A DNA stretch of 64,000 nucleotides, taken from assembly GCA_031274925.1 (NCBI GenBank), contig JAISPL010000006.1, positions 62,001 to 126,000 on the forward strand, read 5' to 3'. Origin of the DNA: Syntrophobacterales bacterium. GTDB taxonomy: Bacteria; Desulfobacterota; Syntrophorhabdia; Syntrophorhabdales; Syntrophorhabdaceae. How positions within the stretch are numbered: the first letter of the stretch is position 1; every line of letters begins with the position of its first letter. Under the pieces are notes generated by a model, which saw only the letters and a program-made list of their open reading frames with translations, did no database searches and was not told the origin of the DNA. Both the position numbers and the translations under genes were made by a program. Below are positions 1 to 64,000 of this stretch, piece after piece.

Positions 1-119
1 AATAGTTCCTGCCGCTCAAATAACTTATTGAATTCCAACCCTAAGCGACCCGTAACCAACATCAAGAAGCTTGGGTGACGGTTCATTATCATGTCGGCTA
101 TGTTTTTCAAAGTGAACAC
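1..119 (-). CDS. Possible partial coding sequence running off the left edge
   Basis: An open minus-strand frame reaches the window edge. From a GTG at 119 it reads MFTLKNIADMIMNRHP and continues to position 1. An in-frame stop lies about 55 bases upstream, and no ribosome binding site is visible. The composition looks protein-like but I recognise no family. It lies downstream of the sulfotransferase gene on the same strand, so it could be the next gene of that cluster or a decayed fragment. Confidence 0.25.
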   Translation of the reverse strand, partial: MFTLKNIADMIMNRHPSFLMLVTGRLGLEFNKLFERQEL

Positions 120-190
120 GATGGAGCGCGGACAAATATCTGGTCTTTGATTTTGGGAATGATTTATCCAAATTCATCAATTATTTATTA

Positions 191-1183
191 TTAGTAGATA
201 CTGCTAATAATGGGAGCATATTTTTCGATAACCATATCTGCTATCCGCGAAAGCGGACCTCTTGCATCAACTCGCAGACATGGCCTGCCCTCACATTTTT
301 TCTGTTGAGAAACACCAAAAGAGTACCCATAATTTTCGGCAATCTCTGCAAGCGACAGGGGGGTGACATGAAACAATGCGGCAAACTCACGACTCAACGT
401 GATGGTAAAGATATTTTCCAGATCGACCTTGCTTTCTTTATATCGTCCAATTGACGCCGCTGAAAACCCCGCGGAAGGTCGAATCCTCCACGACTTCAGG
501 CCTTCCGATCTTTTCAGCCCTTTACTTAAATACCTGTCCTCAAGAAAATAGTTCATATCAAAACGAATTCCCAAATGGCGGCATACTTTTTCCAGAATCT
601 CTTCGCTTTTCAGGATCAAATCTTCATATCTGATCTCCAGTACTCTCGCATCCTGCCGATAATTCCTGATTGCCGACATGCAGGCCAGCCAGAAATCGCC
701 GGCGGACACAACGGTATGCCCTCTAGCCATGAAAGATATAATGATGTCTCTGGGGTCTCGGACAAGATGGATGACTTTACTATTAGGGAAGACCTTCAAA
801 AATGGGCCGAGCATATAGATGTTCGTGGGCGTCTTTTCAGCCCAGATCCGTTTGTTTGTTATCTCCAGCACATGGTCTTCCAACCCACCCACAAAAGCCT
901 TTACATCGCTGGATTCCATTACTCGTGTCCAGATATCTCTTTTCCTCAAACCGTATGAATCTGTATTCACCAGTATCGCCCTGTCCTGAAAATAGGGGTT
1001 ACTCGAAATGCCGAAATTCCTGATAAGTTGATTCCATCGTTTTAGACGATTATAGTCTTCGTAGAATATTGGTTTTGAAAAAAGACTCAATTCTTCGCCG
1101 CATGCAATATCGGGATGCCTGTTTAACAGTTGAGAGAAAAAAGTACTCCCCGACGATCCTGAACAACAAACGTTGACAATCAT
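191..1183 (-). CDS. PAPS-dependent sulfotransferase family protein
   Basis: This 330-residue protein should transfer sulfate from 3'-phosphoadenosine-5'-phosphosulfate (PAPS) to a hydroxyl of an acceptor, probably a glycan. The N-terminal P-loop-like 5'-phosphosulfate loop (CSGSSGSTFF, residues 7-16) is followed by NRHPDI, as in many bacterial sulfotransferases. The 3'-phosphate-binding segment VIHLVRDPRD lies near residues 137-146, with a serine at about 150. Length is normal for the family and there is no signal peptide, so it should act in the cytoplasm. On the same strand upstream lie a flippase and the PAPS-forming genes cysN, cysD and cysC, which supports a role in sulfating a surface saccharide before export. 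The acceptor cannot be read from the sequence. Confidence 0.85.
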   Translation of the reverse strand: MIVNVCCSGSSGSTFFSQLLNRHPDIACGEELSLFSKPIFYEDYNRLKRWNQLIRNFGISSNPYFQDRAILVNTDSYGLRKRDIWTRVMESSDVKAFVGGLEDHVLEITNKRIWAEKTPTNIYMLGPFLKVFPNSKVIHLVRDPRDIIISFMARGHTVVSAGDFWLACMSAIRNYRQDARVLEIRYEDLILKSEEILEKVCRHLGIRFDMNYFLEDRYLSKGLKRSEGLKSWRIRPSAGFSAASIGRYKESKVDLENIFTITLSREFAALFHVTPLSLAEIAENYGYSFGVSQQKKCEGRPCLRVDARGPLSRIADMVIEKYAPIISSIY

Positions 1184-2164
1184 TTATATACCTCTTTTTC
1201 TTACGGATCTCTCTTGGCCGGAATCGGTTTTGCGGCACGGAGTTTGTAAATCCATTTTACATTTCCATACTTCTACGTATGGTCGCAACATGGGATGCCA
1301 TGGAAGGTACGAGTTCTTCTTTTCAATCTAGCCTATTGTCTTCTTCCGTTCTGCCTCTATTGATTCCATCTGCTTCCCGCACTATTCCAGCCCAGACAAT
1401 ACCCAATCTCTCTGATCCAGAAATGAGTCGCCTTCTAAGCAGAGAGATGGTGATCAAGTGGATTCTTGTTAGGCATTCATCGGCCACGAGACCAGTCTTA
1501 GGATCAAAAATATGCTTGGGTTATGTCTATATAATAAATTCCGCTCTGTACAGCAAACTTCCTGGGGCTGTCGCTATAGGGCAAAGTCAAATCAGTTTTG
1601 CATTGTCCGATTTTTTCTTCTCAAGACGGGTAACGTCACTTCATGATAAACCGTTGTCTTTTATTGGAGCATGGCGCCTGTCGATATCACCCTCTCGGGA
1701 ACCTTTTCGAGGAGATAATTGACAAAGGCAAAATGATTCCTAAGCAACCTTTTGGCTGAAACTCCGCTGACTCACCATATTTCATACACCGGCGCCAGAG
1801 AACGATTCCACAGCCTACTTCGCCAATCTGTATAAATATGGCCCTATATCGTCTGCCACCCAAAGTCTTTTTAAAAGTTTCCAAAGCCTCGGTCCTTAAA
1901 TACTGGAATACGAATTTGCCATTCCCTGGGCAACACTCCTCTGAACGGCCAGAATCTGGATGAAAAAATCTTTCACTAGTTTTTTCTTTTATTGAAACAT
2001 CCGGACATGAGAGTCTCCAATAAATAGAAAACGGTCTTTTCCGATTCCACCATGGCATCCATTACTCTTGTAACGCGGGCTTGAAACCATCAGTATGCCA
2101 GTTCAAGGTCAAGTCGGAGGTATAAATTTAAATGAAAAGCGATAGGAACTCACAGAATTTTTAC
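1184..2164. other. Gene-poor interval between sulfotransferase and flippase genes
   Basis: About 980 bases hold no intact gene that I recognise. Minus-strand frames show protein-like stretches broken by stops. One, around 1330-1530, contains HIFDPKTGLVAD and IVWAGIVREADG. Another, at 1687-2058, is open for 123 codons without a recognisable domain. One or two inactivated genes of the sulfation cluster are the likely origin, but the family could not be named. Confidence 0.4.
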
Positions 2165-3538
2165 TCATTTAACAGCATTCCTACCGTAATATGCGAGACG
2201 CAGAGGCAATATAAATGATTTCAGACACATGAGAACGTTCATCTTGAGTACTGGATGAAAAAAAGAGCTGCAATAGATCGGAAGACTATATGCCAGAAGG
2301 GTAGCCACAGCCGCCCCGACTATCCCATACCTCGGGATAAAAAGAAGATTCAGTGCCACACTGGTGATGATGACCGCAATTCTGAACCATAGCCCTAATT
2401 GTTGTTTGTTCTCTATGATAAGAAAATGCCCTCGTATGTGTCCTTGAAACACGAATACTGTAGCCCAGATATAAATAACAAGAGGAGTTTTTGCGGCCGT
2501 AAAATTTGAACCAAACAAAAAGTCGATTATCTTTCCGGAACAAAGAGACACGGCTAGCGCTATGACGAACGCGATAAGAAAGAATATGTCATGCAATCTC
2601 TGAAGACTGTTCAAATAGAGCTTGACGTTATTTTTCTTGGCGTTAATTATGGCGGGAAATAGAGAGCCTATGATTATAGTGGGAATAAAATACCATATCT
2701 CGGTGAGGTTCACCGCTACGGCATATATACCTACGGCATTCGTATCCAGCAAACTTTTGATCAAAACCTGATCTATCCTCATGTAGATAGCTATAGCCAC
2801 GCCGGAAAGAATCAATGGCCATGAGTCCCTGAGAAGGCGAAGCGCCCGGTCTTTTTTAAATGTCCAACTCATCCTCAATCCCTGCCTTGTATAAATGAGA
2901 ACAAACCCCAAGGCCACGAATACGCTCTCTAAAGTCACTGCAAAAGCAAACCATATTAAAGATGCGTGAAACCAGATTAAAACACCTTTGAAGACAGATG
3001 ACGTGACAGACGAAAAACAACGAACCCACACTGGATACTTGGATAAAACCTTAGACTGAAAATAAAAATCTATGACGTACAAGGATTGAAACACCGAGGC
3101 AAGGGCGATGAAAAAAATTACCCAGTTCGTAGAGCTCTCATGGGAAGTAATTGCCGTTAACAAAACAAGAGCAAATAAGACGAACAAAGCTCCCGCCAAT
3201 TTGAGCATAAATGCCGTACCCAAAAGTTCTTCCGTTTCTTCTTCTTTTTGAACCAAGTCACGAATTACTATACTGTCAAGACCCAGCGTTGCGATACCGG
3301 AAAATAACCCTACAAAACTTAAGGCATAACTCAGGATGCCGAACTTTGCGGGGCCCAGATATCTTATTACATAAACTCCCACACAAAAAGAGAGGAAGGA
3401 CGCAAAAGCCCTTTCAAAGAAAAGCCAAGCCGCATTTGAAAAGTATCTCTTCAAACCTACGACGGCCTCCTGACAGTCCATAGGAAGAAACATGTTGAGA
3501 AAAAATATGAATCTTTTGGTCCAGGAGCTATGCATCAA
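2165..3538 (-). CDS. Polysaccharide flippase, Wzx/MOP family
   Basis: This 457-residue integral membrane protein is made almost wholly of hydrophobic helices, about 12 to 14, separated by short polar loops. It has the layout of O-antigen and polysaccharide flippases of the MOP superfamily. These carry lipid-linked saccharides from the inner to the outer leaflet of the cytoplasmic membrane. The segment YLGPAKFGILSYALSF after the first helix is typical, as is the late motif IPRYGIVGAAVATLLAY. The first 20 to 30 residues are poorly conserved in character, and the true start may be the methionine near residue 20. It lies between cysN upstream and the sulfotransferase downstream, all on the minus strand. 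This suggests that the transported unit is a sulfated glycan. Confidence 0.85.
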   Translation of the reverse strand: MMHSSWTKRFIFFLNMFLPMDCQEAVVGLKRYFSNAAWLFFERAFASFLSFCVGVYVIRYLGPAKFGILSYALSFVGLFSGIATLGLDSIVIRDLVQKEEETEELLGTAFMLKLAGALFVLFALVLLTAITSHESSTNWVIFFIALASVFQSLYVIDFYFQSKVLSKYPVWVRCFSSVTSSVFKGVLIWFHASLIWFAFAVTLESVFVALGFVLIYTRQGLRMSWTFKKDRALRLLRDSWPLILSGVAIAIYMRIDQVLIKSLLDTNAVGIYAVAVNLTEIWYFIPTIIIGSLFPAIINAKKNNVKLYLNSLQRLHDIFFLIAFVIALAVSLCSGKIIDFLFGSNFTAAKTPLVIYIWATVFVFQGHIRGHFLIIENKQQLGLWFRIAVIITSVALNLLFIPRYGIVGAAVATLLAYSLPIYCSSFFHPVLKMNVLMCLKSFILPLRLAYYGRNAVK

Positions 3539-3586
3539 GGAACCTCAGCGCATTCGGACCACGGCAAATTTGTCCAGACTTCAATG

Positions 3587-5386
3587 CTACCACGGTCTGA
3601 ATATAATGCCCCGCTCCTGAAGTAAGTTCTTTAACAAATCAACGGCTTCTTCCGTATTCCTTGGATCAGGTATGACAAGATCGTTAGGAATGTCTGTTGT
3701 GACATACTCACCTACCCAGACAACCTCGATTTTTTCGGGTTCAACTACCGTCTTTATTATCTCAAGGTCATCGCTCGTCAACTCGATAGCTGTCGCTACA
3801 ACAATGACTCCGGCATTAAGGAGAAGGTTTGCCGCTTCTGATAATCGCCGGATATGCTCTTCCCGGTAATTCCCCGTATCTTTTATGTCCGCGTCAATTC
3901 CATAGAGAACATTACCAATACCAAGGAAGTATACAATCTTCCCATCGGAAAAAAGCTTCCTTTCTAAGGCTTTCGCTACGGGCTTCTTCCCTGAGTTTTT
4001 TTGCCCGGTAATAATAATGAGCGTCGGTTTCTGATTGTACTTTTCAGTTCTCATCTCCAGAGAAATGGCGCTCCGTTCCCATTTATAATCTCGGAGAAAA
4101 ACCTTATCCCTGACCCATGTCTGCTTGTCTTCCAAGCCTTCGCGAACAATTCCGCCACCGCAGATCTCATAATTGTCGACTATAACAAACCTTCCAGTGA
4201 GAGCAGATTCTTGAGACGCATCAAAAGCAACGGCACGACTGCTTTTTAATATGCAGTCGGCAACTTCGTGCCTTTTCACTCCATCCCGCTCCGTATCGGA
4301 ATGGAGATCAGAAGCATTGATCGCCCGTGTGATCTCTTCTATATGAACCGGAACCCGAGTGGCACCCAGTTTGAGAATGTACTCCTTCTTCTTGCGAAAA
4401 GGCTCCTTTCCCAGCCAAAACAGGTTGACCCGCAACCGGGTGGTCACTTTCGGCATCGGTTCGTCTGCTTTTACGGCTAACTCTCCCCTGGTCACATAAA
4501 TCTGCTCATCAAGAGTGAATCCGGCAGCATATCCGGCCTGAATCTCCCTTAGGGAGGCTGTATTAAAGGATTCAATAGTCTTTATCCTGCCTTTCTTTCC
4601 CGAAGGGAAAAAGATCAATTCATCCCCTACTTCTACAGATCCAGTCAGCACCGTGCCTGCCACAATTCTTCTGCTGTCGCCATACCTTGTAAATTTGTAT
4701 ACGTCCTGAACGGGCATACGAAAAGATTTTGAAGTCGGCTCCACCTCTTTCTCAAAAGAATCAAGGACTTCAAGGACACTTGGTCCTTCATGCCAAGGCA
4801 TAGAGCCGTTAAAACCTGCTATCCCTTCGCCGGTCCTCGCGCTTGCTGGCAGAAAACAGATTGGCGTGACTCCTATCCGCGACAAGAATTCCTTGTACTC
4901 TGTAACAATTTGCTCATACACCGTTTTATTGAAGTCGACCAGATCCATCTTGTTTACAATGATCGCTGTCTGCCTGATACCCAGCATGGAAAGCATATAT
5001 CCATGCCTCCTTGAGTTCTCTCTAACCCCCTCCTCGGCATCAATAACAAGAAAGGCTGCTTCGGCTCTGGAGGCTCCCGTGACCATATTCTTCAGGAATT
5101 CTATATGTCCGGGCGCATCTATCAACGTATAGTTCCGTTTCTTCGTCCTAAAAAAAACCCGCGCAGAGTCTATGGTAATACCTTGGGATTGCTCATCCTT
5201 AAGTGCGTCGATGAGAAACGCGTATTCAAAGGGTTTGGAGTTTCTTTCACAGTTTGCTCTTATTTGTTCAAGTTTACCTTCGGGCAGTGACCCAGTGTCC
5301 ACGAGAAGCCTTCCTAGCACCGTGCTTTTGCCATGATCGACATGTCCAACAATAACAAGACTCATGTGTTCTGTTTTAGGTATCAT
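3587..5386 (-). CDS. cysN: Sulfate adenylyltransferase GTPase subunit (CysN) fused to a degenerate APS-kinase domain
   Basis: CysN couples GTP hydrolysis to formation of adenosine 5'-phosphosulfate (APS) by CysD. Residues 1-440 are an EF-Tu-like GTPase: GHVDHGKS (14-21), DAPGH (90-94) and NKMD (145-148), followed by the two beta-barrel domains. Residues 452-599 resemble an APS kinase, as in NodQ/CysNC fusions, but its key sites are altered. The P-loop reads GQKNSGKK (461-468) with lysine where serine or threonine binds magnesium. The conserved DGDN is replaced by a segment around LGIGNVLYG (488-496), and the FISPYR region is missing. That domain is probably inactive. An intact, separate CysC is encoded two genes upstream. 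The start codon follows the cysD stop by about 40 bases. Confidence 0.92.
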
Positions 5387-5428
5387 TTTTCACCACATCC
5401 AAGGATCCAAAAAGACAACACCTGTCCC

Positions 5429-6313
5429 CTACATATACCCGTCTCGTCGCAATGTTTCAAGCCCACCGCCATCGTCTTTGTCCTGTGCTCGCCCTGAACG
5501 TTCGGCAATATTTTTTAACTTCCCGCTCTTAAGTTCAATAATGATCTCTCCTACATTACGGGACTCAGAATCAATAGGGTATGTACACGGATAGCATCCC
5601 AGCGAACGGAATCTTTTCCCATCGCCATGGTTATAGTAGAGTGACACGGTCGGTATATTTTCTCTTTCTATATATTCCCAAATATTCAGTTCCGTCCAGT
5701 CTAAAAGTGGATGGATACGCACGTGAGTCCCCGCTTTGAAATCAGTTTTGAACTGGCTCCAGAATTCGGGGGGCTGATCTCCCACATCCCAAAGATTCTC
5801 TTTATCGCGGGGAGAAAAGTATCTTTCCTTTGAGCGGGAGCCTTCCTCGTCCGACCTGACGCCTACTATGATTCCGGTGAAAGCTTCGGTGTTTCTATCA
5901 AGCTCATAATCACCTTTTTTATGGTTAAACCTGTAGCGTCTCCCTTCTCCGATTATGGTGCTCTTCAAGGCTTCAGTTTTCAGCAGACGACAGCACGTAA
6001 TTCTATCTACGTTTCCATCGGGAAATGTCTGTTTTTCCGCAATAGCAGCCTCATTGACCCCGTAGATCATATTGAGTTTCCAATCTTTCGTGAGCCAATC
6101 GCGGTACTTTATCATCTCGGGTATTTTGTAGTGTGTATCAATATGGATCAACGGAAAAGGGACATGCCCAAAGAATGCCTTGCGCGTCAGCCACAACAGA
6201 ACCGTACTGTCCTTTCCGATTGACCAGAGCATCCCCAGGCTTTTAAAGTTCGCATAAGCCTCTCGAAGGATGTGGACACTCAGATTTTCAAGCTGTTGAA
6301 GATGGTCCATCAT
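5429..6313 (-). CDS. cysD: Sulfate adenylyltransferase subunit 2 (CysD)
   Basis: CysD makes APS and pyrophosphate from sulfate and ATP, working with the GTPase CysN. The 294-residue protein belongs to the adenine-nucleotide alpha-hydrolase (PP-loop) family. SIGKDST (31-37) is the ATP-binding loop, a variant of SGGKDS. The segments [18 protein letters not shown] and [15 protein letters not shown] are hallmarks of CysD. Length is normal. Its ATG overlaps the cysC stop codon (ATGA arrangement at 6310-6313), so cysC, cysD and cysN are probably co-transcribed and translationally coupled. With CysC they supply PAPS, which the sulfotransferase further along the strand needs. I see no genes for PAPS reduction nearby, so sulfation is a better guess than assimilation. 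Confidence 0.93.
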
Positions 6314-6840
6314 GTTTTCCTTAACGGTGAGATACAGCCGTTTTTTTCAAGATATACTAGAATCTTCGCCACACTCTCTTTCACCTTCATTTTGTCGGTT
6401 TCCACTGTAATTTCGGGGTTAACCGGTTCCTCATATACATCACCTAAACCCGTAAAGTTAGATATAAGCCCTTGTTTTGCTTTTCTATACAACCCCTTGA
6501 CATCTCTTTGCTCACACACATCAAAAGGACATTTCACATATATCTCAACAAATTCTTCCTTCCCAACAATGTCTCTGGCGGCACCCCTATCCTTTCTGTA
6601 AGGAGAGATGAATGATGTGATAGCCACAACCCCTGCGTCGACAAAAAGTTTGGCCGTCTCGCCGATTCTTCTTATGTTTTCTTCCCTGTCTTCCACAGTG
6701 AATCCCAAATCACTGTTCAGGCCGGTTCTTATATTATCGCCATCCAGAACGTATGCACTGACATTCCGGTGGAACAGCTCTTCTTCCAGTCTGTAAGCCA
6801 ACGTAGACTTCCCCGACCCGGAGAGGCCCGTGAACCACAC
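6310..6840 (-). CDS. cysC: Adenylylsulfate (APS) kinase
   Basis: CysC phosphorylates APS to PAPS. The sequence has every expected motif: P-loop GLSGSGKST (5-13), DGDNIR (33-38), a typical ENIRR helix, FISPYRKDR, and the late lid region [14 protein letters not shown]. The start is uncertain. The annotated start is a GTG at 6840 with no ribosome binding site, directly before [12 protein letters not shown]. The frame stays open for 29 more codons upstream to a TAG at 6928-6930. Those codons encode a plausible CysC N-terminus ending GHSSLI but contain no ATG, GTG or TTG. A non-standard start such as ATC near 6921-6924, placed after an AAGGA sequence, is possible, as is loss of the native start by mutation. 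This is the first gene of the apparent cysC-cysD-cysN operon. Confidence 0.9.
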
Positions 6841-6930
6841 AATCAGTGAGCTATGTCCGTTGCGCCTGCGTCTATCCGGCTTAGTTATAATTCCTTCATA
6901 AGTCGTTAGATACCGCTCGATGATCGTCTA

Positions 6931-7555
6931 TCCTTAAAACTAATTCTCTTAAAATAAAGATGGGTTTTCTTTTCTCGACTCTAAACCATATACGTAAGCT
7001 ACCGCCCTTGTACCATAAAAGTAGATATCCCCTCGTGTAGATAATCGATATTAAATTATACATTAACTTCCCAAACAGTGCAAGTTCGGAATACCCTCCA
7101 CCAACCGCGCTTTCTCTCCTAGCAGGCTGGTCTTAAACGGACCTCTCTTATTCGCTTTCCTTTTGCCGCTTCTATCTCCAAAGGCGCAAGTTCCATGACG
7201 TTATGGATAAGATTTTCAGGCGGTTATGATGATGGCGGTTTCTATCTATCGGCGGGCCGCGGTAAGACTCAAAGGAAGGGTCATCTAGGATTCTCTTCCC
7301 GATACCTGCCAGAGAAGAAGACCCTTTGGGACACAGTGGATGCCAGAGTGTACATCATGCGTGGGAAATACAGAGCATACTCAGTTACCCGAGAAAGCCG
7401 TCAAAAATAGGAAGACCGCCGCTGGGATGGGATTCAAGAAAGTACAAAAAATACCTCGACAGGAAGAAATCTGAGAAGGAAGAAGCGTCCTCTGGGTGCG
7501 AAGCTCCGCCTCGCACATTGCCGAGGGAGACGGCTAACCGGCTAACCCTTGCCTT
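6931..7555. other. Intergenic stretch without a supported gene
   Basis: About 620 bases separate the cysC frame from the uracil-DNA glycosylase gene. Short plus-strand frames exist (7195-7410 and 7326-7673), but they have no ribosome binding site or recognisable domain, and the second runs into the glycosylase gene. A short direct repeat (ggctaacc, twice) lies near 7532-7549. The promoter of the cysC operon must lie here, but I cannot place it. Confidence 0.4.
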
Positions 7556-8185
7556 CTATCTGCGGAGGAGCTGTCTTAGTCGCTTCATATCGTCCCATGC
7601 CTCCTTTATGTGGCTACCATTGCGGAGCAGGAAAGAGGGGTGGTACGTGGGCAGAAGAGGTGTGCCTTTATAATTCGTCAATATCCCCCTTATCCTGGTA
7701 ATCCGCTCATCGGTATGAAATAGAGTATTATAGGCATGTCTTCCAAGGGTGCAGATTACCTTGGGATTAATGATTTCCAGCTGAGTCTGGAGATAACCCG
7801 CGCATGCCGCCACTTCGTCTGGTTCCGGGTCTCTGTTGTGTGGCGGCCTGCATTTCAGGACATTGCAGATATAGACTTCGTTCCGTCGTAAGCCTATTCT
7901 CTCGATCAGCCGGTCGAGAAGTTTGCCCGCCCGGCCCACAAACGGCCTCCCCTGAAGGTCCTCTTCCTCTCCCGGAGCCTCGCCCACGAACACCAAGCGC
8001 GCCTTGCTGTCACCTTCACCGAAAACTACATGTTTTCTGGTATCCGCAAGGGGACATTTCACGCATTCCCTTGCCTCGCGTTGTATCGTGGGCAAACTCG
8101 CATCATGCTCTCTGTTGAAAACATAGGTGTCAATATCCATACCCTTCAGGGCCATCAGATATCTCTTTGCCTCAAGCCTGTCCAT
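7556..8185 (-). CDS. Uracil-DNA glycosylase, family 4 (iron-sulfur type)
   Basis: The enzyme removes uracil from DNA to start base-excision repair. The 209-residue protein has the family-4 layout. Catalytic motif A is GEAPGEEEDLQGRPFVGRAG (69-88) and the late motif is YHPSFLLRN. The probable 4Fe-4S ligands are C41, C44, C112 and C128. The extra N-terminal 40 residues are common in this family, some of which are annotated as phage-polymerase-related glycosylases. The ATG overlaps the gatA stop by one base (TGATG at 8183-8187), so it is the last gene of a gatC-gatA-udg operon. No odd residues were seen. Confidence 0.92.
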   Translation of the reverse strand: MDRLEAKRYLMALKGMDIDTYVFNREHDASLPTIQREARECVKCPLADTRKHVVFGEGDSKARLVFVGEAPGEEEDLQGRPFVGRAGKLLDRLIERIGLRRNEVYICNVLKCRPPHNRDPEPDEVAACAGYLQTQLEIINPKVICTLGRHAYNTLFHTDERITRIRGILTNYKGTPLLPTYHPSFLLRNGSHIKEAWDDMKRLRQLLRR

Positions 8186-9648
8186 CAGTCTATGAATCTG
8201 TACGGTATAGTCTTAAGCCTCTTTTCGCTCTCAAGGACGAATGCAGCTTGCAACATGCGGGCTTCATCAAGGGGTTTCCCTATGATCTGCAAGCCCACAG
8301 GCAAGCCGGCTCCGTCGAATCCGCACGGAACGGACATGCCGGGCAGACCGGCAAGATTGACAGGTATAGTAAAGATGTCCGACAGATACATTTGGAGCGG
8401 GTCTTCCACCTTCTCCCCAATCTTGAATGCCGTTGTCGGGGAGACCGGGGTCACGATTATATCGCATTTCTCGAAGGCATGCTCAAAATCCTTTCTTATG
8501 AGCGTTCTCACCTTCCCGGCTTTACCGTAGTATGCTTCGTAGTAGCCTGATGACAGCACATAGGTCCCGAGAATGATCCGTCTTTTTACTTCCTTACCGA
8601 ATCCATTCATTCTCGTCTTCTTGTACATATCAATAATATCCTTGCCTTCCACCCTCATACCGTACTTGACGCCATCGTATCGCGCAAGATTCGACGAAGC
8701 TTCGGCGGTACAGATAATATAATAGGTTGCAACCGCATACTCCGTGTGAGGCAGCGATATGTCGACGAGGGTCGCCCCCTGCTTCTCAAACAGCTCAATA
8801 GCAGCCTCTACCGACTCTTTCACGTCTGGTTCCGTGCCTTCGATAAAATATTCCTTCGGTATCCCAATCCTCATCCCTTTGATATCTCTGCCAAGAAATG
8901 AGGTGTAATCAGGAACCGGTTGGGGAATAGATGTAGAATCCATAGGGTCGTAGCCTGCAATGGCACCCAACACCACGGCCGTATCAGTCACATTTCTTGC
9001 AATGGGCCCTATCTGATCAAGAGAAGATGCAAAAGCGACGAGTCCGTACCTCGACACCCTGCCGTAGGTGGGTTTCATGCCCACCATCCCGCAGAGTCCT
9101 GCCGGCTGCCGGATGGAACCGCCCGTATCCGTCCCAAGGCTTGCCGCGCAGAGTCCTGCCGCCACTGCCGCTGCGGAACCTCCGCTTGATCCGCCTGGAA
9201 TGCGATCGGTGTCCCACGGGTTCCTAGTGGTCTGGAACGAGGAGTTCTCAGTAGACGAACCCATGGCAAATTCGTCCATATTGACTCTTCCAAGATGTAC
9301 GAAATGTTCTTCCTTCAGCTTCTTTATTATTGTCGAATCATAAGGTGCAATGAAACCTTCCAACATCCGGGACGCGCAGGTCGTCTCCAACCCTTTCGCA
9401 CAGAATATGTCTTTAATACCGAAAGGAATTCCGAGAAGAGGTCCGTCCTCTCCGGCCCTGATTCTTCGGTCTGCATCGGCCGCCATTTCCATGGCAATCT
9501 CTTCCGTCAGCCTGAGATATGCCTGGACCGAGCGATCGTACTTCTTTGCTCTGTCCAGATAAAACTGCGTCAGCTCAACGGACGAAATACCACCGGTTTT
9601 CAGCAACTCTCTCATTTCCACTATATTCATAGTGAGGATTTTTTCCAT
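8185..9648 (-). CDS. gatA: Asp-tRNA(Asn)/Glu-tRNA(Gln) amidotransferase subunit A
   Basis: GatA is the amidase subunit of the GatCAB complex. It releases ammonia from glutamine to convert mischarged Glu-tRNA(Gln) or Asp-tRNA(Asn) to the amide forms. The 487-residue protein shows the amidase-signature Ser-cisSer-Lys machinery: lysine in [10 protein letters not shown], and the serines in [14 protein letters not shown] and [16 protein letters not shown]. The C-terminal [12 protein letters not shown] segment is also typical. A clear ribosome binding site (AAGGAGATG) precedes the ATG. gatC lies 53 bases upstream on the same strand. gatB is not in this window, so the third subunit must be encoded elsewhere. 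Confidence 0.97.
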
Positions 9649-9701
9649 TTCATCTCCTTAAAAGCGGTCGTTAGCGACAACATGGTCGTCAAACGACTGT
9701 C

Positions 9702-9995
9702 CTAATCTACCTCAATCACTGGCGGGACCTTGAAGAAATTACCTTTTCTGTCCGGTGCATTCATGACGGAGTCTTCTATGGTTATGGAATCCTTTTTCAC
9801 GTCCTCCCTCGGGACACATGTCACCGGGACTGCACGACTAGTAGGCTCTATACCCTCGGTGTTCAGACTATTCAGTCTATCCATGTGCTCAAGTATCCGG
9901 TCCAGCTGAGATGTGTAAAGGTCAATCTCGACAGGCTCAAGTTTAAGTCTGCCGAGATGGGCCACATACTCAACCACGTCTTTATTTATCTTCAT
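9702..9995 (-). CDS. gatC: Asp-tRNA(Asn)/Glu-tRNA(Gln) amidotransferase subunit C
   Basis: GatC is the small subunit that stabilises GatA in the GatCAB amidotransferase. The 97-residue protein has the family pattern: an N-terminal helix beginning with DVVEYVAHLGRLKL, a central helix with LDRILEHMDRLNSLNTEGIEPT, and a C-terminal segment containing APDRKGNFFKVPPVIEVD. The ribosome binding site AAAGGAGAG lies just before the ATG. It heads the gatC-gatA-udg operon. Length is normal. Confidence 0.95.
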   Translation of the reverse strand: MKINKDVVEYVAHLGRLKLEPVEIDLYTSQLDRILEHMDRLNSLNTEGIEPTSRAVPVTCVPREDVKKDSITIEDSVMNAPDRKGNFFKVPPVIEVD

Positions 9996-9999
9996 TCAG

Positions 10000-10546
10000 T
10001 CTCTCCTTTTCTACACCCATTAACCCTTCAGACAGTCCATATGGCCCAAGCCACCAGGAAAATCACCCACGCTCGGTGCCTGCCTTAATAATATCTACCG
10101 TATTACAATATCTGCAAGATTACGATTAATATCCTGCTTACACCCTTTTCTACCATAATTTTCGCCACATTTACCACAGATTACATGGACAGGGCCGCAA
10201 TCACGTCATGGCATTACATCCTTCAATGTAAAAGTCGTGTATGTCCCATGATTTCAAACCACTCAACAACACATCTCTCCGGTATATAATGTCCACGAAT
10301 TTGCCTTTTTCAGTCACGGTCATGCATGCAATATTGAAAAAATAGAACTTGTTCACCATAACTGAAAGCGTTTCAGAAGCATGACAATCACCGCATCCAT
10401 GTTAATAAAAATTCATCAATCTTCACGGATATAGTCCCTCACGATTATGGGGGGGGACATATCAGATGCACTCTCTCTTTGCCCGTTCTCCATCGCTTTG
10501 CCGTTTTGTTTAAGAAAAGAATCCAGTACCGAAAATTCAACGGCAT
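10000..10546. other. Intergenic stretch between valS and gatC
   Basis: About 540 bases without a firm gene. A minus-strand frame of 52 codons (10201-10359) reads protein-like, with MTVTEKGKFVDIIYRRDV. It has no ribosome binding site, and stops surround it in the same phase, so it may be the relic of a longer gene. The gatC promoter should lie here. Confidence 0.35.
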
Positions 10547-13183
10547 CTAGTCATCCGACAATCCTTCCAGCACCGTTTTATTTACAATCAGTTTCTCCTT
10601 TTTCTCTTGGAAATCATGATACTGGGTTTTATTTTTCGCTATCACTTCCTCGGGGGCCTTTTCTCTGAAAGATTGATTATTGAGCTTCTTGAATAATTTT
10701 TCCATCTCTACGTCGGTCTTCGCAAGCTCCTTTTCGATCCTGCCCAGTTCCTTTGAAACGTCTATCACCCCTTTGAGCGGTACAAAGATTTCCACTCCTT
10801 TATAAAGGCCGATGGCGGCTTGAGAGGGGGCGTCGCCGTCAGTGAAACTGAGGTCCTCTATTTTCGCGAGTTCTTTTATATAATATCCGTATTCCTCAAG
10901 GAGAGGTCTATCTCCGGCGGCCTTTATCACTGCAGCAACCTTGACGTGTGGCGGGATTCCCGTCTCACCCCTTATGTTCCTCACGGAGTCGATGACTCCC
11001 ATGATCATATCCATCCCTTCTTCGCTCTCATCGTCAATCTCATTCTCGTCTCCCTTAGGAAACAGGGAGATCATGATGCTTTTCGCATCCCGCGCAGGAA
11101 GCCGCATATATAGTTCCTCAGTGACAAAAGGCATAATTGGATGGAGGAGCTTCAATATATCCGAGAGCGTCCGACAAAGAGTCTCTCTTGTTTTTCCATC
11201 GTCGAAGCCAATTGCCTTGCCATAGAGATTTGGCTTGATAAACTCCAGGTACCAATCGCAGAATTCATGCCACACAAAGGTGTAGAGGATGGTCGCCGCA
11301 TCGTTAAATCTGTATGTATTGATGCTCTCAGCCACCTCCCGCGCTACCTTCGCGGCCCTGGAACGGATCCACCGGTCCGGCAGGTATCGCGATTTCTCGC
11401 TATGGATGGCTGGCTCCAGGCCCTCAATAAACGTGAAAGCCAGCTTGGAGGCGTTCCAGATCTTGTTGACGAAGTTCCGCGAGCCTTCAATCCGCTCCTC
11501 GGAAAGAAGAATGTCTCTCCCCTGGGCTGCAAGCATGGTGAGGGAAAATCGGAACGCATCGGTACCGTATTGCTCAATCATTACAAGGGGATCAATTACA
11601 TTTCCCTTGGATTTACTCATCTTCTTTCCTTCCGCGTCTCTCACAAGGGCATGGATGTAGACCTCTCTGAAAGGCACATCTCCCATGAAACGGATGCCCA
11701 TCATGATCATCCTGGCCACCCAGAAGAAGAGTATGTCAAAACCCGTGATGAGAAGGGACGTGGGATAGAACGTCTTCAAATCATCCGTCTTTTCTGGCCA
11801 GCCGAGGGTAGTGAACGGCCAGAGACCGGAAGAAAACCAGGTATCAAGAACGTCTGACTCCTGTCTCAGTTTTCCCCCGCACTCTTTGCATTCCGTAATA
11901 TCATCCACGGATACATACATTTTATTGCAGACATCGCAGTACCAGACCGGTATTCTGTGACCCCACCATATCTGTCTCGATACGCACCAGTCGCGGATAT
12001 TTTCCATCCATTCAAAATAGACTTTCTCCCACATCTCGGGGATGATTCTCACCCGGTGTGTCCTCACCGCCTCAATAGCGGGTTCCGCGAGCGGCTTCAT
12101 CTTCAGGAACCACTGTAACGACAAAGTGGGCTCAACTACCGTCTTACACCGATAACACCTTCCTACGCCAAGGTCATAGGGTTCGATTTTTTCGAGAAGC
12201 TTTTTTTCGCGCAACTCCTCTATAATCTTCTCCCTGCACTCGAACCTGTCCATTCCTTTGTAATGGAGGGCAGCCTCATTCATCTTTCCTTTTTCATCGA
12301 TGACTTTTACGAGTTCAAGGGCACATCTCTTTCCTATCTCAAAGTCATTGAGGTCGTGGGCGGGGGTAACCTTAAGGACACCGGTGCCGAAAGCTGAATC
12401 GACGTAGGTGTCGCCAATGATGGGGACCTTTCTCCCCACAATGGGGACCAACACGCATTCCCCCACGTACTTCCCGTAACGCTCGTCATCAGGATTCACC
12501 GCGATGGCCGTGTCTCCCAGAAGAGTTTCCGGCCTCGTCGTAGCGACGGTGAGCGTTCCGCTCCCGTCGGCGAGAGGATATTTTATGTAATAAAGAAAAC
12601 CTTTTGTCTGCTCATGTTCCGCCTCAAGGTCGGAAAGTGCCGTTTCGCAACGCGGACACCAGTTAATAATGTAATCTCCTCTGTAAATGAGACCGGCTTC
12701 ATATAGTCTTACGAAGACTTCACGGACCGCTTTCGTAAGACCCGCATCCATTGTAAACCGCTCTTTCGACCAGTCGCACGACGCACCGAGCCTCTTAAGT
12801 TGTTCGATTATAGCGCCCCCGGACTGAGCCTTCCATTCCCATACTCTTTCGATAAATTTTTCTCTTCCGAGCATATCCCTGGTCATGTCCTCTTTTGCGA
12901 GCTCACGCTCAACCACATTCTGCGTGGCGATTCCGGCATGGTCCATTCCTGGGACCCATAGGGCATTGAAACCCGCCATTCTTTTGAACCGCGTGACGAT
13001 GTCTTGCAACGTGTTGTTGAGCGCATGACCCATATGAAGCGAGCCCGTCACGTTGGGTGGGGGTATTACTATGGAAAATGGCGGTTTATCAGAGACACTT
13101 TCCGCCTTGAAATATTCCTTATCGGTCCACACTTTATACCACTCTTTTTCGATTTTATGCGGGTCATAAACCTTATCCATCAT
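10547..13183 (-). CDS. valS: Valyl-tRNA synthetase
   Basis: ValRS attaches valine to tRNA(Val) in the cytoplasm. The 878-residue class I synthetase has the HIGH-type motif in PPPNVTGSLHMGHALNNT near residues 40-57 and the KMSKS loop in KKMSKSKGNVID. The CP1 editing domain between them contains TTRPETLLGDTAIAVNP. The C-terminal 70 residues form the arginine/lysine-rich coiled coil that binds tRNA in ValRS. A CxxC..CxxC zinc-knuckle pattern occurs around WYCDVCNK and ECKECGGK. Length is typical. A near-perfect palindrome (13219-13272) sits between this gene and the dGTPase-like gene upstream. Confidence 0.97.
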   Translation of the reverse strand: MMDKVYDPHKIEKEWYKVWTDKEYFKAESVSDKPPFSIVIPPPNVTGSLHMGHALNNTLQDIVTRFKRMAGFNALWVPGMDHAGIATQNVVERELAKEDMTRDMLGREKFIERVWEWKAQSGGAIIEQLKRLGASCDWSKERFTMDAGLTKAVREVFVRLYEAGLIYRGDYIINWCPRCETALSDLEAEHEQTKGFLYYIKYPLADGSGTLTVATTRPETLLGDTAIAVNPDDERYGKYVGECVLVPIVGRKVPIIGDTYVDSAFGTGVLKVTPAHDLNDFEIGKRCALELVKVIDEKGKMNEAALHYKGMDRFECREKIIEELREKKLLEKIEPYDLGVGRCYRCKTVVEPTLSLQWFLKMKPLAEPAIEAVRTHRVRIIPEMWEKVYFEWMENIRDWCVSRQIWWGHRIPVWYCDVCNKMYVSVDDITECKECGGKLRQESDVLDTWFSSGLWPFTTLGWPEKTDDLKTFYPTSLLITGFDILFFWVARMIMMGIRFMGDVPFREVYIHALVRDAEGKKMSKSKGNVIDPLVMIEQYGTDAFRFSLTMLAAQGRDILLSEERIEGSRNFVNKIWNASKLAFTFIEGLEPAIHSEKSRYLPDRWIRSRAAKVAREVAESINTYRFNDAATILYTFVWHEFCDWYLEFIKPNLYGKAIGFDDGKTRETLCRTLSDILKLLHPIMPFVTEELYMRLPARDAKSIMISLFPKGDENEIDDESEEGMDMIMGVIDSVRNIRGETGIPPHVKVAAVIKAAGDRPLLEEYGYYIKELAKIEDLSFTDGDAPSQAAIGLYKGVEIFVPLKGVIDVSKELGRIEKELAKTDVEMEKLFKKLNNQSFREKAPEEVIAKNKTQYHDFQEKKEKLIVNKTVLEGLSDD

Positions 13184-13218
13184 ATCCTTCGACTCCTCAG
13201 ATTCAGATTATTGATTTC

Positions 13219-13272
13219 AGGGGTCAAGTCTTTATTCTTGACAAAATTTTAAAGAATAAAGACTTGACCCCT
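13219..13272. repeat. Long perfect palindrome between the dGTPase-like gene and valS
   Basis: Two arms of 21 bases (13219-13239 and 13252-13272) are exact inverted repeats around a 12-base AT-rich spacer, which itself contains aaaatttt. The arms begin with ggggtcaagtc and contain tttattctt. The hairpin could act as a bidirectional terminator, or it could be a dispersed REP-like palindrome. It fills most of the gap between the valS start and the upstream stop codon. Confidence 0.9.
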
Positions 13273-13277
13273 TTTAG

Positions 13278-14321
13278 CTACATGGGTATCTTCCACGGCA
13301 TGGGAAGAAAAATCCTCTCAAAAAGATTGAATGCATACCGGTCGGTCATACTTGCCACGAAATCGCATACACACTCCTCAGGCTCATCATAATACTCTTT
13401 CCGTTCTGTTTCCTTAAGGAACACATCCGGGTTATCCAGAAAATAACCGTAGAGGTCATGTATGATCTTGGCGCACTTGATAAAATCGCCGTGGACCACG
13501 CTGTTGTCATACACATATTCGTAAAGAAAGCTCCTCAGTTTCCTTATATGGTAATCAAGCTCGGCACTGATCTTTAGATCGGAACCTCCTGCTTCCATGG
13601 TAGCCGTCAGCACCCCCCGCACCATGGTATCAATCCTGTCCGAGTTGCTACGTCCGAGGTAGTCCACGCATTCCCTCGGCAGATCGGACTCTGTGATGAC
13701 GCCTCCTCTGGTTGCGTCGTCAATGTCATGGTTAATATAGGCAATAATATCGGCAATCCTCACCACTTCCGCTTCTTTTGTAAGAGGCCTGTCTTTATCG
13801 TCTTTAAGGACGATCTCGCCCTTTCCTTTCGAATGTTTCAGAATCCCATCCCTCACTTCCATGGTCAGGTTCAAACCCCGGCCATCTCTCTCCAGGATAT
13901 CGACAGCCCGAAGACTCTGCTCATAATGAGTGAACCCTCCTGGGTGTATCCTCGCAAGAGTGTCCTCTCCCGCATGACCGAAAGGCGTATGCCCCAGATC
14001 GTGCCCCAGCGTAATTGCTTCCACAAGGTCCTCGTTGAGCGAAAGGACTTTCGCAATAGTCCTTGCGATCTGAGATACCTCAAGGGTATGGGTAAGCCTG
14101 GTTCTGTAGTGATCACTTGCTGGGGAAAGAAAAACTTGCGTCTTGTGTTTCAACCTTCTGAAGGATTTGCTATGGGTTATCCGGTCTCTGTCATGCTGAA
14201 AAGCTGGCCTGATGTCACATTCCCGCTCCTCTTTCAGTCTGCCCCTGGATTTACTGCTCCTCTGGGCAAAGGGAGCTAGTATCAGTTCCTCTCTATTCTC
14301 CAGTCTCTCTCTGATATTCAT
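13278..14321 (-). CDS. dgt: dGTPase-like HD-domain triphosphohydrolase
   Basis: Members of this family hydrolyse dGTP or other dNTPs to the nucleoside and tripolyphosphate. The HD metal site is clear: histidine in RLTHTLEVSQIAR, then HDLGHTPFGHAGE, with a later aspartate in RIADIIAYINHDIDDA. The motif FRRLKHKTQVF typical of bacterial dGTPases precedes it. I place the start at the ATG at 14321 (MNIRERLENREE), which fits the family. The frame is open 10 codons further to a GTG at 14351, and neither start has a good ribosome binding site. This gives 347 residues, the shorter dgt class. Substrate range cannot be judged from sequence. Confidence 0.9.
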   Translation of the reverse strand: MNIRERLENREELILAPFAQRSSKSRGRLKEERECDIRPAFQHDRDRITHSKSFRRLKHKTQVFLSPASDHYRTRLTHTLEVSQIARTIAKVLSLNEDLVEAITLGHDLGHTPFGHAGEDTLARIHPGGFTHYEQSLRAVDILERDGRGLNLTMEVRDGILKHSKGKGEIVLKDDKDRPLTKEAEVVRIADIIAYINHDIDDATRGGVITESDLPRECVDYLGRSNSDRIDTMVRGVLTATMEAGGSDLKISAELDYHIRKLRSFLYEYVYDNSVVHGDFIKCAKIIHDLYGYFLDNPDVFLKETERKEYYDEPEECVCDFVASMTDRYAFNLFERIFLPMPWKIPM

Positions 14322-14351
14322 TCTACAATCCGAAAGCAAAACTCCGGACAC

Positions 14352-14712
14352 GACATTGATCCCAGTCTGGTCTTTCGTTGTAATTTATCATAATCATACG
14401 GCTATTTCAACTTTCATATATCCGTCTCAAAATTTAGCTTGGCAGGTCCTTAAATTATAGTTAGCCTATATGATAAGATCTGGAGTGACCAGAGTCGAAA
14501 ATGGGGAAGAATCCCATAATCATCGGAGCAGTCATTATGATCGCCATACTTACAGTCTTCTTTGAGGGTCACGGCGCCGTCCATCCCGTACACGTCTATG
14601 CATTTCAGAGATATGTGATGGGATGAGGGCACTTTACCGGAAATGCGTCTATTCCCTTAACCAATCATCATTGAGGTATATACCAACTACCCGAAAAAGA
14701 CGGTTCTTTGTC
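14352..14712. other. Intergenic stretch, nothing recognised
   Basis: About 360 bases between hflX and the dGTPase-like gene. No ribosome binding site with a following frame, no clear hairpin with a T tract and no repeat were seen. It probably holds the promoter for the dGTPase-like gene. Confidence 0.4.
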
Positions 14713-16452
14713 CTAGGGCTCAGGCTTTCTTTCTATCGTAGAACGCTCCGACCTTTGGTTGGGGCGCGCGGGAGGATGTGAGGATAACGACCAACGACAT
14801 TCTGCTACTGCCTTTTCGATCGTCTCCACCAGTCCCTCTATCCCTTCCTTCTTCAGACATGATATGGAGACAGCCTTGTAGCGCTCTTCAACGAGTCGGA
14901 TGAAACTGGAGTCCATCTTGTCAGTTTTATTGAACACGGTGAGTTTTGGCTTATCGGCAAGATCAAGGGTGGAAACAATATTATCCACAACTTCCATTCT
15001 TTCCTCGAAATCGGGCACGCTCACATCAACGAGGTGCAACAGAAGGTAGGCATCCTTTAATTCTTCAAGGGTCGCCATGAATGCTCTGACCAGCACCTGA
15101 GGCAGGCCTTTTATAAAGCCCACCGTGTCGGTAACGATAATATTCTTTCGTTCTGGATATTTTATCAGCCTTGTGGTTGGATTCAAAGTACTGAAAGGTT
15201 TATCCTCCGCCTCCACTCTGCTTTTGGTGAGCAGGTTGAGAAGGCTTGATTTCCCCGAATTGGTGTAGCCCACTATGGAAACGATAGGGGTGCCTGAAGC
15301 CTTCCTTTTCTTCCTTTTCTTTTCCCGAATCTTCATGACCTCCGAGAGTCGTCTTTCGAGAAAACCAAGTCTATCCGTTATGCGTCTCCGGTCAACTTCG
15401 AGTTTCGTCTCTCCAGGGCCCCGTCCGCCGATACCACCCATGAGACGGGACAACGCGGTACCCTTTCCTGCCAACCGCGGGAGGATGTACCGGAGTTGGG
15501 CCAGCTCAACCTGAATTTTTGCCTCCGTGGTCTCGGCCCTTCCTGCGAAAATGTCAAGAATAAGCTGATTCCTGTCGATAACCTTGAGTTCCGTGAGGGC
15601 AGATATGTTCTTAATCTGTCCTGGAGACAGCTCCTCGTCGAATACGATGAGATCCACTCCTAACTGCTGGCAGCGCATGAGGACCTCCTCTAACTTGCCT
15701 TTCCCTATGAGGTATTGGGTACTCAGTTCCTTAGGTCTCTGTACGATGGCGTCGAGGGCGGTAATACCGGCGGAATAGCAGAGGTCCTTCATCTCTTGGA
15801 TGTATTCATCCACATCTTTTTCGGTCTTGGGAGGGACAACGGAGACAAGGATACACTTTTCCCGGTCGTCTTCTACCAGGTAATACCTTCCCCGTGCTTT
15901 CGTGAATTCGTTTTCAAGCTCCGTGATGAATCGGATAAAATCTATATCCAGTTCCTGGAGGGGGGCAGGGCCTATGAAATCCCAGACCTTACCCGACTTG
16001 TTCTCTGGTATGAGGTACCCTATGTGAACCGTTTCAGTCGCTTCTCTCCTTCTCTCCGTGATGGAAGCAATGAGATCAAGCTGGAGGATGGCCAAGTCCG
16101 TGAGATCTTCTTTCGAGAGGAGCTCTCCGTTCAAATGGGTATGGATGAGCCTCAAACCCTTGAACCTGGCCCTGCCCACACGCTCGCCTGCAAGGAGAGG
16201 TATGCGAAGGCGCGTCCTGTCGCCTACAATCACGTACTCAATAACACCCCTACGGTTAATAAGGAGCCCGATCTGCCGTCCTATATCTGTCGAAATCTGC
16301 ATTATGTTCCGTGCAGTATCAAAAGGCACGACACTGACCGGCTCTACTTTGCGCTGATAAAGTTTAAGGAGTCTTCGTTTTGCGAGGTAATCAAGGCCCT
16401 GGGTATTTCCGTAGATGTCTATAGCGCAACCCCTGTTTCTCTCAGAAAGCAA
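14713..16452 (-). CDS. hflX: GTPase HflX, long form
   Basis: HflX is a ribosome-binding GTPase that splits or rescues stalled ribosomes under stress. The protein has 579 residues, longer than the usual 420 or so. An extra N-terminal region of about 190 residues precedes the HflX N-terminal glycine-rich domain, which contains LIGKGKLEEV and the GxGPGE-type linker segment GGIGGRGPGETKLE. The GTPase domain has GYTNSGKSSLLN, DTVGFI and NKTD. Long HflX proteins of this kind are known in anaerobic bacteria. The start is a TTG at 16450-16452 with a weak AGGAT upstream. The C-terminal tail is basic. Confidence 0.93.
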   Translation of the reverse strand: MLSERNRGCAIDIYGNTQGLDYLAKRRLLKLYQRKVEPVSVVPFDTARNIMQISTDIGRQIGLLINRRGVIEYVIVGDRTRLRIPLLAGERVGRARFKGLRLIHTHLNGELLSKEDLTDLAILQLDLIASITERRREATETVHIGYLIPENKSGKVWDFIGPAPLQELDIDFIRFITELENEFTKARGRYYLVEDDREKCILVSVVPPKTEKDVDEYIQEMKDLCYSAGITALDAIVQRPKELSTQYLIGKGKLEEVLMRCQQLGVDLIVFDEELSPGQIKNISALTELKVIDRNQLILDIFAGRAETTEAKIQVELAQLRYILPRLAGKGTALSRLMGGIGGRGPGETKLEVDRRRITDRLGFLERRLSEVMKIREKKRKKRKASGTPIVSIVGYTNSGKSSLLNLLTKSRVEAEDKPFSTLNPTTRLIKYPERKNIIVTDTVGFIKGLPQVLVRAFMATLEELKDAYLLLHLVDVSVPDFEERMEVVDNIVSTLDLADKPKLTVFNKTDKMDSSFIRLVEERYKAVSISCLKKEGIEGLVETIEKAVAECRWSLSSHPPARPNQRSERSTIERKPEP

Positions 16453-16486
16453 CTGGGCATCCTATACGCTCCGCCCTTCTCCACAG

Positions 16487-17005
16487 TCACGCACTGACAA
16501 GAAAGTCTCTATCAATCTCCATTCGGGCGCAGTAATTTATGCCGTCAAGGAGTATGGTAACTCGCTCTTTTCCGTCCAGTTCCTTCTCGAAAATACCGCT
16601 CAGATTCTTGAATGGCCCATCTTTTATGAAGATCCGTTCGCCTTCTTGAAACTTTCTTTGTTCCACGGTCACAATCCCTGCTTCAAGTTTTGATCTGATG
16701 AATTCAATAAGCTCGTCTTGAATGGGGACGATGCAACCGCCAAAACTCACTATGGATTTGATTCCCCTCGTATACTTGACAAGGCGGAATTCATCGACGG
16801 GGTGGAACTTCACGAATATATAACCGGGAAACATGGGTTCAATCACGCTTACGAACTGCCCTTCCCTGAATTTGCGGAGCCTGAGTTTAGGCGCCAGAAC
16901 CTCTATGCTGCCATGCTGCAGGTTATTGGCCGCCCGGTCTTCGTTTCTCGGTTTCGTCGTAACCACATACCATTTCCTCATATATCTATTATCGGTCAAA
17001 AACAT
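16487..17005 (-). CDS. NusG/RfaH/UpxY-like transcription elongation factor
   Basis: The protein has an NGN domain beginning RKWYVVTTKPRNEDRAA, with the EPMFPGYIFVKF motif typical of NusG paralogues. It ends with a KOW domain (GPFKNLSGIFEKEL). Such specialised NusG-like proteins bind RNA polymerase and allow it to read through terminators in long operons, often polysaccharide operons. It is shorter than, and different from, housekeeping NusG, which normally sits in the secE-nusG-rplK cluster. I chose the ATG at 17005; 16981 (MRKWYVV) is equally possible, and the frame is open to 17104. It precedes hflX by 34 bases and could be co-transcribed. Which operon it controls cannot be told. Confidence 0.85.
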   Translation of the reverse strand: MFLTDNRYMRKWYVVTTKPRNEDRAANNLQHGSIEVLAPKLRLRKFREGQFVSVIEPMFPGYIFVKFHPVDEFRLVKYTRGIKSIVSFGGCIVPIQDELIEFIRSKLEAGIVTVEQRKFQEGERIFIKDGPFKNLSGIFEKELDGKERVTILLDGINYCARMEIDRDFLVSA

Positions 17006-17176
17006 CCTATTTGCAACCCTCTTCTCCTGCCACTCTCCTCCCTCTCCTCTCTCCTGGCCGTCTATCTCGGTATCTCCAATCAATATCAAATGCAGATACT
17101 CCACTGTTTCGGCCCTGAAAAGCTGCTTTACAAGGGCTAATCTGCTATAATAAGTACAAAATTGAGGAGTTCACCT

Positions 17177-18031
17177 ATGATGAACGAAGAAAATGACCTG
17201 ACACGCCAGAATGAAAAGGTAATACTAGCCTTGATCGGTTCTCCGCGCAAACTCGGCAACTGCGAAGTGCTGGTAAAGGAAATATCGGAACGCCTTGAAA
17301 CGGCCCATGTACTGAAATTGATCCGTATGCCCCCTCTCAATATCAGGTCCTGTAGCGCCTGTTATGGGTGTATAATGGACCAAGTATGTCCCCAAAAAGA
17401 CGACATGAATTTTCTTCTCGACCATATCGCGGAAGCGGATGGCTACATCATAGCATCCCCCGTCTATTTCCTCGGCGCCCACAGCATATTTAAGCGAATA
17501 TTAGATCGTGGTTTTCTTCTTTATAATATCCTCGAGAGCACTTATGGCAAGCCCTGTATCCTTCTCAATTTGTACGGCATGGAAGAACGGATCGGAGCCG
17601 CGCCTCATACCCTCATGACTCTTGCGTCTTTTCTGGGGCTCAGAATAAAGGCAAGCGTCAACGTGAAAGCCGCGTTGCCTGGGGAAGTCCTCCTTGATAA
17701 GAAGATTGCGTTAAAGGCAAGGAAACTGGCCAATGACCTTTTCTCTGAAGCTAAAGAGAGACACGCTCACGGCTGCCCCTTTTGCGGGTGTGAGATCGTG
17801 AGAATGGATAAGAAGGAATTCTGCTGCACCCTCTGCCACGGCAGGTTTATGATCGGGCCGTCCGGAAAGCCGATCCGGGTAAGAGAAGGAAAGATCTTTG
17901 GAGCCCCGGAATATATGCTCCTCCATAAAACCTGGCTGAGCGGTATGAAGCAGGAATTCCTCAAAACAAAAAAAGAAATTCTCAGGACAACTCTCCCCTA
18001 CAAAGACACAGGCGAATGGATCGTACCCTGA
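17177..18031 (+). CDS. NADPH-dependent FMN reductase / iron-sulfur flavoprotein family with C-terminal zinc ribbon
   Basis: The protein begins with a flavodoxin-like FMN-binding domain. The loop GSPRKLGNCEVL binds the FMN phosphate, followed by CSACYGCIMDQVCPQKDDM, a Cys-rich segment resembling the cluster region of iron-sulfur flavoproteins, and by ASPVYFLGAHSIFKR. Residues 195-225 carry a CPFCGC...CCTLCHG zinc ribbon, an uncommon addition. The likely role is electron transfer or reduction of a small molecule in the cytoplasm. The start at 17177 is chosen because GAGGAG lies 8 bases upstream. The gene is divergent from the NusG-like gene. Confidence 0.85.
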   Translation: MMNEENDLTRQNEKVILALIGSPRKLGNCEVLVKEISERLETAHVLKLIRMPPLNIRSCSACYGCIMDQVCPQKDDMNFLLDHIAEADGYIIASPVYFLGAHSIFKRILDRGFLLYNILESTYGKPCILLNLYGMEERIGAAPHTLMTLASFLGLRIKASVNVKAALPGEVLLDKKIALKARKLANDLFSEAKERHAHGCPFCGCEIVRMDKKEFCCTLCHGRFMIGPSGKPIRVREGKIFGAPEYMLLHKTWLSGMKQEFLKTKKEILRTTLPYKDTGEWIVP

Positions 18032-19002
18032 AAACCTCAGGTCCCGCAGACGCGAGTGACGCCGGTATCTATCATTTTTTTAATTATCTCGTTATTTTAT
18101 AAGATAGGCTTATAATAAGGGTCTTGACTTTTCCAAGCTGAACTTAAAAAAAGCTGTAAAAGAGACAAGAAAAAATGTCACGAGGGTTTAAGTTTAAAAT
18201 AAATATCAGGCGAGCTTACGGCAACGGAAATCGACGAGGAGCTTAATAAGGAATATCTTTAAGTGGGAAAAGTAGATTCGCCAGCTTCCACATATCGACG
18301 ATTCATTGAGCAAGTTCAGGTAATAGCGGCCAAATCCATATAGAAGGAAGAGGGTATTCGCCGAGAAGGTAAAGGAATACATAAGATAGCTCTACAAACG
18401 TTCGGAGAGGCGCTGCTTTACTTTTTTCCCCAATGCTTAATCTGACGCCCCCTTCTTTATTAGGTTGTCTTCTTGTATCCGATCATCTTTTCCTTGATAC
18501 CCATTGTAGGGGCGTCCGGAAAAATCTGCAAGCGGTACCTTTGCCAAAACACGTCCCTCCCTTAAGCCAGTCCTCTTTGAGACATATGCCGGCTTGGCAG
18601 AACTCACGTAAAGATAGTTCTTTGCCTTACAGAGAGGCTGTTCTTTCTGTCATAGAGCGCAGTTCGCAAGATCACCGACATAGAACGTTATCCGTTTTAA
18701 GTCTCAATCTTATTTTTTATAGCATCGCCCGCCCGGAGCAGGGGAGCAAAAGCATGGAGGGGTTTTAATAAATGGGCTCGGGCTCGCATCCTTACACCCG
18801 ACACAACTCCTTGGATAAGAAGCTGCTCCTTACGTTCAATCACAAAAGCTCTTGTTTTAATTCCTGATCACTTTTTCCCATATGGTCATCCATATCATTC
18901 CTCCTTTATCGTATTGTATGTATTGGAGGAATGTCAGATCAGGTTTATGGTAGGGTTCCTGGTGACACAAAAGAATTGACATTACCTACGGCGTCGATTA
19001 GC
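18032..19002. other. Long gene-poor interval with decayed coding sequence
   Basis: Nearly 1 kb without an intact gene. Plus-strand frames between 18200 and 18430 contain protein-like pieces (LTATEIDEELNKEYL, STYRRFIEQVQVIAAKSI and KIALQTFGEALLYFFPQ) broken by stops. Minus-strand frames between 18545 and 18695 are a relic described separately. Low-complexity AT-rich DNA fills the rest. Confidence 0.5.
18545..18695 (-). pseudogene. Decayed fragment related to the relic at 32.5-32.8 kb
   Basis: On the minus strand, different frames give TFYVGDLANC and then EFCQAGICLKEDWLKGG. The relic at 32.5-32.8 kb on the plus strand gives TFYAGNCMAN and KFCQTGIYLKNDWLKGT in the same order. The nucleotide match is clearest around 18552-18605, where most differences would be conservative in the protein. 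The two motifs are about 85 bases closer here, which implies a deletion. I do not recognise the ancestral family. Confidence 0.55.
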
Positions 19003-19031
19003 TTGACATTTATTCCTGCCTACAATAATCT
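19003..19031 (+). promoter_or_regulatory. Possible sigma-70-type promoter of murI-priA
   Basis: TTGACA at 19003-19008 is followed after 17 bases by TAATCT at 19026-19031, only 6 bases before the murI ATG. If used, the transcript would have almost no leader, and no ribosome binding site is visible. A second TTGACA lies at 18976. Confidence 0.4.
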
Positions 19032-19037
19032 TTCTCC

Positions 19038-19862
19038 ATGAAAAACCTCTCCATCGGCATGTTCGACTCCGGTATCGGCGGACTAACCGTCCTCAAGGAA
19101 GTACGCTCCCTGCTGCCGGCCGAACACATACTCTACTTGGGCGACACTGCCCGCGTACCCTATGGCGGGAAGTCCCCTGAGACCATCACCCGCTACGCCT
19201 TGGAAAGCGCCATATTCCTTCTCACTAAGGGGATTAAGATCCTCGTCATCGCTTGCAACACCTCCTCGGCCTTGGCGCTTGACATCCTCAAACGCAAGTT
19301 CCCTATCCCCGTACTTGGCGTGATTGATCCAAGCGCCCGCGAAGCCGTCGCTTCCACCCGCTCCAAACGGGTAGGCATCATAGGGACCAGAGCCACCGTC
19401 CAGAGTAGCGCTTATGAAAAGGCCATCACCCGCCACGACCCCGACATCTCCGTCTTCTCCAAACCTTGCCCCCTTTTTGTGCCCATCGTGGAGGAGGGGC
19501 TTGAAAGCGACAAGGTAGCCGAGATCATGTCGCAGAAATATCTCCGAGAGATGAAGGCCTCCCGCATTGATACACTCGTCATGGGTTGCACACACTATCC
19601 CATCCTTGAAAACCTGATCAGAAAGACCATGGGGAACGGTGTCACCATCATCAATACTGGTCGGGAAACCGCAAAGGACGTGAAATATACCCTTGAAAAG
19701 CAGGGGATCATTAACAACTCGGGGAAAGGTGGCTCGGAATACTTTGTCACCGATTCCCCCGGCGCATTCAAGGAGATAGGCAGCAGGTTCCTGGGTGTTG
19801 AGATTGAGCGTGTAAGATTTTTGAAGAGTCTCGACTTCAAAGACTTCCTACTCTCTTCATGA
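19038..19862 (+). CDS. murI: Glutamate racemase
   Basis: MurI converts L-glutamate to D-glutamate for peptidoglycan synthesis. The 274-residue protein has the two catalytic cysteines in their motifs, VIACNTSSALALD and MGCTHYPILE. It also has the N-terminal GMFDSGIGGLTVL and the GDTARVPYGGKS segment. Length is normal. It overlaps priA in an ATGA arrangement (19859-19862), so the two are translationally coupled. No ribosome binding site is apparent before the ATG. Confidence 0.96.
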   Translation: MKNLSIGMFDSGIGGLTVLKEVRSLLPAEHILYLGDTARVPYGGKSPETITRYALESAIFLLTKGIKILVIACNTSSALALDILKRKFPIPVLGVIDPSAREAVASTRSKRVGIIGTRATVQSSAYEKAITRHDPDISVFSKPCPLFVPIVEEGLESDKVAEIMSQKYLREMKASRIDTLVMGCTHYPILENLIRKTMGNGVTIINTGRETAKDVKYTLEKQGIINNSGKGGSEYFVTDSPGAFKEIGSRFLGVEIERVRFLKSLDFKDFLLSS

Positions 19863-21829
19863 TCGTAGAAGTCGCCCTTCCGATCCCCGTGGAGAGACGT
19901 TTTTCCTATTCTGTCCCCCCCAAATGGCAACCTCATATGAAACGATTCCTCAGGGTCGCCGTGCCTTTCCGCATGAGGTCTCTGACGGGGTGGGTCACAG
20001 AAATAAAAGCCGAAGGGGAACATGGCATCGGACTGAAAGATGTCCTGGCGGTCTCGGATCTCTTTCCTCTCGTGGATGGAACCATGGAGCGCCTCACCTA
20101 CTGGGCCTCGCAGTATTACATCACCCCCTTGGGGCTTGTGCTGAAACATGCCCTCCCTTCCGGACATGAGATCGAAAAATACCTCTCCGCCCAAATGGAT
20201 TCCTGTTCCGGGGAACCGCCTATGGCCATGAAAAAAGCTCTTGCCTCCCTCGGCAGAGAGAAAGTCATAAGCCTTCGTAACGCGGGCTCCCTCAGAATGT
20301 ATAATACCTTTGACGGTAGTCCTTTCGAACCGCTTCCTCCGACCCGGGAAAGCATGCGCTCCGACACACCTGGCAATACACTCTTCCTGGGCGGTATTGA
20401 GAGCCGCCTCGAATACTACTCATCCCTCATACGGGACCGCCTGGCAAAAAATGAGAACATACTAATGCTCCTGCCCGACTATCACCAGACGGGGAACTAC
20501 TTTTCTCGAGCCTTTCTCGAAAAGTTCCCAGGAAAGGTCCTCTGGTATTCTTCCGCCGTCAAAGCAAAAACTAGGATGGAAACCTATTTCAAGGCGCAGA
20601 GCGGTGGTGGTTATCTCATACTGGGCACGAGGAACTGCGTCTTCCTTTCAATCTGTGATCTCGGCCTCGTCATAGTGGAACACCAGGAAGAGGATTTTTA
20701 CAGAAACGAAGAAAACTTCCGATTCAACGCGTCAACCGTCGCGATTGAGAGGGCAAGACTCGTCGGTGTGTCTGCCGTTGTCGGTACCGCATCCCCTTCC
20801 ACTGAGATCTGGAGGGAAGCGGAAGAAGGCAGGGTTTCTGTGGTGGAGAAGGGCCTTCCTACAAATCGAGGATTCACAGAATCCATACTGGAAAAAAATA
20901 TCGCCGTTTACGACGGCCTGCCTAAAGAATTAACGGAGACCATTGCTGCGAGGATTCGTGAAAGCCGCCGAATTGCCCTTTATACACCCCGAAAAGACTA
21001 TGCAAGCTATATTCGATGTTTGGAATGCAAGACGCTTTTTTCCTGCCCGGTGTGTCACGCCGCCTTCAGTTATCGTAAATCCACAAACAGTCTTGTCTGC
21101 GCGGCCTGCGGCAGGAAGTCTCCCTATGAAGAAAAGTGCGGCCAATGCGGAAGCGAGCTCATTCGCTTCTCTAGCATAGGCGCCGAGTATTTGGAAGAAC
21201 ACGTTAGACGTCTTTTCCCTCACGTGCCTGTGGCGAGAATTACGGGAGAGACTCCAAAAAAAGAGCTGGATCTCCTGAAGAAAATTCCGGCGGACTCACC
21301 CCTCGTGATTGCCGGCACCCAGGCGCTCGCCAACATGTACGGTTTTACCGTGAATACTCTTATCCTCTTGGGGTGGGAAGAATTGAGCAGGATATCGGGC
21401 TACAGGGCCCATGAAAAGATGTTCCATATCCTGATCCATTTAATTGATGCTTTAAACCCGGAAGAGGTCCGGTTCTTTATGGAGCGGAAGAGACGAGCCG
21501 ATCCCTCGCTTTTCCTTGATGTGCGTGAATTTTGCAGGGAAGAACTGGCCAGGAGGAAGGCTGCGGATTTTCCGCCTTACGCGAGGTTCTTCCTGGTGGA
21601 CGTTAAAAAAAAGAATGAGAAAACGGGCCTCAAGACGGTCAATGGAATAAAGAATATGCTGGCGGAAATCGGTTACACAGGAGGAATTATCGGGCCCCTA
21701 TTTCAGAAAAGAGAACGGCTTCATTGGAGGATGATCCTGAGCGGCAATGGAGACCCTCTGTATCGGCTGCTTATGGGGCTCTATAATATTCCCGATGTGA
21801 GAATTGAAGCCGACCCGCTGTACCTGTAA
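19859..21829 (+). CDS. priA: PriA-like primosomal protein lacking recognisable helicase motifs
   Basis: PriA restarts stalled replication forks by unwinding DNA and loading the replicative helicase. This 656-residue protein has the PriA architecture: an N-terminal DNA-binding domain (residues 1-105), helicase lobes, a zinc region with all eight cysteines (C387, 390, 396, 399, 414, 417, 427, 430) and a C-terminal domain. The motor motifs are degraded. Where PriA has GVTGSGKT there is GGIESRLE (about 178-185). The DEEH box is replaced by VEHQEEDF (273-280). The late QVAGRAGR motif is absent, with LIHLIDALNP near 525-534. GTRN and GTQA (256-259, 486-489) remain. The frame is uninterrupted, so this is not simple decay. 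It may act as a structural loader without ATP-driven unwinding, or a second PriA may exist elsewhere. Confidence 0.85.
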   Translation: MIVEVALPIPVERRFSYSVPPKWQPHMKRFLRVAVPFRMRSLTGWVTEIKAEGEHGIGLKDVLAVSDLFPLVDGTMERLTYWASQYYITPLGLVLKHALPSGHEIEKYLSAQMDSCSGEPPMAMKKALASLGREKVISLRNAGSLRMYNTFDGSPFEPLPPTRESMRSDTPGNTLFLGGIESRLEYYSSLIRDRLAKNENILMLLPDYHQTGNYFSRAFLEKFPGKVLWYSSAVKAKTRMETYFKAQSGGGYLILGTRNCVFLSICDLGLVIVEHQEEDFYRNEENFRFNASTVAIERARLVGVSAVVGTASPSTEIWREAEEGRVSVVEKGLPTNRGFTESILEKNIAVYDGLPKELTETIAARIRESRRIALYTPRKDYASYIRCLECKTLFSCPVCHAAFSYRKSTNSLVCAACGRKSPYEEKCGQCGSELIRFSSIGAEYLEEHVRRLFPHVPVARITGETPKKELDLLKKIPADSPLVIAGTQALANMYGFTVNTLILLGWEELSRISGYRAHEKMFHILIHLIDALNPEEVRFFMERKRRADPSLFLDVREFCREELARRKAADFPPYARFFLVDVKKKNEKTGLKTVNGIKNMLAEIGYTGGIIGPLFQKRERLHWRMILSGNGDPLYRLLMGLYNIPDVRIEADPLYL

Positions 21830-21921
21830 AGACTTAAAACAAAGAGAATACTCTCGAAATGTAGAATACCTTAATAGAGATCTGCAAGGTGCATGGTGAG
21901 TCGTCAATTTACGAGTATTTC

Positions 21922-23316
21922 CTATGATTTTGTCGTTAAACTCAGGATCTCGTCTTTTTCCTTCATCTTTTTGACTTTGAACCAAAGTTTATCGTAGGGC
22001 ATATTCAAATACTTAGCGGCGAGGGATATCTTTCCGCCGGCCTTGATGATCGCCTTCTTGATCAGCTCTTTTTCCATCTCGTTGAGATCAATGCCTTCAT
22101 CGGGGATCTCAATCCTATCCAAGTTCCTGCTGCCTTTCCCGGACCTTACTTCAAGGGGGAGGTGGTCAATGTCGATGGTTTCATCCTCGCCCATAATGTA
22201 CGCACGCTCCAGGATTGATTCAAGCTGTCTCACGTTTCCCGGCCATTCATATCTCATGAGTGCCTGCAATGCGTCTTCTCTGATGGTTTTCGTTTTTCCG
22301 TGCGATCCGTGAAGCTTCTTTAGGAAATGCTCCACCAACAGGGGCACGTCGGTGAGGCGTTCCCTGAGGGGCGGCACCGTGAAGGCGATGACGTTAAACC
22401 TGTAGTAGAGGTCTTCCCTGAAATTGCCCTTTTTTATCTCTTCCTCAAGGTTCTTGTTTGTTGCGGCGATAATTCTCACATCAAGTTTTATGGTATCCTT
22501 GCCGCCGAGTCTCCGGACCTCTCGTTCCTGTATTGCCCTTAGGAGTTTGGCTTGGGTGCTCGCGCTTAAATCCCCGATCTCATCAAGAAAGAGCGTGCTC
22601 CCGTTCGCCTGTTCGAAAAGCCCTACCGAACGGGAAAGAGCTCCTGTGAATGCGCCTTTTTCGTACCCGAAAAGCTCGCTTTCAAGCAGGGTCTCGGGTA
22701 TTGCCGCACAGTTGATCGCGAAAAACGGCTTGTTCTTTCTCAGGCTGTTGTAATGGATGCTCTTGGCGAAAAGTTCTTTCCCGGTCCCGCTCTCTCCGTA
22801 AATAAGTACAGTGGATGTGGTGGGCGCCGCCTTCTTCACAATCCTGAAGAGTTCTTCCATTCCTCCGTGGGCGCCTATGATGTTCTGAAAGTTGAACTTT
22901 TCGGAAAGCTGGTCCTTCAGCATAATATTGTCTTTGGTAAGCCTTGCTTGATTTACGGCATTATGAATGACGACAAGAAGCTGGTCCTTCTCGAAAGGCT
23001 TTTGGAGGTAATGGAAAGCGCCAAGTTTGGTTGCCTCAATTGCGGAGGGGATAGAACCATACGCGGTAATGATAATCACGTTACTCGTCCTGTTTCTGGC
23101 TTTGACCTCTTTGAGTATCTCTGTGCCATCTATGTCCGGCAATCTAAGATCGGTGACAATCACATCGAAATTGCTCGCTTCGAGAAGCACCATGGCGGTT
23201 TTCCCGCAGTCTGCGGTTTCCACATAGAACCCTTCCTTGCTGAGAATGGTTTTGATGATCTCTCTCTGATTCTGATCATCTTCTACTACCAAGATAGTAC
23301 CTTTATCATGTCTCAT
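21922..23316 (-). CDS. NtrC-family sigma-54-dependent response regulator
   Basis: The protein (464 residues) activates sigma-54 promoters after phosphorylation. Domain order: receiver (VVEDDQNQREI; phospho-acceptor Asp in VTDLRLPD; ITAYGS; conserved lysine in LQKPFE), AAA+ domain (GESGTGKELFA; ESELFGYEKGAFTGA, the GAFTGA loop that contacts sigma-54; LFLDEIGDL), and a Fis-type helix-turn-helix near the C-terminus. The gene overlaps the histidine kinase gene upstream by 11 bases, so the pair is translationally coupled and forms one signalling system. Regulated genes are not evident. The signal is unknown. Confidence 0.95.
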   Translation of the reverse strand: MRHDKGTILVVEDDQNQREIIKTILSKEGFYVETADCGKTAMVLLEASNFDVIVTDLRLPDIDGTEILKEVKARNRTSNVIIITAYGSIPSAIEATKLGAFHYLQKPFEKDQLLVVIHNAVNQARLTKDNIMLKDQLSEKFNFQNIIGAHGGMEELFRIVKKAAPTTSTVLIYGESGTGKELFAKSIHYNSLRKNKPFFAINCAAIPETLLESELFGYEKGAFTGALSRSVGLFEQANGSTLFLDEIGDLSASTQAKLLRAIQEREVRRLGGKDTIKLDVRIIAATNKNLEEEIKKGNFREDLYYRFNVIAFTVPPLRERLTDVPLLVEHFLKKLHGSHGKTKTIREDALQALMRYEWPGNVRQLESILERAYIMGEDETIDIDHLPLEVRSGKGSRNLDRIEIPDEGIDLNEMEKELIKKAIIKAGGKISLAAKYLNMPYDKLWFKVKKMKEKDEILSLTTKS

Positions 23317-24817
23317 ATTGCGGCACCGTTATCATTATTGTCGTTCCTTTGCCTATCTTGCTCTCTATGCTGATCGTCCCGCCGTGGGCTTCGACAAACC
23401 TCTTGGTGATAGCGAGGCCCAGGCCCATGCCGAATCGTTTCGCCGAAAAGTAAGGTTCGAATATTTTCTCCATCTGGTCCTTATCTATACCCACGCCAGT
23501 GTCCTTAACTGAAATGCAGGAGAATGAATCCTCTTTGCTGTACTCTATGGTGACCCTTCCATCATGCTCCATGGCTTGGACTGAATTGAGAATAAGGTTT
23601 ATGATGCAGATCCTAATATACTCCCTATCGCACTGGATAGGTTGACCCATGTCCCTTGAGATGACTTCGAGCTCTATACCGCTTCTCACTTTGTCTTTCA
23701 CGAGGTAGACTGCCTCCTGGAAGAGGGTCTCCGGCATTATCCACTCCTTTTTGAGGCTGATCGGCTTGCCCAGGAAAAGAAAATTGTGGATTAGGTCATT
23801 AACTTTATAAATTTCTTTCGTCAAATTGTCCAAGAGTTTGACGACCTCTTCCCTGTCGTCCTGCTTCTCCTCCGTAACCCACTCCCTGATATGCCCTATA
23901 GAAAGGGAGAGAAAATTGAGGGGATTCCTGATCTCGTGTGCAATCCCAGAGGAGAGTTGGCCAATAAGGGAGAGTTGTTCCGTTTTCTTTAGTTTTTCCT
24001 CAAGCTCTTTCCTCTCATTCAGTTTGTCGACCATCTCGTTGTAGCTCTTTACCAGCACGCCTATCTCATCCTTGCGGTTGTTGCTGCGGATCTTGGCCAG
24101 TTCCCCCTCGGCGATCCTTTTGCTTGCCTGGGCAATCTTCTTGATAGGTTCCGTATACTTCTCGGCGATGAGTAGGCTGAAAATTATACCGATGCTGAAA
24201 GCAAAAACCGTGCTAAGGATACGCCTCAGATGGTTTTTCCTTTGGATGAGCTTGTAATCATCAAGAACCATGTTTATGTGAATATAACCTATGTTCTGCC
24301 CCTTTATCTGGACGGGCATAATCACATTGTAGGGCCTCTGGTTTTCCCTGGAGCTCTCTTCGCCCAAGCGCGCCTTAATAATGAGGTTCTTTTTTCTGGC
24401 ATGTCTCTTTTCCTGGATCTTCTGCCTGGTGCCGATCTTTTTGGGGTCCGAAGAGGCGATAACTTCGGATTTATCGCTCAAAATAGAAATCTCCTTAATC
24501 CCCTTTTCGTTCAACATATCCACGTAACCCTTCAGCCTCTGGTTTCCTTCACCACGGTAAGTCAATTCTTCCACACTGATTTGGATTGCCGTGGTAATAT
24601 CGTCTATATTGTCCGTTACCTTCTCTATAATCTGCCCCTCGGTACGGGCGTAGATTATGGTGAGAGAGCTTACCGAGACCACGAGGAGCAAGATGAGGAT
24701 GAGGAGAAGCTGCGTTCTCAGAGAGAGACTGCGGAACGTGTCCTTCACGGACGAGTACAGCAATGTCCAAGACGGGGTGAACGTTTTCAGGAAAGAGAAA
24801 ACTGTCTTTTTAAACAT
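23306..24817 (-). CDS. Membrane-bound sensor histidine kinase (NtrB/ZraS-like)
   Basis: This 503-residue kinase has a first membrane helix near residues 34-56 and an extracytoplasmic sensor region of about 130 residues resembling a single-Cache fold. A second helix near 190-212 is followed by a HAMP domain, a HisKA domain with the phospho-acceptor histidine in SSGIAHEIRNPLNFL, and a HATPase domain (NLILNSVQAM, VKDTGVGI, GMGLGLAITKRFVEAHGG). It pairs with the overlapping NtrC-type regulator. The first 31 bases overlap the 3' end of gltX in another frame. The ribosome binding site is weak, so expression may depend on gltX translation. Confidence 0.93.
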   Translation of the reverse strand: MFKKTVFSFLKTFTPSWTLLYSSVKDTFRSLSLRTQLLLILILLLVVSVSSLTIIYARTEGQIIEKVTDNIDDITTAIQISVEELTYRGEGNQRLKGYVDMLNEKGIKEISILSDKSEVIASSDPKKIGTRQKIQEKRHARKKNLIIKARLGEESSRENQRPYNVIMPVQIKGQNIGYIHINMVLDDYKLIQRKNHLRRILSTVFAFSIGIIFSLLIAEKYTEPIKKIAQASKRIAEGELAKIRSNNRKDEIGVLVKSYNEMVDKLNERKELEEKLKKTEQLSLIGQLSSGIAHEIRNPLNFLSLSIGHIREWVTEEKQDDREEVVKLLDNLTKEIYKVNDLIHNFLFLGKPISLKKEWIMPETLFQEAVYLVKDKVRSGIELEVISRDMGQPIQCDREYIRICIINLILNSVQAMEHDGRVTIEYSKEDSFSCISVKDTGVGIDKDQMEKIFEPYFSAKRFGMGLGLAITKRFVEAHGGTISIESKIGKGTTIMITVPQYET

Positions 24818-26148
24818 AACATCCGTTTTGTAACGGTGTCTTTTTTTAAGAGAGGGAAGACCTCTTTGAGCGGAGGCCCGCTCTTCCTGCCCGTGAGGAT
24901 TATGCGGAGGACCATAAAAAGGTCTCGCTTCGTAAGACCAGTCCCATGTTCCATCTCCTTCACTATGTCATCAAAGGTAAGACCGCCGTCCAAGGGTAGA
25001 CCGTCCATGGCAGCCACAACAGCCGTGAGATCGCCGAAAGCAGACAGGTAGGCGATGCCGTCGTCTTTAATATCGGTACCGTCAAATATATCAAGATACT
25101 CCTTTAGCTCCGCCAAGGTCTTCGAGTTTTCCTGCAGGATGACCACTTCGTCCCGGTATTTCGGCGGGATATCTGATGCGCCGAGGAGGTTCTCGACTGG
25201 CATATTCCTGATGTACTCTTTGTTGAACCAGAACAATTTGCCCATATCGAACAATGAGTCAGACGAGGATAGGGATTTGACGGTAAACGTATTGATCATC
25301 TCATCCCGTTCCATAATCTCCTTCTTTACCTTTCTCCCTATGATGGCAACATAATTCGCGAGGACCGCCGGAAGTATGCCTATGTCACGGAATTCCCGGA
25401 CCTGGGTGGCCCCATGCCTCTTGCTCAGGGGCCTGCGGTCAGGACCGGTAAGAAGGGAGTGATGGGCGTACTGGGGAGGGGTGCGGTCCAAGGCCTGAAA
25501 CAGCAGGATCTGCTTTGGTGTGTTCGACAGATGGTCCGATCCTCTGATCACGTGGGTAATCTCCATGAGCATATCGTCCACCGTGACGGCAAAGTTGTAG
25601 GAGGGGGTCAGTTCCTGTTTGAGGAGGATAAAATCGTCCACATGATCGTCAGGGAAGAATGTCTCCCCATGGATGAGGTCCGTAAACCGGACCGCCCTTC
25701 TGGGGGACCTAAACCTTACCACGTAAGGCTTGCCTTCAGATTCCATCCTATGAACGGCTTCTCCGGAAAGGTTCCTGCACGTGCCATCATATCTCGGTGG
25801 CTCCCCTCTCCGGACGGAAAGGGCCTTTATCTCCTCAAGCCGTTCTTTTGAACAGAAGCATTTGTAGGCATCGCCTTTTTCGAGAAGGACGTCAATATAG
25901 GTCCTGTAAGTTTGGATCCTTTCGGATTGCCGGAAGGGTCCTTCTTCCCAGGAAATGCCGAGCCACCTGAGATCTTCCAAGATGGATGCCTCATAGGCCG
26001 TATCTGATCTTTCCATGTCGGTATCTTCTATTCTCAAGACGAGGATCCCGTTCTCTTTCCGGGCAAACAGGTAGTTTGCAAGGGCCGTCCTCGTGTTGCC
26101 CACATGGAGATATCCGGTGGGGCTCGGCGCGAACCTTACCTTTACCAT
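24787..26148 (-). CDS. gltX: Glutamyl-tRNA synthetase
   Basis: GltX charges tRNA(Glu), and often tRNA(Gln) in bacteria that use GatCAB, whose gatA and gatC genes are also in this window. The class I signatures are FAPSPTGYLHVGNTRTA (HIGH variant HVGN) and PLSKRHGATQV (KMSKS variant). A Cys-containing segment AYKCFCSKERLEE is typical. At 453 residues it is slightly short at the C-terminus but complete in motifs. It follows ispF after 2 bases on the same strand and overlaps the kinase gene downstream. No GlnRS gene is visible nearby. Confidence 0.96.
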   Translation of the reverse strand: MVKVRFAPSPTGYLHVGNTRTALANYLFARKENGILVLRIEDTDMERSDTAYEASILEDLRWLGISWEEGPFRQSERIQTYRTYIDVLLEKGDAYKCFCSKERLEEIKALSVRRGEPPRYDGTCRNLSGEAVHRMESEGKPYVVRFRSPRRAVRFTDLIHGETFFPDDHVDDFILLKQELTPSYNFAVTVDDMLMEITHVIRGSDHLSNTPKQILLFQALDRTPPQYAHHSLLTGPDRRPLSKRHGATQVREFRDIGILPAVLANYVAIIGRKVKKEIMERDEMINTFTVKSLSSSDSLFDMGKLFWFNKEYIRNMPVENLLGASDIPPKYRDEVVILQENSKTLAELKEYLDIFDGTDIKDDGIAYLSAFGDLTAVVAAMDGLPLDGGLTFDDIVKEMEHGTGLTKRDLFMVLRIILTGRKSGPPLKEVFPLLKKDTVTKRMLCLKRQFSLS

Positions 26149-26150
26149 AA

Positions 26151-26630
26151 TTAGTCTCTTTCCTTTTCGAGGAGCACCACGGCATGGGCCTCAATGCCTT
26201 CTTTTCTTCCTGAGAAGCCGAGACCCTCAGTGGTCTTCCCTTTTATCCCAATCGCGCTTTTGTCCACGCCCAGAAGGTCCGCTATAGCCTCTTTCATACG
26301 CTCCCTGTGGGGCGATATCTTCGGCTCCTCCGTTACCACCACCGTGTCGATATTTACGATCTTGAATCCTTTATTTGCTGCGAGGCGGCCTATATAAGAG
26401 AGTATTTCAACGCTTCTTATGCCCTCCGTCGTCCTATCTGTATCAGGAAAATGAATGCCTATATCGCCCTCGGACATGGCGCCGAGAATCGCGTCACAGA
26501 TCGCATGGATAAGTACGTCACCATCAGAGTGTCCGAGGAGACCTTTCGAAAAAGGTATTAGGACTCCTCCGAGAAAAAGGCTCCTCCCTTCCACCAGGCG
26601 GTGTACGTCGTAGCCTATGCCTACCCTCAT
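26151..26630 (-). CDS. ispF: 2-C-methyl-D-erythritol 2,4-cyclodiphosphate synthase
   Basis: IspF catalyses the cyclisation step of the MEP isoprenoid pathway. The 159-residue protein shows metal-binding DVH in [10 protein letters not shown] and the [18 protein letters not shown] motif, then FPDTD and the C-terminal [25 protein letters not shown]. Length is standard. The start codon overlaps the ispD stop (ATGA), and gltX follows immediately, giving an ispD-ispF-gltX operon. Confidence 0.97.
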
Positions 26631-27325
26631 ATCGCCCCTCTCAACTCGGAGAGTATGCTTCTCGCGAAAACAAGGTCTTCTGGTGTTGTTATCTTTATAT
26701 TGTAGGGAGAGCCTTCAATTACTTTCACTTTTTTGCCCGTCGCTTCAAGGAACGTTGCGTCGTCATAGCCATAGAGCTTCTTTGCCATACCGTCCTTGTA
26801 AGCCTTCGCTATGACCTCGTATTTGAATGCTTGCGGCGTCTGGACATGCCACAGGGAGTCTCTCTCCAGCGTCTTGACAACAAACCCTTCTTTCGAGATC
26901 GCCTTGATCGTGTCCTTGACGGGTATGACAGGAATAATGGCATCAAACATCTCCATGAGGTAGATCTCTTTTTCTATGAAGGAGGGGGACACGAAAGGCC
27001 TCACCCCGTCGTGGATAACCACAATATCGCAGTGCGTATTGATCGCCTCAAGCCCGTTCCTCACCGAATCCTGCCGTAACCGTCCGCCTATGACGATTTT
27101 CATCAGTTTATTGAACCGGTATGTCTCAAGGATCTCCTCCTGAATTGTGGCAAGACCCTTCTGATTGACTACAAGATAGATGCCATCCACGGATCTACAT
27201 TCTTCGAATGCCTGCAGTGTGTGGACAATAATCGGCTTGTTGTCTAAAAGCAGAAACTGTTTGTTCGTGGAAGCCCCCATCCTCCTGCCCGCTCCGCCTG
27301 CGAGGATTATTGCGAGAGTTCTCAT
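26627..27325 (-). CDS. ispD: 2-C-methyl-D-erythritol 4-phosphate cytidylyltransferase
   Basis: IspD transfers CMP from CTP to methylerythritol phosphate in the MEP pathway. The 232-residue protein starts with the nucleotide-binding motif [28 protein letters not shown]. It continues with the conserved [16 protein letters not shown] and ends with [13 protein letters not shown]. It lies 4 bases after the PIN/TRAM gene and overlaps ispF. The motif lysine and arginines are present. No anomaly was seen. Confidence 0.97.
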
Positions 27326-27329
27326 AATG

Positions 27330-28385
27330 TTACCTCACTTGTTCTTCCAGATTATACTCTGCGGGGAAAAAAAATTCCTTTTCAGCCTGTTCTTTGGGTT
27401 TTGCGAAAATCATCCGGCCCGACATGGTCTGCAACGCGCTCGTCACCACTATATCCGCTTGTCTGCCTGACATTTTTCGCCCATCGTCGACAACGACCAT
27501 GGCACCATCATCGAGATATCTGATGCCCCGTCCATGATGTTCTTTACCCTCTTTTAGGACCTGTATCCCCATCTGCTCGCCGGACAACATAGCCGGTTTC
27601 AACGCAGTTGTCAACCGATTCATGTTCAGGACTTCAATCCCCTGAAACTCTGCAACTTTATGGAGATTGTAGCCATTCGTCACGATTTTCCCATTCAGCT
27701 TTTTCGCAAGGGCGATGAGTTTGGTGTCCATGTCCTGGAGCTTGGGAAAATCGTAGTCCACAATCTTCGTCTTGATCACGGTCTGTTTCTGAATTTTGTA
27801 GAGCACTTCAAGACCTCTTTTCCCTCGCGTTCTCTTTACCACATCCTGATGATCGGCTATATGCTGTATCTCGTACAGAACGAACCGGGGAATGACGAAA
27901 ATCCCTCCTATAAATCCTGTCTCCACGAGATCGGCTATCCTTCCGTCGATTATGATGCTCGTATCAAGGATCTTGACGTTTTCATTGCCCTCCGTCCGGT
28001 CAAAGAGCGGGATCTTCGAGAGATCAATGGTCTTGCTCTTCTTCTCGCCTATGCGAAACCCCAGATAACCCATGACTACGTAAAGGAAGATGTAGATGCA
28101 AATGGGCAACGTTATGGGGATATCATTCATGATGGTCAGCAGAAACCTCGCGACGAACAAATAGGCAGCGATAAGGCTTACGAAGAGCCCTGTAAGACTG
28201 CCGATGATGATCTTCAGCGGAATGTCCTTCAATTTTTTTTCGAGTTTCAGTATTGTGTAGCCGAGAGCAAGGCCAAATATGGCACCGATCCAGCCAAGAA
28301 GACTGCTTAAAAATATTTCTTTAAGAATGAAATAGCCGGTAACCGTAGTAACAACTACTAGGAGGATCTGGACAAGTGTGTTCAA
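27330..28385 (-). CDS. PIN and TRAM domain membrane protein (YacL-like)
   Basis: The protein (351 residues) has four N-terminal membrane helices (about residues 5-110). A PIN-type nuclease domain follows (LDTSIIIDGRIADLVETGFI, ending DTKLIALAKKLNGKIVTNGYNLHKVA), and then a TRAM domain that may bind RNA (GQGIRYLDDGAMVVVDDGRKMSGRQADIVVT in related form). The family is widespread next to CarD and IspD genes in Firmicutes and Deltaproteobacteria, but its substrate is not settled. Acidic residues of the PIN active site appear to be present. It sits between carD and ispD on the same strand with short gaps. Confidence 0.9.
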   Translation of the reverse strand: MNTLVQILLVVVTTVTGYFILKEIFLSSLLGWIGAIFGLALGYTILKLEKKLKDIPLKIIIGSLTGLFVSLIAAYLFVARFLLTIMNDIPITLPICIYIFLYVVMGYLGFRIGEKKSKTIDLSKIPLFDRTEGNENVKILDTSIIIDGRIADLVETGFIGGIFVIPRFVLYEIQHIADHQDVVKRTRGKRGLEVLYKIQKQTVIKTKIVDYDFPKLQDMDTKLIALAKKLNGKIVTNGYNLHKVAEFQGIEVLNMNRLTTALKPAMLSGEQMGIQVLKEGKEHHGRGIRYLDDGAMVVVDDGRKMSGRQADIVVTSALQTMSGRMIFAKPKEQAEKEFFFPAEYNLEEQVR

Positions 28386-28398
28386 AATAGATAATCCT

Positions 28399-28893
28399 CT
28401 AAGCTTTGTAATTCTCTAAAAAAATCCCCTCAATTTCAGTCTCTATCTCTTCCTCCTCTTTGTCTAAGGCAATGGAAAGCTCCTTCTTTATAAGGTTCCG
28501 GGCTATCTCGAACATCTTCTTTTCTCCAAAGGAGAGTTCCTTCCAGACTCTCAGGCTGTAAAGTTCTTTCAGGACCATGGCAACTTCAAAGATGGAACCG
28601 CTCTTGATGCGCTCCATGTATTCCTTGTACCGTCGGTTCCACGGGGCGTTGTCATGCACTACATTCTTATCTTTCAATATCTCGAACACCCTGGTGACTT
28701 CGCTGGAATCAATGACGCATCGCAGGCCGGTGTTGTTGGCGTTATCGACCGGGATCATTATAGTCATATCCGTATCAAGGATACGCATTATATAGAAAGA
28801 CTGCTTCATACCGGAAAATTCTTTTTCTTCGATAGAGGCGATCTTGCCCACTCCATGACCAGGATATACCGCTACTTCACCAACCTTAAACAT
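28399..28893 (-). CDS. CarD-family transcription regulator
   Basis: CarD-type proteins bind RNA polymerase beta subunit through an N-terminal Tudor-like domain and stabilise the open promoter complex. The protein begins MFKVGEVAVYPGHGVGKIASIE, the standard start of the RNA-polymerase-interacting domain. It ends in a helical DNA-binding region (VWKELSFGEKKMFEIARNLIKKEL). I chose the ATG at 28893 because GGAGG lies 5 bases upstream; the frame extends 10 codons further. The resulting 164 residues are normal. It heads the carD-PIN/TRAM-ispD-ispF-gltX run. Confidence 0.94.
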   Translation of the reverse strand: MFKVGEVAVYPGHGVGKIASIEEKEFSGMKQSFYIMRILDTDMTIMIPVDNANNTGLRCVIDSSEVTRVFEILKDKNVVHDNAPWNRRYKEYMERIKSGSIFEVAMVLKELYSLRVWKELSFGEKKMFEIARNLIKKELSIALDKEEEEIETEIEGIFLENYKA

Positions 28894-28923
28894 TATTCCT
28901 CCAGTCGTCTTTTTCGACTTCAT

Positions 28924-29290
28924 ATTTTACCACTTTCGACAAAAATATTCAATTAATAATAGGTTTCACATGTTTAGGAACGCTTACCGGACGTAAATTC
29001 CGTTACCCCTTCTCTTCTATTTCACCCCCCCTCACTTTTTCTTTGCGATTGAATTGGCAGTACGAAGTCTGCGTGCCGGTCAGTCACACCATAGTGTATG
29101 CAGAAGAAGGAGTGCTTGAGGAAGAGCGGGGTCAGGCATGGTCCTGCTCTTTTGTCATTCGGACCGCAAATGGCCTCCAGCGTTCCCAACTATCCCGATT
29201 AGTACGCATCTCTCATTTGACCTCAACCAAGGAAAAGTTTTTTTAAAATAAGTTTAATATTTGAGACTGCCACCAACAAAATGACAATAT
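28924..29290. other. Intergenic stretch upstream of carD
   Basis: About 370 bases holding a short plus-strand frame (29043-29246) that has no ribosome binding site or recognisable domain. The carD promoter should lie here but cannot be fixed. The region ends at the palindrome that marks the transposase relic. Confidence 0.35.
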
Positions 29291-29326
29291 TTCATAGTGT
29301 CACCAAATAAGTGGTGACACTATGAA
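29291..29326. repeat. Perfect 15-bp inverted repeat at the start of the transposase relic
   Basis: Arms at 29291-29305 (ttcatagtgtcacca) and 29312-29326 are exact inverse complements around a 6-base loop. The right arm includes the ATG of the transposase relic. It may be an element end folded on itself, or a hairpin that limits transposase translation. Confidence 0.85.
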
Positions 29327-29885
29327 ATGCAGGAAATGGGGAAGTAAAAAATCAGTAAAGAAAGGCCAGCGCTTAGGGCGCCAGCGATACAAGCGCAAAG
29401 ACTGTGGTTTTCTAATTCACTCAAGAAGGACCTAAAAGGTAAGGATGTCGCGACCTAAGTTCCTGTCAATCATTCTCTATGTAAATGGCTTGTCGTCTCA
29501 AACCATAACGAAGGTTTCACGCAAAGTAGTCTACGATTGGGCAAAGAGAGGCTTATGAAAAGTCGAGGCCCTCCGGGGTTGTGGTAATCGAGTTTGGTGA
29601 GATGTGGCACTTTCTGAATATTCTGGCTCTGGAACACTGCAGGTCAATTTCATCGACAGTGGTGCCTTGGCTTGATCTAAGCGTCTCCCTCTTCTTATCG
29701 GATAGATGGGAATCGTACACCGGAACTGCTAATCCAACCAAAATGTGAGAGACCCACGCTATTGAACGTAACAACTTTCTTGAGCGGCATTGGTTCGGGC
29801 GCCTCAGGCGTAAAATGTGCATTGTATCCCGCAGCTTATTTATGGCTGACCTGACTATCTTAATTGTTCGCTCGCCTCCGTATTA
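29322..29885 (+). pseudogene. IS1-family-type transposase remnant
   Basis: The first 37 codons (29322-29435) are intact: a zinc-ribbon start MKCRKWGSKKSVKKGQRLG, then RYKRKDCGF, as in InsA-like transposase N-termini. After the stop, successive frames give VNGLSSQTI, then VIEFGEMWHF (around 29590), SDRWESYTG, and AIERNNFLERHWFGRLRRKMCIVSRSLFM (around 29760-29850). The last resembles the conserved C-terminal end of IS1-type DDE transposases. Several frameshifts and stops make it inactive. No clear right-hand terminal repeat was found. Confidence 0.8.
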
Positions 29886-30153
29886 ACGGGTCACCTGATT
29901 TGATCCCGTCGTTCTTTGGGTAAGACTCTTAATAATAGAACTACAAGCAAGACGAACGATGAAAAACTTGACCTATTAAACTTGATGTGATGAATCAATC
30001 TCCATCAAAAGCCGTGACGGAGAAAAGATTCCTCACTCAGCATTTCTGTTGTTGCCGCACAGTGAAGCTTCTTGGTATGACAATACATTTCCAGCAGCGC
30101 AAGCCATATCCAATATAATCATTTCGCGGAGATCCCACTGTGTGCAGGCGAAC
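29886..30153. other. Intergenic stretch, nothing recognised
   Basis: AT-rich DNA between the transposase relic and the 3' end of the DEAD-box helicase gene. No gene, repeat or clear terminator was seen. Confidence 0.3.
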
Positions 30154-31725
30154 CTATTTTTTATTCGCCCACTCCATACCGATTTTGATACCTTTAATCT
30201 GATTGTTGTTCATTATATTGAGTACATCTTCGGCGAATTTCTTCGGCACTTCAACGAAGGTATATTTGTCGTAGATTTCGATCTTACCGATCCGTTTCCC
30301 TGGTATGCCCGTCTCTCCGGCTATGGCCCCTAGCACGTCCTTTACGTCTATTTTTTGATTACGTCCGATGCTTACAAAGAGCCGCGCCATCTCCTCTTTG
30401 ACGTGACCGTCAAAATCCTCCGCCTGGGCGCCGCTATCCTCGCCCATGCTTAGTTTGAGCAGGGCCGCGGCGATATCCACAGAAGCATAGTCCTGGTCGA
30501 TCAAACGCTCTATCAGGTTCGTGTAATGTTCAAGTCCTCCAGTTTCGACCTGTTCCTTTACCTTATCAAGAAACGAGTTGAGTCTGATCTCTTCCACGTC
30601 ATTTACGGAGGGCACTTTTTGGCGCTCAATCTTCACGTTTGCGTAAGCCTGTATCTCCCGCAACTTGTAAATTTCCTTACCCACAGCGAAAGTAAAGGCG
30701 CGCCCTGCCTTTCCCATCCGGGCCGTTCGTCCGATTCTGTGAACATAATACTCTTCATTTTGCGGAAGGTCGTAGTTGAAGACCGCCTCAATGCCATCAA
30801 CGTCGATACCGCGTGCCGCAACATCGGTAGCAACCAAGATTTCGAACGCATTGCTCCTGAATTTACCCATTACCCGGTCTCTTTGCGCCTGAGTCATATC
30901 TCCGTGGAGTCCGTCGGCGAGGTAGCCCCTTACCTGCAGGTTTGCCACCACCTCATCAACTCTTCTTTTGGTATTGCAGAAAACAAGGGAGAGCTTCAGG
31001 TCGTGTATATCAATGAGGCGGGAAAGAGCTTCGAGTTTCATGCTTTCCTTAACTTCAAAATATACCTGCTCCACGTTAGGTACGGTCAACTGCTTGTGGA
31101 CCACCTTCGCCAACTGTGGATCTTTTTGATATCTCTTCGTAAGGTCGAGAATCGGCTTGGGCATTGTGGCGGAAAAGAGAAGGGTCTGCCTGCCTTGTGG
31201 GGTCTCGCTGAGGATTGTCTCAATGTCGTCGATGAACCCCATGTCGAGCATCTCGTCCGCTTCGTCAAGGACAACCACCTTGATGTGGTCAAGCTTTAAA
31301 TTGCCGCGCCGGATATGATCAATGGTGCGTCCCGGTGTCCCGATGATTATCTGCACACCTTTCTTGAGCCCATAAACCTGTCGGTCTATGGGCTGTCCGC
31401 CGTATATGGGCAGCACCGATACGTCCTTCTTGTATTTCGACAGTTTCTTGAATTCATCGGCCACCTGTATGGCCAACTCGCGAGTGGGACACAGTATGAT
31501 CGCCTGCGGCCGTCTCACCTTCGGCTGGATGACTTCAAGGATGGGGATGCCAAAGGCTACGGTCTTACCGGTGCCCGTCTGCGCTTGGCCTATGATGTCC
31601 TTTCCCTCAAGAATAATAGGTATAGCCGCTGACTGAATGGGCGTTGCCTCTTCAAAACCCATGTTTTCAACTGCTTTTCTAAGTTCCTTCGACAGATTTA
31701 AATCTTCAAATCTCAATTGCTCCAT
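30154..31725 (-). CDS. DEAD-box ATP-dependent RNA helicase (DeaD/CsdA-like)
   Basis: The 523-residue protein unwinds short RNA duplexes, for example in ribosome assembly or mRNA decay. All core motifs are visible: Q motif (FEDLNLSKELRKAVENMGFEEATPIQ in split form), AQTGTGKT, PTRELA, DEADEMLDMGF, SATMP, and HRIGRTARMG. The C-terminal part (about residues 440-523) is a DbpA-type RNA-binding domain: LFVSIGRNQKIDVKDVLGAI and YTFVEVPKKFAEDVL. It ends in a short basic tail. Upstream of the ATG lies a long AT-rich leader, common for cold-induced helicase genes, but I cannot show cold control. It is monocistronic. Confidence 0.95.
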   Translation of the reverse strand: MEQLRFEDLNLSKELRKAVENMGFEEATPIQSAAIPIILEGKDIIGQAQTGTGKTVAFGIPILEVIQPKVRRPQAIILCPTRELAIQVADEFKKLSKYKKDVSVLPIYGGQPIDRQVYGLKKGVQIIIGTPGRTIDHIRRGNLKLDHIKVVVLDEADEMLDMGFIDDIETILSETPQGRQTLLFSATMPKPILDLTKRYQKDPQLAKVVHKQLTVPNVEQVYFEVKESMKLEALSRLIDIHDLKLSLVFCNTKRRVDEVVANLQVRGYLADGLHGDMTQAQRDRVMGKFRSNAFEILVATDVAARGIDVDGIEAVFNYDLPQNEEYYVHRIGRTARMGKAGRAFTFAVGKEIYKLREIQAYANVKIERQKVPSVNDVEEIRLNSFLDKVKEQVETGGLEHYTNLIERLIDQDYASVDIAAALLKLSMGEDSGAQAEDFDGHVKEEMARLFVSIGRNQKIDVKDVLGAIAGETGIPGKRIGKIEIYDKYTFVEVPKKFAEDVLNIMNNNQIKGIKIGMEWANKK

Positions 31726-32220
31726 GTTCTTATAATTATTCTCCTTTTTTCCATATACCGGCTTGCCCTTGCCAATTCTCTCAGCATTCGGTGTCGGCTC
31801 TGCGTTTCACTCCGTCGCCTTGTACTGTTTATTGAAAGCGCTTGCTGTTATATTTGTATTGTAACCAAGTATCAACGGCCTGCTTCTTGTTTTCGGCTGG
31901 CAAAACAATTGAAAACACAAAATATTATGGTATCATTTCTCGGATAAAAAAGCAAAGAAAATGAAAAACATGGAAAGCATAGGGCAAAACACAGAAAAGG
32001 ACCAAAAAAATAAAAGGCATGAAGCAGGGATGCTCTCTGTACAAGAAAGGATACCAAGATGGAAAGCCAGAAGAGAGGAGCGATAGGGAAATTATTGGTA
32101 GATTGGAGAATAAATATGGTTGAAATTTATGCCTTATCATGGCATGCTAATATAAATTAATCCAAGCATTATATGACATTCCCCGATACGTACAATTATG
32201 ATTAAAGGAGGAATGAATAA
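31726..32220. other. AT-rich interval upstream of the DEAD-box helicase gene
   Basis: About 500 bases without a firm gene. A plus-strand frame of 41 codons (31961-32086) exists in very A-rich DNA, but without a ribosome binding site or domain. Near 32204 an AAAGGAGGAATG sequence looks like a good ribosome binding site leading into the relic that follows. Confidence 0.4.
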
Positions 32221-32830
32221 ATGACCACGTGGGAAAAGTGATCAAGACCAAAGTAGTATCTTTGCGATTGAGCCAGGAAATTGGAGAATGCCTCGCGAGT
32301 GGTTTCTATCGTATTAATGGCCCCCACGACCAAGGTGGCTGGTTGGCTCTTGAGGGGGCTTACACAACGATAGTCCCGCCTCAGGAACAAGGCGCCATGG
32401 AAAAGCCCGTCTGGGATCAATTCCGTAAGAGTCTCTGGCGTGTTTATCCCCCCCGTGCAATAACCAAAGGACGGTTTATCGCAAAGAAAACCTGCAGAGA
32501 GATCGAAACTGAACATTCTGGCTGCCTAAAACCCAAGGACACGTTCTATGCCGGCAATTGCATGGCCAACGTGCTGACAGAAACTGATCTCTCACTCTTT
32601 CTTTCAAGAATCAGCGCTGACAGAAGTTCGGAATACCGTGGAGAATATTACAAGATAAATCCGTCTCAAGACCACAGAATCCGTGAGCGATTCCAAAAAA
32701 CCTTGGTAAGTTCTGTCAGACCGGCATATACCTCAAGAATGACTGGCTTAAAGGAACAGACGCATTCTGGGAAAGTACTGCCTACGGACCCCTCTGGGCG
32801 TCCTTCCCCTGATATAAATAAAAGATGATT
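32221..32830 (+). pseudogene. Decayed gene of unknown family
   Basis: A strong ribosome binding site (AAAGGAGGAATG near 32204) precedes an ATG at 32221, but that frame stops after 6 codons. A neighbouring frame is then open for 199 codons (32229-32828). Near 32700 the protein-like signal shifts to a third frame, reading KFCQTGIYLKNDWLKG and then TDAFWESTAYGPLW. The segments TFYAGNCMAN (from 32541) and KFCQTGIYLKNDWLKG recur in mutated form at 18.5-18.7 kb on the other strand. I read it as an inactivated gene with at least two frameshifts. It lies just before dctQM, where a TRAP binding-protein gene would be expected, but I see no resemblance to DctP. Confidence 0.5.
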
Positions 32831-33013
32831 GGACACAAAAAACGACACAACTAAAGAGGAGGGATGTCAGATTAGGTCGGAATAAAAAAGAGAGGTAGAG
32901 AAGGCACCGGGAGACTTTTTCATACATTAAAGAGGGGTTTGTGTTTTTCATTAACGATTTATGATAACCCGCAGTCAAGACTGCAGGCAGCTTATTGCAA
33001 TTAGGGGGGTTTT

Positions 33014-33496
33014 ATGGAAGGAATATTTAGTATCGTTGAAAGATTTAGCAAATGGATGCAGGTTATTGCCTGCATCGCCCTGACTTTTATTATGCTTCTC
33101 ACTGTGACGGATGTCGTTTTGAGACTTTTCGGACATCCGATAGTAGGTACCTTTGAGATGGTGGGTCTTGGCGGAGCAGTAGCAATAGGATTTGCAATTC
33201 CCATCACTTCGTGGACCAGAGGCCATATATTTGTCGATTTCTTTTATCAGAAATGTCCCAAAGGAATCCAGAATATCTTGAATAGTCTCACTAGGCTTAT
33301 GGGTATAATACTTTTTTTTCTGATCGGGTGGAACCTCTTCAAAGTGGCCTTTGAGCTCTATAAATCAGGAGAAGTTACTCTTACCCGCCAACTTCCATTC
33401 TATCCCATCGCGTATGGGCTTGGAATCTGCTGTTTATTCCAGTGTCTGGTATTAATTTGTGACATCTTCAAGATAATTGGAGGCAAATATGAATGA
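33014..33496 (+). CDS. dctQ: TRAP transporter small permease subunit (DctQ-type)
   Basis: DctQ is the four-helix membrane subunit of tripartite ATP-independent periplasmic transporters, which take up carboxylates and related solutes with a sodium or proton gradient. The 160-residue protein has four hydrophobic helices. It carries the family pattern LTFIMLLTVTDVVLRLFGHPIVGTFEMVGL (in order) near residues 18-55, and SWTRGHIFVDFF after the second helix. The ribosome binding site is the G-run AGGGGGG. It overlaps dctM by 8 bases. No periplasmic binding protein gene lies beside it, so the substrate cannot be guessed. Confidence 0.9.
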   Translation: MEGIFSIVERFSKWMQVIACIALTFIMLLTVTDVVLRLFGHPIVGTFEMVGLGGAVAIGFAIPITSWTRGHIFVDFFYQKCPKGIQNILNSLTRLMGIILFFLIGWNLFKVAFELYKSGEVTLTRQLPFYPIAYGLGICCLFQCLVLICDIFKIIGGKYE

Positions 33497-34793
33497 GGTA
33501 ATTGTCGGCATAATCGGTTTGGCAGTTGTATTGATTCTATTCCTCACCGGAATCGAACTGGCATTCGCCATGATCGCCATAGGTTTTCTTGGCTTCGGGT
33601 ACCTAATTTCCTGGGATGCCGCGTTGAATCTTCTCGCGAAAGATTTTTTCGATGTTCTCAACAGTTATGGTTTTACCGTTATTCCGCTCTTCATATTGAT
33701 GGGGCAGGTTGCGTTCAACTCAGGTATCGCCAAGAGACTGTTTGATGCAGCCTATAAATATATCGGTCACATCCCAGGAGGATTGGCCATGGCAACGGTC
33801 GCCGGGGCTACGGCTTTCAAGTCCATATGCGGTTCCTCTCCGGCCACTGCGGCTACTTTCGCAAGTGTTGCAGTCCCTGAAATGGAACGTTACGGGTACG
33901 ACAAAAGGCTATCCACTGGTATTGTGTCCAGCGTCGGCACCCTTGGGGTCCTCCTGCCACCCAGTGTTACACTGATCATTTTCGGAATTATCACCGACCA
34001 GTCCATAGGGAGACTCTTTCTTGCCGGGATTCTTCCAGGTCTCATGATCGCTGCCTTCTTTGTTGCCATCGTCTATGGGTGGTGCAAAATAAATCCCAAA
34101 ATAGGCCCCAAGGGTCCGAAATCATCGTGGAGTGAAAGAATAAAAGCGGTGCCGGAAATAGGATGGGTTGTCCTGGTCTTCGTTCTCGTCATCGGCGGTA
34201 TCCTGAAAGGCTTCTTCACGCCGACAGAAGCAGGGAGCGTGGGTACGTTCCTCGTTCTTCTACTCACATTCGGTAAGAGGGACCTCAATTTCAAAGGTTA
34301 CCTGAAGTCCGTCATGGAATCGGTTTGCACTGCATGTATGGTACTTATGCTGATTGCGGGCTCGACAGTGCTCGGTCACTTCATAGCCGTGACGAAAATA
34401 CCGATGATCGCCGCCGATTGGATCGTCTCGCTTCCACTGCACCCGGCAATAATTATGATCTTCATCTCGCTCATCTACTTGGTCGGCGGATCTTTTATTG
34501 ATGACCTTGCGTTCATGATCCTTGCCACCCCCATATTCTTCCCGGCCATTCAGCAACTGGGTTATAACCCGCTCTGGTTCGGAATGATGATCGGCATTAC
34601 CGTTATGATCGGCGTGGTGGTACCTCCGGTGGCGATCAACGTCTTCGTGGTAAAACAGATCACGAAAATTCCGTTCGGCGTCATCTATAGCGGGGTATAC
34701 CCGTTCCTCATCAGTCTCGTTGTGGGCGGCATCGTACTCTTTGTTTTTCCTCAGCTTGCCACCTGGCTTCCAAACATGCTTATGCCAGGGTAA
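33489..34793 (+). CDS. dctM: TRAP transporter large permease subunit (DctM-type)
   Basis: DctM forms the transport channel of TRAP systems. The 434-residue protein has about 12 membrane helices and family motifs: PLFILMGQVAFNSGIAKRL, FKSICGSSPATAATFASVAVPEM, GTLGVLLPPSVTLIIFG and MMIGITVMIGVVVPPVAINVFVV (segments in order). I chose the ATG at 33489 because TTGGAGG lies 6 bases upstream; a TTG at 33477 is in frame. It overlaps dctQ. A strong hairpin terminator follows at 34826-34862. The matching binding protein (DctP) is missing here. Confidence 0.93.
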   Translation: MNEVIVGIIGLAVVLILFLTGIELAFAMIAIGFLGFGYLISWDAALNLLAKDFFDVLNSYGFTVIPLFILMGQVAFNSGIAKRLFDAAYKYIGHIPGGLAMATVAGATAFKSICGSSPATAATFASVAVPEMERYGYDKRLSTGIVSSVGTLGVLLPPSVTLIIFGIITDQSIGRLFLAGILPGLMIAAFFVAIVYGWCKINPKIGPKGPKSSWSERIKAVPEIGWVVLVFVLVIGGILKGFFTPTEAGSVGTFLVLLLTFGKRDLNFKGYLKSVMESVCTACMVLMLIAGSTVLGHFIAVTKIPMIAADWIVSLPLHPAIIMIFISLIYLVGGSFIDDLAFMILATPIFFPAIQQLGYNPLWFGMMIGITVMIGVVVPPVAINVFVVKQITKIPFGVIYSGVYPFLISLVVGGIVLFVFPQLATWLPNMLMPG

Positions 34794-34825
34794 ATAATGG
34801 TTCCTTATTAAATTGATGCTATGGC

Positions 34826-34863
34826 AATCAAAGGGCTTCTCGCGAGAAGCCCTTTGATTTTAA
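34826..34863 (+). terminator. Rho-independent terminator after dctQM
   Basis: A perfect palindrome of 17-base arms (34826-34842 and 34843-34859), with the core agggcttctcg, is followed by a short T run. It folds into a strong hairpin and lies 33 bases after the dctM stop codon. Confidence 0.85.
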
Positions 34864-34948
34864 CACGAGAATATCTTTTGCGGTTCATACGTATGCCAAA
34901 AGAGCTTTTGCTCAAGGATGGCAATTTCTTTCAGGATGCATTAAAGGT

Positions 34949-34978
34949 TTGACATGGTACTCTGTTATGTATTATATA
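34949..34978 (+). promoter_or_regulatory. Sigma-70-type promoter of the tRNA-Gly gene
   Basis: TTGACA (34949-34954) and TATATA (34973-34978) are separated by 18 bases. The mature tRNA begins 11 bases downstream, the expected spacing for a tRNA promoter. Confidence 0.75.
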
Positions 34979-34988
34979 AAAACACAAT

Positions 34989-35063
<75 letters not shown>

Positions 35064-35104
35064 TACATACGTTTGTTGGTAAATCGCAGCCGGTGGATAG
35101 GATA

Positions 35105-35136
35105 AGACCCTGAAGGGTCTGACTGTTTGTTTTTAT
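35105..35136 (+). terminator. Probable terminator between the two tRNA genes
   Basis: The hairpin agaccc-tgaa-gggtct (35105-35120) is followed by a T-rich tail (gactgtttgttttta). It would end the tRNA-Gly transcript before tRNA-Cys. Confidence 0.65.
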
Positions 35137-35150
35137 TCACTCAAGGTCAG

Positions 35151-35225
35151 GGCGGCATAGCCAAGTGGTAAGGCAGCGGTCTGCAAAACCGTTATTCTCC
35201 GGTTCAAATCCGGATGCCGCCTCCA
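35151..35225 (+). tRNA. tRNA-Cys (anticodon GCA)
   Basis: Acceptor arms ggcggca (35151-35157) and tgccgcc (35215-35221) pair. The anticodon stem-loop ggtctgcaaaacc carries GCA, the T arm is ccggttcaaatccgg, and CCA is encoded (35223-35225). Confidence 0.96.
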
Positions 35226-35230
35226 TTTAT

Positions 35231-35695
35231 TTATTCGATTACAAAATCCCACGCAGCATCTTCGATCCACAGGCAGAAATAGCCTCTGCCCATAAGCCCT
35301 TTTGGTTTGACGGTATAAAGATTGTTCCCCTTTTTCTGCGTTGTAAATTCAATATTCTTCCCGAACATGTATTGAGGCTTTCCAAGAGGCGAGGCCTGGA
35401 GGAAAAGAAGAGGGTTCAAGGTGAGGACTTCCATATTCTGGGGACCGTATAGGACAAAATACTCGAAGTCTTTGAGGGCATAGACCGCCGGCTTATTGCT
35501 TTCCACGAACAGCATGCCGTTCTGGTCCTGAACGATATTGGGAACAATCCTTTTGAGTCCTCCGGTTGTCTGTATATACGTGCCAAACTCCTTGGGGGTT
35601 ACTATTTTGTCATCTTTCCCATAAAGCGGAACAGTTGAAAATACCATAATGAGAAGAGCTGTTATGACTGTGTGGAGCACAGTGGGTCTGTACAT
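35231..35695 (-). CDS. Small exported protein of unknown function
   Basis: This 154-residue protein has an N-terminal signal peptide (hydrophobic core TALLIMVFSTVPLYG, residues 12-26, probably cleaved after it), so it is likely periplasmic. The mature part is mostly beta-strand in character, with the phrases PNIVQDQNGMLFVESNKPAV and GRGYFCLWIEDAAWDFVIE. I recognise no domain. A good ribosome binding site (GGAGGG) stands before the ATG. The stop codon is only 5 bases from the tRNA-Cys CCA end, on the opposite strand. No operon partner is visible. Confidence 0.75.
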   Translation of the reverse strand: MYRPTVLHTVITALLIMVFSTVPLYGKDDKIVTPKEFGTYIQTTGGLKRIVPNIVQDQNGMLFVESNKPAVYALKDFEYFVLYGPQNMEVLTLNPLLFLQASPLGKPQYMFGKNIEFTTQKKGNNLYTVKPKGLMGRGYFCLWIEDAAWDFVIE

Positions 35696-36595
35696 GTAAT
35701 TCCCTCCAAATTAAAATTGTGTGCCCTTATTAGGGCACGTAATGATAGTTTTCCGTTCTTTCGTGCCCTATGAAAACCCATTGCCACGCGCTTTAAGCAT
35801 CATCCGGGGCAGCATAAGAGAATGGTAACTTAAGCGCTCCATGATAGTCCCTCTGATGGGCGAGAATTGCTTTTTCTATGCCGATAAGGAAAATTCTTGG
35901 ACAATATCCGCTCAAACCCATCAAGAACACCTTTTATGACATCCGGTTCGCATGCTCATTGAACATGAGGCCATCATTAGTCCGTCGTGCAAAGTCAATC
36001 TCAAATCTCAAACTCCTGAGAAAATCCACTTGGTTGACTATTAGGATAGCATTCAATGGCAGAAAAAAGGATCTTGCTCTCGTTGTGGTTGTGCGTGATG
36101 GCCAACTCGCCAGCTCTTTGACCGCTTGCGTTGTTTGACTCCATGGCCGGCGCGGTAAAAATAATTTCATCCTTTTCGACGCCCACAAGGACGACGACCT
36201 TTTTCGCGTCCATTCCATCGCCTCATGGGGCAGCGTACCCTCCTCTGTCAGAGCTGACGAGATGTTTCCGAATTGCCGTGTTGGGTGCGGCATCATGACA
36301 TAAAGAAGTCTTGGGTCAAGGGCAGTGGCAGACCCATGGTCGAAGCAGATTCATCTCATCTAAAAATATATCACAATATTTCCGGGCTTGTATACCCATT
36401 TATCCTGCAAGGCAGGGGGTTGTTTTTCCTGTTTCGTTCCCATTGCGCCAGCTGGGGTAGGACTTCGGGGCGGGCGGGCGGCGGCCTTCCCGCCAGAATG
36501 AAGAAAAATACTCTAAGTCGTTGTTATCCCTTTTTTATTGACCTGTTTACCGGGTATCTGTTACATACTTACAGTTTTGATTCAAGGAGGAAGGT
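35696..36595. other. Gene-poor interval with a possible gene relic
   Basis: About 900 bases. On the minus strand, 36001-36213 reads MDAKKVVVLVGVEKDEIIF and then APAMESNN for 70 codons. Codon use looks coding-like, but there is no good ribosome binding site, and its last third looks unlike a natural C-terminus. Neighbouring frames (RRTNDGLMFNEHANRMS at about 35940) could be its continuation after a frameshift. The last 60 bases contain the strong ribosome binding site of the aminotransferase gene. Confidence 0.4.
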
Positions 36596-37735
36596 ATGCA
36601 AAAACGATACTTGCTGGCTCCAGGTCCGACGGCGATACCACCCGAGGTCCTGCTGAAGATGGCTGAACCGATCATACATCATAGAAACCCTCTTTTTGAG
36701 GCCATAGTAGAAGAAGTAAGGGAGAATCTGAAGTATCTCTTCGGAACGAAGAATGAGGTGTTAATTTTCACTTCTTCAGGTACAGGGGCAATGGAAGGTG
36801 CGGTAACCAACATGCTTTCCCCGGGAGACAAAACGGCGGTCGTGAGAAGCGGGAAATTTGGGGAGCGGTGGTCCAAGATCTGCAGCGCCTACGGTGTGGA
36901 GACAATAGACATAGACGTGCCGTGGGGAGATCTTCTCGACCCAAGGGCCATTGATGATGTCCTCAAGGTTCATCCGGAAGTGAAGGCAGTCTATACTCAG
37001 GCTACGGACACCTCGACAGGGGCGAAATTTCCGGTCAGAGAGATCGCGGCCATAGTAAAAAGATACCCCGGCACCCTTATGGTGGTCGACGGCATCACAG
37101 GGGTAGGTGTCTTTGAACTACCCCAAGATGAGTGGAACATAGATATCCTGATAAGCGGCGCCCAAAAAGCCCTTATGCTGCCCCCTGGCTTGGCCTTTGC
37201 CGGTGTGAGCGACAAGGCGTGGGAGTTCAGTAAAACCTCAAAGATACCAAAATTCTATTTCAATTGGGCCAGAGAGCTCACAAATATGAAAAAAAATCAG
37301 ACCAACTTTACACCCGCAATCTCCCTTATTATCGGTCTCAGGGAGTCCCTTAGGATTATCCGGGAGGAGGGGTTAGCGAATGTTTACAGACGGATTGATC
37401 TCCTTGCCAACGCTACCCGTGAGGCGGCGTGCGCCCTCGGTCTCAAGGTATTCGCCAAGTCCCCCAGTCCGGCGGTCACCGCGATCGTCGCCCCAGACGG
37501 AATTGACGGACAGGCGATATATAAGACCCTTTGGAAGAAGTACGGGGTCACGGGGGCTGGAGGCCAGGATCAGTTGAAGGGCAAGGTATTCAGGATCGCC
37601 ACCTTGGGGTACGCAGACAAATATGACGTTATAACGGCAATTTCTGCCCTTGAATTTACTTTAAGAGATCTGGGCTATAAATTCGAAATGGGGGCAGGGG
37701 TAGCAAAGGCCGTTGATTGCCTCAAGGACCTCTAA
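36596..37735 (+). CDS. Class V aminotransferase (alanine-glyoxylate / serine-pyruvate type)
   Basis: The 379-residue PLP enzyme begins with LLAPGPTAIPPEVL, the usual start of the serine-pyruvate/alanine-glyoxylate/soluble-hydrogenase-small-subunit group. The PLP-binding lysine is K191 in ISGAQKALMLPPGLAF. D165 (VVDGITGVG) would contact the pyridine nitrogen. The likely reaction is amino transfer among alanine, serine, glyoxylate or pyruvate, but specificity cannot be read. The ribosome binding site is AAGGAGGAAGG. A HAD phosphatase follows on the same strand after 24 bases, a pairing that suggests a phosphoserine-type serine route, though that is inference. Confidence 0.9.
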   Translation: MQKRYLLAPGPTAIPPEVLLKMAEPIIHHRNPLFEAIVEEVRENLKYLFGTKNEVLIFTSSGTGAMEGAVTNMLSPGDKTAVVRSGKFGERWSKICSAYGVETIDIDVPWGDLLDPRAIDDVLKVHPEVKAVYTQATDTSTGAKFPVREIAAIVKRYPGTLMVVDGITGVGVFELPQDEWNIDILISGAQKALMLPPGLAFAGVSDKAWEFSKTSKIPKFYFNWARELTNMKKNQTNFTPAISLIIGLRESLRIIREEGLANVYRRIDLLANATREAACALGLKVFAKSPSPAVTAIVAPDGIDGQAIYKTLWKKYGVTGAGGQDQLKGKVFRIATLGYADKYDVITAISALEFTLRDLGYKFEMGAGVAKAVDCLKDL

Positions 37736-37759
37736 CATAACAAAGATAAAGACGGGGCC

Positions 37760-38434
37760 TTGTCGGAGGAAACAGGGACGGAAACTATACCCGTAATAAA
37801 AGGCGTTATTTTTGACTTTGACGGTACCCTGACGGAACTGACGCTTGATTTCCGGTTCATGAAGGCAGAGATTGTCAAGATCGTTCGGCGGTATGTGCAG
37901 GAGGAGACAGTAACGGCATTAAAAGATCACCCTATCTTGGAGATGATTTATGAGGCGGAAGACCGACTCGGGAAGACAGGCGCGAAGTTGAGACAGGAGG
38001 CCTTTGAACGCTTAAGAATCCTTGAGCTTGAAGCGTCCATGGGCAAAGAGGTCTATCCGTATACCAGGGAAGTGTTGGCGCTGATAAAAAAGAAAAGCGT
38101 CAAGGTTGGCGTCATCACGCGAAGCTGCATTGATGTGTTGAGAGGTGTCTTCCCTGATATTGATGAATACGTCATGGGTATCGTAACCCGTGAGCATTTA
38201 AGGGAGGTTAAGCCTCATCCGGGACAGGCATATGCCATCTCTTCGCTTCTTTCCATTTATCCGGAAGAGAGTATGCTTGCCGGCGATCATCCCACAGATA
38301 TCGCAGCCGGGAAAGCGGCAGGAATGAAAACCGTCGGTCTTCTTACCGGACGAACTACGAAACATGAGTTTGAAAAGGCCGGAGCCACATATATTCTGGA
38401 AGATATACGCGGAATACCCGATCTAATCCATTGA
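37760..38434 (+). CDS. HAD-superfamily phosphatase (PGP/Gph-like)
   Basis: This is a 224-residue haloacid-dehalogenase-type hydrolase. Motif I is VIFDFDGTLTEL with the nucleophile aspartate, motif II is VGVITRS, motif III is the lysine in REVKPHPGQAY, and motif IV is LAGDHPTDIAAGKAAG. A helical cap lies between I and II. It probably removes phosphate from a small metabolite. The start is uncertain: a TTG at 37760 is the only ordinary start before motif I, while a GGAGG sequence lies just after it. It directly follows the class V aminotransferase. Confidence 0.87.
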   Translation: MSEETGTETIPVIKGVIFDFDGTLTELTLDFRFMKAEIVKIVRRYVQEETVTALKDHPILEMIYEAEDRLGKTGAKLRQEAFERLRILELEASMGKEVYPYTREVLALIKKKSVKVGVITRSCIDVLRGVFPDIDEYVMGIVTREHLREVKPHPGQAYAISSLLSIYPEESMLAGDHPTDIAAGKAAGMKTVGLLTGRTTKHEFEKAGATYILEDIRGIPDLIH

Positions 38435-39101
38435 TCCTCACCTCTTACTTAAGTGACAGCGTTTCCCCCGTCCCGTCTCAGGGAAAGAGTCACGGTGATG
38501 GGGAATAAAGCCTTACCCGCTGAACCGGTATTTCCGGGAAAATGGGACTGCATAATGGGGTCTTTGTGCAGCAACTCTGCTGTGACCGGTTATACTGTTG
38601 CCGTTCATTGATATAACCAGATCGGTATTCCTCGTCGGGTCTTGAGAAATAAGAACAACAAAACCTGTAAAAAGCTGTATAGACAGAGACAAGCTAAACA
38701 TGCCCTTGGCAATTGTGAAACAAACTCATCGTAATTTTCGTATGTTATAGCTAACGCACTTGTACAGACGTCCAATCATCCTTAGTCTCCGGAACTAAAC
38801 GTGAGTGACTGTTTCCGGAGCCGGCTCAAATCTCGGATACGCAGTATCTTGCATCTATTCGATTCATTTTATGTGCTCTTGCAGACTGTTTTCGATTGTG
38901 GCGACTATGGAAGTCATTTCGGAAAATAAATTGCAATTCCGGCGTCAGATACAAATAAGGACGCTGTTGTGAATGGACTGGCAACGGGAAGGAAATTCAA
39001 GAATCAAGGCAGGCTCACGGAATACGAGCTTCCATGGGCCTGCCTTGATATATTTGATTATGCGCCATATGCCGGCGGCAACCCGTCGGATTTGGTCATC
39101 T
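38435..39101. other. Intergenic stretch, nothing recognised
   Basis: About 670 bases between the convergent HAD and lipoprotein genes. Only short frames without ribosome binding sites are present (for example 38513-38701 minus). No repeat or strong terminator was identified. Confidence 0.4.
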
Positions 39102-39746
39102 CTATTTTTTTGGAGCAGGAGTCGCAGATTTGGCCGGGACTGCAGGTTGCGCCGGAGTCGCAGCAGCATTGCCGCTTAAGGCAGCGGCCGCCTCTTCCTT
39201 CTTCGCCGTCGTCTGGTCCTGCAATGCCTTCAGATCATCGGCTGCTTCCTTGATGTTAGGACCTTGAAATTTTTCTTTGACGGATGTCAGGTCAGTTTCC
39301 CATTTAGTTATCAGCGCCTGATATTCTTCGCACTGCGCAGCAAGAGCTTTTTTCTTCTGGGCGCCTTCCACCAAAGCCTTCACTTCATCAATTGTCTTTT
39401 GGACTTCCTGAATGGATTGCTCCGCGTCGGTTTTCATTTTTGCCTTTGCGGGTTCAACGCCTGAAATTGCCTGCTGGGCAAGTCCCTCGCTCTCGATAAA
39501 AGCTTCTTTAGCTTCTTTGTATTTCTTTCCGGCTACCAAGTCTTTGCCCGTTTGCAATGATTCGTCCGCCTTGGCAAAGAGATCGGGCACATATGCGGGA
39601 GCCTCTTTTTGTTTCGCATCTTCCATCGCCATTTCCGCCTTTGCCATTTCTTCCGTGGGAGGCTTGGCGCATCCGGTAAAGACTGCAAAGGACAGCACAA
39701 GTGTTGCAGTAAGAAATGTGCAAAAAAGGTTTCTGCTAAGCATCAT
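39102..39746 (-). CDS. Lipoprotein with coiled-coil body (DUF4398-like)
   Basis: The protein has a lipoprotein signal peptide with lipobox FTGC, so it is likely anchored to a membrane by its cysteine. The 180-residue mature part is rich in Ala, Lys and Glu, and predicted helical. It contains AKAEMAMEDAKQKEAPAYVPDLFAKAD (in parts), a pattern found in DUF4398-type proteins, then VPAKSATPAPKK at the end, a Pro/Ala tail. I chose the ATG at 39746 because AGGAGG lies 5 bases upstream. A role in the cell envelope is likely, and nothing more specific can be said. Confidence 0.8.
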   Translation of the reverse strand: MMLSRNLFCTFLTATLVLSFAVFTGCAKPPTEEMAKAEMAMEDAKQKEAPAYVPDLFAKADESLQTGKDLVAGKKYKEAKEAFIESEGLAQQAISGVEPAKAKMKTDAEQSIQEVQKTIDEVKALVEGAQKKKALAAQCEEYQALITKWETDLTSVKEKFQGPNIKEAADDLKALQDQTTAKKEEAAAALSGNAAATPAQPAVPAKSATPAPKK

Positions 39747-39989
39747 ATCTGCCTCCTGACGCAATTTTTCCTTATTGTATCATAAGGATTTTCAAAAAAC
39801 AAAACGCAAAGCAAGCTGCAGTCAGTGTTTACCTGAGCCTGCCCGCCTAAAAAACCTTTTCCTGCAAGGAATTGCCCATTCCAGCCGCGAAGGAGAGGAC
39901 CTAAGGGGAAACGTATTTCATGGGCAAACGGACTTCCGTTTTGTGGTATGATAGGATGTTTGAAGACAGCCTGACAGGAGATGAACAGA

Positions 39990-41744
39990 ATGAATGCCGA
40001 CAATGCCGACAATTATGAAGTCATGATAGGAAATCATGCCATCGCACGGGGTCTCGTCGAGGCGGGCCTTGATCTTGCTGCAGCCTATCCTGGGACGCCA
40101 AGTTCTGAAATCCTGCCAGGCATAATTAAGTTCAACGAAAGAGAGAATGGGGCGACCTACGCCGAATGGTCCGCCAACGAGCGATGTGCTTTCGAGGTGG
40201 CTTTCGGGGCCGCCGCCGCTGGAAAGCAGGCCGCATGCATGATGAAACAGGTGGGCCTGAATGTCGCTTTCCCCTCCCTTCTTAGAGGGAAAAATAAATC
40301 AATAAAAGGAGCCCTTGTCGTTGTCTCCTGTGACGACCCCGGTCCGCAGTCGTCACAGACGGAACAAGATACAAGACTGCTCGCCTCCATATTCGGGATA
40401 CCGCTTCTCGATCCGGCGTCGCCTAAAGAAGCGGGGGATGCCGCATACTATGCTCTGAAATATTCATTCGAACACAAAACGCCCGTTATATTGCGATCCA
40501 CTCACAGAGTGAGTCATTCAAGGGAGGCGGTCCCTCTTTATTCGCCCGGACAAAGAGATGTTGTTCTCCGGGAAGGCGTGCAGGCAGGCACGGGCAGGAA
40601 ATTGGGAATTGTAGCCTCCGGCATGAGCAGTTCCCTGGCCTTTGACGTCCTCACCCGGCTTGACGTCTGGGAAGACGTCTCACTCTACAAGGTGATGAAG
40701 ATCGTTCCGACAGATAAGGGAATGATTGATTTTGTGAAAATGAACGAGAGAATTCTGGTCATTGAGGAGACAGACGCCGTCCTGGAGGCGATAATCGGAG
40801 AGGGCGGCAAGGTGATGGGAAGAAGGAACGGTTACATTCCATGCCAGGGAGAGCTGACCTATGACACAGTCAGGGATGTCATAGGGCGTACGTTAGGCGA
40901 AATGGGTATTTTGGGCAAAGCAAGAGAAGCATTTGTCCCGGACAGATCTGTCGCGGAAGCCTTGAAAGATGTCCCGTTTTCCCCGAGACCACCGAAGCTT
41001 TGCGCCGGATGCCCTCACCGGGCCTCTTTTTATGCCATGAAACAGGCTTTCCCCGATGCGGTCTTTCCAGGCGACATAGGCTGCTACACCCTGGGCATAT
41101 CACTGGGAGCTGTGGATACATGTCTTGACATGGGTTCCGGTGTGACTTTCGCCTCCGGTTTCTACGATACATTCATCCAAGATGGGAAGCTGGTTCCCAT
41201 TATAGCCTCCATCGGCGACTCAACTTTCTTTCATGCATGCCTCACTCCGCTCTATGACGCAGTATTGAAGCAGAAGCGGTTCATCCTTGTACTTATGGAT
41301 AACTCCACCACCGCCATGACCGGGATGCAGCCTACACCTCAAACGGGGATAGCGGCTGATGGCACTGCAGGACACTCCATCAGGATAGAGGATATCCTGA
41401 CCGGCTTCGGTATCGGATTCCTGAGAGTTGTCGATCCATACGACGTACCTCTCTTAATAGACACAGTCAGGGAAGCTTACGCCTATCTGGAGAAAGACGG
41501 GCAGACTCCGGCTGTAATCGTTGCCAGAAGAGAGTGCGTCCTTCTCTCTAAAGGAGAACAGGAGAAGATATTCGACCCGGCTGCGTTTATCGACGCTTGC
41601 GTGGGTTGCAGGAGTTGTGTCGATCTTTTCGATTGCCCCGGACTCGCCTTTGACGAGGAACAACGTAAAATAAGGATTGACGACGGGCTCTGCCTTCGGT
41701 GCGGCACGTGCCTTTACGTCTGCCCCGTGCAGGGTAAAATATAA
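39990..41744 (+). CDS. iorA: Indolepyruvate:ferredoxin oxidoreductase alpha subunit, first copy
   Basis: IorA carries thiamine diphosphate and two 4Fe-4S clusters, and oxidises aryl pyruvates to aryl-acetyl-CoA with ferredoxin as acceptor. The 584-residue protein has the N-terminal pyruvate-binding domain (AAAYPGTPSSEILPGI) and the linker CAGCPHRASFYAM. The TPP site is in GDIGCYTLG and GDSTFFHACLTPLYDAV, and the two cluster motifs are at the C-terminus (CVGCRSCVDLFDCP and CLRCGTCLYVCP). I chose the ATG at 39990 because AGGAG is 9 bases upstream. No iorB follows; a glycosyltransferase gene does. A second copy with iorB is at 62 kb, so this copy is an orphan that may use the beta subunit of the other. 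Confidence 0.92.
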   Translation: MNADNADNYEVMIGNHAIARGLVEAGLDLAAAYPGTPSSEILPGIIKFNERENGATYAEWSANERCAFEVAFGAAAAGKQAACMMKQVGLNVAFPSLLRGKNKSIKGALVVVSCDDPGPQSSQTEQDTRLLASIFGIPLLDPASPKEAGDAAYYALKYSFEHKTPVILRSTHRVSHSREAVPLYSPGQRDVVLREGVQAGTGRKLGIVASGMSSSLAFDVLTRLDVWEDVSLYKVMKIVPTDKGMIDFVKMNERILVIEETDAVLEAIIGEGGKVMGRRNGYIPCQGELTYDTVRDVIGRTLGEMGILGKAREAFVPDRSVAEALKDVPFSPRPPKLCAGCPHRASFYAMKQAFPDAVFPGDIGCYTLGISLGAVDTCLDMGSGVTFASGFYDTFIQDGKLVPIIASIGDSTFFHACLTPLYDAVLKQKRFILVLMDNSTTAMTGMQPTPQTGIAADGTAGHSIRIEDILTGFGIGFLRVVDPYDVPLLIDTVREAYAYLEKDGQTPAVIVARRECVLLSKGEQEKIFDPAAFIDACVGCRSCVDLFDCPGLAFDEEQRKIRIDDGLCLRCGTCLYVCPVQGKI

Positions 41745-41794
41745 CAGCCAAAGGATATTCTGCATCTGGCTTGAACGGCGCCGGGATGTATTTC

Positions 41795-42832
41795 ATGAAC
41801 AGGACAGGAAGTGTGGACAGCGGGAAGATCCTCTCAATTGTAATTATTACAAAAGACACGAAAGACCTCCTTAAGGACCTGCTCACGTCCATCGGACAGG
41901 ACGCCTCAACCCAATTTTCCCTCCTCGAAATCATTGTGGTCGACAACGGGTCAACCGACGGGACAGATGTAATGGTCCGCGAGGAATTCTCCGGGATATT
42001 ACTGGTGAAAAATGGGGCGAACCTCGGGTTTGCCGCGTCGGCCAATGCGGGGTTTAGGCAGTCCTCCGGAGAATTCGTGCTTTTCCTCAATTCCGACACT
42101 ATCCTTATAGAAGGGGAGTTGTCGAAAATGTTGCGGTATATGGTTCACAACCGCGATGTGGGTATATGCGGTCCGCAGCTTGTCTATGAAGATATGCGCC
42201 TTCAGCGTTCGTCAGCGCCGATCCCGTCCCTCATGCCCGAGATCGTTCCGCGGGCCTTGCTTGAGCGAGTCTTTCCCCGCAAATATTCCGGTAAGGCCGT
42301 TTATCCAAGACAAAACTCTCTTTCGCCGGTCGACGAAAACAGGGCCAAATACGAGGGTTATGACGTCGAATCCCTCATAGGGGCCGCAGTAATGGCGCGA
42401 AGGGAGGCAGTGGAACGGGTGAAAGGATTTGACGAGAGATTCTTCTTCTTTCTTGAAGAGTCGGACCTTTGTGCAAGGATACGGACCGAAGGATTGCGGG
42501 TTGTTCTCTTTCCTGGGGCAAAGGTAATACATTTGCAGGGAAAGACTGTAAGGAAAAGCTGGGTCAACGGAAGAATAGAGTACAATATCTCTATGTACAA
42601 GTTCATAAGAAAACATTACTCGTCCATATATTACCGATGTTTTCAGCTTGTGAGGTTTGTAAAAGCCACTGTATTTCTTGCTGTTCTGACATGTCTGCCA
42701 ATCCTCCTTATCGGGAAGAGAACAAGACGGACTTATACATACTATGCCCGCCTTGTAATGTGGCATTTTTCCGGGTGTCCCGACGACGCCGGACTGCACC
42801 CGACTGTTAAGGTCCAATCCAGGGCTCACTAA
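41795..42832 (+). CDS. Family 2 glycosyltransferase (rhamnosyltransferase-like)
   Basis: This GT-A-fold enzyme adds a sugar from a nucleotide donor to a growing glycan. It opens with LSIVIITKDTKDLLKDLL. The region VVDNGSTDGTDVMV contains the nucleotide-binding aspartate, NLGFAASANAGFRQSSGEFVLFLNSD holds the metal-binding DxD-like NSD, and GFDERFFFFLEESDLCARI has the catalytic-site ExDxxxR form. Near the C-terminus a hydrophobic segment (ATVFLAVLTCLPILLIG) may touch the membrane. The start is uncertain: ATG codons at 41786 and 41795 are in frame, with only a weak GGG upstream. It lies near gmd and fcl, whose product GDP-fucose could be used in the same glycan, but the donor is unknown. Confidence 0.87.
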   Translation: MNRTGSVDSGKILSIVIITKDTKDLLKDLLTSIGQDASTQFSLLEIIVVDNGSTDGTDVMVREEFSGILLVKNGANLGFAASANAGFRQSSGEFVLFLNSDTILIEGELSKMLRYMVHNRDVGICGPQLVYEDMRLQRSSAPIPSLMPEIVPRALLERVFPRKYSGKAVYPRQNSLSPVDENRAKYEGYDVESLIGAAVMARREAVERVKGFDERFFFFLEESDLCARIRTEGLRVVLFPGAKVIHLQGKTVRKSWVNGRIEYNISMYKFIRKHYSSIYYRCFQLVRFVKATVFLAVLTCLPILLIGKRTRRTYTYYARLVMWHFSGCPDDAGLHPTVKVQSRAH

Positions 42833-43039
42833 ATTCTTTTTCTTGAGCCTCACAACCAGATTTTCAATTCTAATAACCATGCGCCCTGACAGTTCAATAC
42901 ATGGAACAAAGTCAAACTGACCATTAAACGCATAAAACCATACCAAAACATCGCAACTAACTCTTGACTATATGGGATCTTTAATATAGAACGGGTATAC
43001 AAACAAGAGATTAACTTCCTCAAAAAAGGAGCGTTTAGA

Positions 43040-43459
43040 ATGACGAATATACAACACAGACCTTTCGCAATACTTTTATCGGCAACGTGTATACTAACCC
43101 TGATGCTTTTATGTGAGGCTCCCGCATGTGCGGAGGATTTCACGCTGGCCGCGGGAGACTATCATTCCCTTACACTTAAAGAAGACGGTACGGTATGGAC
43201 ATGGGGAAGGAATAATTACGGACAACTCGGTGATGGGACCACTACTCAACGCTCTGTCCCAGTGCAGGTGAAGGGCAAAGATGGCGTTGGTTGTTTGACC
43301 GGTGTTACGGCCATTACTGGGGGAATCAATCATTCTCTCGCACTCAAAAGCGACGGCACGGTGTGAGTGTGGGGATATAATAAGTACGGTCAATTGGGTG
43401 ATGGGACCACTACTCAACGCCTCACCCCGGTAAAGGGGCAGGGGTTATCTGACAGATAA
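43040..43459 (+). pseudogene. RCC1-repeat exported protein, interrupted by a stop codon
   Basis: The frame starts at 43040 after an AAAAGGAGC ribosome binding site. It has a signal peptide ending near EAPACA, then RCC1-type repeats: AGDYHSLTLKEDGTVWTWG and NNYGQLGDGTTTQRSVPVQV, then GGINHSLALKSDGTV. A TGA (43364-43366) stands where the repeat demands tryptophan (GTVWVWG). The same frame continues for 30 codons with a further repeat (YNKYGQLGDGTTTQR) to a TAA at 43457-43459. Intact RCC1 proteins have about seven repeats, so the 3' part is also missing. One base change (TGG to TGA) explains the first lesion. Confidence 0.8.
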
Positions 43460-43549
43460 CAAGAATAGGTATATTTAACTAAAAAGGTATACCATACGCT
43501 TGAGGCAGGGGATAAATAAACCGCCTCCTGTCAGGCAAACAAATGAACT

Positions 43550-43595
43550 AAAAAACCGCTGATTGCAAGTACGACATGCAGCCGGCGGTTTTTTA
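43550..43595 (+). terminator. Possible terminator after the RCC1 relic
   Basis: Arms aaaaaaccgc (43550-43559) and gcggtttttt (43585-43594) pair around a 25-base loop, and the right arm ends in a T run. The long loop makes it weaker than a classical terminator. Confidence 0.5.
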
Positions 43596-43884
43596 TCCGT
43601 TAACATCTCTATTTGACGTGACCATTTGACGTGATTTCAAGTAGACGCCTCCATAGATATTAATCATTAGAACTGAAGAACATTAAGGGCAATTGATCGG
43701 AAAATTACGCAAAGACAGAGAGTACTTATTGGCTGCCACATCCGCCCAGGGGCGGCAGCGTGCCGAACGGATCCTTATAAGGCATGACCGCCAGTCTGTG
43801 CTTTAGGGCGCTCGGTCTGGAATAATTTTTCGTTTACATTTAACATTCGCCTATCCATACCTCCTGTGTTATTATATTGACAAA

Positions 43885-43997
43885 AAAGAGCCGAAAAGTT
43901 TGGTCCCATGACCAACCTGGGGCCGGCTCTAATATGGCCGGAGGGCATAGGAGGCCCGCAGAGCGAGATGAAGTCTCCTGCCGGTCGTGACCGGCGG
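43885..43997 (+). ncRNA. Candidate structured leader RNA upstream of gmd
   Basis: Between 43885 and the gmd start at 44045 several stems can form. An outer stem agagccg/cggctct (43887-43893 with 43924-43930) encloses ttggtc/gaccaa (43900-43905 with 43910-43915). A second unit has aggag/ctcct (43950-43954 with 43975-43979). A third hairpin is gccggt-cgtg-accggc (43980-43995). The last stem lies 40 to 60 bases before the AAAGGAG ribosome binding site. I do not recognise a known riboswitch consensus here. A leader regulating gmd is possible; a dispersed repeat is the alternative. Confidence 0.4.
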
Positions 43998-44044
43998 AAT
44001 GAATCGCGCCCCTCATAACGTCCCGGAATAAAGGAGTTTTTTCG

Positions 44045-45208
44045 ATGACACGAGCGTTAATTACGGGAATAACAGGCCAGGATGGCAGCTACCTGGCGGA
44101 ATTTTTGTTGAGCAAGGGGTACGAAGTCCACGGATTGATACGTCGCGCGAGTACGTTCAATACGGGCAGAATTGATCACATTTACTCAGACCCTCATACC
44201 CCAGGCATGAGATTATTCCTGCACTACGGCGACCTTTCGGATTCGGGTCAGCTTATTAATCTTGTATATAATATACAGCCGGACGAAATATATCATGTGG
44301 GGGCCCAGAGCCATGTGAAGGTCAGTTTCGATATGCCCGAGTACACAGGGGACATAACGGGCCTTGGGACCACAAGGATAATTGATGCGGTCCGTGGAAG
44401 CGGAATAAGTGCGAAATTTTACCAGGCTTCTTCGTCTGAGCTGTTTGGTGCCTCCCTTCCACCGCAAAACGAAAATACGCCGTTCTACCCCAGGAGTCCT
44501 TACGGGGCTGCAAAACTCTACGCCTACTGGATGACAGTGAACTACAGGCAGGGATACGGCATGTTTGCATGCAACGGCATTCTCTTCAACCACGAATCCC
44601 CCCGAAGGGGTGAGACTTTTGTCACCAGGAAGATAACGAGGGCTGTGGCGAATATCCTGACGGGCAATCAGAGGCGGCTCTATCTCGGCAACCTGAACGC
44701 CAAAAGAGACTGGGGTTTCGCACCGGAATATATCGAAATGATGTGGCTCATGCTTCAGCAAGACAGGCCCGACGATTACGTAGTGGGGACAGGCGACAGC
44801 CACTCAATCAAAGAATTCCTCAATCTTGCCTTCCGTTACATCGGTATTGAACTGGGTTGGGAGGGAAATGGTCCCGATGAAAAAGGAGTGATCCGTTCCA
44901 TGGCGCCACGGGTCTCCCTTGCCGCATCGCAGCTTAGCGTCGGAGACATTCTTGTTGAAGTCGATCCCCGTTATTTCAGGCCGACAGAGGTCGATTTCCT
45001 GCAGGCCGACATTTCAAAGGCAAAGGAGAAGTTGGACTGGCAGCCGAGGACAACATTTGACGAACTGGTCAAAATCATGATTGATTACGATCTCAAGATG
45101 GTGGGTATCGAGCCTCCCGGAGACGGCATCACATCTTCCATATGTAAAGGATTCACCTATACGAACCACGATTTTGCCTTTTACGAAAAAATTCGGGAAG
45201 GGTGCTGA
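44045..45208 (+). CDS. gmd: GDP-mannose 4,6-dehydratase
   Basis: Gmd converts GDP-mannose to GDP-4-keto-6-deoxymannose, the first step to GDP-L-fucose and GDP-rhamnose. The 387-residue short-chain dehydrogenase has the NADP-binding [15 protein letters not shown], the GDLSDSGQL and [12 protein letters not shown] segments, and the SSSELFG site. The catalytic YxxxK is in [12 protein letters not shown], and the family hallmark is [18 protein letters not shown]. Length is normal. The ribosome binding site AAAGGAG is 11 bases upstream, and a structured leader precedes it. The GDP-fucose synthase gene starts 3 bases downstream, so they are one operon. Confidence 0.97.
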
Positions 45209-45211
45209 AGG

Positions 45212-46342
45212 ATGGATTTAGGCGCAACAGCGGCCTTGGGCGGGCTTAGAGACAAGCGGATTACGATTACAGGCGGCAAAGGCTTCCTCGGGGCCCATCT
45301 GGTCGGCAAACTTCAAGCACAGGGATACGAGCATTTATCCATTGCCGATATTCCAGAATACGACCTCAGATTCGCCGAGAGTGTAAGCAGGATGTACGAT
45401 GACCTGAGACCCGACGTTGTCGTTCATCTGGCGGCTAATGTGGGTGGAATAGGATATAACCAGGCCAATCCAGGCGTCCTGTTTTATGATAACGCGATAA
45501 TGGGCGTCCAGTTGATGCACGAGGGATATCTCAGGCATATCGAAAAATTTGTGGCCTTGGGAACAATATGCTCCTATCCGAAATTTACCCCTGTGCCGTT
45601 TAAGGAAGATGATCTCTGGAGCGGATATCCCGAAGAGACAAACGCGCCCTACGGTCTGGCAAAAAAGATGATGCTGGTGCAGTCGCAGGCGTACAGACAG
45701 CAATACGGCTTCAATTCCATATTCATCCTGCCGGTCAATCTTTACGGCCCGGGCGATAATTTCAGCTTTAGATCTTCCCATGTGGTTCCCGCCCTCATCA
45801 GAAAATTCCACCTGGCCAATCTTCTCGCTAACGGTAATTTTGACTCCATCAAGAGAGATTTCATGAGAAACGGAGATAATGTATTAGAGCTTCCGTCCGG
45901 CGTCATTGAGCTTGGCATGGATTCTCCCCTGGAAGATGTGCTGACAGTTGTGAACTTCTATGGTATTTCTCTCTCCGCGGGGTCCTCCGGCCGTCAGGCC
46001 GTCGTTGAGGTCTGGGGTACCGGCAGTGCCACCCGCGAGTTTTTTTACGTGGAAGATGCTGCGGAGGCAATCCTTCTAGCCATGGAGCGATACAACCTAA
46101 GTGATCCCGTAAATATAGGCGCCGGCTTCGAAATATCCATAAGGGACTTGGCCGGCATGTTAACCGTGTTGACCGGTTTCAAAGGACGGATAGTATGGAA
46201 CTCCTCCAAACCGGACGGGCAGCCAAGGCGGATGCTTAACGTCACAAGGGCAAGAGAAAGTTTCGGTTTCCAGGCGCAAACGCCCTTCAGCGAGGGATTG
46301 AAACGTACGATGGAATGGTACACGCGTCCTGAAGTCGGTTGA
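45212..46342 (+). CDS. fcl: GDP-L-fucose synthase with an internal insertion
   Basis: Fcl epimerises and reduces GDP-4-keto-6-deoxymannose to GDP-L-fucose. The NADPH motif is [14 protein letters not shown] (21-34), followed by the family phrase [16 protein letters not shown]. The catalytic YGLAKK has Y147 and K151, and [21 protein letters not shown] is typical. It has 376 residues, against about 310-320 for usual enzymes. The surplus is an insertion of about 55 residues (about 201-264) between RKFH and [18 protein letters not shown], plus a 15-residue N-terminal extension. The insertion is in frame and not low-complexity. It lies near the substrate-binding side and could alter specificity. 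It follows gmd directly. Confidence 0.92.
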
Positions 46343-46497
46343 ATTAGAGTCTTATATGTCTGCAAGCCCGACATAATTCGGCAATTTCATGGTTCTGATC
46401 AATATTTTTCTTTTCATTTCTTCACGATTCTGCGCGGATATTTAAATCTCAAAAGAATGTGATTTATTTAGAGCGGGACATAAGGCGTTGCGGTTTT

Positions 46498-47829
46498 TCA
46501 CGACTTTTTCTTGAACACCAGCCTGATCGGGGCTCCTGCGAAACCGAAAGCGCTCCTCAGGGAATTTTCCAAGTACCTCTTGTAGTGTTTCTGTATAAGC
46601 TCCGGATGGTTTGAGAAAAGGATAAACGTGGGCGGCAAGGTCTTCGCCTGATTTACATAATTGATCTTTACCTCCGCGTTCCTCTGCCGTGATGGGTTAA
46701 GCTTCCTGTAGAAAAGCTGAAACGCCCTATTCAACTTCGCGGTATCTATCCTTTTCGTCAACTGACTGTATATCCTGAGGTCGGTCTGCAGTATCTGCCC
46801 CATGTGGACTCCGGTCTTCGCGGACGTAAAAATGATTGGAGAAAATGCAGCATGAGGAATCCTCTCCAGGGTCATCCGCCTGTATTCTTCCTCGCTCACC
46901 GTACCTTTCACAAGGTCCCACTTATTGATCACCACGCATATCCCTTTACCCTGGGCCACAACGAGGTGGGCGATGGACGCGTCCTGATGGCTAAGCCCTT
47001 CCTCCGCATCGACGATAAGGTTTACCACAGTCGCTTTTTCGATAGTCTTGAGCGCACTTGACACAGAATATTCTTCTATTTTGCCCGATACCCTGCTTTT
47101 CCTCCTCAGGCCTGCCGTATCAATAAGGGTGATCTCATTGTCTTTGAAGAGTATCGTAGTGTCGATAGCGTCCCTCGTGGTTCCTGCAACATCGCTTACG
47201 ATCATACGTTCCGAGCCTAACAACCGGTTTATTATTGAGGACTTCCCTGTGTTGGGCCTTCCCATCACGGCGATCCTGATCCCCTCTTCAGCCTCACTCT
47301 CGCCTTTCAGGGCGCCGCCGGTCGTCTCGCTCACCATTTTCCCGACGGATGCGATGTCATCAAGAAATTCCCCAAGTCCCCTCCCATGGAGGGCGCTCAT
47401 GGTGTAAAGCTTCTCCGCTCCCAATCCGTAGAACTCCGCGGCATCGGCCTCTCTTTTTTCTGAATCCACCTTGTTGATCACATAAAAGACAGGTTTTTCG
47501 TATTTTCTAATTATCCGGGCAATCTCCACATCCTGTGGCAACATACCGTCTTTTCCGTCCAGTACGAAGATTATAATCGCCGACTCTTCCATGGATATTT
47601 CTATCTGCTTCTTCACGAGAGGGAAAAATCCCTCGTCACTCGACGGTTCAAACCCCCCCGTATCGACTAGGACAAATTCCTGACCCGAGTACTCGAATAC
47701 CCCGTAATTACGATCCCTCGTCACACCCGGAATGTCTTCCGTTATTGCTTTCCTGTGACCTATTAACCTGTTAAACAGTGTCGATTTCCCCACATTGGGA
47801 CGACCCACGATACTTATAATCGGTTTCAA
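46498..47829 (-). CDS. der: Ribosome-assembly GTPase Der (EngA)
   Basis: Der is an essential GTPase with two tandem G domains that helps mature the 50S subunit. The 443-residue protein shows G domain 1 (GRPNVGKSTLFNRL, DTGGFE, NKVD), G domain 2 (GRPNTGKSSIINRLLG, DTAGLRRK, NKWDLV) and a C-terminal KH-like domain (NYVNQAKTLPPTFILFSNHPEL). Length is normal. It is followed by nothing on the same strand before the convergent fcl gene. The MFS transporter gene lies 10 bases upstream, and they may be co-transcribed. Confidence 0.97.
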   Translation of the reverse strand: MKPIISIVGRPNVGKSTLFNRLIGHRKAITEDIPGVTRDRNYGVFEYSGQEFVLVDTGGFEPSSDEGFFPLVKKQIEISMEESAIIIFVLDGKDGMLPQDVEIARIIRKYEKPVFYVINKVDSEKREADAAEFYGLGAEKLYTMSALHGRGLGEFLDDIASVGKMVSETTGGALKGESEAEEGIRIAVMGRPNTGKSSIINRLLGSERMIVSDVAGTTRDAIDTTILFKDNEITLIDTAGLRRKSRVSGKIEEYSVSSALKTIEKATVVNLIVDAEEGLSHQDASIAHLVVAQGKGICVVINKWDLVKGTVSEEEYRRMTLERIPHAAFSPIIFTSAKTGVHMGQILQTDLRIYSQLTKRIDTAKLNRAFQLFYRKLNPSRQRNAEVKINYVNQAKTLPPTFILFSNHPELIQKHYKRYLENSLRSAFGFAGAPIRLVFKKKS

Positions 47830-47839
47830 TACACCGCAC

Positions 47840-49000
47840 CTATCCTTTAAATCGCAAAATGAGGCTTAAAATGAAGCCTATGAGCGGCAGCAACATGATA
47901 GCTTCCAAGGCAAGCGGCACACCCATGGTATCCGCGATGACCCCAAGGAGTGTCACTCCAACACCTCCGGCGCCGATGGCGAAACCAACCAGGAGGCCGG
48001 ATGCGACCCCGAGCCTGTGGGGGAGCAGTTTTTGGCCTATTACCACGGTAACGGAGAAGGTAGAGACAATAAGCGCCCCTTCTACTCCAAGAACCACGAA
48101 AAGAAGCCAGCTTTGGTTAATGAATGGGACGAACATCAGGGGCAGCACAATGGTACCAAGGAACATGGTAAGTCTCAAAAAAGTCCTGAGGCCGATCCTG
48201 TCGGCTATGGGAGACCCTATGAGCGTCCCAAGGGCGCCGCACACGAGGAATGTGAAAACGAGTTTCCCGGCAAAGACGGGCTCCCCTTTCAGATAGTTTA
48301 TGTAATAAAAGGGTATGTAACTGACCAAACCCATCTGGGTCCATGTCCGTGCCACCACTATCCCGATAACCGTGATAAGGGAGAGCATCGCCCCTTTGGG
48401 CGCTGCGGCAGCCGCTGTCTGCCTGTCGGCATGCTCCATTGCGGGGATCGCCACGGTCTTCCTTGCAATGAGAATTACAAGCGTCATAAGGAGTGCCGGA
48501 AGGACTATAACCGGCAGGTATGGGAGGCCCAAATACTGGATGATGTAAACCACGCAGACGGGTCCCAGGGACAGGCCGAGATTGCCTCCCACCGAAAAAA
48601 TGGACATACCCGTGGCGCTTCTTTCGCCGGTAAAGAAATGGGCAGTCTTGTATCCTTCCGGATGATACGCCGCGATCCCGAGACCGCTCAAAGCCGTGAG
48701 AACCAACACCAGAACATAAATATCGGCCAGCGAAAGAAGGGCAAAGCTCATTCCCGCGAAGAGAAGGCCAACGGGAAGAAGGACAGCTTTCTCCTTCTTG
48801 TCCGAATAATAGCCGAAAAGGGGCTGAAGTATGGACGAAGCGAAGTTGGACATGACGAGCACAACGCCGGCCATGGTGTAGGTAAGGGACAGCTTCTCTT
48901 TGAGAAACGGCAGCAACGCCGGCAGGGCCCCCTGATAAATGTCGACTACCATGTGCCCTAAAGAAAGTAAAAGGAGCGCCTTCAGGTTAAATTTTTTCAT
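47840..49000 (-). CDS. Major facilitator superfamily transporter (Fsr-like)
   Basis: The 386-residue membrane protein has about 12 helices and the MFS loop motif between helices 2 and 3 (PLFGYYSDKKEKAVLLPVG). The opening LLSLGHMVVDIYQGALPALLPFLKEKLSLTY (segments in order) closely matches fosmidomycin-resistance-type MFS proteins. It may export a small compound, but the substrate cannot be told. Its start overlaps the Nudix gene by 14 bases, so it is translationally coupled to it. Confidence 0.9.
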   Translation of the reverse strand: MKKFNLKALLLLSLGHMVVDIYQGALPALLPFLKEKLSLTYTMAGVVLVMSNFASSILQPLFGYYSDKKEKAVLLPVGLLFAGMSFALLSLADIYVLVLVLTALSGLGIAAYHPEGYKTAHFFTGERSATGMSIFSVGGNLGLSLGPVCVVYIIQYLGLPYLPVIVLPALLMTLVILIARKTVAIPAMEHADRQTAAAAAPKGAMLSLITVIGIVVARTWTQMGLVSYIPFYYINYLKGEPVFAGKLVFTFLVCGALGTLIGSPIADRIGLRTFLRLTMFLGTIVLPLMFVPFINQSWLLFVVLGVEGALIVSTFSVTVVIGQKLLPHRLGVASGLLVGFAIGAGGVGVTLLGVIADTMGVPLALEAIMLLPLIGFILSLILRFKG

Positions 49001-49553
49001 CTTCCAATATTCTTTTAAGCCTGAACAGGATCCGGCATGTGGCGCCCCATATCCTGTCGCCGTTGAAATCGAAAGAAGTGGCCATGATTGTCTTGCCTAA
49101 ATGTTCGACATTTTCCATCACGGGCGTCGCTTCCATGAGATGCTTGAGGGGCATGAAGATCATGTACGCTACTTCCCCGGGGTTCGTCCTGAATTCATAG
49201 GGATAGGGAATAATCCCCACATACGGGGTGATAACAAAACCAGTGAACGTGTACATATCGTCTATTTTTCCGATAATTTCCACATCCTCCGCCGACACCC
49301 CTATTTCTTCGCAACACTCTCTGAGCGCCGTATTCATTGTGCCGCCGTCCTCATCTTCACACATACCTCCGGGAAAGGAAACTTCACCCTTATGCAGGCT
49401 CACCGTTTGGCTTCTCTTGGTAAGGACGATATAGACATTTCCATCTTTTTGGAAAATGGGTATGACAACTCCGGCGCATATGCCTTCGCACCCTTCAATT
49501 ACCTTTGCTTCGTAATTTTTCAGCCTCTCTCTTATGAACGCAGGGGTCATCAC
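48987..49553 (-). CDS. Nudix hydrolase, probable CoA pyrophosphatase
   Basis: The 188-residue protein hydrolyses a nucleoside diphosphate linked to another moiety. The Nudix box is GGMCEDEDGGTMNTALRECCEEIG, where the glutamates RECCEEIG bind metal. The preceding LTKRSQTVSLHKGEVSFPGG fits the signature of CoA diphosphatases (YeaB/NUDT7 type). Thus CoA or acyl-CoA is the likely substrate. It overlaps the MFS gene. No ribosome binding site is clear for the first ATG (MMTPAFI). Confidence 0.9.
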   Translation of the reverse strand: MMTPAFIRERLKNYEAKVIEGCEGICAGVVIPIFQKDGNVYIVLTKRSQTVSLHKGEVSFPGGMCEDEDGGTMNTALRECCEEIGVSAEDVEIIGKIDDMYTFTGFVITPYVGIIPYPYEFRTNPGEVAYMIFMPLKHLMEATPVMENVEHLGKTIMATSFDFNGDRIWGATCRILFRLKRILEDEKI

Positions 49554-49879
49554 GGCTTATTGTAACAGCTAAGAGGAAGGAAAGCAATTTTGAGCAGTTA
49601 ACGCAAGGGTTTTCCGGAGAACATATAGCGCCGCAGGCGCTGACATTAGGAACAAGAGAGTGTCAATCCTTGGGACGCATCTTCTGCAAATTAAGGCGAC
49701 AAGGCGGGAGCTAAGAGACGGCAACGACATTACGCCAAGAAAACGATTAGGATGGGTGATCGTATTCTTTCTTTAAGGCCGAGGCGGCATACCGATCAGC
49801 CCCGGAGACATACTTTTGACTAAGGCCAGGACGCCGGCTGTGCCAGCGACAACGGCATGGAAAAGAAAACAGTCGTCCA
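49554..49879. other. Intergenic stretch, nothing recognised
   Basis: About 325 bases. A small hairpin agcgcc-gca-ggcgct occurs at 49628-49642. No gene is supported. Confidence 0.35.
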
Positions 49880-51061
49880 TCAAAAGTCTTCATATAGTTC
49901 GCCGAACCTTATTCCCGCTATGGTCTTCTCTCTGTACTGTTCCACGAATTTCTCCTTAGCTTCCTGTAAACGCTTCGACTGGACGCCGTTTTCTATTGAG
50001 GTATACGCTTCCACAAAGGCCCCAAGGTCGTCGGCAGCCTTTACAAGGGCGCCGTCCCTCGGGTTGAACTCATCGGAGTTGTATTCTGTCGATATCACCT
50101 CTGACGTGGTTTCCATCATTTTACCGTTTAAGGTCACTCTCCCCGCAAACTCGTTGTCGGTAAACATCTTCATCTCCTCGTGCCATACTTCTGGGATGAG
50201 ATTGTAGACCTCTTTTTCCATCTGTTCGCGCTCGTATGTCTTTATCAGTTCCTCAAGACCCTCAATGGAACGCTTCACAGGCGAGATAATGTCCCTGGTG
50301 AGCACTTCCGGCAGGTCATGAAAAAGACCGGTGAAATAGTTGTTCACGCAACGCCTCGGACAGGCGCCGATCTCCATAGAAAAAAGATACGAGAGAAGGG
50401 CGACTACGAGCATGTGGCCCAGCACGGCGGTCCGGGGCTCCATATTTATATGACCCCATCGGAGCTGAAACCGCAGTTGGCCGCAGAGGTCAATGAAATT
50501 CCTGTATTTTTCCCACAAGGCAAGTTGTTGAATACCTGCCAGATCGTAGTATCCCTCCTGCTTTTCTCTAAGGAGGGCCTTAATCCGGCGTATTTCGTAT
50601 CCTTCCTGGTTTGCCCGCTCAATAATGTCGAATTCCCATTGTGTGGAAAAGAAATGGGCGGCGCTCAAAATCCTCTTGTTGATCGTATCGTCTCTTTTTC
50701 GGAAGTAATTCCTGAATCCATCATTCAATTCTTTTCCAAGAGGCGAAAGGATGGGCTTGAGCCGATTGAAGACCCATTCATTGAGCTGCTGATACCTCTC
50801 GTCGTCCTGCTTGATCCGGTCAAAGACCTGGGGCTTTAGGTCAGTAATAACAAGGCGCTGGAGGAACTCAAAAAGCCCTCCCTCAATTATGTCGCGCCAA
50901 CTGAAGCCTGGGGCGCCTTCTTCGAATTTCCCGAGGAAGTAGGCGATTATCATCTTATGGGCCTGTTTGTCAAGCTCACGGAGTTCAACGGAGCGGATCT
51001 TGTCGTTCCATCGCTGCATACTGGCAGCCTCTTGGATGGCAAGTATGAAAGCCTTTCTCAT
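49880..51061 (-). CDS. HD-domain phosphohydrolase of unknown substrate
   Basis: The 393-residue protein has an HD-type metal site in its centre. The histidine in VLGHMLVVALLSYLFSM is followed by YFTGLFHDLPEVLTRDIISPVK with the HD pair, and a later aspartate lies in ALVKAADDLGAFVEAYTS. This matches YfbR-like or HD_3 proteins. Those proteins remove phosphates from nucleotides, but the substrate cannot be read. The N-terminal 180 residues are helical and have no recognised domain. It is not close to other genes on the same strand. Confidence 0.85.
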   Translation of the reverse strand: MRKAFILAIQEAASMQRWNDKIRSVELRELDKQAHKMIIAYFLGKFEEGAPGFSWRDIIEGGLFEFLQRLVITDLKPQVFDRIKQDDERYQQLNEWVFNRLKPILSPLGKELNDGFRNYFRKRDDTINKRILSAAHFFSTQWEFDIIERANQEGYEIRRIKALLREKQEGYYDLAGIQQLALWEKYRNFIDLCGQLRFQLRWGHINMEPRTAVLGHMLVVALLSYLFSMEIGACPRRCVNNYFTGLFHDLPEVLTRDIISPVKRSIEGLEELIKTYEREQMEKEVYNLIPEVWHEEMKMFTDNEFAGRVTLNGKMMETTSEVISTEYNSDEFNPRDGALVKAADDLGAFVEAYTSIENGVQSKRLQEAKEKFVEQYREKTIAGIRFGELYEDF

Positions 51062-51223
51062 ATATTAAGGATACCAGCGTGTTACGAAATTAGCAAGGAG
51101 GTTAATTGACTTAAATAACAGAAGCCTTCTGTTGGCAAAATAGATATCCTCTCGCACGATTAGAGACTTCTGGTAAAAACGCTTGTTTTATGTTATACAG
51201 AATGCGGAGAAACAAGGACGACA

Positions 51224-52099
51224 ATGTATTTTCAGGACCTTATCTTTGCGCTACAGAAATTTTGGGCCGATCGGGGATGCGTGATTCAGCAGCCTTACGA
51301 TATAGAGGTCGGCGCGGGAACATTCCACCCTGCCACATTCCTTAGATCCTTAGGCCCTGAGCCGTGGAACGTGGCGTATGTCCAGCCGTCAAGAAGACCA
51401 GCCGACGGACGCTACGGCGAAAATCCCAACCGGCTTCAGCACTACTACCAGTTTCAGGTTATAATGAAGCCGTCTCCAAAGGACATCCAGAATCTCTACA
51501 TTGAGAGCCTCCGGAGTTTCGGGATAGACCCCGCTTACCACGACATACGGTTCGTGGAGGACGACTGGGAATCACCTACTCTCGGTGCGTGGGGTCTGGG
51601 CTGGGAGGTATGGCTTGACGGAATGGAGATTACCCAGTTTACCTATTTCCAGCAGACGGGCGGCATAAGTCTCGCCCCCATTACCGTGGAAATCACCTAT
51701 GGCGCAGAACGGATAGCCATGTATCTCCAGGATGTGGACAGCGTCTACAATATAGCATGGAACAAGGATGTTCTTTACGGAGACATCTACCTTGAACCGG
51801 AAAGAGAATATTCCACATATAATTTTGAAGAATCTGATGCGTCCACGCTAAGGGGCATGTTCGACGTGTGTGAGCGGGAAGGAGAAAAACTCACCACCGG
51901 AAGGGAACTCGTCTATCCTTCCTACGATTATTGCCTCAAGTGTTCTCACATATTCAATCTCCTTGACGCAAGAGGGGCGATAAGCGTGACCGAGAGGGCG
52001 AACTACATCGGCAGGGTAAGAAATCTGGCGAAGTTGTGCGCTGAACTTTATATTAAGAAAAGGGAAGCCCAAGGGTTTCCGCTATTGAAAAATACTTAA
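51224..52099 (+). CDS. glyQ: Glycyl-tRNA synthetase alpha subunit
   Basis: GlyQ is the catalytic subunit of the heterotetrameric glycyl-tRNA synthetase. The 291-residue protein contains [43 protein letters not shown], and [30 protein letters not shown] (segments), all highly conserved in the family. Length is normal. It is followed after 77 bases by glyS. A partly palindromic leader (acagaagccttctgt near 51119) precedes it, without a recognised T-box. Confidence 0.97.
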
Positions 52100-52176
52100 A
52101 CATTAACCATGCACAGCGAAAAGTTGAAAAATTTTTGCAGATATGAGACGGGATTTTTCCTTCAAAAAGGAGCGTT

Positions 52177-54249
52177 ATGAGCGACTTTTTGCTTGAGATA
52201 GGTACGGAAGAGATACCGGCGCGGTTCCTAGGACCCGCGAAGGAAGGTCTCTATAAACTGTTGAAAGACGCGCTCGGCGTGGCGTGGATATCCTCAGACA
52301 ATCCTAAAGTATACGCAACGCCCAGGAGGATAGCGGTCATCATAAGGAATGTGGCCGAGAAGCAGGAAGACAGCGTCTCTATAAAGTACGGCCCTCCATA
52401 CAACAAGGCTTTCAACGCCCAGGGACAACCAACTCCCGCTGCCACAGGGTTTGCGAAATCCCAAGGGGTCGCCCTTGATGACCTCAAAAAAGGCATCAAA
52501 GACGGGGTCGAGTTCGTTACCGTGGAGAAAAAGGAAGGCGGAAAGGCCGCAATAGACGTCCTCCCGGGAATCCTTAAAGACGTGGTCTCCCGCATCCCCT
52601 TTCAGAAGCGGATGAGATGGGGTGGCGAGAGCTTCGAGTTTGCAAGGCCTATCCAGTGGCTTGTGGCCCTTTTCGGTGAATCCGTCATTGAATTCAATAT
52701 TGCGGACGTAAAAAGTGGCAGGACGACGCTTGCCCACCGGTTTCTCTCCAAAGGGCCTATCGAGCTTCGTAACCCTTCAGAATATATCGATAAACTAAGA
52801 GAAAATTTCGTGGTCCTTGATGAAGAGGAACGGCTCGATGTAATCCGTAAGGGGATTAGCAAGATTGAGGAAGAAACAGGCGGCCATGTGGTAGAGGACG
52901 AAAGCCTCGTGAGAGAGATCCTCTATATCACCGAGTACCCTTACCCATTGTGCGGCTCTTTCGACGAGCAGTTCCTTGCGATCCCAAAAGAAGTGCTCAT
53001 AAATGTGATGAAATCGCATCAAAAGTATATCCCGCTCCTGAAAGCGGACAATACCCTTATGCCCCGTTTTATCTGCTTCGCCAATACGGCGCCCAAGGAA
53101 GATGCGAATGTCATCAGAGGAAACGAAAAGGTCCTGAGGGCGCGCCTGGCGGACGCCCGGTTCTTCTTTGACGAAGACCGCAAGACGGCAATCTGCGGTC
53201 TCTATGACCGGCTTTCCTCCATCGTATGGCACGTCAAGCTCGGTACCCTCAAGGATAAGACGGAAAGGGTGCACATTATCGCCGACTGCCTGGCGCTGAT
53301 CCTTAATTACCGGAAAGAAGAGAAGATAGAGCGGGCGGTCAGGCTCATCAAATCAGATCTTCTTACTCACATGGTAGGGGAGTTCCCGGAACTCCAGGGG
53401 ACAATGGGAAGGATTTACGCCGAATCCCAAGGGGAAGACCAAGAGGTCGCCAGGGCAATAGAAGACCATTACCTTCCGAGCGGCGGCAACGGCGCCCTCC
53501 CTCAGCACGGTCTCGGCTCGATCATGAGCATCGCGGATAAGATAGACAGCCTGGTCTCTTTCTTCTCCATAGGGATCAACCCAACAGGCAACCTTGATCC
53601 TTTCGCCCTGAGACGACAGGCCCTAGGAATAATGAAGATAGTAATAGGGAAAAAGCTTCACGTCCCACTCAAGGAACTTGTTGAAAAGGCCTACGAGAGC
53701 GGGTCCGCCATCCGTAAGCGGGTCACTCTTGAAGAGACGATGGCTTCCCTTCTTGATTTCATCATCACCCGCTTCAAATTCTCCATGCTGGAGGAGAACC
53801 ACAACCAGGATTTTGTTGAAAGTGTCCTTCCAGGGGTATCCGAAGATATCTACGACGGGTATCTCAGGCTCCTTGCCTTAGAGAGCCAGAAGTCACTCCA
53901 GGATTTTAAGCGGCTCATGGTGGGCTTCCGAAGGGTGTATAACATTACAAAGACCCTCGCTGAAGACCGAGAGGTTGAAATATCTCTTCTCAGGGAAAAA
54001 GAAGAAAAGGCCCTTTTCGATCTCTACAAAGAGACGAAGGATACGTTCTTCTCGGCGATGGATGCGAAGAGGTATGCAGACGCCCTTACCGTCCTGGTGG
54101 GTTTCAAGGAAACCATCGATAATTTTTTCGATAAAGTGTTCGTCATGGACAAAAACGACGCAGTCAAAAACAATAGGCTCGCCCTTCTGAAAAAAATTAA
54201 AAATATGTTTCTGCGCTACGGAGATTTCCCCAAAATTCGTGTTGAATGA
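52177..54249 (+). CDS. glyS: Glycyl-tRNA synthetase beta subunit
   Basis: GlyS binds tRNA(Gly) and completes the synthetase. The 690-residue protein starts MSDFLLEIGTEEIPARFL, as usual. It includes the HD-like region (LADARFFFDEDRKT; LPQHGLGSIMSIADKIDSLVSFF; GINPTGNLDPFALRRQALGI) and ends with the anticodon-binding domain (FFDKVFVMDKNDAVKNNRLALLKKI). Length is typical. The ribosome binding site AAAAAGGAGCG is good. Downstream a relic of the ppdK gene begins 11 bases after the stop. Confidence 0.97.
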   Translation: MSDFLLEIGTEEIPARFLGPAKEGLYKLLKDALGVAWISSDNPKVYATPRRIAVIIRNVAEKQEDSVSIKYGPPYNKAFNAQGQPTPAATGFAKSQGVALDDLKKGIKDGVEFVTVEKKEGGKAAIDVLPGILKDVVSRIPFQKRMRWGGESFEFARPIQWLVALFGESVIEFNIADVKSGRTTLAHRFLSKGPIELRNPSEYIDKLRENFVVLDEEERLDVIRKGISKIEEETGGHVVEDESLVREILYITEYPYPLCGSFDEQFLAIPKEVLINVMKSHQKYIPLLKADNTLMPRFICFANTAPKEDANVIRGNEKVLRARLADARFFFDEDRKTAICGLYDRLSSIVWHVKLGTLKDKTERVHIIADCLALILNYRKEEKIERAVRLIKSDLLTHMVGEFPELQGTMGRIYAESQGEDQEVARAIEDHYLPSGGNGALPQHGLGSIMSIADKIDSLVSFFSIGINPTGNLDPFALRRQALGIMKIVIGKKLHVPLKELVEKAYESGSAIRKRVTLEETMASLLDFIITRFKFSMLEENHNQDFVESVLPGVSEDIYDGYLRLLALESQKSLQDFKRLMVGFRRVYNITKTLAEDREVEISLLREKEEKALFDLYKETKDTFFSAMDAKRYADALTVLVGFKETIDNFFDKVFVMDKNDAVKNNRLALLKKIKNMFLRYGDFPKIRVE

Positions 54250-54259
54250 GGAGGTATCC

Positions 54260-54413
54260 ATGAGAAAAAGTACGTGTACCTCTTTGCCGGGAAAAAGACA
54301 GAGGCAGGGGAGCGTTTAAGGAACCCCGCAGGTGGCACAAGGGCGCTGGCCTTACCGGACATGGTCAGGTTCGGCGGCTCGTACGCCTGTGTAAGGACCG
54401 CAAAGCCTCATAG
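54260..54413 (+). pseudogene. ppdK: Remnant of pyruvate, phosphate dikinase N-terminus
   Basis: A strong GAGGAGG ribosome binding site after glyS leads to an ATG (54260) that soon stops. One base shift after the fourth codon opens a frame reading KKYVYLFAGKKTEAGERLRN, then PAGGTRALALPDMV. This resembles the start of pyruvate, phosphate dikinase (KYVYxF...LLGGKGAxLAEM). glyQ, glyS and ppdK are often neighbours in Deltaproteobacteria. Only about 50 codons remain before queH begins. This is a reading by eye, since the remaining similarity is short. Confidence 0.6.
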
Positions 54414-54983
54414 ATGAATTGTGAACGGCAGATGAAGGAGAGATGGGATAAAAAGAGAGTTCTCCTGCATATATGCTGCGCTCCCTGCAGCATATATGTC
54501 TTTCGGAGGTTGAGGGAGGAGGGAGCGGAGGTTTCAGGGTATTTTTATAACCCAAATATCCACCCTTACACGGAATTTATGAAAAGGATTGCCACCCTAA
54601 CAAACTATGCTGAGATATCGTCCTTTCCGCTCGCGGTCGATACGGAGTATGATCTTGAGAGCTTTTTGAAAGGAGCTCTCGCCCGCGGGAAAGACAGGTG
54701 CATCTTTTGCTACCGCATGAGGCTCGAAAAAGCCTTTGTTAAGGCGGCCGAAACAGGTGCGGATGCGTTGACCACGACACTCCTTTACAGTAAGTATCAG
54801 AGGCATGAAGACATAAAAATGATCGCATTGGAACTTTCTGAAAAGTATGGCATCCCTTTCCTTTATGAGGATTTCAGGACCGGATGGAAAGAAGGGATTG
54901 AGAGATCGAAAGCTCTTAATATGTACCGTCAGCCTTATTGCGGCTGCATATTTAGCGAGAAAGAACGCTACGGGGAGAAATAG
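54414..54983 (+). CDS. queH: Epoxyqueuosine reductase QueH
   Basis: QueH reduces epoxyqueuosine to queuosine in tRNA, the last step of that modification, and replaces the B12-dependent QueG in many bacteria. The 189-residue protein has the cysteine motifs LLHICCAPCSIYV, RCIFCYRMRLEKAF and YCGCIFSEKERY, which bind the 4Fe-4S cluster and active-site metal, and FYNPNIHPYTEF. The first ATG lies at 54414, and 54432 (MKERWDKK) is an alternative; neither has a clear ribosome binding site. DNA for the CCAPC motif forms a 12-base inverted repeat. It follows the ppdK relic closely. Confidence 0.93.
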   Translation: MNCERQMKERWDKKRVLLHICCAPCSIYVFRRLREEGAEVSGYFYNPNIHPYTEFMKRIATLTNYAEISSFPLAVDTEYDLESFLKGALARGKDRCIFCYRMRLEKAFVKAAETGADALTTTLLYSKYQRHEDIKMIALELSEKYGIPFLYEDFRTGWKEGIERSKALNMYRQPYCGCIFSEKERYGEK

Positions 54984-54986
54984 GGA

Positions 54987-55199
54987 ATGCAGGGCGCGGG
55001 AAAGCTGCTGGTAGTCCTCGGTATTGTGCTTATCATCGTGGGCCTCGCCTTCATGTTTGGCCACAAGATACCCTATATTGGCAGACTGCCGGGGGATATT
55101 TATATCAGGAAAGAGCGGTTCAGCCTCTACTTCCCGCTTACCACCAGCATTGTTATCAGCATCATACTAACCATATTTTTTTCCATTTTCAGAAAATAG
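54987..55199 (+). CDS. Small membrane protein, DUF2905 family
   Basis: The 70-residue protein has two membrane helices (about residues 5-25 and 48-67), with the conserved loop KIPYIGRLPGDIYIRKERFSLYFPL between them. This is the pattern of the DUF2905 family, whose function is unknown. It starts 3 bases after queH, and the DsbC-like gene starts 9 bases after its stop, so the three genes appear to form an operon. Confidence 0.9.
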   Translation: MQGAGKLLVVLGIVLIIVGLAFMFGHKIPYIGRLPGDIYIRKERFSLYFPLTTSIVISIILTIFFSIFRK

Positions 55200-55208
55200 G
55201 AGGAAGAA

Positions 55209-55982
55209 ATGAAAAAAAGAAGTCCGTCTATACTGTTTATTGCAATATTCATGTTTGCTTTCGCCATTCATGGGTATGCGGACCCTGTCACGGAAGGGAC
55301 CGCCAAAACGAAAAACAACCAAGAAACGGTAACGGTGAAGGAATCTGTGGAAGAAGGGTTCAAGAAAAACTTTCCAAACATAAAGTTTGACGCTATCAAT
55401 CCGACTGATATAAAGGGTATATATGAAGTCGTGGTGGGTACCAAAATAGGGTATTTCGCACCCGAAACCGGCTATCTCATTGTCGGTGAGATAAGAGATA
55501 AAAGCGGGGCCAACCTTACGGCAAACAGAAGAAATGAGATCATTGCCTCTAAAGCAAAAAGCCTTCCCCTTGATAAGGCGATAAAGATCGGCTCTGGGCC
55601 ATCAACGGTCATAGAATTTACCGATCCGGACTGCCCGTTCTGCAGGAAGGCGTCCACTTTCCTCAACCAAAAGACGGACGCGACAAGGTATATATTCTTC
55701 GTACCTCTGCCCAATCATCCCGATGCAGAGAACAAGGCTAGGTTTGTATTCTGCGCCACAGACCGGGCCAAGGCATACGAAGAGGCCATGACCGGGAAAC
55801 TGGATGACAAGAAATATGAAACATGCAAAAAACCAGAGGTGGAAGGCCTCCTCAAAGCACACAAAGGGCTTGCCAATAAAATGGGTATAAGCAGTACACC
55901 TTTCTTTATAGCAAACGGCAAAGCGATACCCGGCGCAGACATCCCGAAACTTGAGGAAGCATTGAAGCAGGACGGGAAGTAA
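55209..55982 (+). CDS. Thiol:disulfide interchange protein, DsbC-like
   Basis: The 257-residue exported protein has a signal peptide (hydrophobic core LFIAIFMFAFAIHGYA) and an N-terminal DsbC dimerisation-like domain. The thioredoxin-like catalytic domain contains TDPDCPFCRKASTFL with the CPFC active site. A second Cys pair (FCATDRAKAYEEA / YETCKKPE) is usual for DsbC. It probably isomerises disulfides in the periplasm. The ribosome binding site AGGAGGAAG is excellent. It is the last gene of the queH run. Confidence 0.9.
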   Translation: MKKRSPSILFIAIFMFAFAIHGYADPVTEGTAKTKNNQETVTVKESVEEGFKKNFPNIKFDAINPTDIKGIYEVVVGTKIGYFAPETGYLIVGEIRDKSGANLTANRRNEIIASKAKSLPLDKAIKIGSGPSTVIEFTDPDCPFCRKASTFLNQKTDATRYIFFVPLPNHPDAENKARFVFCATDRAKAYEEAMTGKLDDKKYETCKKPEVEGLLKAHKGLANKMGISSTPFFIANGKAIPGADIPKLEEALKQDGK

Positions 55983-56221
55983 CCTAAAACAATTTGGCGC
56001 AGAGTGAAATAGACAGTCGTCAGAGCGGGCCTCCCCTTAAGGGCGCTCTGACAAAAAAGCAGCTAAGTATTCCCCTCACCCCTCTTGAGGAGCCAAAAGT
56101 ATACGCCCTTAAGGGGGTCTTTTAAGCGAGAGTTAGGGTGAAAGGGAAATTTTATACAGTTAAAAGGCTTAAAGCGGCTTTAAAAAGCCAAGAATCTGTG
56201 GAATGATGCAGAACAATTCCG
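55983..56221. other. Intergenic stretch after the DsbC-like gene
   Basis: A 9-base hairpin gtcagagcg/cgctctgac (56019-56027 with 56044-56052) follows the gene but is followed by A rather than T, so it is a poor terminator for the plus strand. The rest shows no gene. Confidence 0.4.
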
Positions 56222-56460
56222 GCCGTTATTTCGTGCCTCAACCTGGTTAAACACCGGACAAGGCGGGAATCCAGGAGATCATAGGCCATTGAGCTAAACT
56301 AAAAGATTCCTGGCCTGTCCTTGATACCTTTACCGGGGCCAAGCACGAAATGACGGCGGAGAAACTAACCAAAGCTGCTCTGGCTCTAAGCACATCTGAC
56401 TTTGTCTGCTTAGATCTTTCTCCGCCGCCATAAATTCCATGTAGCCTCTCGCATGGAATT
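56222..56460. repeat. Compound palindromic element in the dsbC/isochorismatase interval
   Basis: Several nested inverted repeats occur. The outer pair is 56222-56236 with 56343-56357 (15 positions, one G-U wobble). Within it are ccagga/tcctgg (56271-56276 with 56308-56313) and ggac/gtcc. An overlapping second hairpin uses cggcggagaa/ttctccgccg (56354-56363 with 56418-56427) and, inside it, ctaagca/tgcttag (56386-56392 with 56407-56413). A third is aattccatg/catggaatt (56433-56441 with 56452-56460). The gggaatccagga core resembles common dispersed palindromic repeats. No coding sequence is present. Confidence 0.75.
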
Positions 56461-56496
56461 GCACTGTGCTATACTCTCTTTATCCGGAGGTGCCCT

Positions 56497-57054
56497 ATGG
56501 GCAATACATTCGATCAGAAAAAGATGATCACCCGTGATGACTGTCTCCTCGTCATCATCGACGCCCAAGAGAAACTCATGCCCGCCCTATCCCACGGGGA
56601 TGAAATTACCGCCAATCTGGTTCGCCTGGCGCAATTCTCGCGGATCATTGGTTTCCCTGTAATTGTGACCGAGCAAGAGAAGCTCGGGGCCACATTGACT
56701 GTCATAAAAGACCATCTGTCCGGCTTGGAACCGGTGAAGAAGGTCCATTTCAACTGCTTCTCTTCCCATGATTTCAACGACCGTATCCTCGCCTCCGGCA
56801 GAAAGACGATTATCCTTGCAGGCGCCGAGGCCCACATCTGCGTGGCCCAGACGGCCCTCGGAGCGCCGGCCGGGTACACGGTCCATGTGGCCGCCGATGC
56901 CATATCTTCCCGCACGGTCCAAAACAGAGAGATCGCCCTAAGAAGGATGCTCCACGCCGGATGTGTTATCACTTCCACTGAGATGTTCATGTACGAAATC
57001 CTTCGAAAAGCCGGGACGGACGAATTCAAAGCTGTCCTTCCTCTCGTCAAGTAG
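56497..57054 (+). CDS. Isochorismatase-family hydrolase (YcaC-like)
   Basis: The 185-residue cysteine hydrolase has the family triad. The aspartate is in LLVIIDAQEKLMPAL (D22), the lysine in VKKVHFNCFSS, and the nucleophile cysteine in AEAHICVAQTALGA. The family includes nicotinamidases, isochorismatases and YcaC proteins of unclear substrate; no residue points to a particular one. The ribosome binding site CCGGAGG stands well before the ATG. It is preceded by the palindromic element and followed by 220 bases of intergenic DNA. Confidence 0.88.
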   Translation: MGNTFDQKKMITRDDCLLVIIDAQEKLMPALSHGDEITANLVRLAQFSRIIGFPVIVTEQEKLGATLTVIKDHLSGLEPVKKVHFNCFSSHDFNDRILASGRKTIILAGAEAHICVAQTALGAPAGYTVHVAADAISSRTVQNREIALRRMLHAGCVITSTEMFMYEILRKAGTDEFKAVLPLVK

Positions 57055-57272
57055 GGGTCCATGGAGGGGCACACGCTTCGGCGTGCCCGTCTTAAGAGGC
57101 TGGCTTTGAAGCCCTGCCACAATGCTTAGGCGGTAAATTTCAAAGACTGGCTACGGGTCCTTTACTCCTGAATAGCGTTTTCTTTGATCCTGGCAGCATC
57201 AGGTTTCCTATCGTTATCACTGCCATATTTATTAGGTTCATGATGGCCTGGTTTGCGTTGAGCGATACTCTC

Positions 57273-57698
57273 TTATTCCGACATGTCGGGACGGAATGAG
57301 CGGGACTTTTTCTTGCGAGACTGTATATGCTTCAGTTCCAAGACTTTCTCTTTAGCCCTTTTCGACCGCTTCCGCTTCTGCCTCCGAATCTTTTCAATCT
57401 TCCTCTGTTCCTCGCTCTCTCTTCCAAGAATCAATTCTTCAATCTTTTGGACGAGAATACGCCGCGCAAGAAACCGATTCATGGCCTGTGACCGCTCCTG
57501 CTGGCATTTCACCTCAATACCCGTGGGGAGGTGCTTCAGATACACACACGTGGCGACTTTATTGACGTTCTGGCCTCCAGGCCCGCCGGACCGGATAAAC
57601 TGCTCCTCTATATCCGACTCCATGATCTCAAGGCGTTCCATCCTTTCCTGTAAGGCATTGACTTTTTGGAGACTTACGTTGAACCGCGATGTACGCAT
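57273..57698 (-). CDS. Stand-alone GGQ-domain release-factor-like protein
   Basis: The 141-residue protein has only the catalytic domain of class I release factors. [32 protein letters not shown] contains the GGQ that triggers peptidyl-tRNA hydrolysis (segment spans residues 38-69 from the chosen start). A long basic C-terminal tail ([16 protein letters not shown]) follows, as in ArfB/YaeJ-type ribosome-rescue factors. It lacks stop-codon recognition domains. The start at 57698 is chosen because GAAAGG lies 8 bases upstream. It is the second gene after the alpha/beta hydrolase on the same strand. Confidence 0.87.
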
Positions 57699-57705
57699 GG
57701 ACCTT

Positions 57706-58452
57706 TCATTCTCCTGACTTGGCAGACCAGTTGCGTACAAATCCCTCAATGGCTTTGTTAAACTCAACGGGTCTTTCGAGCATGATCATATGCCCTATAC
57801 CTTCAATAAGTTCTATCCTTGAGCCTTTTATCTGACTGCAAATATATTCTGAGTACTTAGGAGGTGTCATGAGGTCGGACCCAGCGCAGACGGCGAGGGT
57901 GGGGATTTTGATCTCTCTAACCGAATCCATTACATCGAAATGATTGCACGCATAATAATCATTGTAGATAGTGCGGGCATCGCATTTCATCATCTCCCTG
58001 AAACCGCCTTCTTTCATTTCAGCGGGCGTGTTCCTTCCGAACGCGACCTCCGTAACGAGTTTAAGTGTACCTTCTTTATCCTTTAACACGCCGTCCAGGA
58101 AATCGGGCATCACCTTGAGGCGGGCCCCGGTACCTACGAGGATCAAGCCTTTTACCGACTCCGGATGGGTGAGCGCAAGAGAGAGCGCGATGGCACCTCC
58201 CATAGAATGTCCCACAATGAACGGTTTCTCGATATTCAGGGAATGGAGCGTTTCAATGATGGCGTCCCTCATATCTTCAATCTTGCTCAGAGAGGGACCG
58301 GGAGATCCACCATGGCCGGGCAGGTCGACAAAGATGACCTCCATCAATTTCTGCAACTCCTTCTGAAAATACCACGCACTCAAGCTTCCTCCTGCTCCGT
58401 GGATAAACAAACAAGGTTCTGCTGACCCGTACTTTTTTACATTAAGACTCAT
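57706..58452 (-). CDS. Alpha/beta-hydrolase fold esterase
   Basis: The 248-residue protein has the oxyanion region [13 protein letters not shown], a nucleophile elbow [14 protein letters not shown], a likely acid residue in [13 protein letters not shown], and the catalytic histidine in [13 protein letters not shown]. It resembles BioH-type or general carboxylesterases, with no sign of a specific substrate. The start at 58452 (MSLNVKKYG) is chosen because GGGAGGGG precedes it; the frame runs 4 codons further. It is transcribed away from the small lipoprotein gene and is followed 7 bases on by the release-factor-like gene. Confidence 0.88.
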
Positions 58453-58471
58453 GGCCCCTCCCAAAGATATA

Positions 58472-58498
58472 TTGAAAAGCCTTATATGAAATTATAAT
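58472..58498 (+). promoter_or_regulatory. Possible promoter before the small lipoprotein gene
   Basis: TTGAAA at 58472-58477 and TATAAT at 58493-58498 are 15 bases apart. The TATAAT ends only 8 bases before the ATG of the lipoprotein gene, which would give an almost leaderless transcript, and no ribosome binding site is visible. Confidence 0.35.
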
Positions 58499-58506
58499 AT
58501 GATGCT

Positions 58507-58782
58507 ATGAAATTTTTTACAATATTCCTTATCATTTTTTGCCTTGCCTCGTGTACGAGACCGATTGAAGTCCCTCCTAAACCAAAGACGGCGGAAGGAG
58601 GAGAAGCCTCCGAACAATACAGGAAAGAGATGGAGGAGATACGGAAGAGTCTTAGGGGTGATCTGAAAATCAAGCTGAAAAGAGACGGGAAAGGCGCTTA
58701 CATGTGGGAAATAACAGGAAAAGATACCCAAGAGGTCCTCAAGGCAAACGAAATACTGAGGAAAAAACTCGGCGACGGCTAA
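58507..58782 (+). CDS. Small lipoprotein
   Basis: The 91-residue protein has a short signal peptide and lipobox LASC (residues 13-16). A Pro-rich linker (RPIEVPPKPKTAEGGEA) and a helical Lys/Glu-rich body follow. No known domain was recognised. It begins 54 bases from the divergently read alpha/beta-hydrolase gene. A probable terminator follows at 58873-58898. Confidence 0.8.
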   Translation: MKFFTIFLIIFCLASCTRPIEVPPKPKTAEGGEASEQYRKEMEEIRKSLRGDLKIKLKRDGKGAYMWEITGKDTQEVLKANEILRKKLGDG

Positions 58783-58872
58783 TAACCTCTGCAGACGGCC
58801 GCAAGCGACTCTTCCGGTCGTCCCGGCCTGCACCTTAAGTAAGGGTATATTCCAGGCTGCTTCCTGCCTCGG

Positions 58873-58898
58873 ACGGTCCTGTTTTTCGGCCGTTTTTA
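58873..58898 (+). terminator. Probable terminator after the small lipoprotein gene
   Basis: The stem acggtc/ggccgt (58873-58878 with 58888-58893, one G-U pair), with a 9-base loop, is followed by a T run (tttttaca). Confidence 0.55.
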
Positions 58899-58986
58899 CA
58901 TGATTCCCACTTTAAAAAAAAATCTTTTTGCATTAATATATTAAGATATGGTAGGCAAAACTCCAAGAGGCGGGAAATCCAGGACT

Positions 58987-59250
58987 ATGAAATATGAATA
59001 TACGACCAAGACCTGTTTCGCAGAGAGGCTGGAAGAAAGCGGGGCCAACCGCCTGCCCTCTCAAGAAGATCATATTTGCATGCAGGCCGGAGGGAACCTG
59101 CGAGGTCCGCGGCATAGGAGCAAAACAATATGGAGGAACCCTTCTTCTCTGTTCAATGAAGCGAGGCACGAGGGCTGGGAACTGGTCCAACTCTTTTCAC
59201 CCAGCGCGGCGGGGATCGTCAGCTTCTGGGAACAGTTCATGAGGGGATAA
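58987..59250 (+). CDS. DUF4177-like small protein
   Basis: The start MKYEYTTKTCF and the end EARHEGWELVQLFSPSAAGIVSFW match the pattern of DUF4177 proteins (MKYEYKTV ... GxEGWELV ... FxR). Function is unknown for that family. The 87-residue length is normal for the group. The middle part (residues 22-52) is rich in Arg and Gly and does not look conserved. The start at 58987 is chosen because CCAGGA lies just upstream; the frame runs 13 codons further. The gene is followed closely by hsp20. Confidence 0.65.
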   Translation: MKYEYTTKTCFAERLEESGANRLPSQEDHICMQAGGNLRGPRHRSKTIWRNPSSLFNEARHEGWELVQLFSPSAAGIVSFWEQFMRG

Positions 59251-59289
59251 ATCTGTCGTTACGATAACTATTCTAAGGGGGTGTTCTGC

Positions 59290-59739
59290 ATGGCAATGAT
59301 ACCGTGGAGGCCTTTATGGGATACAAGGTTTCCTTCCCTGAGCGACGAAATGGATAAGATGTTTGAGGAGTTCTTTGAAAAGGTGAGATTCCCGTCCCCA
59401 GAGGAACGTTCCTGGGTCCTTCCCCTTGATGTCTATGAAACGAAAAAAGAAGTGATTGTAACAGTCGATGTTCCTGGTGTCGACCCTAAAAAGGTGGCAA
59501 TATCTATTATCGACGACAGTCTCACAATCAAAGGCGAACGGGAAAAGGACCCCGATCTTAAAGATGAGGAACTTTGCAGAGCAGAGAGAAAATTCGGTAT
59601 GTTCCAAAGAATAATTCAAATACCCGCTGAAGTTTCAGCGGATACGGCAAAGGCTTCGTACACCAATGGAGTTCTGAAAATCGTAATGCCGAAGACCGAG
59701 AAGAATGCGCCGAAAGAAGTAAAGGTGGACATCCTGTAA
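59290..59739 (+). CDS. Small heat-shock protein Hsp20
   Basis: This alpha-crystallin-type chaperone holds unfolded proteins. The 149-residue protein has LPLDVYETKKEVIVTVDVPGVDPKKVAISI as the start of the alpha-crystallin domain, DDSLTIKGERE, and SYTNGVLKIVMPKTE near the end. The C-terminus lacks a clear IxI motif. The N-terminus IPWRPLWD is as in other bacterial Hsp20 proteins. The start at 59290 is chosen for the AAGGGGG upstream. The nifU-like gene lies 144 bases downstream. Confidence 0.92.
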   Translation: MAMIPWRPLWDTRFPSLSDEMDKMFEEFFEKVRFPSPEERSWVLPLDVYETKKEVIVTVDVPGVDPKKVAISIIDDSLTIKGEREKDPDLKDEELCRAERKFGMFQRIIQIPAEVSADTAKASYTNGVLKIVMPKTEKNAPKEVKVDIL

Positions 59740-59883
59740 TAATACAGCCCTTTAAGATCCGGTCGTGACGGGAAAACACCCTCGCAGTCAAAATGGGAAT
59801 GGCCACGGGATTGGGTCACAGTCCGGATACGAAGTTGTAGAATCATTCGAGTTCCCTGGAACTCAACACAAGGAGGAAAGTCA

Positions 59884-60102
59884 ATGAAAGAAAAAGTGGA
59901 AGAGGCTATCGGCAAGATTCGACCGTTCTTGCAGAGAGACGGAGGTGATATTGAGCTTGTGGACGTTACCGAAGGCATCGTAAAAGTCCGTTTGAAAGGC
60001 GCGTGCGGCACCTGTCCCATGAGCATGATGACCCTAAAGATGGGCGTGGAAAAGACACTGAAGCAAGATATCCCCGAAGTCAAAGAGGTTGTTGCGGTAT
60101 AA
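59884..60102 (+). CDS. NifU-like iron-sulfur scaffold protein
   Basis: The 72-residue protein is the NifU C-terminal (NFU) domain alone: [24 protein letters not shown] (in part) with the cluster-binding CGTC in [17 protein letters not shown]. It can hold and transfer a 4Fe-4S cluster. The ribosome binding site AAGGAGGAAAG is strong. A small Cys/Lys-rich protein is encoded 50 bases downstream. Confidence 0.93.
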
Positions 60103-60151
60103 GACCGCTTATGGCCTGAACCCTTCGGGTGAAAAATAAGGAGGTGGAATT

Positions 60152-60244
60152 ATGGCTTGTGGCACAAAAGGAGGCTGTGCAACACCAAAGAAGGCTACAA
60201 AAAAGACTGAAACAAAAAAAGATGAGAAAAAGACCAAGAAATAG
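60152..60244 (+). CDS. Tiny Cys/Lys-rich protein (30 residues)
   Basis: A strong ribosome binding site (AAGGAGGTGG) lies 6 bases before an ATG that encodes a 30-residue protein. The N-terminus has two cysteines in MACGTKGGCATPKK, and the rest is a lysine-rich tail. It follows the NifU-like gene after 50 bases and probably shares its transcript. I recognise no domain; metal or nucleic-acid binding is only a guess. The ribosome binding site and clean end make it more than noise. Confidence 0.55.
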   Translation: MACGTKGGCATPKKATKKTETKKDEKKTKK

Positions 60245-60349
60245 AGGCCAGGGGGATGACGCCCCCCTATCTCTCGCGCCCGCCATCTGTGGATCCGCTC
60301 CAGATTCATAGTGTACCTGTAGTAAAATTTGAAAAGGATAAGAAATACC

Positions 60350-61660
60350 ATGATGGAAGATAAAGACCGTGCAGTTTCACTTCTCAGACAGTTCCTTCGG
60401 ATAGACACCACAAACCCGCCTGGCAACGAAGAGGAAGCGGTCCTTTTCCTTGAAGGAATCTTGAGCGAAGCGGGAATACGATCCGAAATCTATAAGGCGG
60501 CTCCAAGGAGAGCCAACCTTATGGCTCGGATAAAGGGGAAGAAAAACGGAAAGCCAATCGTGCTGCTCAGTCACGTGGATGTGGTCCCGGCCAAGGCTGA
60601 AGAATGGGATTTCGATCCTTTTGGCGGAGAGATAAAGGACGGATTTATATACGGACGCGGAGCGATCGACATGAAATCCCAGACTATCTGTCATCTTCTG
60701 GCGTTCATGAATCTTCTCGGCGAGGGCATCACCCCGGAGCAAGACATTCTTTTTCTGGCCACCGGAGACGAGGAAGTAGGCGGGAAGTTCGGTGTTGAGT
60801 ACATGGTGAAACATGTCGAAGAATTGAGGCAAGCCTCATTCGTGTTAAGCGAAGGCGGATGGATCACCAAGGAAGGAGGAGTGCGTCACGCCCAGATCTC
60901 GGTCACCGAAAAGAATCTTGCCCAGTTTTTCATCAGAGCTAACGGGACGGGTGGGCACGGTTCCCGACCTTTCAAGGACAATGCAAACGAGAAGATTATA
61001 AATACAGCTAAGAAAATTGCGGCCCATAAGTGGCCATTCAAATCCACCAAGACTGTAAGCACCTATTTCAACGGTGTTTTTAAAGGGTTCAAAGGGGATG
61101 GATTTGTTTTCGATAATCTGAAAGATACGCTGAAACACAAGAAATTCAGAGAGTTTGTGGAAGATAATCCCGTCTATAACGCCCTACTCAGGAATACGGT
61201 CACCCTCACAGTGCTCCGGGGCGGCGAAAAGGTCAATGTAATACCCACGGAATCGAGCGCTTTTTTCGATGCACGGTTGTTACCCGGAGAAAATTATAAC
61301 CAGTTCATGAAAAAAATTGGTAATCTCGCAGGGAAAGAGGTGGAAGTGGTACCCATAAGCGGAGGCAGCAAAGAACCTGCTCCGTCAGGATACAACACAC
61401 CATATTTCAGGAGCCTCATCAAAGCGGTAAGCAAAATAGATGGTCTCCTCCCCGTGCTTCCCTTTATTACGTCCGGCGCTACGGACCTGCGATATTTCAG
61501 AGAGTTAGGATCTTTTGCCTATGGTTTCTTCCCTGTCGTCCTGCCCAGAGAAGAAGAGCTCCGGATGCACGGGGTGAACGAGCGAATATCGATTGCCGGT
61601 CTACTGGAAGGAATGGAGGGCATGAAAAATATTGTCAAGGAATTAGCTAAAATTAAGTGA
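60350..61660 (+). CDS. M20-family metallopeptidase / deacylase
   Basis: The 436-residue protein belongs to the M20 zinc peptidase group (ArgE/DapE/carboxypeptidase-like). Visible metal and catalytic sites are LLSHVDVVP (first histidine), GRGAIDMK (bridging aspartate), TGDEEVGGKFG (catalytic glutamate and ligand), EGG, and the final histidine in LRMHGVNERI. The dimerisation domain lies between, starting near GTGGHGSRP. The substrate is an N-acyl amino acid or peptide, not further defined. The start at 60350 is chosen because AAGGA lies 11 bases upstream; the frame is open to 60329. Confidence 0.9.
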   Translation: MMEDKDRAVSLLRQFLRIDTTNPPGNEEEAVLFLEGILSEAGIRSEIYKAAPRRANLMARIKGKKNGKPIVLLSHVDVVPAKAEEWDFDPFGGEIKDGFIYGRGAIDMKSQTICHLLAFMNLLGEGITPEQDILFLATGDEEVGGKFGVEYMVKHVEELRQASFVLSEGGWITKEGGVRHAQISVTEKNLAQFFIRANGTGGHGSRPFKDNANEKIINTAKKIAAHKWPFKSTKTVSTYFNGVFKGFKGDGFVFDNLKDTLKHKKFREFVEDNPVYNALLRNTVTLTVLRGGEKVNVIPTESSAFFDARLLPGENYNQFMKKIGNLAGKEVEVVPISGGSKEPAPSGYNTPYFRSLIKAVSKIDGLLPVLPFITSGATDLRYFRELGSFAYGFFPVVLPREEELRMHGVNERISIAGLLEGMEGMKNIVKELAKIK

Positions 61661-62024
61661 TGGTGAAAAGTGAATGGCAAATAGCTCAAAATCGAAAAAA
61701 CAGGATTTGCTATGGACCGACAACTGCCAGTTCGCTGCTTTTTCCGCACTTTGCGCTTTTCTATTCACTAACGACCATTCTTTATTCTTGTCTCTATGTG
61801 TACAAAAAGTAACACCGAAGTTAATATGAACCAAGTTGAACCAGTCTTAAACCTCTTGACAAGTTCTATTTTTCAGGAGAAAATAAAGTGAATTAATTAA
61901 CAAACTGTAAAGGTAACATGTTGCAGGAAAAAGAGGCGCTGCATCGTGTTATCAAAAAAATTAGCGAGGAGGTGAATCGTTTTTTTGCCACAAAAATTTA
62001 GGGCATATGCCATATGGGGGTTTT
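61661..62024. other. Intergenic stretch before the second iorA
   Basis: About 360 bases without a gene. It contains the likely promoter region of iorA-iorB, which I cannot define. The G-run ggggg immediately before the iorA ATG acts as ribosome binding site. Confidence 0.4.
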
Positions 62025-63827
62025 ATGAAAGAAATAATGCAGGGAAACAGCGCGATTGCAAGAGGTGCCTGGGAAGCTGGAGTGACGGTCGCTGCTGCAT
62101 ACCCCGGGACACCTAGCAGTGAAATCCTTAAGGAGATTGCCGACAACTACCCGGAAATTTATGCTGAATGGGCGCCTAACGAAAAAGTGTCCGTCGAGGT
62201 AGCAAGCGGCGCCGCGATTGCTGGCGCACGGTGTATGGCGTCAATGAAGCATGTTGGTATGAACGTCGCCGCCGACCCGTTCATGACACTGGCTTACACT
62301 GGTATAAAAGGTGGATTCGTCATTGTCATCGCCGATGATCCGAATGTACATAGCTCTCAGAACGAGCAGGACAGCAGGAACTGGGCGCGTTTTGCAAAGG
62401 TTCCCATGCTGGAGCCTGGTGACGCCCAGGAATGTAAGGACTTTACCAAGATAGGTTATGAGATCAGCGAGAAGTTTGATACACCGGTAATCCTTAGAAC
62501 CGAGACAAGGGTTGCCCATTCCGACTCTCCTGTCGAGCTTGAGAACAGAGTGGAATCGAAAATTCCTCTGGGACTTGATCCGAAGCAGGCGCCCAAGTAC
62601 GTCATGGTTCCGTTCAATGTACGGGAGCGGCGCAAAGTCGTTGAGGACAGAATGGAGAAACTCTCCGCCTACGCGGATGAATTCAAGTATAACGTAATGG
62701 AGATCAACGACCCGAACATAGGGGTAATCACAAGCGGCGTTTCCTACCTCTATACCAAGGACGTATTTCCTAACTATTCATACCTTAAACTCGGAATGGT
62801 CTGGCCTCTCCCCAAAAAGATGATCGCCGATTTCTACAAAAAGGTTAAGAAAGTGATCATCGTAGAGGAGCTTGACCCCTTCCTCGAAACAGAGATAAAG
62901 GCTCTTGGGTATAAAGTGTGGCACGGCAAAGATGTTATTCCAAATATGTATGAGCTGGACCCCATGATCGTTGAAAAATCCCTCTTGGGCAAGAAGTACA
63001 AAGCATCCAAACCGAGGATCGCGGCTGGAGACCTGCCGAGAAGGCCGCCGAACATGTGCGCAGGCTGTTCCCACAGGCCCATGTTCTATGCCCTTAAGAA
63101 GTTGGGCGCCTTCGTATTTGGTGACATCGGCTGCTATACCCTCGCCACTGCTCCTCCTCTGCAAGCGCTCCATACCACGGTGTGCATGGGGGCTGGCGTA
63201 GGTGAAGCGCACGGCGCAATAAAGGCCATGGGGAAAGAGGGCCTTGGCAAGATAGTTGCCGTGCTCGGTGACTCCACATTCCTCCACTCAGGAGTAACCC
63301 CGCTTATGGACGTGGTCTATAACAAGGGCGCATCCACTACCATCGTCCTCGATAACAGGATCACAGGTATGACGGGACACCAGGAACATCCGGGAACAGG
63401 CTTCACGGTCCGTCAGGAACCAACCAATATGATCGACTATGAAACCTTGGGTAAGGCGGTCGGCGTAAAACACATAAGAAAGATTGATCCCTATAACATC
63501 AAGGAGACAATGAAGGTCGTGAAAGAGGAGATGGACAGGGACGCTCCGTCGCTCATCCTCTGCGTAGACTCTCCATGCGTCATGCTGAAAAGAGAGAAAA
63601 GGAAATTCCAGGCTGCCACCTACACCATTGACACTGACAAGTGCCGCGGCTGCAAGGTATGCCTCGACATTGGCTGCCCTGCCATAAGCTGGCAGGAAGG
63701 AGCTGGTGCCACAGTAGACGGCCACAAGAGAAAAGGGACCGTATTCATCAACAAAGATCAGTGCGCAGGTTGCGAGGTATGTGCTCAGGTATGTAAATTC
63801 GAAGCCATCGTACCGGGCGCGAAGTGA
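62025..63827 (+). CDS. iorA: Indolepyruvate:ferredoxin oxidoreductase alpha subunit, second copy
   Basis: This 600-residue paralogue has the same architecture as the copy at 40-41.7 kb. The N-terminus has AAAYPGTPSSEILKEI, the linker CAGCSHRPMFYAL, and the TPP region GDIGCYTLA and GDSTFLHSGVTPLMDVV. At the C-terminus the clusters are CRGCKVCLDIGCP and CAGCEVCAQVCKFEAI. It is followed after 11 bases by iorB, so it is the complete enzyme. In syntrophic or fermentative bacteria, IOR can oxidise aryl pyruvates to make ATP via the acyl-CoA, or run in reverse. I chose the ATG at 62025 with TGGGGG before it; 62007 is also in frame. Confidence 0.95.
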   Translation: MKEIMQGNSAIARGAWEAGVTVAAAYPGTPSSEILKEIADNYPEIYAEWAPNEKVSVEVASGAAIAGARCMASMKHVGMNVAADPFMTLAYTGIKGGFVIVIADDPNVHSSQNEQDSRNWARFAKVPMLEPGDAQECKDFTKIGYEISEKFDTPVILRTETRVAHSDSPVELENRVESKIPLGLDPKQAPKYVMVPFNVRERRKVVEDRMEKLSAYADEFKYNVMEINDPNIGVITSGVSYLYTKDVFPNYSYLKLGMVWPLPKKMIADFYKKVKKVIIVEELDPFLETEIKALGYKVWHGKDVIPNMYELDPMIVEKSLLGKKYKASKPRIAAGDLPRRPPNMCAGCSHRPMFYALKKLGAFVFGDIGCYTLATAPPLQALHTTVCMGAGVGEAHGAIKAMGKEGLGKIVAVLGDSTFLHSGVTPLMDVVYNKGASTTIVLDNRITGMTGHQEHPGTGFTVRQEPTNMIDYETLGKAVGVKHIRKIDPYNIKETMKVVKEEMDRDAPSLILCVDSPCVMLKREKRKFQAATYTIDTDKCRGCKVCLDIGCPAISWQEGAGATVDGHKRKGTVFINKDQCAGCEVCAQVCKFEAIVPGAK

Positions 63828-63838
63828 GGAGGTGTGTG

Positions 63839-64000
63839 ATGATAGACAATAATAAAGTGACCAATATATTTCTCTCCGGCGTAGGCGGTCAGGGTACGAT
63901 CCTCGCAAGCAACATACTCGCGGAAGTCTTCCTGAAAGCAGGCTACGATGTAAAGAAAAGCGAAGTTCACGGTATGGCCCAGAGGGGCGGGGATGTGACC
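63839..64000 (+). CDS. iorB: Indolepyruvate:ferredoxin oxidoreductase beta subunit (partial)
   Basis: The first 54 codons are in the window, starting at an ATG (63839) with GAGGAGG close before. They encode NIFLSGVGGQGTILASNILAE and KKSEVHGMAQRGGDV (segments), the start of the gamma-type domain of 2-oxoacid:ferredoxin oxidoreductases. This subunit pairs with IorA upstream. The gene continues beyond the right edge. Confidence 0.93.
   Translation, partial: MIDNNKVTNIFLSGVGGQGTILASNILAEVFLKAGYDVKKSEVHGMAQRGGDVT

Follow-up and report, generated by a model that had tools for sequence, protein, structure and literature searches.

A degenerate APS-kinase domain conserved on the CysN subunit of ATP sulfurylase

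Introduction

In bifunctional CysN/CysC proteins (CysNC; M. tuberculosis and NodQ type), a CysN GTPase is followed by an APS-kinase-fold domain, and the fusion works together with CysD. Whether CysNC fusions gain from APS channeling is an old question. In fungal ATP sulfurylase, control of the enzyme lies with a dead APS-kinase domain that binds PAPS (PMC3734648; PMC13213808), and remnants of bifunctional enzymes are also known (PMC3734648). The reverse arrangement, a live APS kinase joined to a dead sulfurylase-like domain, occurs in Entamoeba and Thiobacillus denitrificans, where the dead domain acts on activity (Entamoeba) or on assembly (Thiobacillus) (PMC13213808). In M. tuberculosis CysC, APS is bound by Arg483, and the lid carries the ATP-stacking Arg559 and the catalytic Lys562; the dimer of true APS kinases is built mainly from helices alpha-2 and alpha-3 (PMC4373884).

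Here, we describe a CysN whose C-terminal domain has the APS-kinase fold and lacks the catalytic residues. An earlier note on this DNA had read the domain as a docking or APS-sensing module that recruits a separate CysC, to which catalysis had moved. We searched mainly open papers, with few subscription journals among them, and none describes a CysN with a dead kinase domain; in that literature, the conserved pseudo-APS-kinase reported here is apparently new.

The cysC-cysD-cysN locus

The window analyzed is a 64,000-nucleotide stretch of a Syntrophobacterales genome (2.06 Mb, 97% complete). It contains a cysC-cysD-cysN operon on the minus strand, with the following features.

191..1183, minus strand: Sulfotransfer_3 sulfotransferase, the sole Sulfotransfer_3 match in the genome
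2165..3538, minus strand: Wzx-like polysaccharide flippase, also the neighbor in the same-genus genome
3587..5386, minus strand: cysN, 599 aa, CysN GTPase (EF-Tu-like, residues 1-420) plus a C-terminal pseudo-APS-kinase domain
4031..4126, minus strand: linker of CysN, residues 421-452, conserved RN.KW..S.I..E.RAEKYNQ
3590..4030, minus strand: pseudo-APS-kinase domain, residues 453-599 (Pfam PF01583; AlphaFold2 model)
3983..4006, minus strand: degenerate P-loop GQKNSGKK, residues 461-468 (homologue alignment)
3881..3934, minus strand: rewritten DGDN loop, residues 485-502, the most conserved of the regions compared
3809..3868, minus strand: helix alpha-2, residues 507-526, retained here; it belongs to the dimer face of true APS kinases (PMC4373884)
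3700..3712, minus strand: approximate point of the lid deletion (about 28 residues; alignment with true APS kinases)
5429..6313, minus strand: cysD, ATP-sulfurylase catalytic subunit, overlapping cysC by 4 bases
6310..6840, minus strand: cysC, stand-alone APS kinase with all motifs present

The GTPase motifs of CysN are present, and the plus strand across 3587-5386 contains many stops. Only two APS-kinase-like stretches occur in the whole genome, namely the CysN tail and CysC. The cysD gene adjoins cysN here and in 73/77 loci of the family described below. An Rfam scan upstream of the operon gave no match.

The neighboring gene at 6310-6840 had been read as an intact CysC, and all kinase motifs are indeed present. 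The reading frame as given starts inside beta-strand 1, however, and coding homology extends upstream of the GTG at 6840 as far as 6927 (TIIERYLTTYEGIITKPDRRRRNGHSSLI) in an open frame that has no ATG, GTG, or TTG. The missing start at 6841-6927 reflects an assembly frameshift or else the use of a rare start codon (ATC, ATT, or ATA).

The flippase and sulfotransferase genes stand in the same order in the same-genus genome. The window's genome contains no CysH-type reductase (CysD is the sole PAPS_reduct match) and no Sat-type sulfurylase, and the sulfotransferase is the only visible PAPS consumer. Because no reductase is present to use APS or PAPS, the likely use of PAPS in this genome is sulfation of an exported glycan. 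In the predicted pathway, CysD and CysN would make APS in a GTP-driven step, CysC would convert APS to PAPS, and the sulfotransferase would use PAPS on the glycan. Among 50 genomes of the wider family, roughly a quarter encode a CysH-type reductase. The common Pfam families near these cysN genes include sulfate-type and citrate-type transporters, ABC substrate-binding proteins, and glycosyltransferases; sulfotransferases are absent from the 25 commonest, and we therefore argue for sulfation in the window's genome only.

Two further observations concern the window. A 123-aa open reading frame between the sulfotransferase and flippase genes (1687-2058, minus strand) has no Pfam match and may not be a gene. 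Two similar-looking long proteins are encoded on the plus strand (39981-41744 and 62007-63827), each with TPP-enzyme-like sequence followed by a C-terminal cysteine-rich (ferredoxin-like) region; read by eye, they are probably of the indolepyruvate ferredoxin oxidoreductase alpha type.

What the fused domain has lost and kept

The APS-kinase fold that had been proposed for the C terminus was confirmed by two routes. Residues 454-556 match Pfam APS_kinase (PF01583) at 51.3 bits, above the cutoff of 21.1 (the stand-alone CysC scores 220 bits), and all 67 tails tested match the same model (E ≤ 0.001). Structure prediction of the tail alone, which had been suggested as a check, gave an AlphaFold2 model with a pLDDT of 86.8, for which all of the best structural matches are APS kinases (Z 21.4, 2.2 Å over 157 residues; Foldseek, VIA-align). 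The full-length model has a pLDDT of 85.5 and a pTM of 0.78. The linker that precedes the tail (RNYKWE.S.I..E.RAEKYNQK) has its homologue in the N-terminal extension that APS kinases of plants and fungi carry.

Within this fold, the catalytic apparatus is missing. The P-loop reads GQKNSGKK and GIGN stands in place of DGDN, as had been noted before, and the losses extend to the APS-binding arginine and the lid. Across the 82 homologues collected below, the Walker-A Ser/Thr is replaced by Lys (Lys468) in 82/82, position 467 is Lys or Arg in 82/82, and DGD is retained in 0/82, with both aspartates gone. The APS-binding Arg that follows DGDN is Leu in the window's tail and in 77/82 tails of the family, while R508 is Arg or Lys in 64/82. 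Alignment with true kinases shows that the complete lid, including the catalytic Lys and the ATP-stacking Arg, has been deleted. Without the Mg-binding Ser/Thr, the two aspartates of DGD, the Arg that binds APS, or any of the lid, the fused domain, as judged from its sequence, cannot be a normal APS kinase. A competent kinase with an unusual mechanism might be imagined from the preserved fold and the Lys/Arg at position 467; given the roles of the missing residues, the lid Lys and Arg included (PMC4373884), we consider it extremely improbable.

The window's protein scores 429 bits against NCBIfam PRK05506 (bifunctional CysN/CysC; cutoff, 715) and 331.8 bits against TIGR02034 (CysN), narrowly below the cutoff of 336.1. 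Because it passes no NCBIfam CysN or CysNC model, proteins of this kind can easily be annotated as bifunctional CysNC, and the wrong gene of a genome would then be taken to encode an APS kinase.

Distribution and phylogeny of the family

The same domain is present in a same-genus genome (84% identity), and two further genomes of the phylum encode tails at 64% and 51% identity. A search for relatives with the single tail sequence found none; a four-sequence alignment was needed, and a profile scan with it returned 106 relatives, from which 80 loci were kept. The dead domain is found in 82 CysN proteins (here termed tailed CysN), 79 of them from loci that span at least 16 named phyla, including Bacillota (Halanaerobium, Clostridium), Planctomycetota, Spirochaetota, Calditrichota, Thermotogota, and Fidelibacterota. 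Within the window's own phylum (395 genomes), 11 genomes carry the tail at approximately 300 bits, and the next matches score ≤100 bits. A sequencing error, a pseudogene, and a chance resemblance were also considered; because the domain is conserved across phyla, with a same-genus homologue at 84% identity, all three are ruled out.

A tree of the GTPase part places all tailed CysN proteins (45 representatives) in one clade with an SH-aLRT support of 96; this is a quick tree built from the GTPase part only, with two long outgroup branches. Its two successive outside relatives are loci L137 and L138. The first (1486-3381, minus strand) is a CysN with a divergent, lid-less dead tail that is sister to the clade. 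The second (1297-3222, minus strand) is a CysNC fusion with intact P-loop and lid and with EGET in place of DGDN, and its genome encodes a second, separate APS kinase in the same operon region. L138 thus possibly resembles the expected intermediate, in which a second kinase was acquired first and decay followed, an order that we infer.

Other domain arrangements were seen among the loci. In Calditrichota operons that also contain cysD, tailed cysN, and a normal cysC, a DUF2061 membrane domain is fused to an APS-kinase domain (L047, 3563-4291, plus strand; also L048 and L065; Pfam was run for L047 only). Two CysN proteins (L045, 4775-6595, plus strand; L044, 5444-7546, plus strand) have another C-terminal extension, of approximately 90 residues after the GTPase part (VVDLTRERGEVEFEV...), which bears no resemblance to APS kinase; these genes adjoin cysH and cysD.

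Constraint on the dead domain

The tail changes more slowly than the live kinase beside it. Between the window and the same-genus genome, the tail is 84% identical (pN 0.096) and the active CysC is 70% identical (pN 0.187); dS between these two genomes is saturated, so dN/dS is unusable and the comparison is limited to nonsynonymous rates. Across the family, pairwise identity likewise averages 0.55 in the tail and 0.50 in CysC. Mean entropy is 0.57 bits for the loop at residues 485-503, 0.86 for helix alpha-2, and 0.93 for the G domain. This alpha-2 assignment is our own, as we take the R.EH.RR helix to be its equivalent. In the 82 sequences, the loop carries a new, near-invariant motif, Y-F-L-G-I-[GAS]-N-x-L-Y-G-V-D-A-D-I-K. 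Taken together, the slow change of the tail and the low entropy of the loop point to an old active site that was rebuilt and then held, with no drift.

These data bear on the view that the domain is a leftover of evolution that serves folding or stability only. The tail does descend from a kinase-bearing CysN, and remnants of bifunctional enzymes have precedent (PMC3734648). However, a remnant would hardly be expected to retain 19 near-invariant residues across at least 16 phyla, to change more slowly than active CysC, or to contain a loop whose conservation exceeds that of the GTPase domain, and we regard this view as improbable.

Co-occurrence with a separate APS kinase

A separate APS kinase is present in all 11 distinct same-phylum tail carriers, as confirmed with the Pfam model (the window's genome, G001, G066, G078, G328, G174, G261, G146, G239, G364, and G399). 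In contrast, only 7/20 same-phylum genomes with an ordinary CysNC fusion, the EGET genome among them, encode a second kinase (hypergeometric p of a few times 1e-4, relatedness ignored). In the outside set, some members of which are the same assemblies as same-phylum genomes, a separate APS kinase was found in 46/50 genomes, and 2 more are cut by contig ends. A CysC-like open reading frame occurs at the same locus in approximately 61/80 loci, mostly adjoining cysD or cysN, in the gene orders C-D-N-Q, D-N-C, and C-D-N (N being tailed cysN). These counts support the proposal that catalysis moved to the stand-alone enzyme.

The near-universal presence of CysC would fit a dead domain that docks the stand-alone kinase and passes APS to it by channeling; the two might, for instance, form the halves of a pseudo-symmetric APS-kinase dimer. 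The shared operon, with overlapping genes at the Halanaerobium locus, and the retained alpha-2 dimer helix also favor such docking. However, three genomes retain a dead tail without CysC, all of them drafts and possibly incomplete. In G454, cysD and tailed cysN lie in an assimilation operon (L090) with an Fe-S-type APS reductase (CCHVRK, GCSPCT) and sulfite reductase, and no CysC was found anywhere in the genome. No CysC was found in G467, which has an APS reductase and in which the contig with cysD and cysN is short. G246 (98% complete), which carries the sister dead tail of L137, has no APS kinase and has a CysH-type reductase beside cysDN. Because these three genomes agree, they suggest that the tail is not for CysC alone. 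In addition, mirror-tree analysis gave no specific coevolution signal (partial r of 0.16 for tail-CysC and 0.18 for CysD-CysC), and the CysC partner is itself variable (mean identity, 0.50). The expectation that a separate cysC would always accompany the tail therefore holds nearly always, with exceptions at low frequency, and docking to CysC as first proposed is weakened to a possible but doubtful explanation.

Function of the retained domain

We favor a reading in which the protein is the GTPase subunit of ATP sulfurylase, the fused kinase domain would have lost catalysis once, long ago, and the dead domain would have been kept as a non-catalytic module of CysDN. The single clade, the universal catalytic losses, the fold, the retention of the domain, the conservation of the loop and alpha-2, the nearby CysC, and, in the window's genome, the lack of a CysH-type reductase and of Sat support this reading. 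Its uncertain step is the suggestion that the retained dimer helix and the rewritten DADIK loop form an assembly or hand-over surface, through which CysDN units may pair among themselves or with the next enzyme to use APS (in most cases CysC; perhaps APS reductase in a few genomes). From the sequence and model data, we give a role in assembly or hand-over about an even chance. E. coli-type CysDN, which assembles with no tail of this kind, counts against this reading, as does the coevolution of tail and CysC, which does not exceed that of CysD and CysC.

The domain could instead be an allosteric sensor through which CysDN responds to APS, PAPS, or another anion. The P. chrysogenum enzyme is the closest functional precedent (PMC3734648), and a pocket may be formed by the extremely conserved DADIK loop and the Lys-rich pseudo-P-loop (467 K/R and 468 K in 82/82), which could still bind an anion and would then favor a sensor role; the Arg or Lys at position 508 in most tails is consistent with this. 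However, the fungal domain keeps its APS Arg (GDTVRHEL) and lid. Because the Arg is replaced by Leu in most tailed CysN proteins and the lid is gone, these proteins have no PAPS site of the known type, and APS sensing at the old site, the other half of the earlier proposal, is disfavored. We consider a sensor role rather unlikely overall.

We tentatively suggest, as a minority possibility, that the lid-less DADIK domain is a broadly conserved recruitment and control module of CysDN in anaerobic and environmental bacteria, one that hands APS to whichever consumer is present (CysC for sulfation, APS reductase for assimilation). If so, metabolic channeling would continue after the fused kinase died.

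Comparison with known systems

Tailed CysN joins the dead partner domains already known from sulfate activation. It shares its architecture with CysNC and differs in that the kinase is dead, the lid is deleted, a separate CysC is normally present, and the proteins form their own clade. With stand-alone CysC, the tail shares the fold, the N-terminal extension, and the alpha-2 helix. Yet a set of 62 stand-alone CysCs has 40 invariant positions, of which 12, mostly structural ones, are preserved in the tail; the other 28 are lost, and the catalytic aspartate, APS Arg, and lid are absent. The Entamoeba and T. denitrificans proteins are the reverse case, as in tailed CysN it is the kinase that is dead and the sulfurylase subunit that is live.

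The closest parallel is the C-terminal allosteric domain of fungal ATP sulfurylase (P. chrysogenum, 1I2D/1M8P), likewise a dead APS-kinase fold on a sulfurylase. Both P-loops are broken (GYMNSGKDA in the fungal domain, GQKNSGKK here). However, the APS Arg (LLGDTVRHEL) and the lid (KRGIYAAARRGEIKGFTG) remain in place in the fungal domain, whereas tailed CysN has neither; the fungal domain also sits on an unrelated, Sat-type sulfurylase and the bacterial domain on a GTPase. Tailed CysN is a natural experiment across many lineages: kinase catalysis left the fusion and the domain stayed, now under tighter constraint than the live kinase beside it, in parallel with the fungal domain on an unrelated sulfurylase and without its PAPS-binding residues.

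Follow-up and report, generated by a model that had tools for sequence, protein, structure and literature searches.

The window, the whole stretch of 64,000 nucleotides that was analysed, contains a gap of 514 bases between a DsbC-like gene, which ends at 55982, and an isochorismatase-domain gene, whose start at 56497 had been named in the preliminary description of this DNA and is upheld here. The features of the locus, with the REP-like units entered as we read them, are the following.

55209-55982, plus strand: DsbC-like disulfide isomerase gene, upstream (Pfam DsbC_N and Thioredoxin_2)
56222-56279, plus strand: first putative REP-like unit, with tag CGTT, half-stem ATTTCGTGC, expanded middle and tail GGACAAGGCGGGAATCCAGG (alignments A1-A3)
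56299-56357, minus strand: second putative REP-like unit, inverted, with tag CGTC, ATTTCGTGCTTG, middle and AGGACAGGCCAGGAATC (nhmmer match to the own-genome C30 copy, E 0.0053)
56222-56357, no strand: inverted dimer with outer 15-base stem, tags outward and tails inward (layout as in the REP pairs of relatives)
56350-56431, no strand: second palindrome, a 15-base stem that encloses two hairpins, one of 8 bases (56385-56392/56407-56414) and one still smaller (inverted-repeat search and fold)
56433-56460, no strand: perfect 9-base dyad with a 10-base centre, arms 56433-56441/56452-56460 (9/9 pairs), just upstream of the -10-like box and with no T run
56467-56475, plus strand: extended -10-like box TGCTATACT of the isochorismatase gene (read from the sequence)
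56497-57054, plus strand: isochorismatase-domain hydrolase gene (Pfam PF00857, Isochorismatase, 96.7 bits against a cut-off of 27)

The inverted repeats are real and lie far beyond chance. When the 514-base gap was shuffled 300 times and searched for inverted repeats of 14 or more pairs with no more than one mismatch, no shuffle had two such repeats and a single shuffle had one; the folding energy of 56222-56460 reaches z -6.3 on the plus strand and z -5.4 on the minus strand, and on neither strand did any of 200 shuffles fold as well. The 15-base outer stem described previously is borne out at 56222-56236/56343-56357, where 14 Watson-Crick pairs are completed to 15 by a T-G pair on the plus strand. 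The second stem is likewise present, at 56350-56364/56417-56431, and measures 15 bases (14 Watson-Crick) rather than the 10 ascribed to it, while the third, 9-base hairpin is the dyad at 56433-56460, which occurs once in the window and could be an operator. The first two palindromes do share bases, over the eight positions 56350-56357 instead of 56354-56357. The statement that only one of them can form at a time was too strong, since the minimum-energy fold of the plus strand holds the full first stem together with a shortened second stem. Forced to the extremes over 56209-56466, the full first stem gives -88.7 and the full second stem -85.0 kcal/mol on the plus strand (3.7 apart), and -95.4 and -98.9 kcal/mol, respectively, on the minus strand (3.5 apart). 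The T-G pair fills out the first stem on the plus strand and the second on the minus strand, and neither strand is therefore favoured throughout. Another overlapping pair of palindromes occupies the same gap, formed by GTCAGAGCG/CGCTCTGAC (56019-56052) and CCCCTTAAGGGCG/CGCCCTTAAGGGG (56033-56045/56104-56116, 13/13 pairs), and further long inverted repeats are found in the window at 13219-13272 (22/23 pairs), 29289-29328 (17/17) and 34826-34859 (16/16).

Could these structures constitute a cis-acting RNA switch, in which alternative leader hairpins control the expression of the isochorismatase gene? Such a role had been put forward at the outset, and the strength of the fold on both strands and the 8-base overlap of the palindromes speak for it; against it stands the ability of both hairpins to coexist, together with the lack of any terminator-like hairpin or T run in the element. 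The -10-like box TGCTATACT sits 3' of all hairpins of the gap; it was not called in the promoter scan because a good -35 is absent. No Rfam family reaches its gathering score over the element, the sole hit being a 15.6-bit snoRNA match obtained by chance at a lax threshold. In the sister species G029 (65% protein identity) the dsbC and isochorismatase genes are adjacent across a gap of 61 bases, which contains a different hairpin and lacks the element. The element is also absent before the isochorismatase orthologue in two genomes of the same genus and at all other orthologue loci displayed, the upstream comparison covering 30 places with the window's own included, and the 38 other genomes of the family hold no match to the whole of it. 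Neither a known RNA family nor a leader conserved before orthologues, either of which would mark a riboswitch or leader RNA, was found in Rfam or at the displayed loci. A GTTTATAHT motif occurs within 150 bases upstream in 12 of these 30 loci, among which the window's own is counted as non-matching. With the element missing from G029 and from the displayed orthologues, and the box placed past the hairpins, a leader switch is thus unlikely, and we accord it a very slight probability.

The same folding scores would suit a free-standing structured small RNA at 56222-56431, encoded on either strand. Against this reading, neither a promoter-like nor a terminator-like site lies at the ends, the 38 other family genomes yielded no relative in which the structure is conserved, and the T-G pair singles out neither strand; we regard such an RNA as quite improbable.

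The other idea of the preliminary description, a palindromic mobile repeat, is the better supported of the two, through decayed units and a family resemblance and not through many copies in the own genome. A 321-base query has a single match in the own genome of 2.06 Mb, and the whole element is single-copy; elsewhere, among the 38 other family genomes, its matches are confined to 5 and are all short (21 to 30 bases, with E values from 0.04 to 0.09), several of them falling on GTCATTCCGGC...GCCGGAATCCAGG repeats. No copies of the whole element were found on plasmids and phages. The gggaatccagga core, which had been taken to favour a dispersed repeat, has no dispersed copies by itself, as GGAATCCAGGA occurs twice in 2.06 Mb and its reversed-pattern control once. 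The second palindrome gives no match below E 0.09 in the 38 other family genomes, and the stem pattern of the second hairpin has 0 matches in viral contigs; this palindrome is read here as unrelated to the dimer, and these searches yielded no relative of it. Having nothing similar elsewhere, which had been named, together with the lack of a transcript, as an argument against both ideas, is true of the whole element and not of its arms.

Within the dimer the CGTC and CGTT tags face out and the GGAATC tails face in. The minus arm, with GC-CGTC-ATTTCG, bears the CGTC tag, in place of which the plus arm has CGTT; the tails read GGAATCCAGG (perhaps CCA-type) in the plus arm and GGAATCTTTT in the minus arm. 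With up to three mismatches the 15-mer GCCGTCATTTCGTGC has 57 matches in the own genome against 39 in a control, a slight excess, and most of these matches are therefore due to chance. One of them, C30:45289-45351 in the gap before a tRNA-Val gene, is a unit related to the minus arm: the two match over about 57 bases (nhmmer E 0.0053, reciprocal 0.0092, both values for a genome-sized search space), with an alignment score reached by 0 of 2000 shuffles, evidence that is somewhat weakened because C30 was picked from among the 57 matches. Compared with C30 alone, the plus arm shows no convincing likeness (93 of 2000 shuffles do as well), nor are the two arms significantly alike outside the stem (153 of 2000). 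In the consensus of the units the stem is broken and the middle exceeds 20 bases. Copies of the unit in the own 2.06 Mb comprise the two arms and C30, other candidates being weak: C37, inside an apparent ABC-transporter gene, and C26, in apparent coding sequence, were discarded as chance matches, and C4:38106 has E 0.16 with a model described below.

The relatives of this bacterium are rich in REPs. The ordinary form (GTCATTCC...GGAATCCAG, searched as GTCATTYC-N5-34-GGAATCCAG) is present in 21 of 39 family genomes, with controls at 0 throughout, and reaches 44 copies per genome (G008); it occurs once in the own genome and 0 times in G029. By eye, among the matches listed, G006 has 11 REP pairs oriented like the window dimer within a span of at most 170 bases, and 0 in the opposite orientation. 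A model that uses sequence alone, built on both arms together with C30, finds one weaker place in the own genome, inside a gene, three places in G029 (best E 0.09) and none in G028. Model R2 was built from four units, namely the two window arms, C30 and G029:C83 (L112), the last included though weak alone (E 4.2). In 25 of the 39 family genomes it finds matches with E no higher than 0.5, and the strict REP pattern is contained in 12 of the 27 non-training matches that were fetched as loci and checked. Two of these 12, G025:C4 and G022:C169, are nested REPs of the long kind in which, as in the window, the closing half-stem is preceded by a GGRCAGGC block. The pattern GTCATT-N-GGRCAGGC-N-GGAATC, devised after the long REPs had been seen, matches only these two and the window minus arm among 46 genomes of the order, with controls at 0. 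The long REPs of relatives at L138 246-304 and L144 1501-1558 enclose a nested palindrome, CCCGGATC...GTCCGGG. Three genome-contig matches to GTCATTYCGKGCYTG-N-GGACAGGCC, from Entotheonella, a gammaproteobacterium and a deltaproteobacterium, are all short REPs of the ordinary kind, in which the second block lies beyond the unit, and therefore lend no support to the long form.

A profile drawn from relatives only is a fair independent test, and it does not single out the window arms. One such profile, built from the two long REPs found in relatives, places C30 at the top (E 0.14) and the window arms at E 3.1; a six-REP profile gives them E 2.2. The link between the arms and the REPs of the family is therefore graded as probable, not proven. 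The failure of this profile to find the arms would also fit an unrelated palindrome-rich insertion that resembles REPs by convergence, such as a MITE or insertion-sequence remnant, as would the length of the gap (514 bases against 61 in G029) and the AATTCC on either side (56215-56220 and 56433-56438), which might be a target duplication, though a short one. The extent of the C30 match and the REP matches of model R2 argue against such an origin, to which no plasmid or phage match lends substance; we consider it rather unlikely. The gap contains no transposase gene. A link to RAYT transposases was rejected: the own genome has one IS200-like gene, split into two fragments and containing stops, and GTCATTYC is absent from the four Y1_Tnp loci that were fetched and examined, of 11 matches. 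An IS200-like transposase gene remnant interrupted by stops lies at G000:C53:19346-19680 (L123). An integron attC site was dismissed by eye, the stem ends having no GTTRRRY/RYYYAAC pair, the motif of such sites.

What, then, could be the nature of the element? We favour, as a reading with somewhat better than even prospects, that 56222-56357 consists of two long palindromic units, loop-expanded and kin to the CGTC-tagged REP repeats of the family, in an inverted dimer that has since decayed. Between dsbC and the isochorismatase gene this dimer has an unrelated palindrome and a dyad as its neighbours. As DNA it may extrude as a hairpin or cruciform; read-through from dsbC would produce stable RNA hairpins, which might slow the 3'-5' decay of the dsbC message, and the dimer would have no switch role toward the downstream gene. 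A more speculative view, to which we attach a low probability, is that the units belong to a class of long CGTC repeats not described before, with a second palindrome (GGATC...GGRCAGG) in the middle; their own stems would have decayed, leaving them to pair only as an inverted dimer, with selection acting on the dimer stem instead of the hairpin of the unit. If the element is a decayed REP dimer, its low-copy, decaying long forms and the REP-rich relatives would make it possible to follow the extinction of such a family; beyond that, the main gain is that others are spared the chase of a false riboswitch.

How does the element compare with the known kinds of palindromic repeats? It resembles palindromic MITEs in being a long inverted repeat without a gene, and differs from them in its single copy and in a target duplication that is not certain. 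With the GTAG REPs and REPINs, which are associated with RAYT transposases, it shares the layout of an inverted palindromic dimer; unlike in these, its unit ends carry no GTAG tag, and an intact REP transposase was not found in its own genome, where the gene matched by Y1_Tnp is short and broken. The closest comparison is with the CGTC-tagged REPs, which, according to Di Nocera et al. 2013 (PMC3733652), have a CGTC end, a stem of 8-9 bp beginning with AT, a loop of 4-5 bases and a CCA tail, occur as inverted dimers, and have neither a dedicated transposase nor a known mobilising enzyme. Measured against that account, the window units show the CGTC tag (in the minus arm only), the AT stem start and what may be a CCA-type tail (in the plus arm), and the element has the layout of an intergenic inverted dimer with no linked transposase; their copy number is very low, and they depart from that account in having, in place of the short stem and loop, a middle of more than 20 bases and a partly broken stem. 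Since the dimer layout, the AT start and the tag of a single arm agree and the stem and loop are at variance, we do not file the element as a member of that group, and so describe it as built like a decayed REP dimer.
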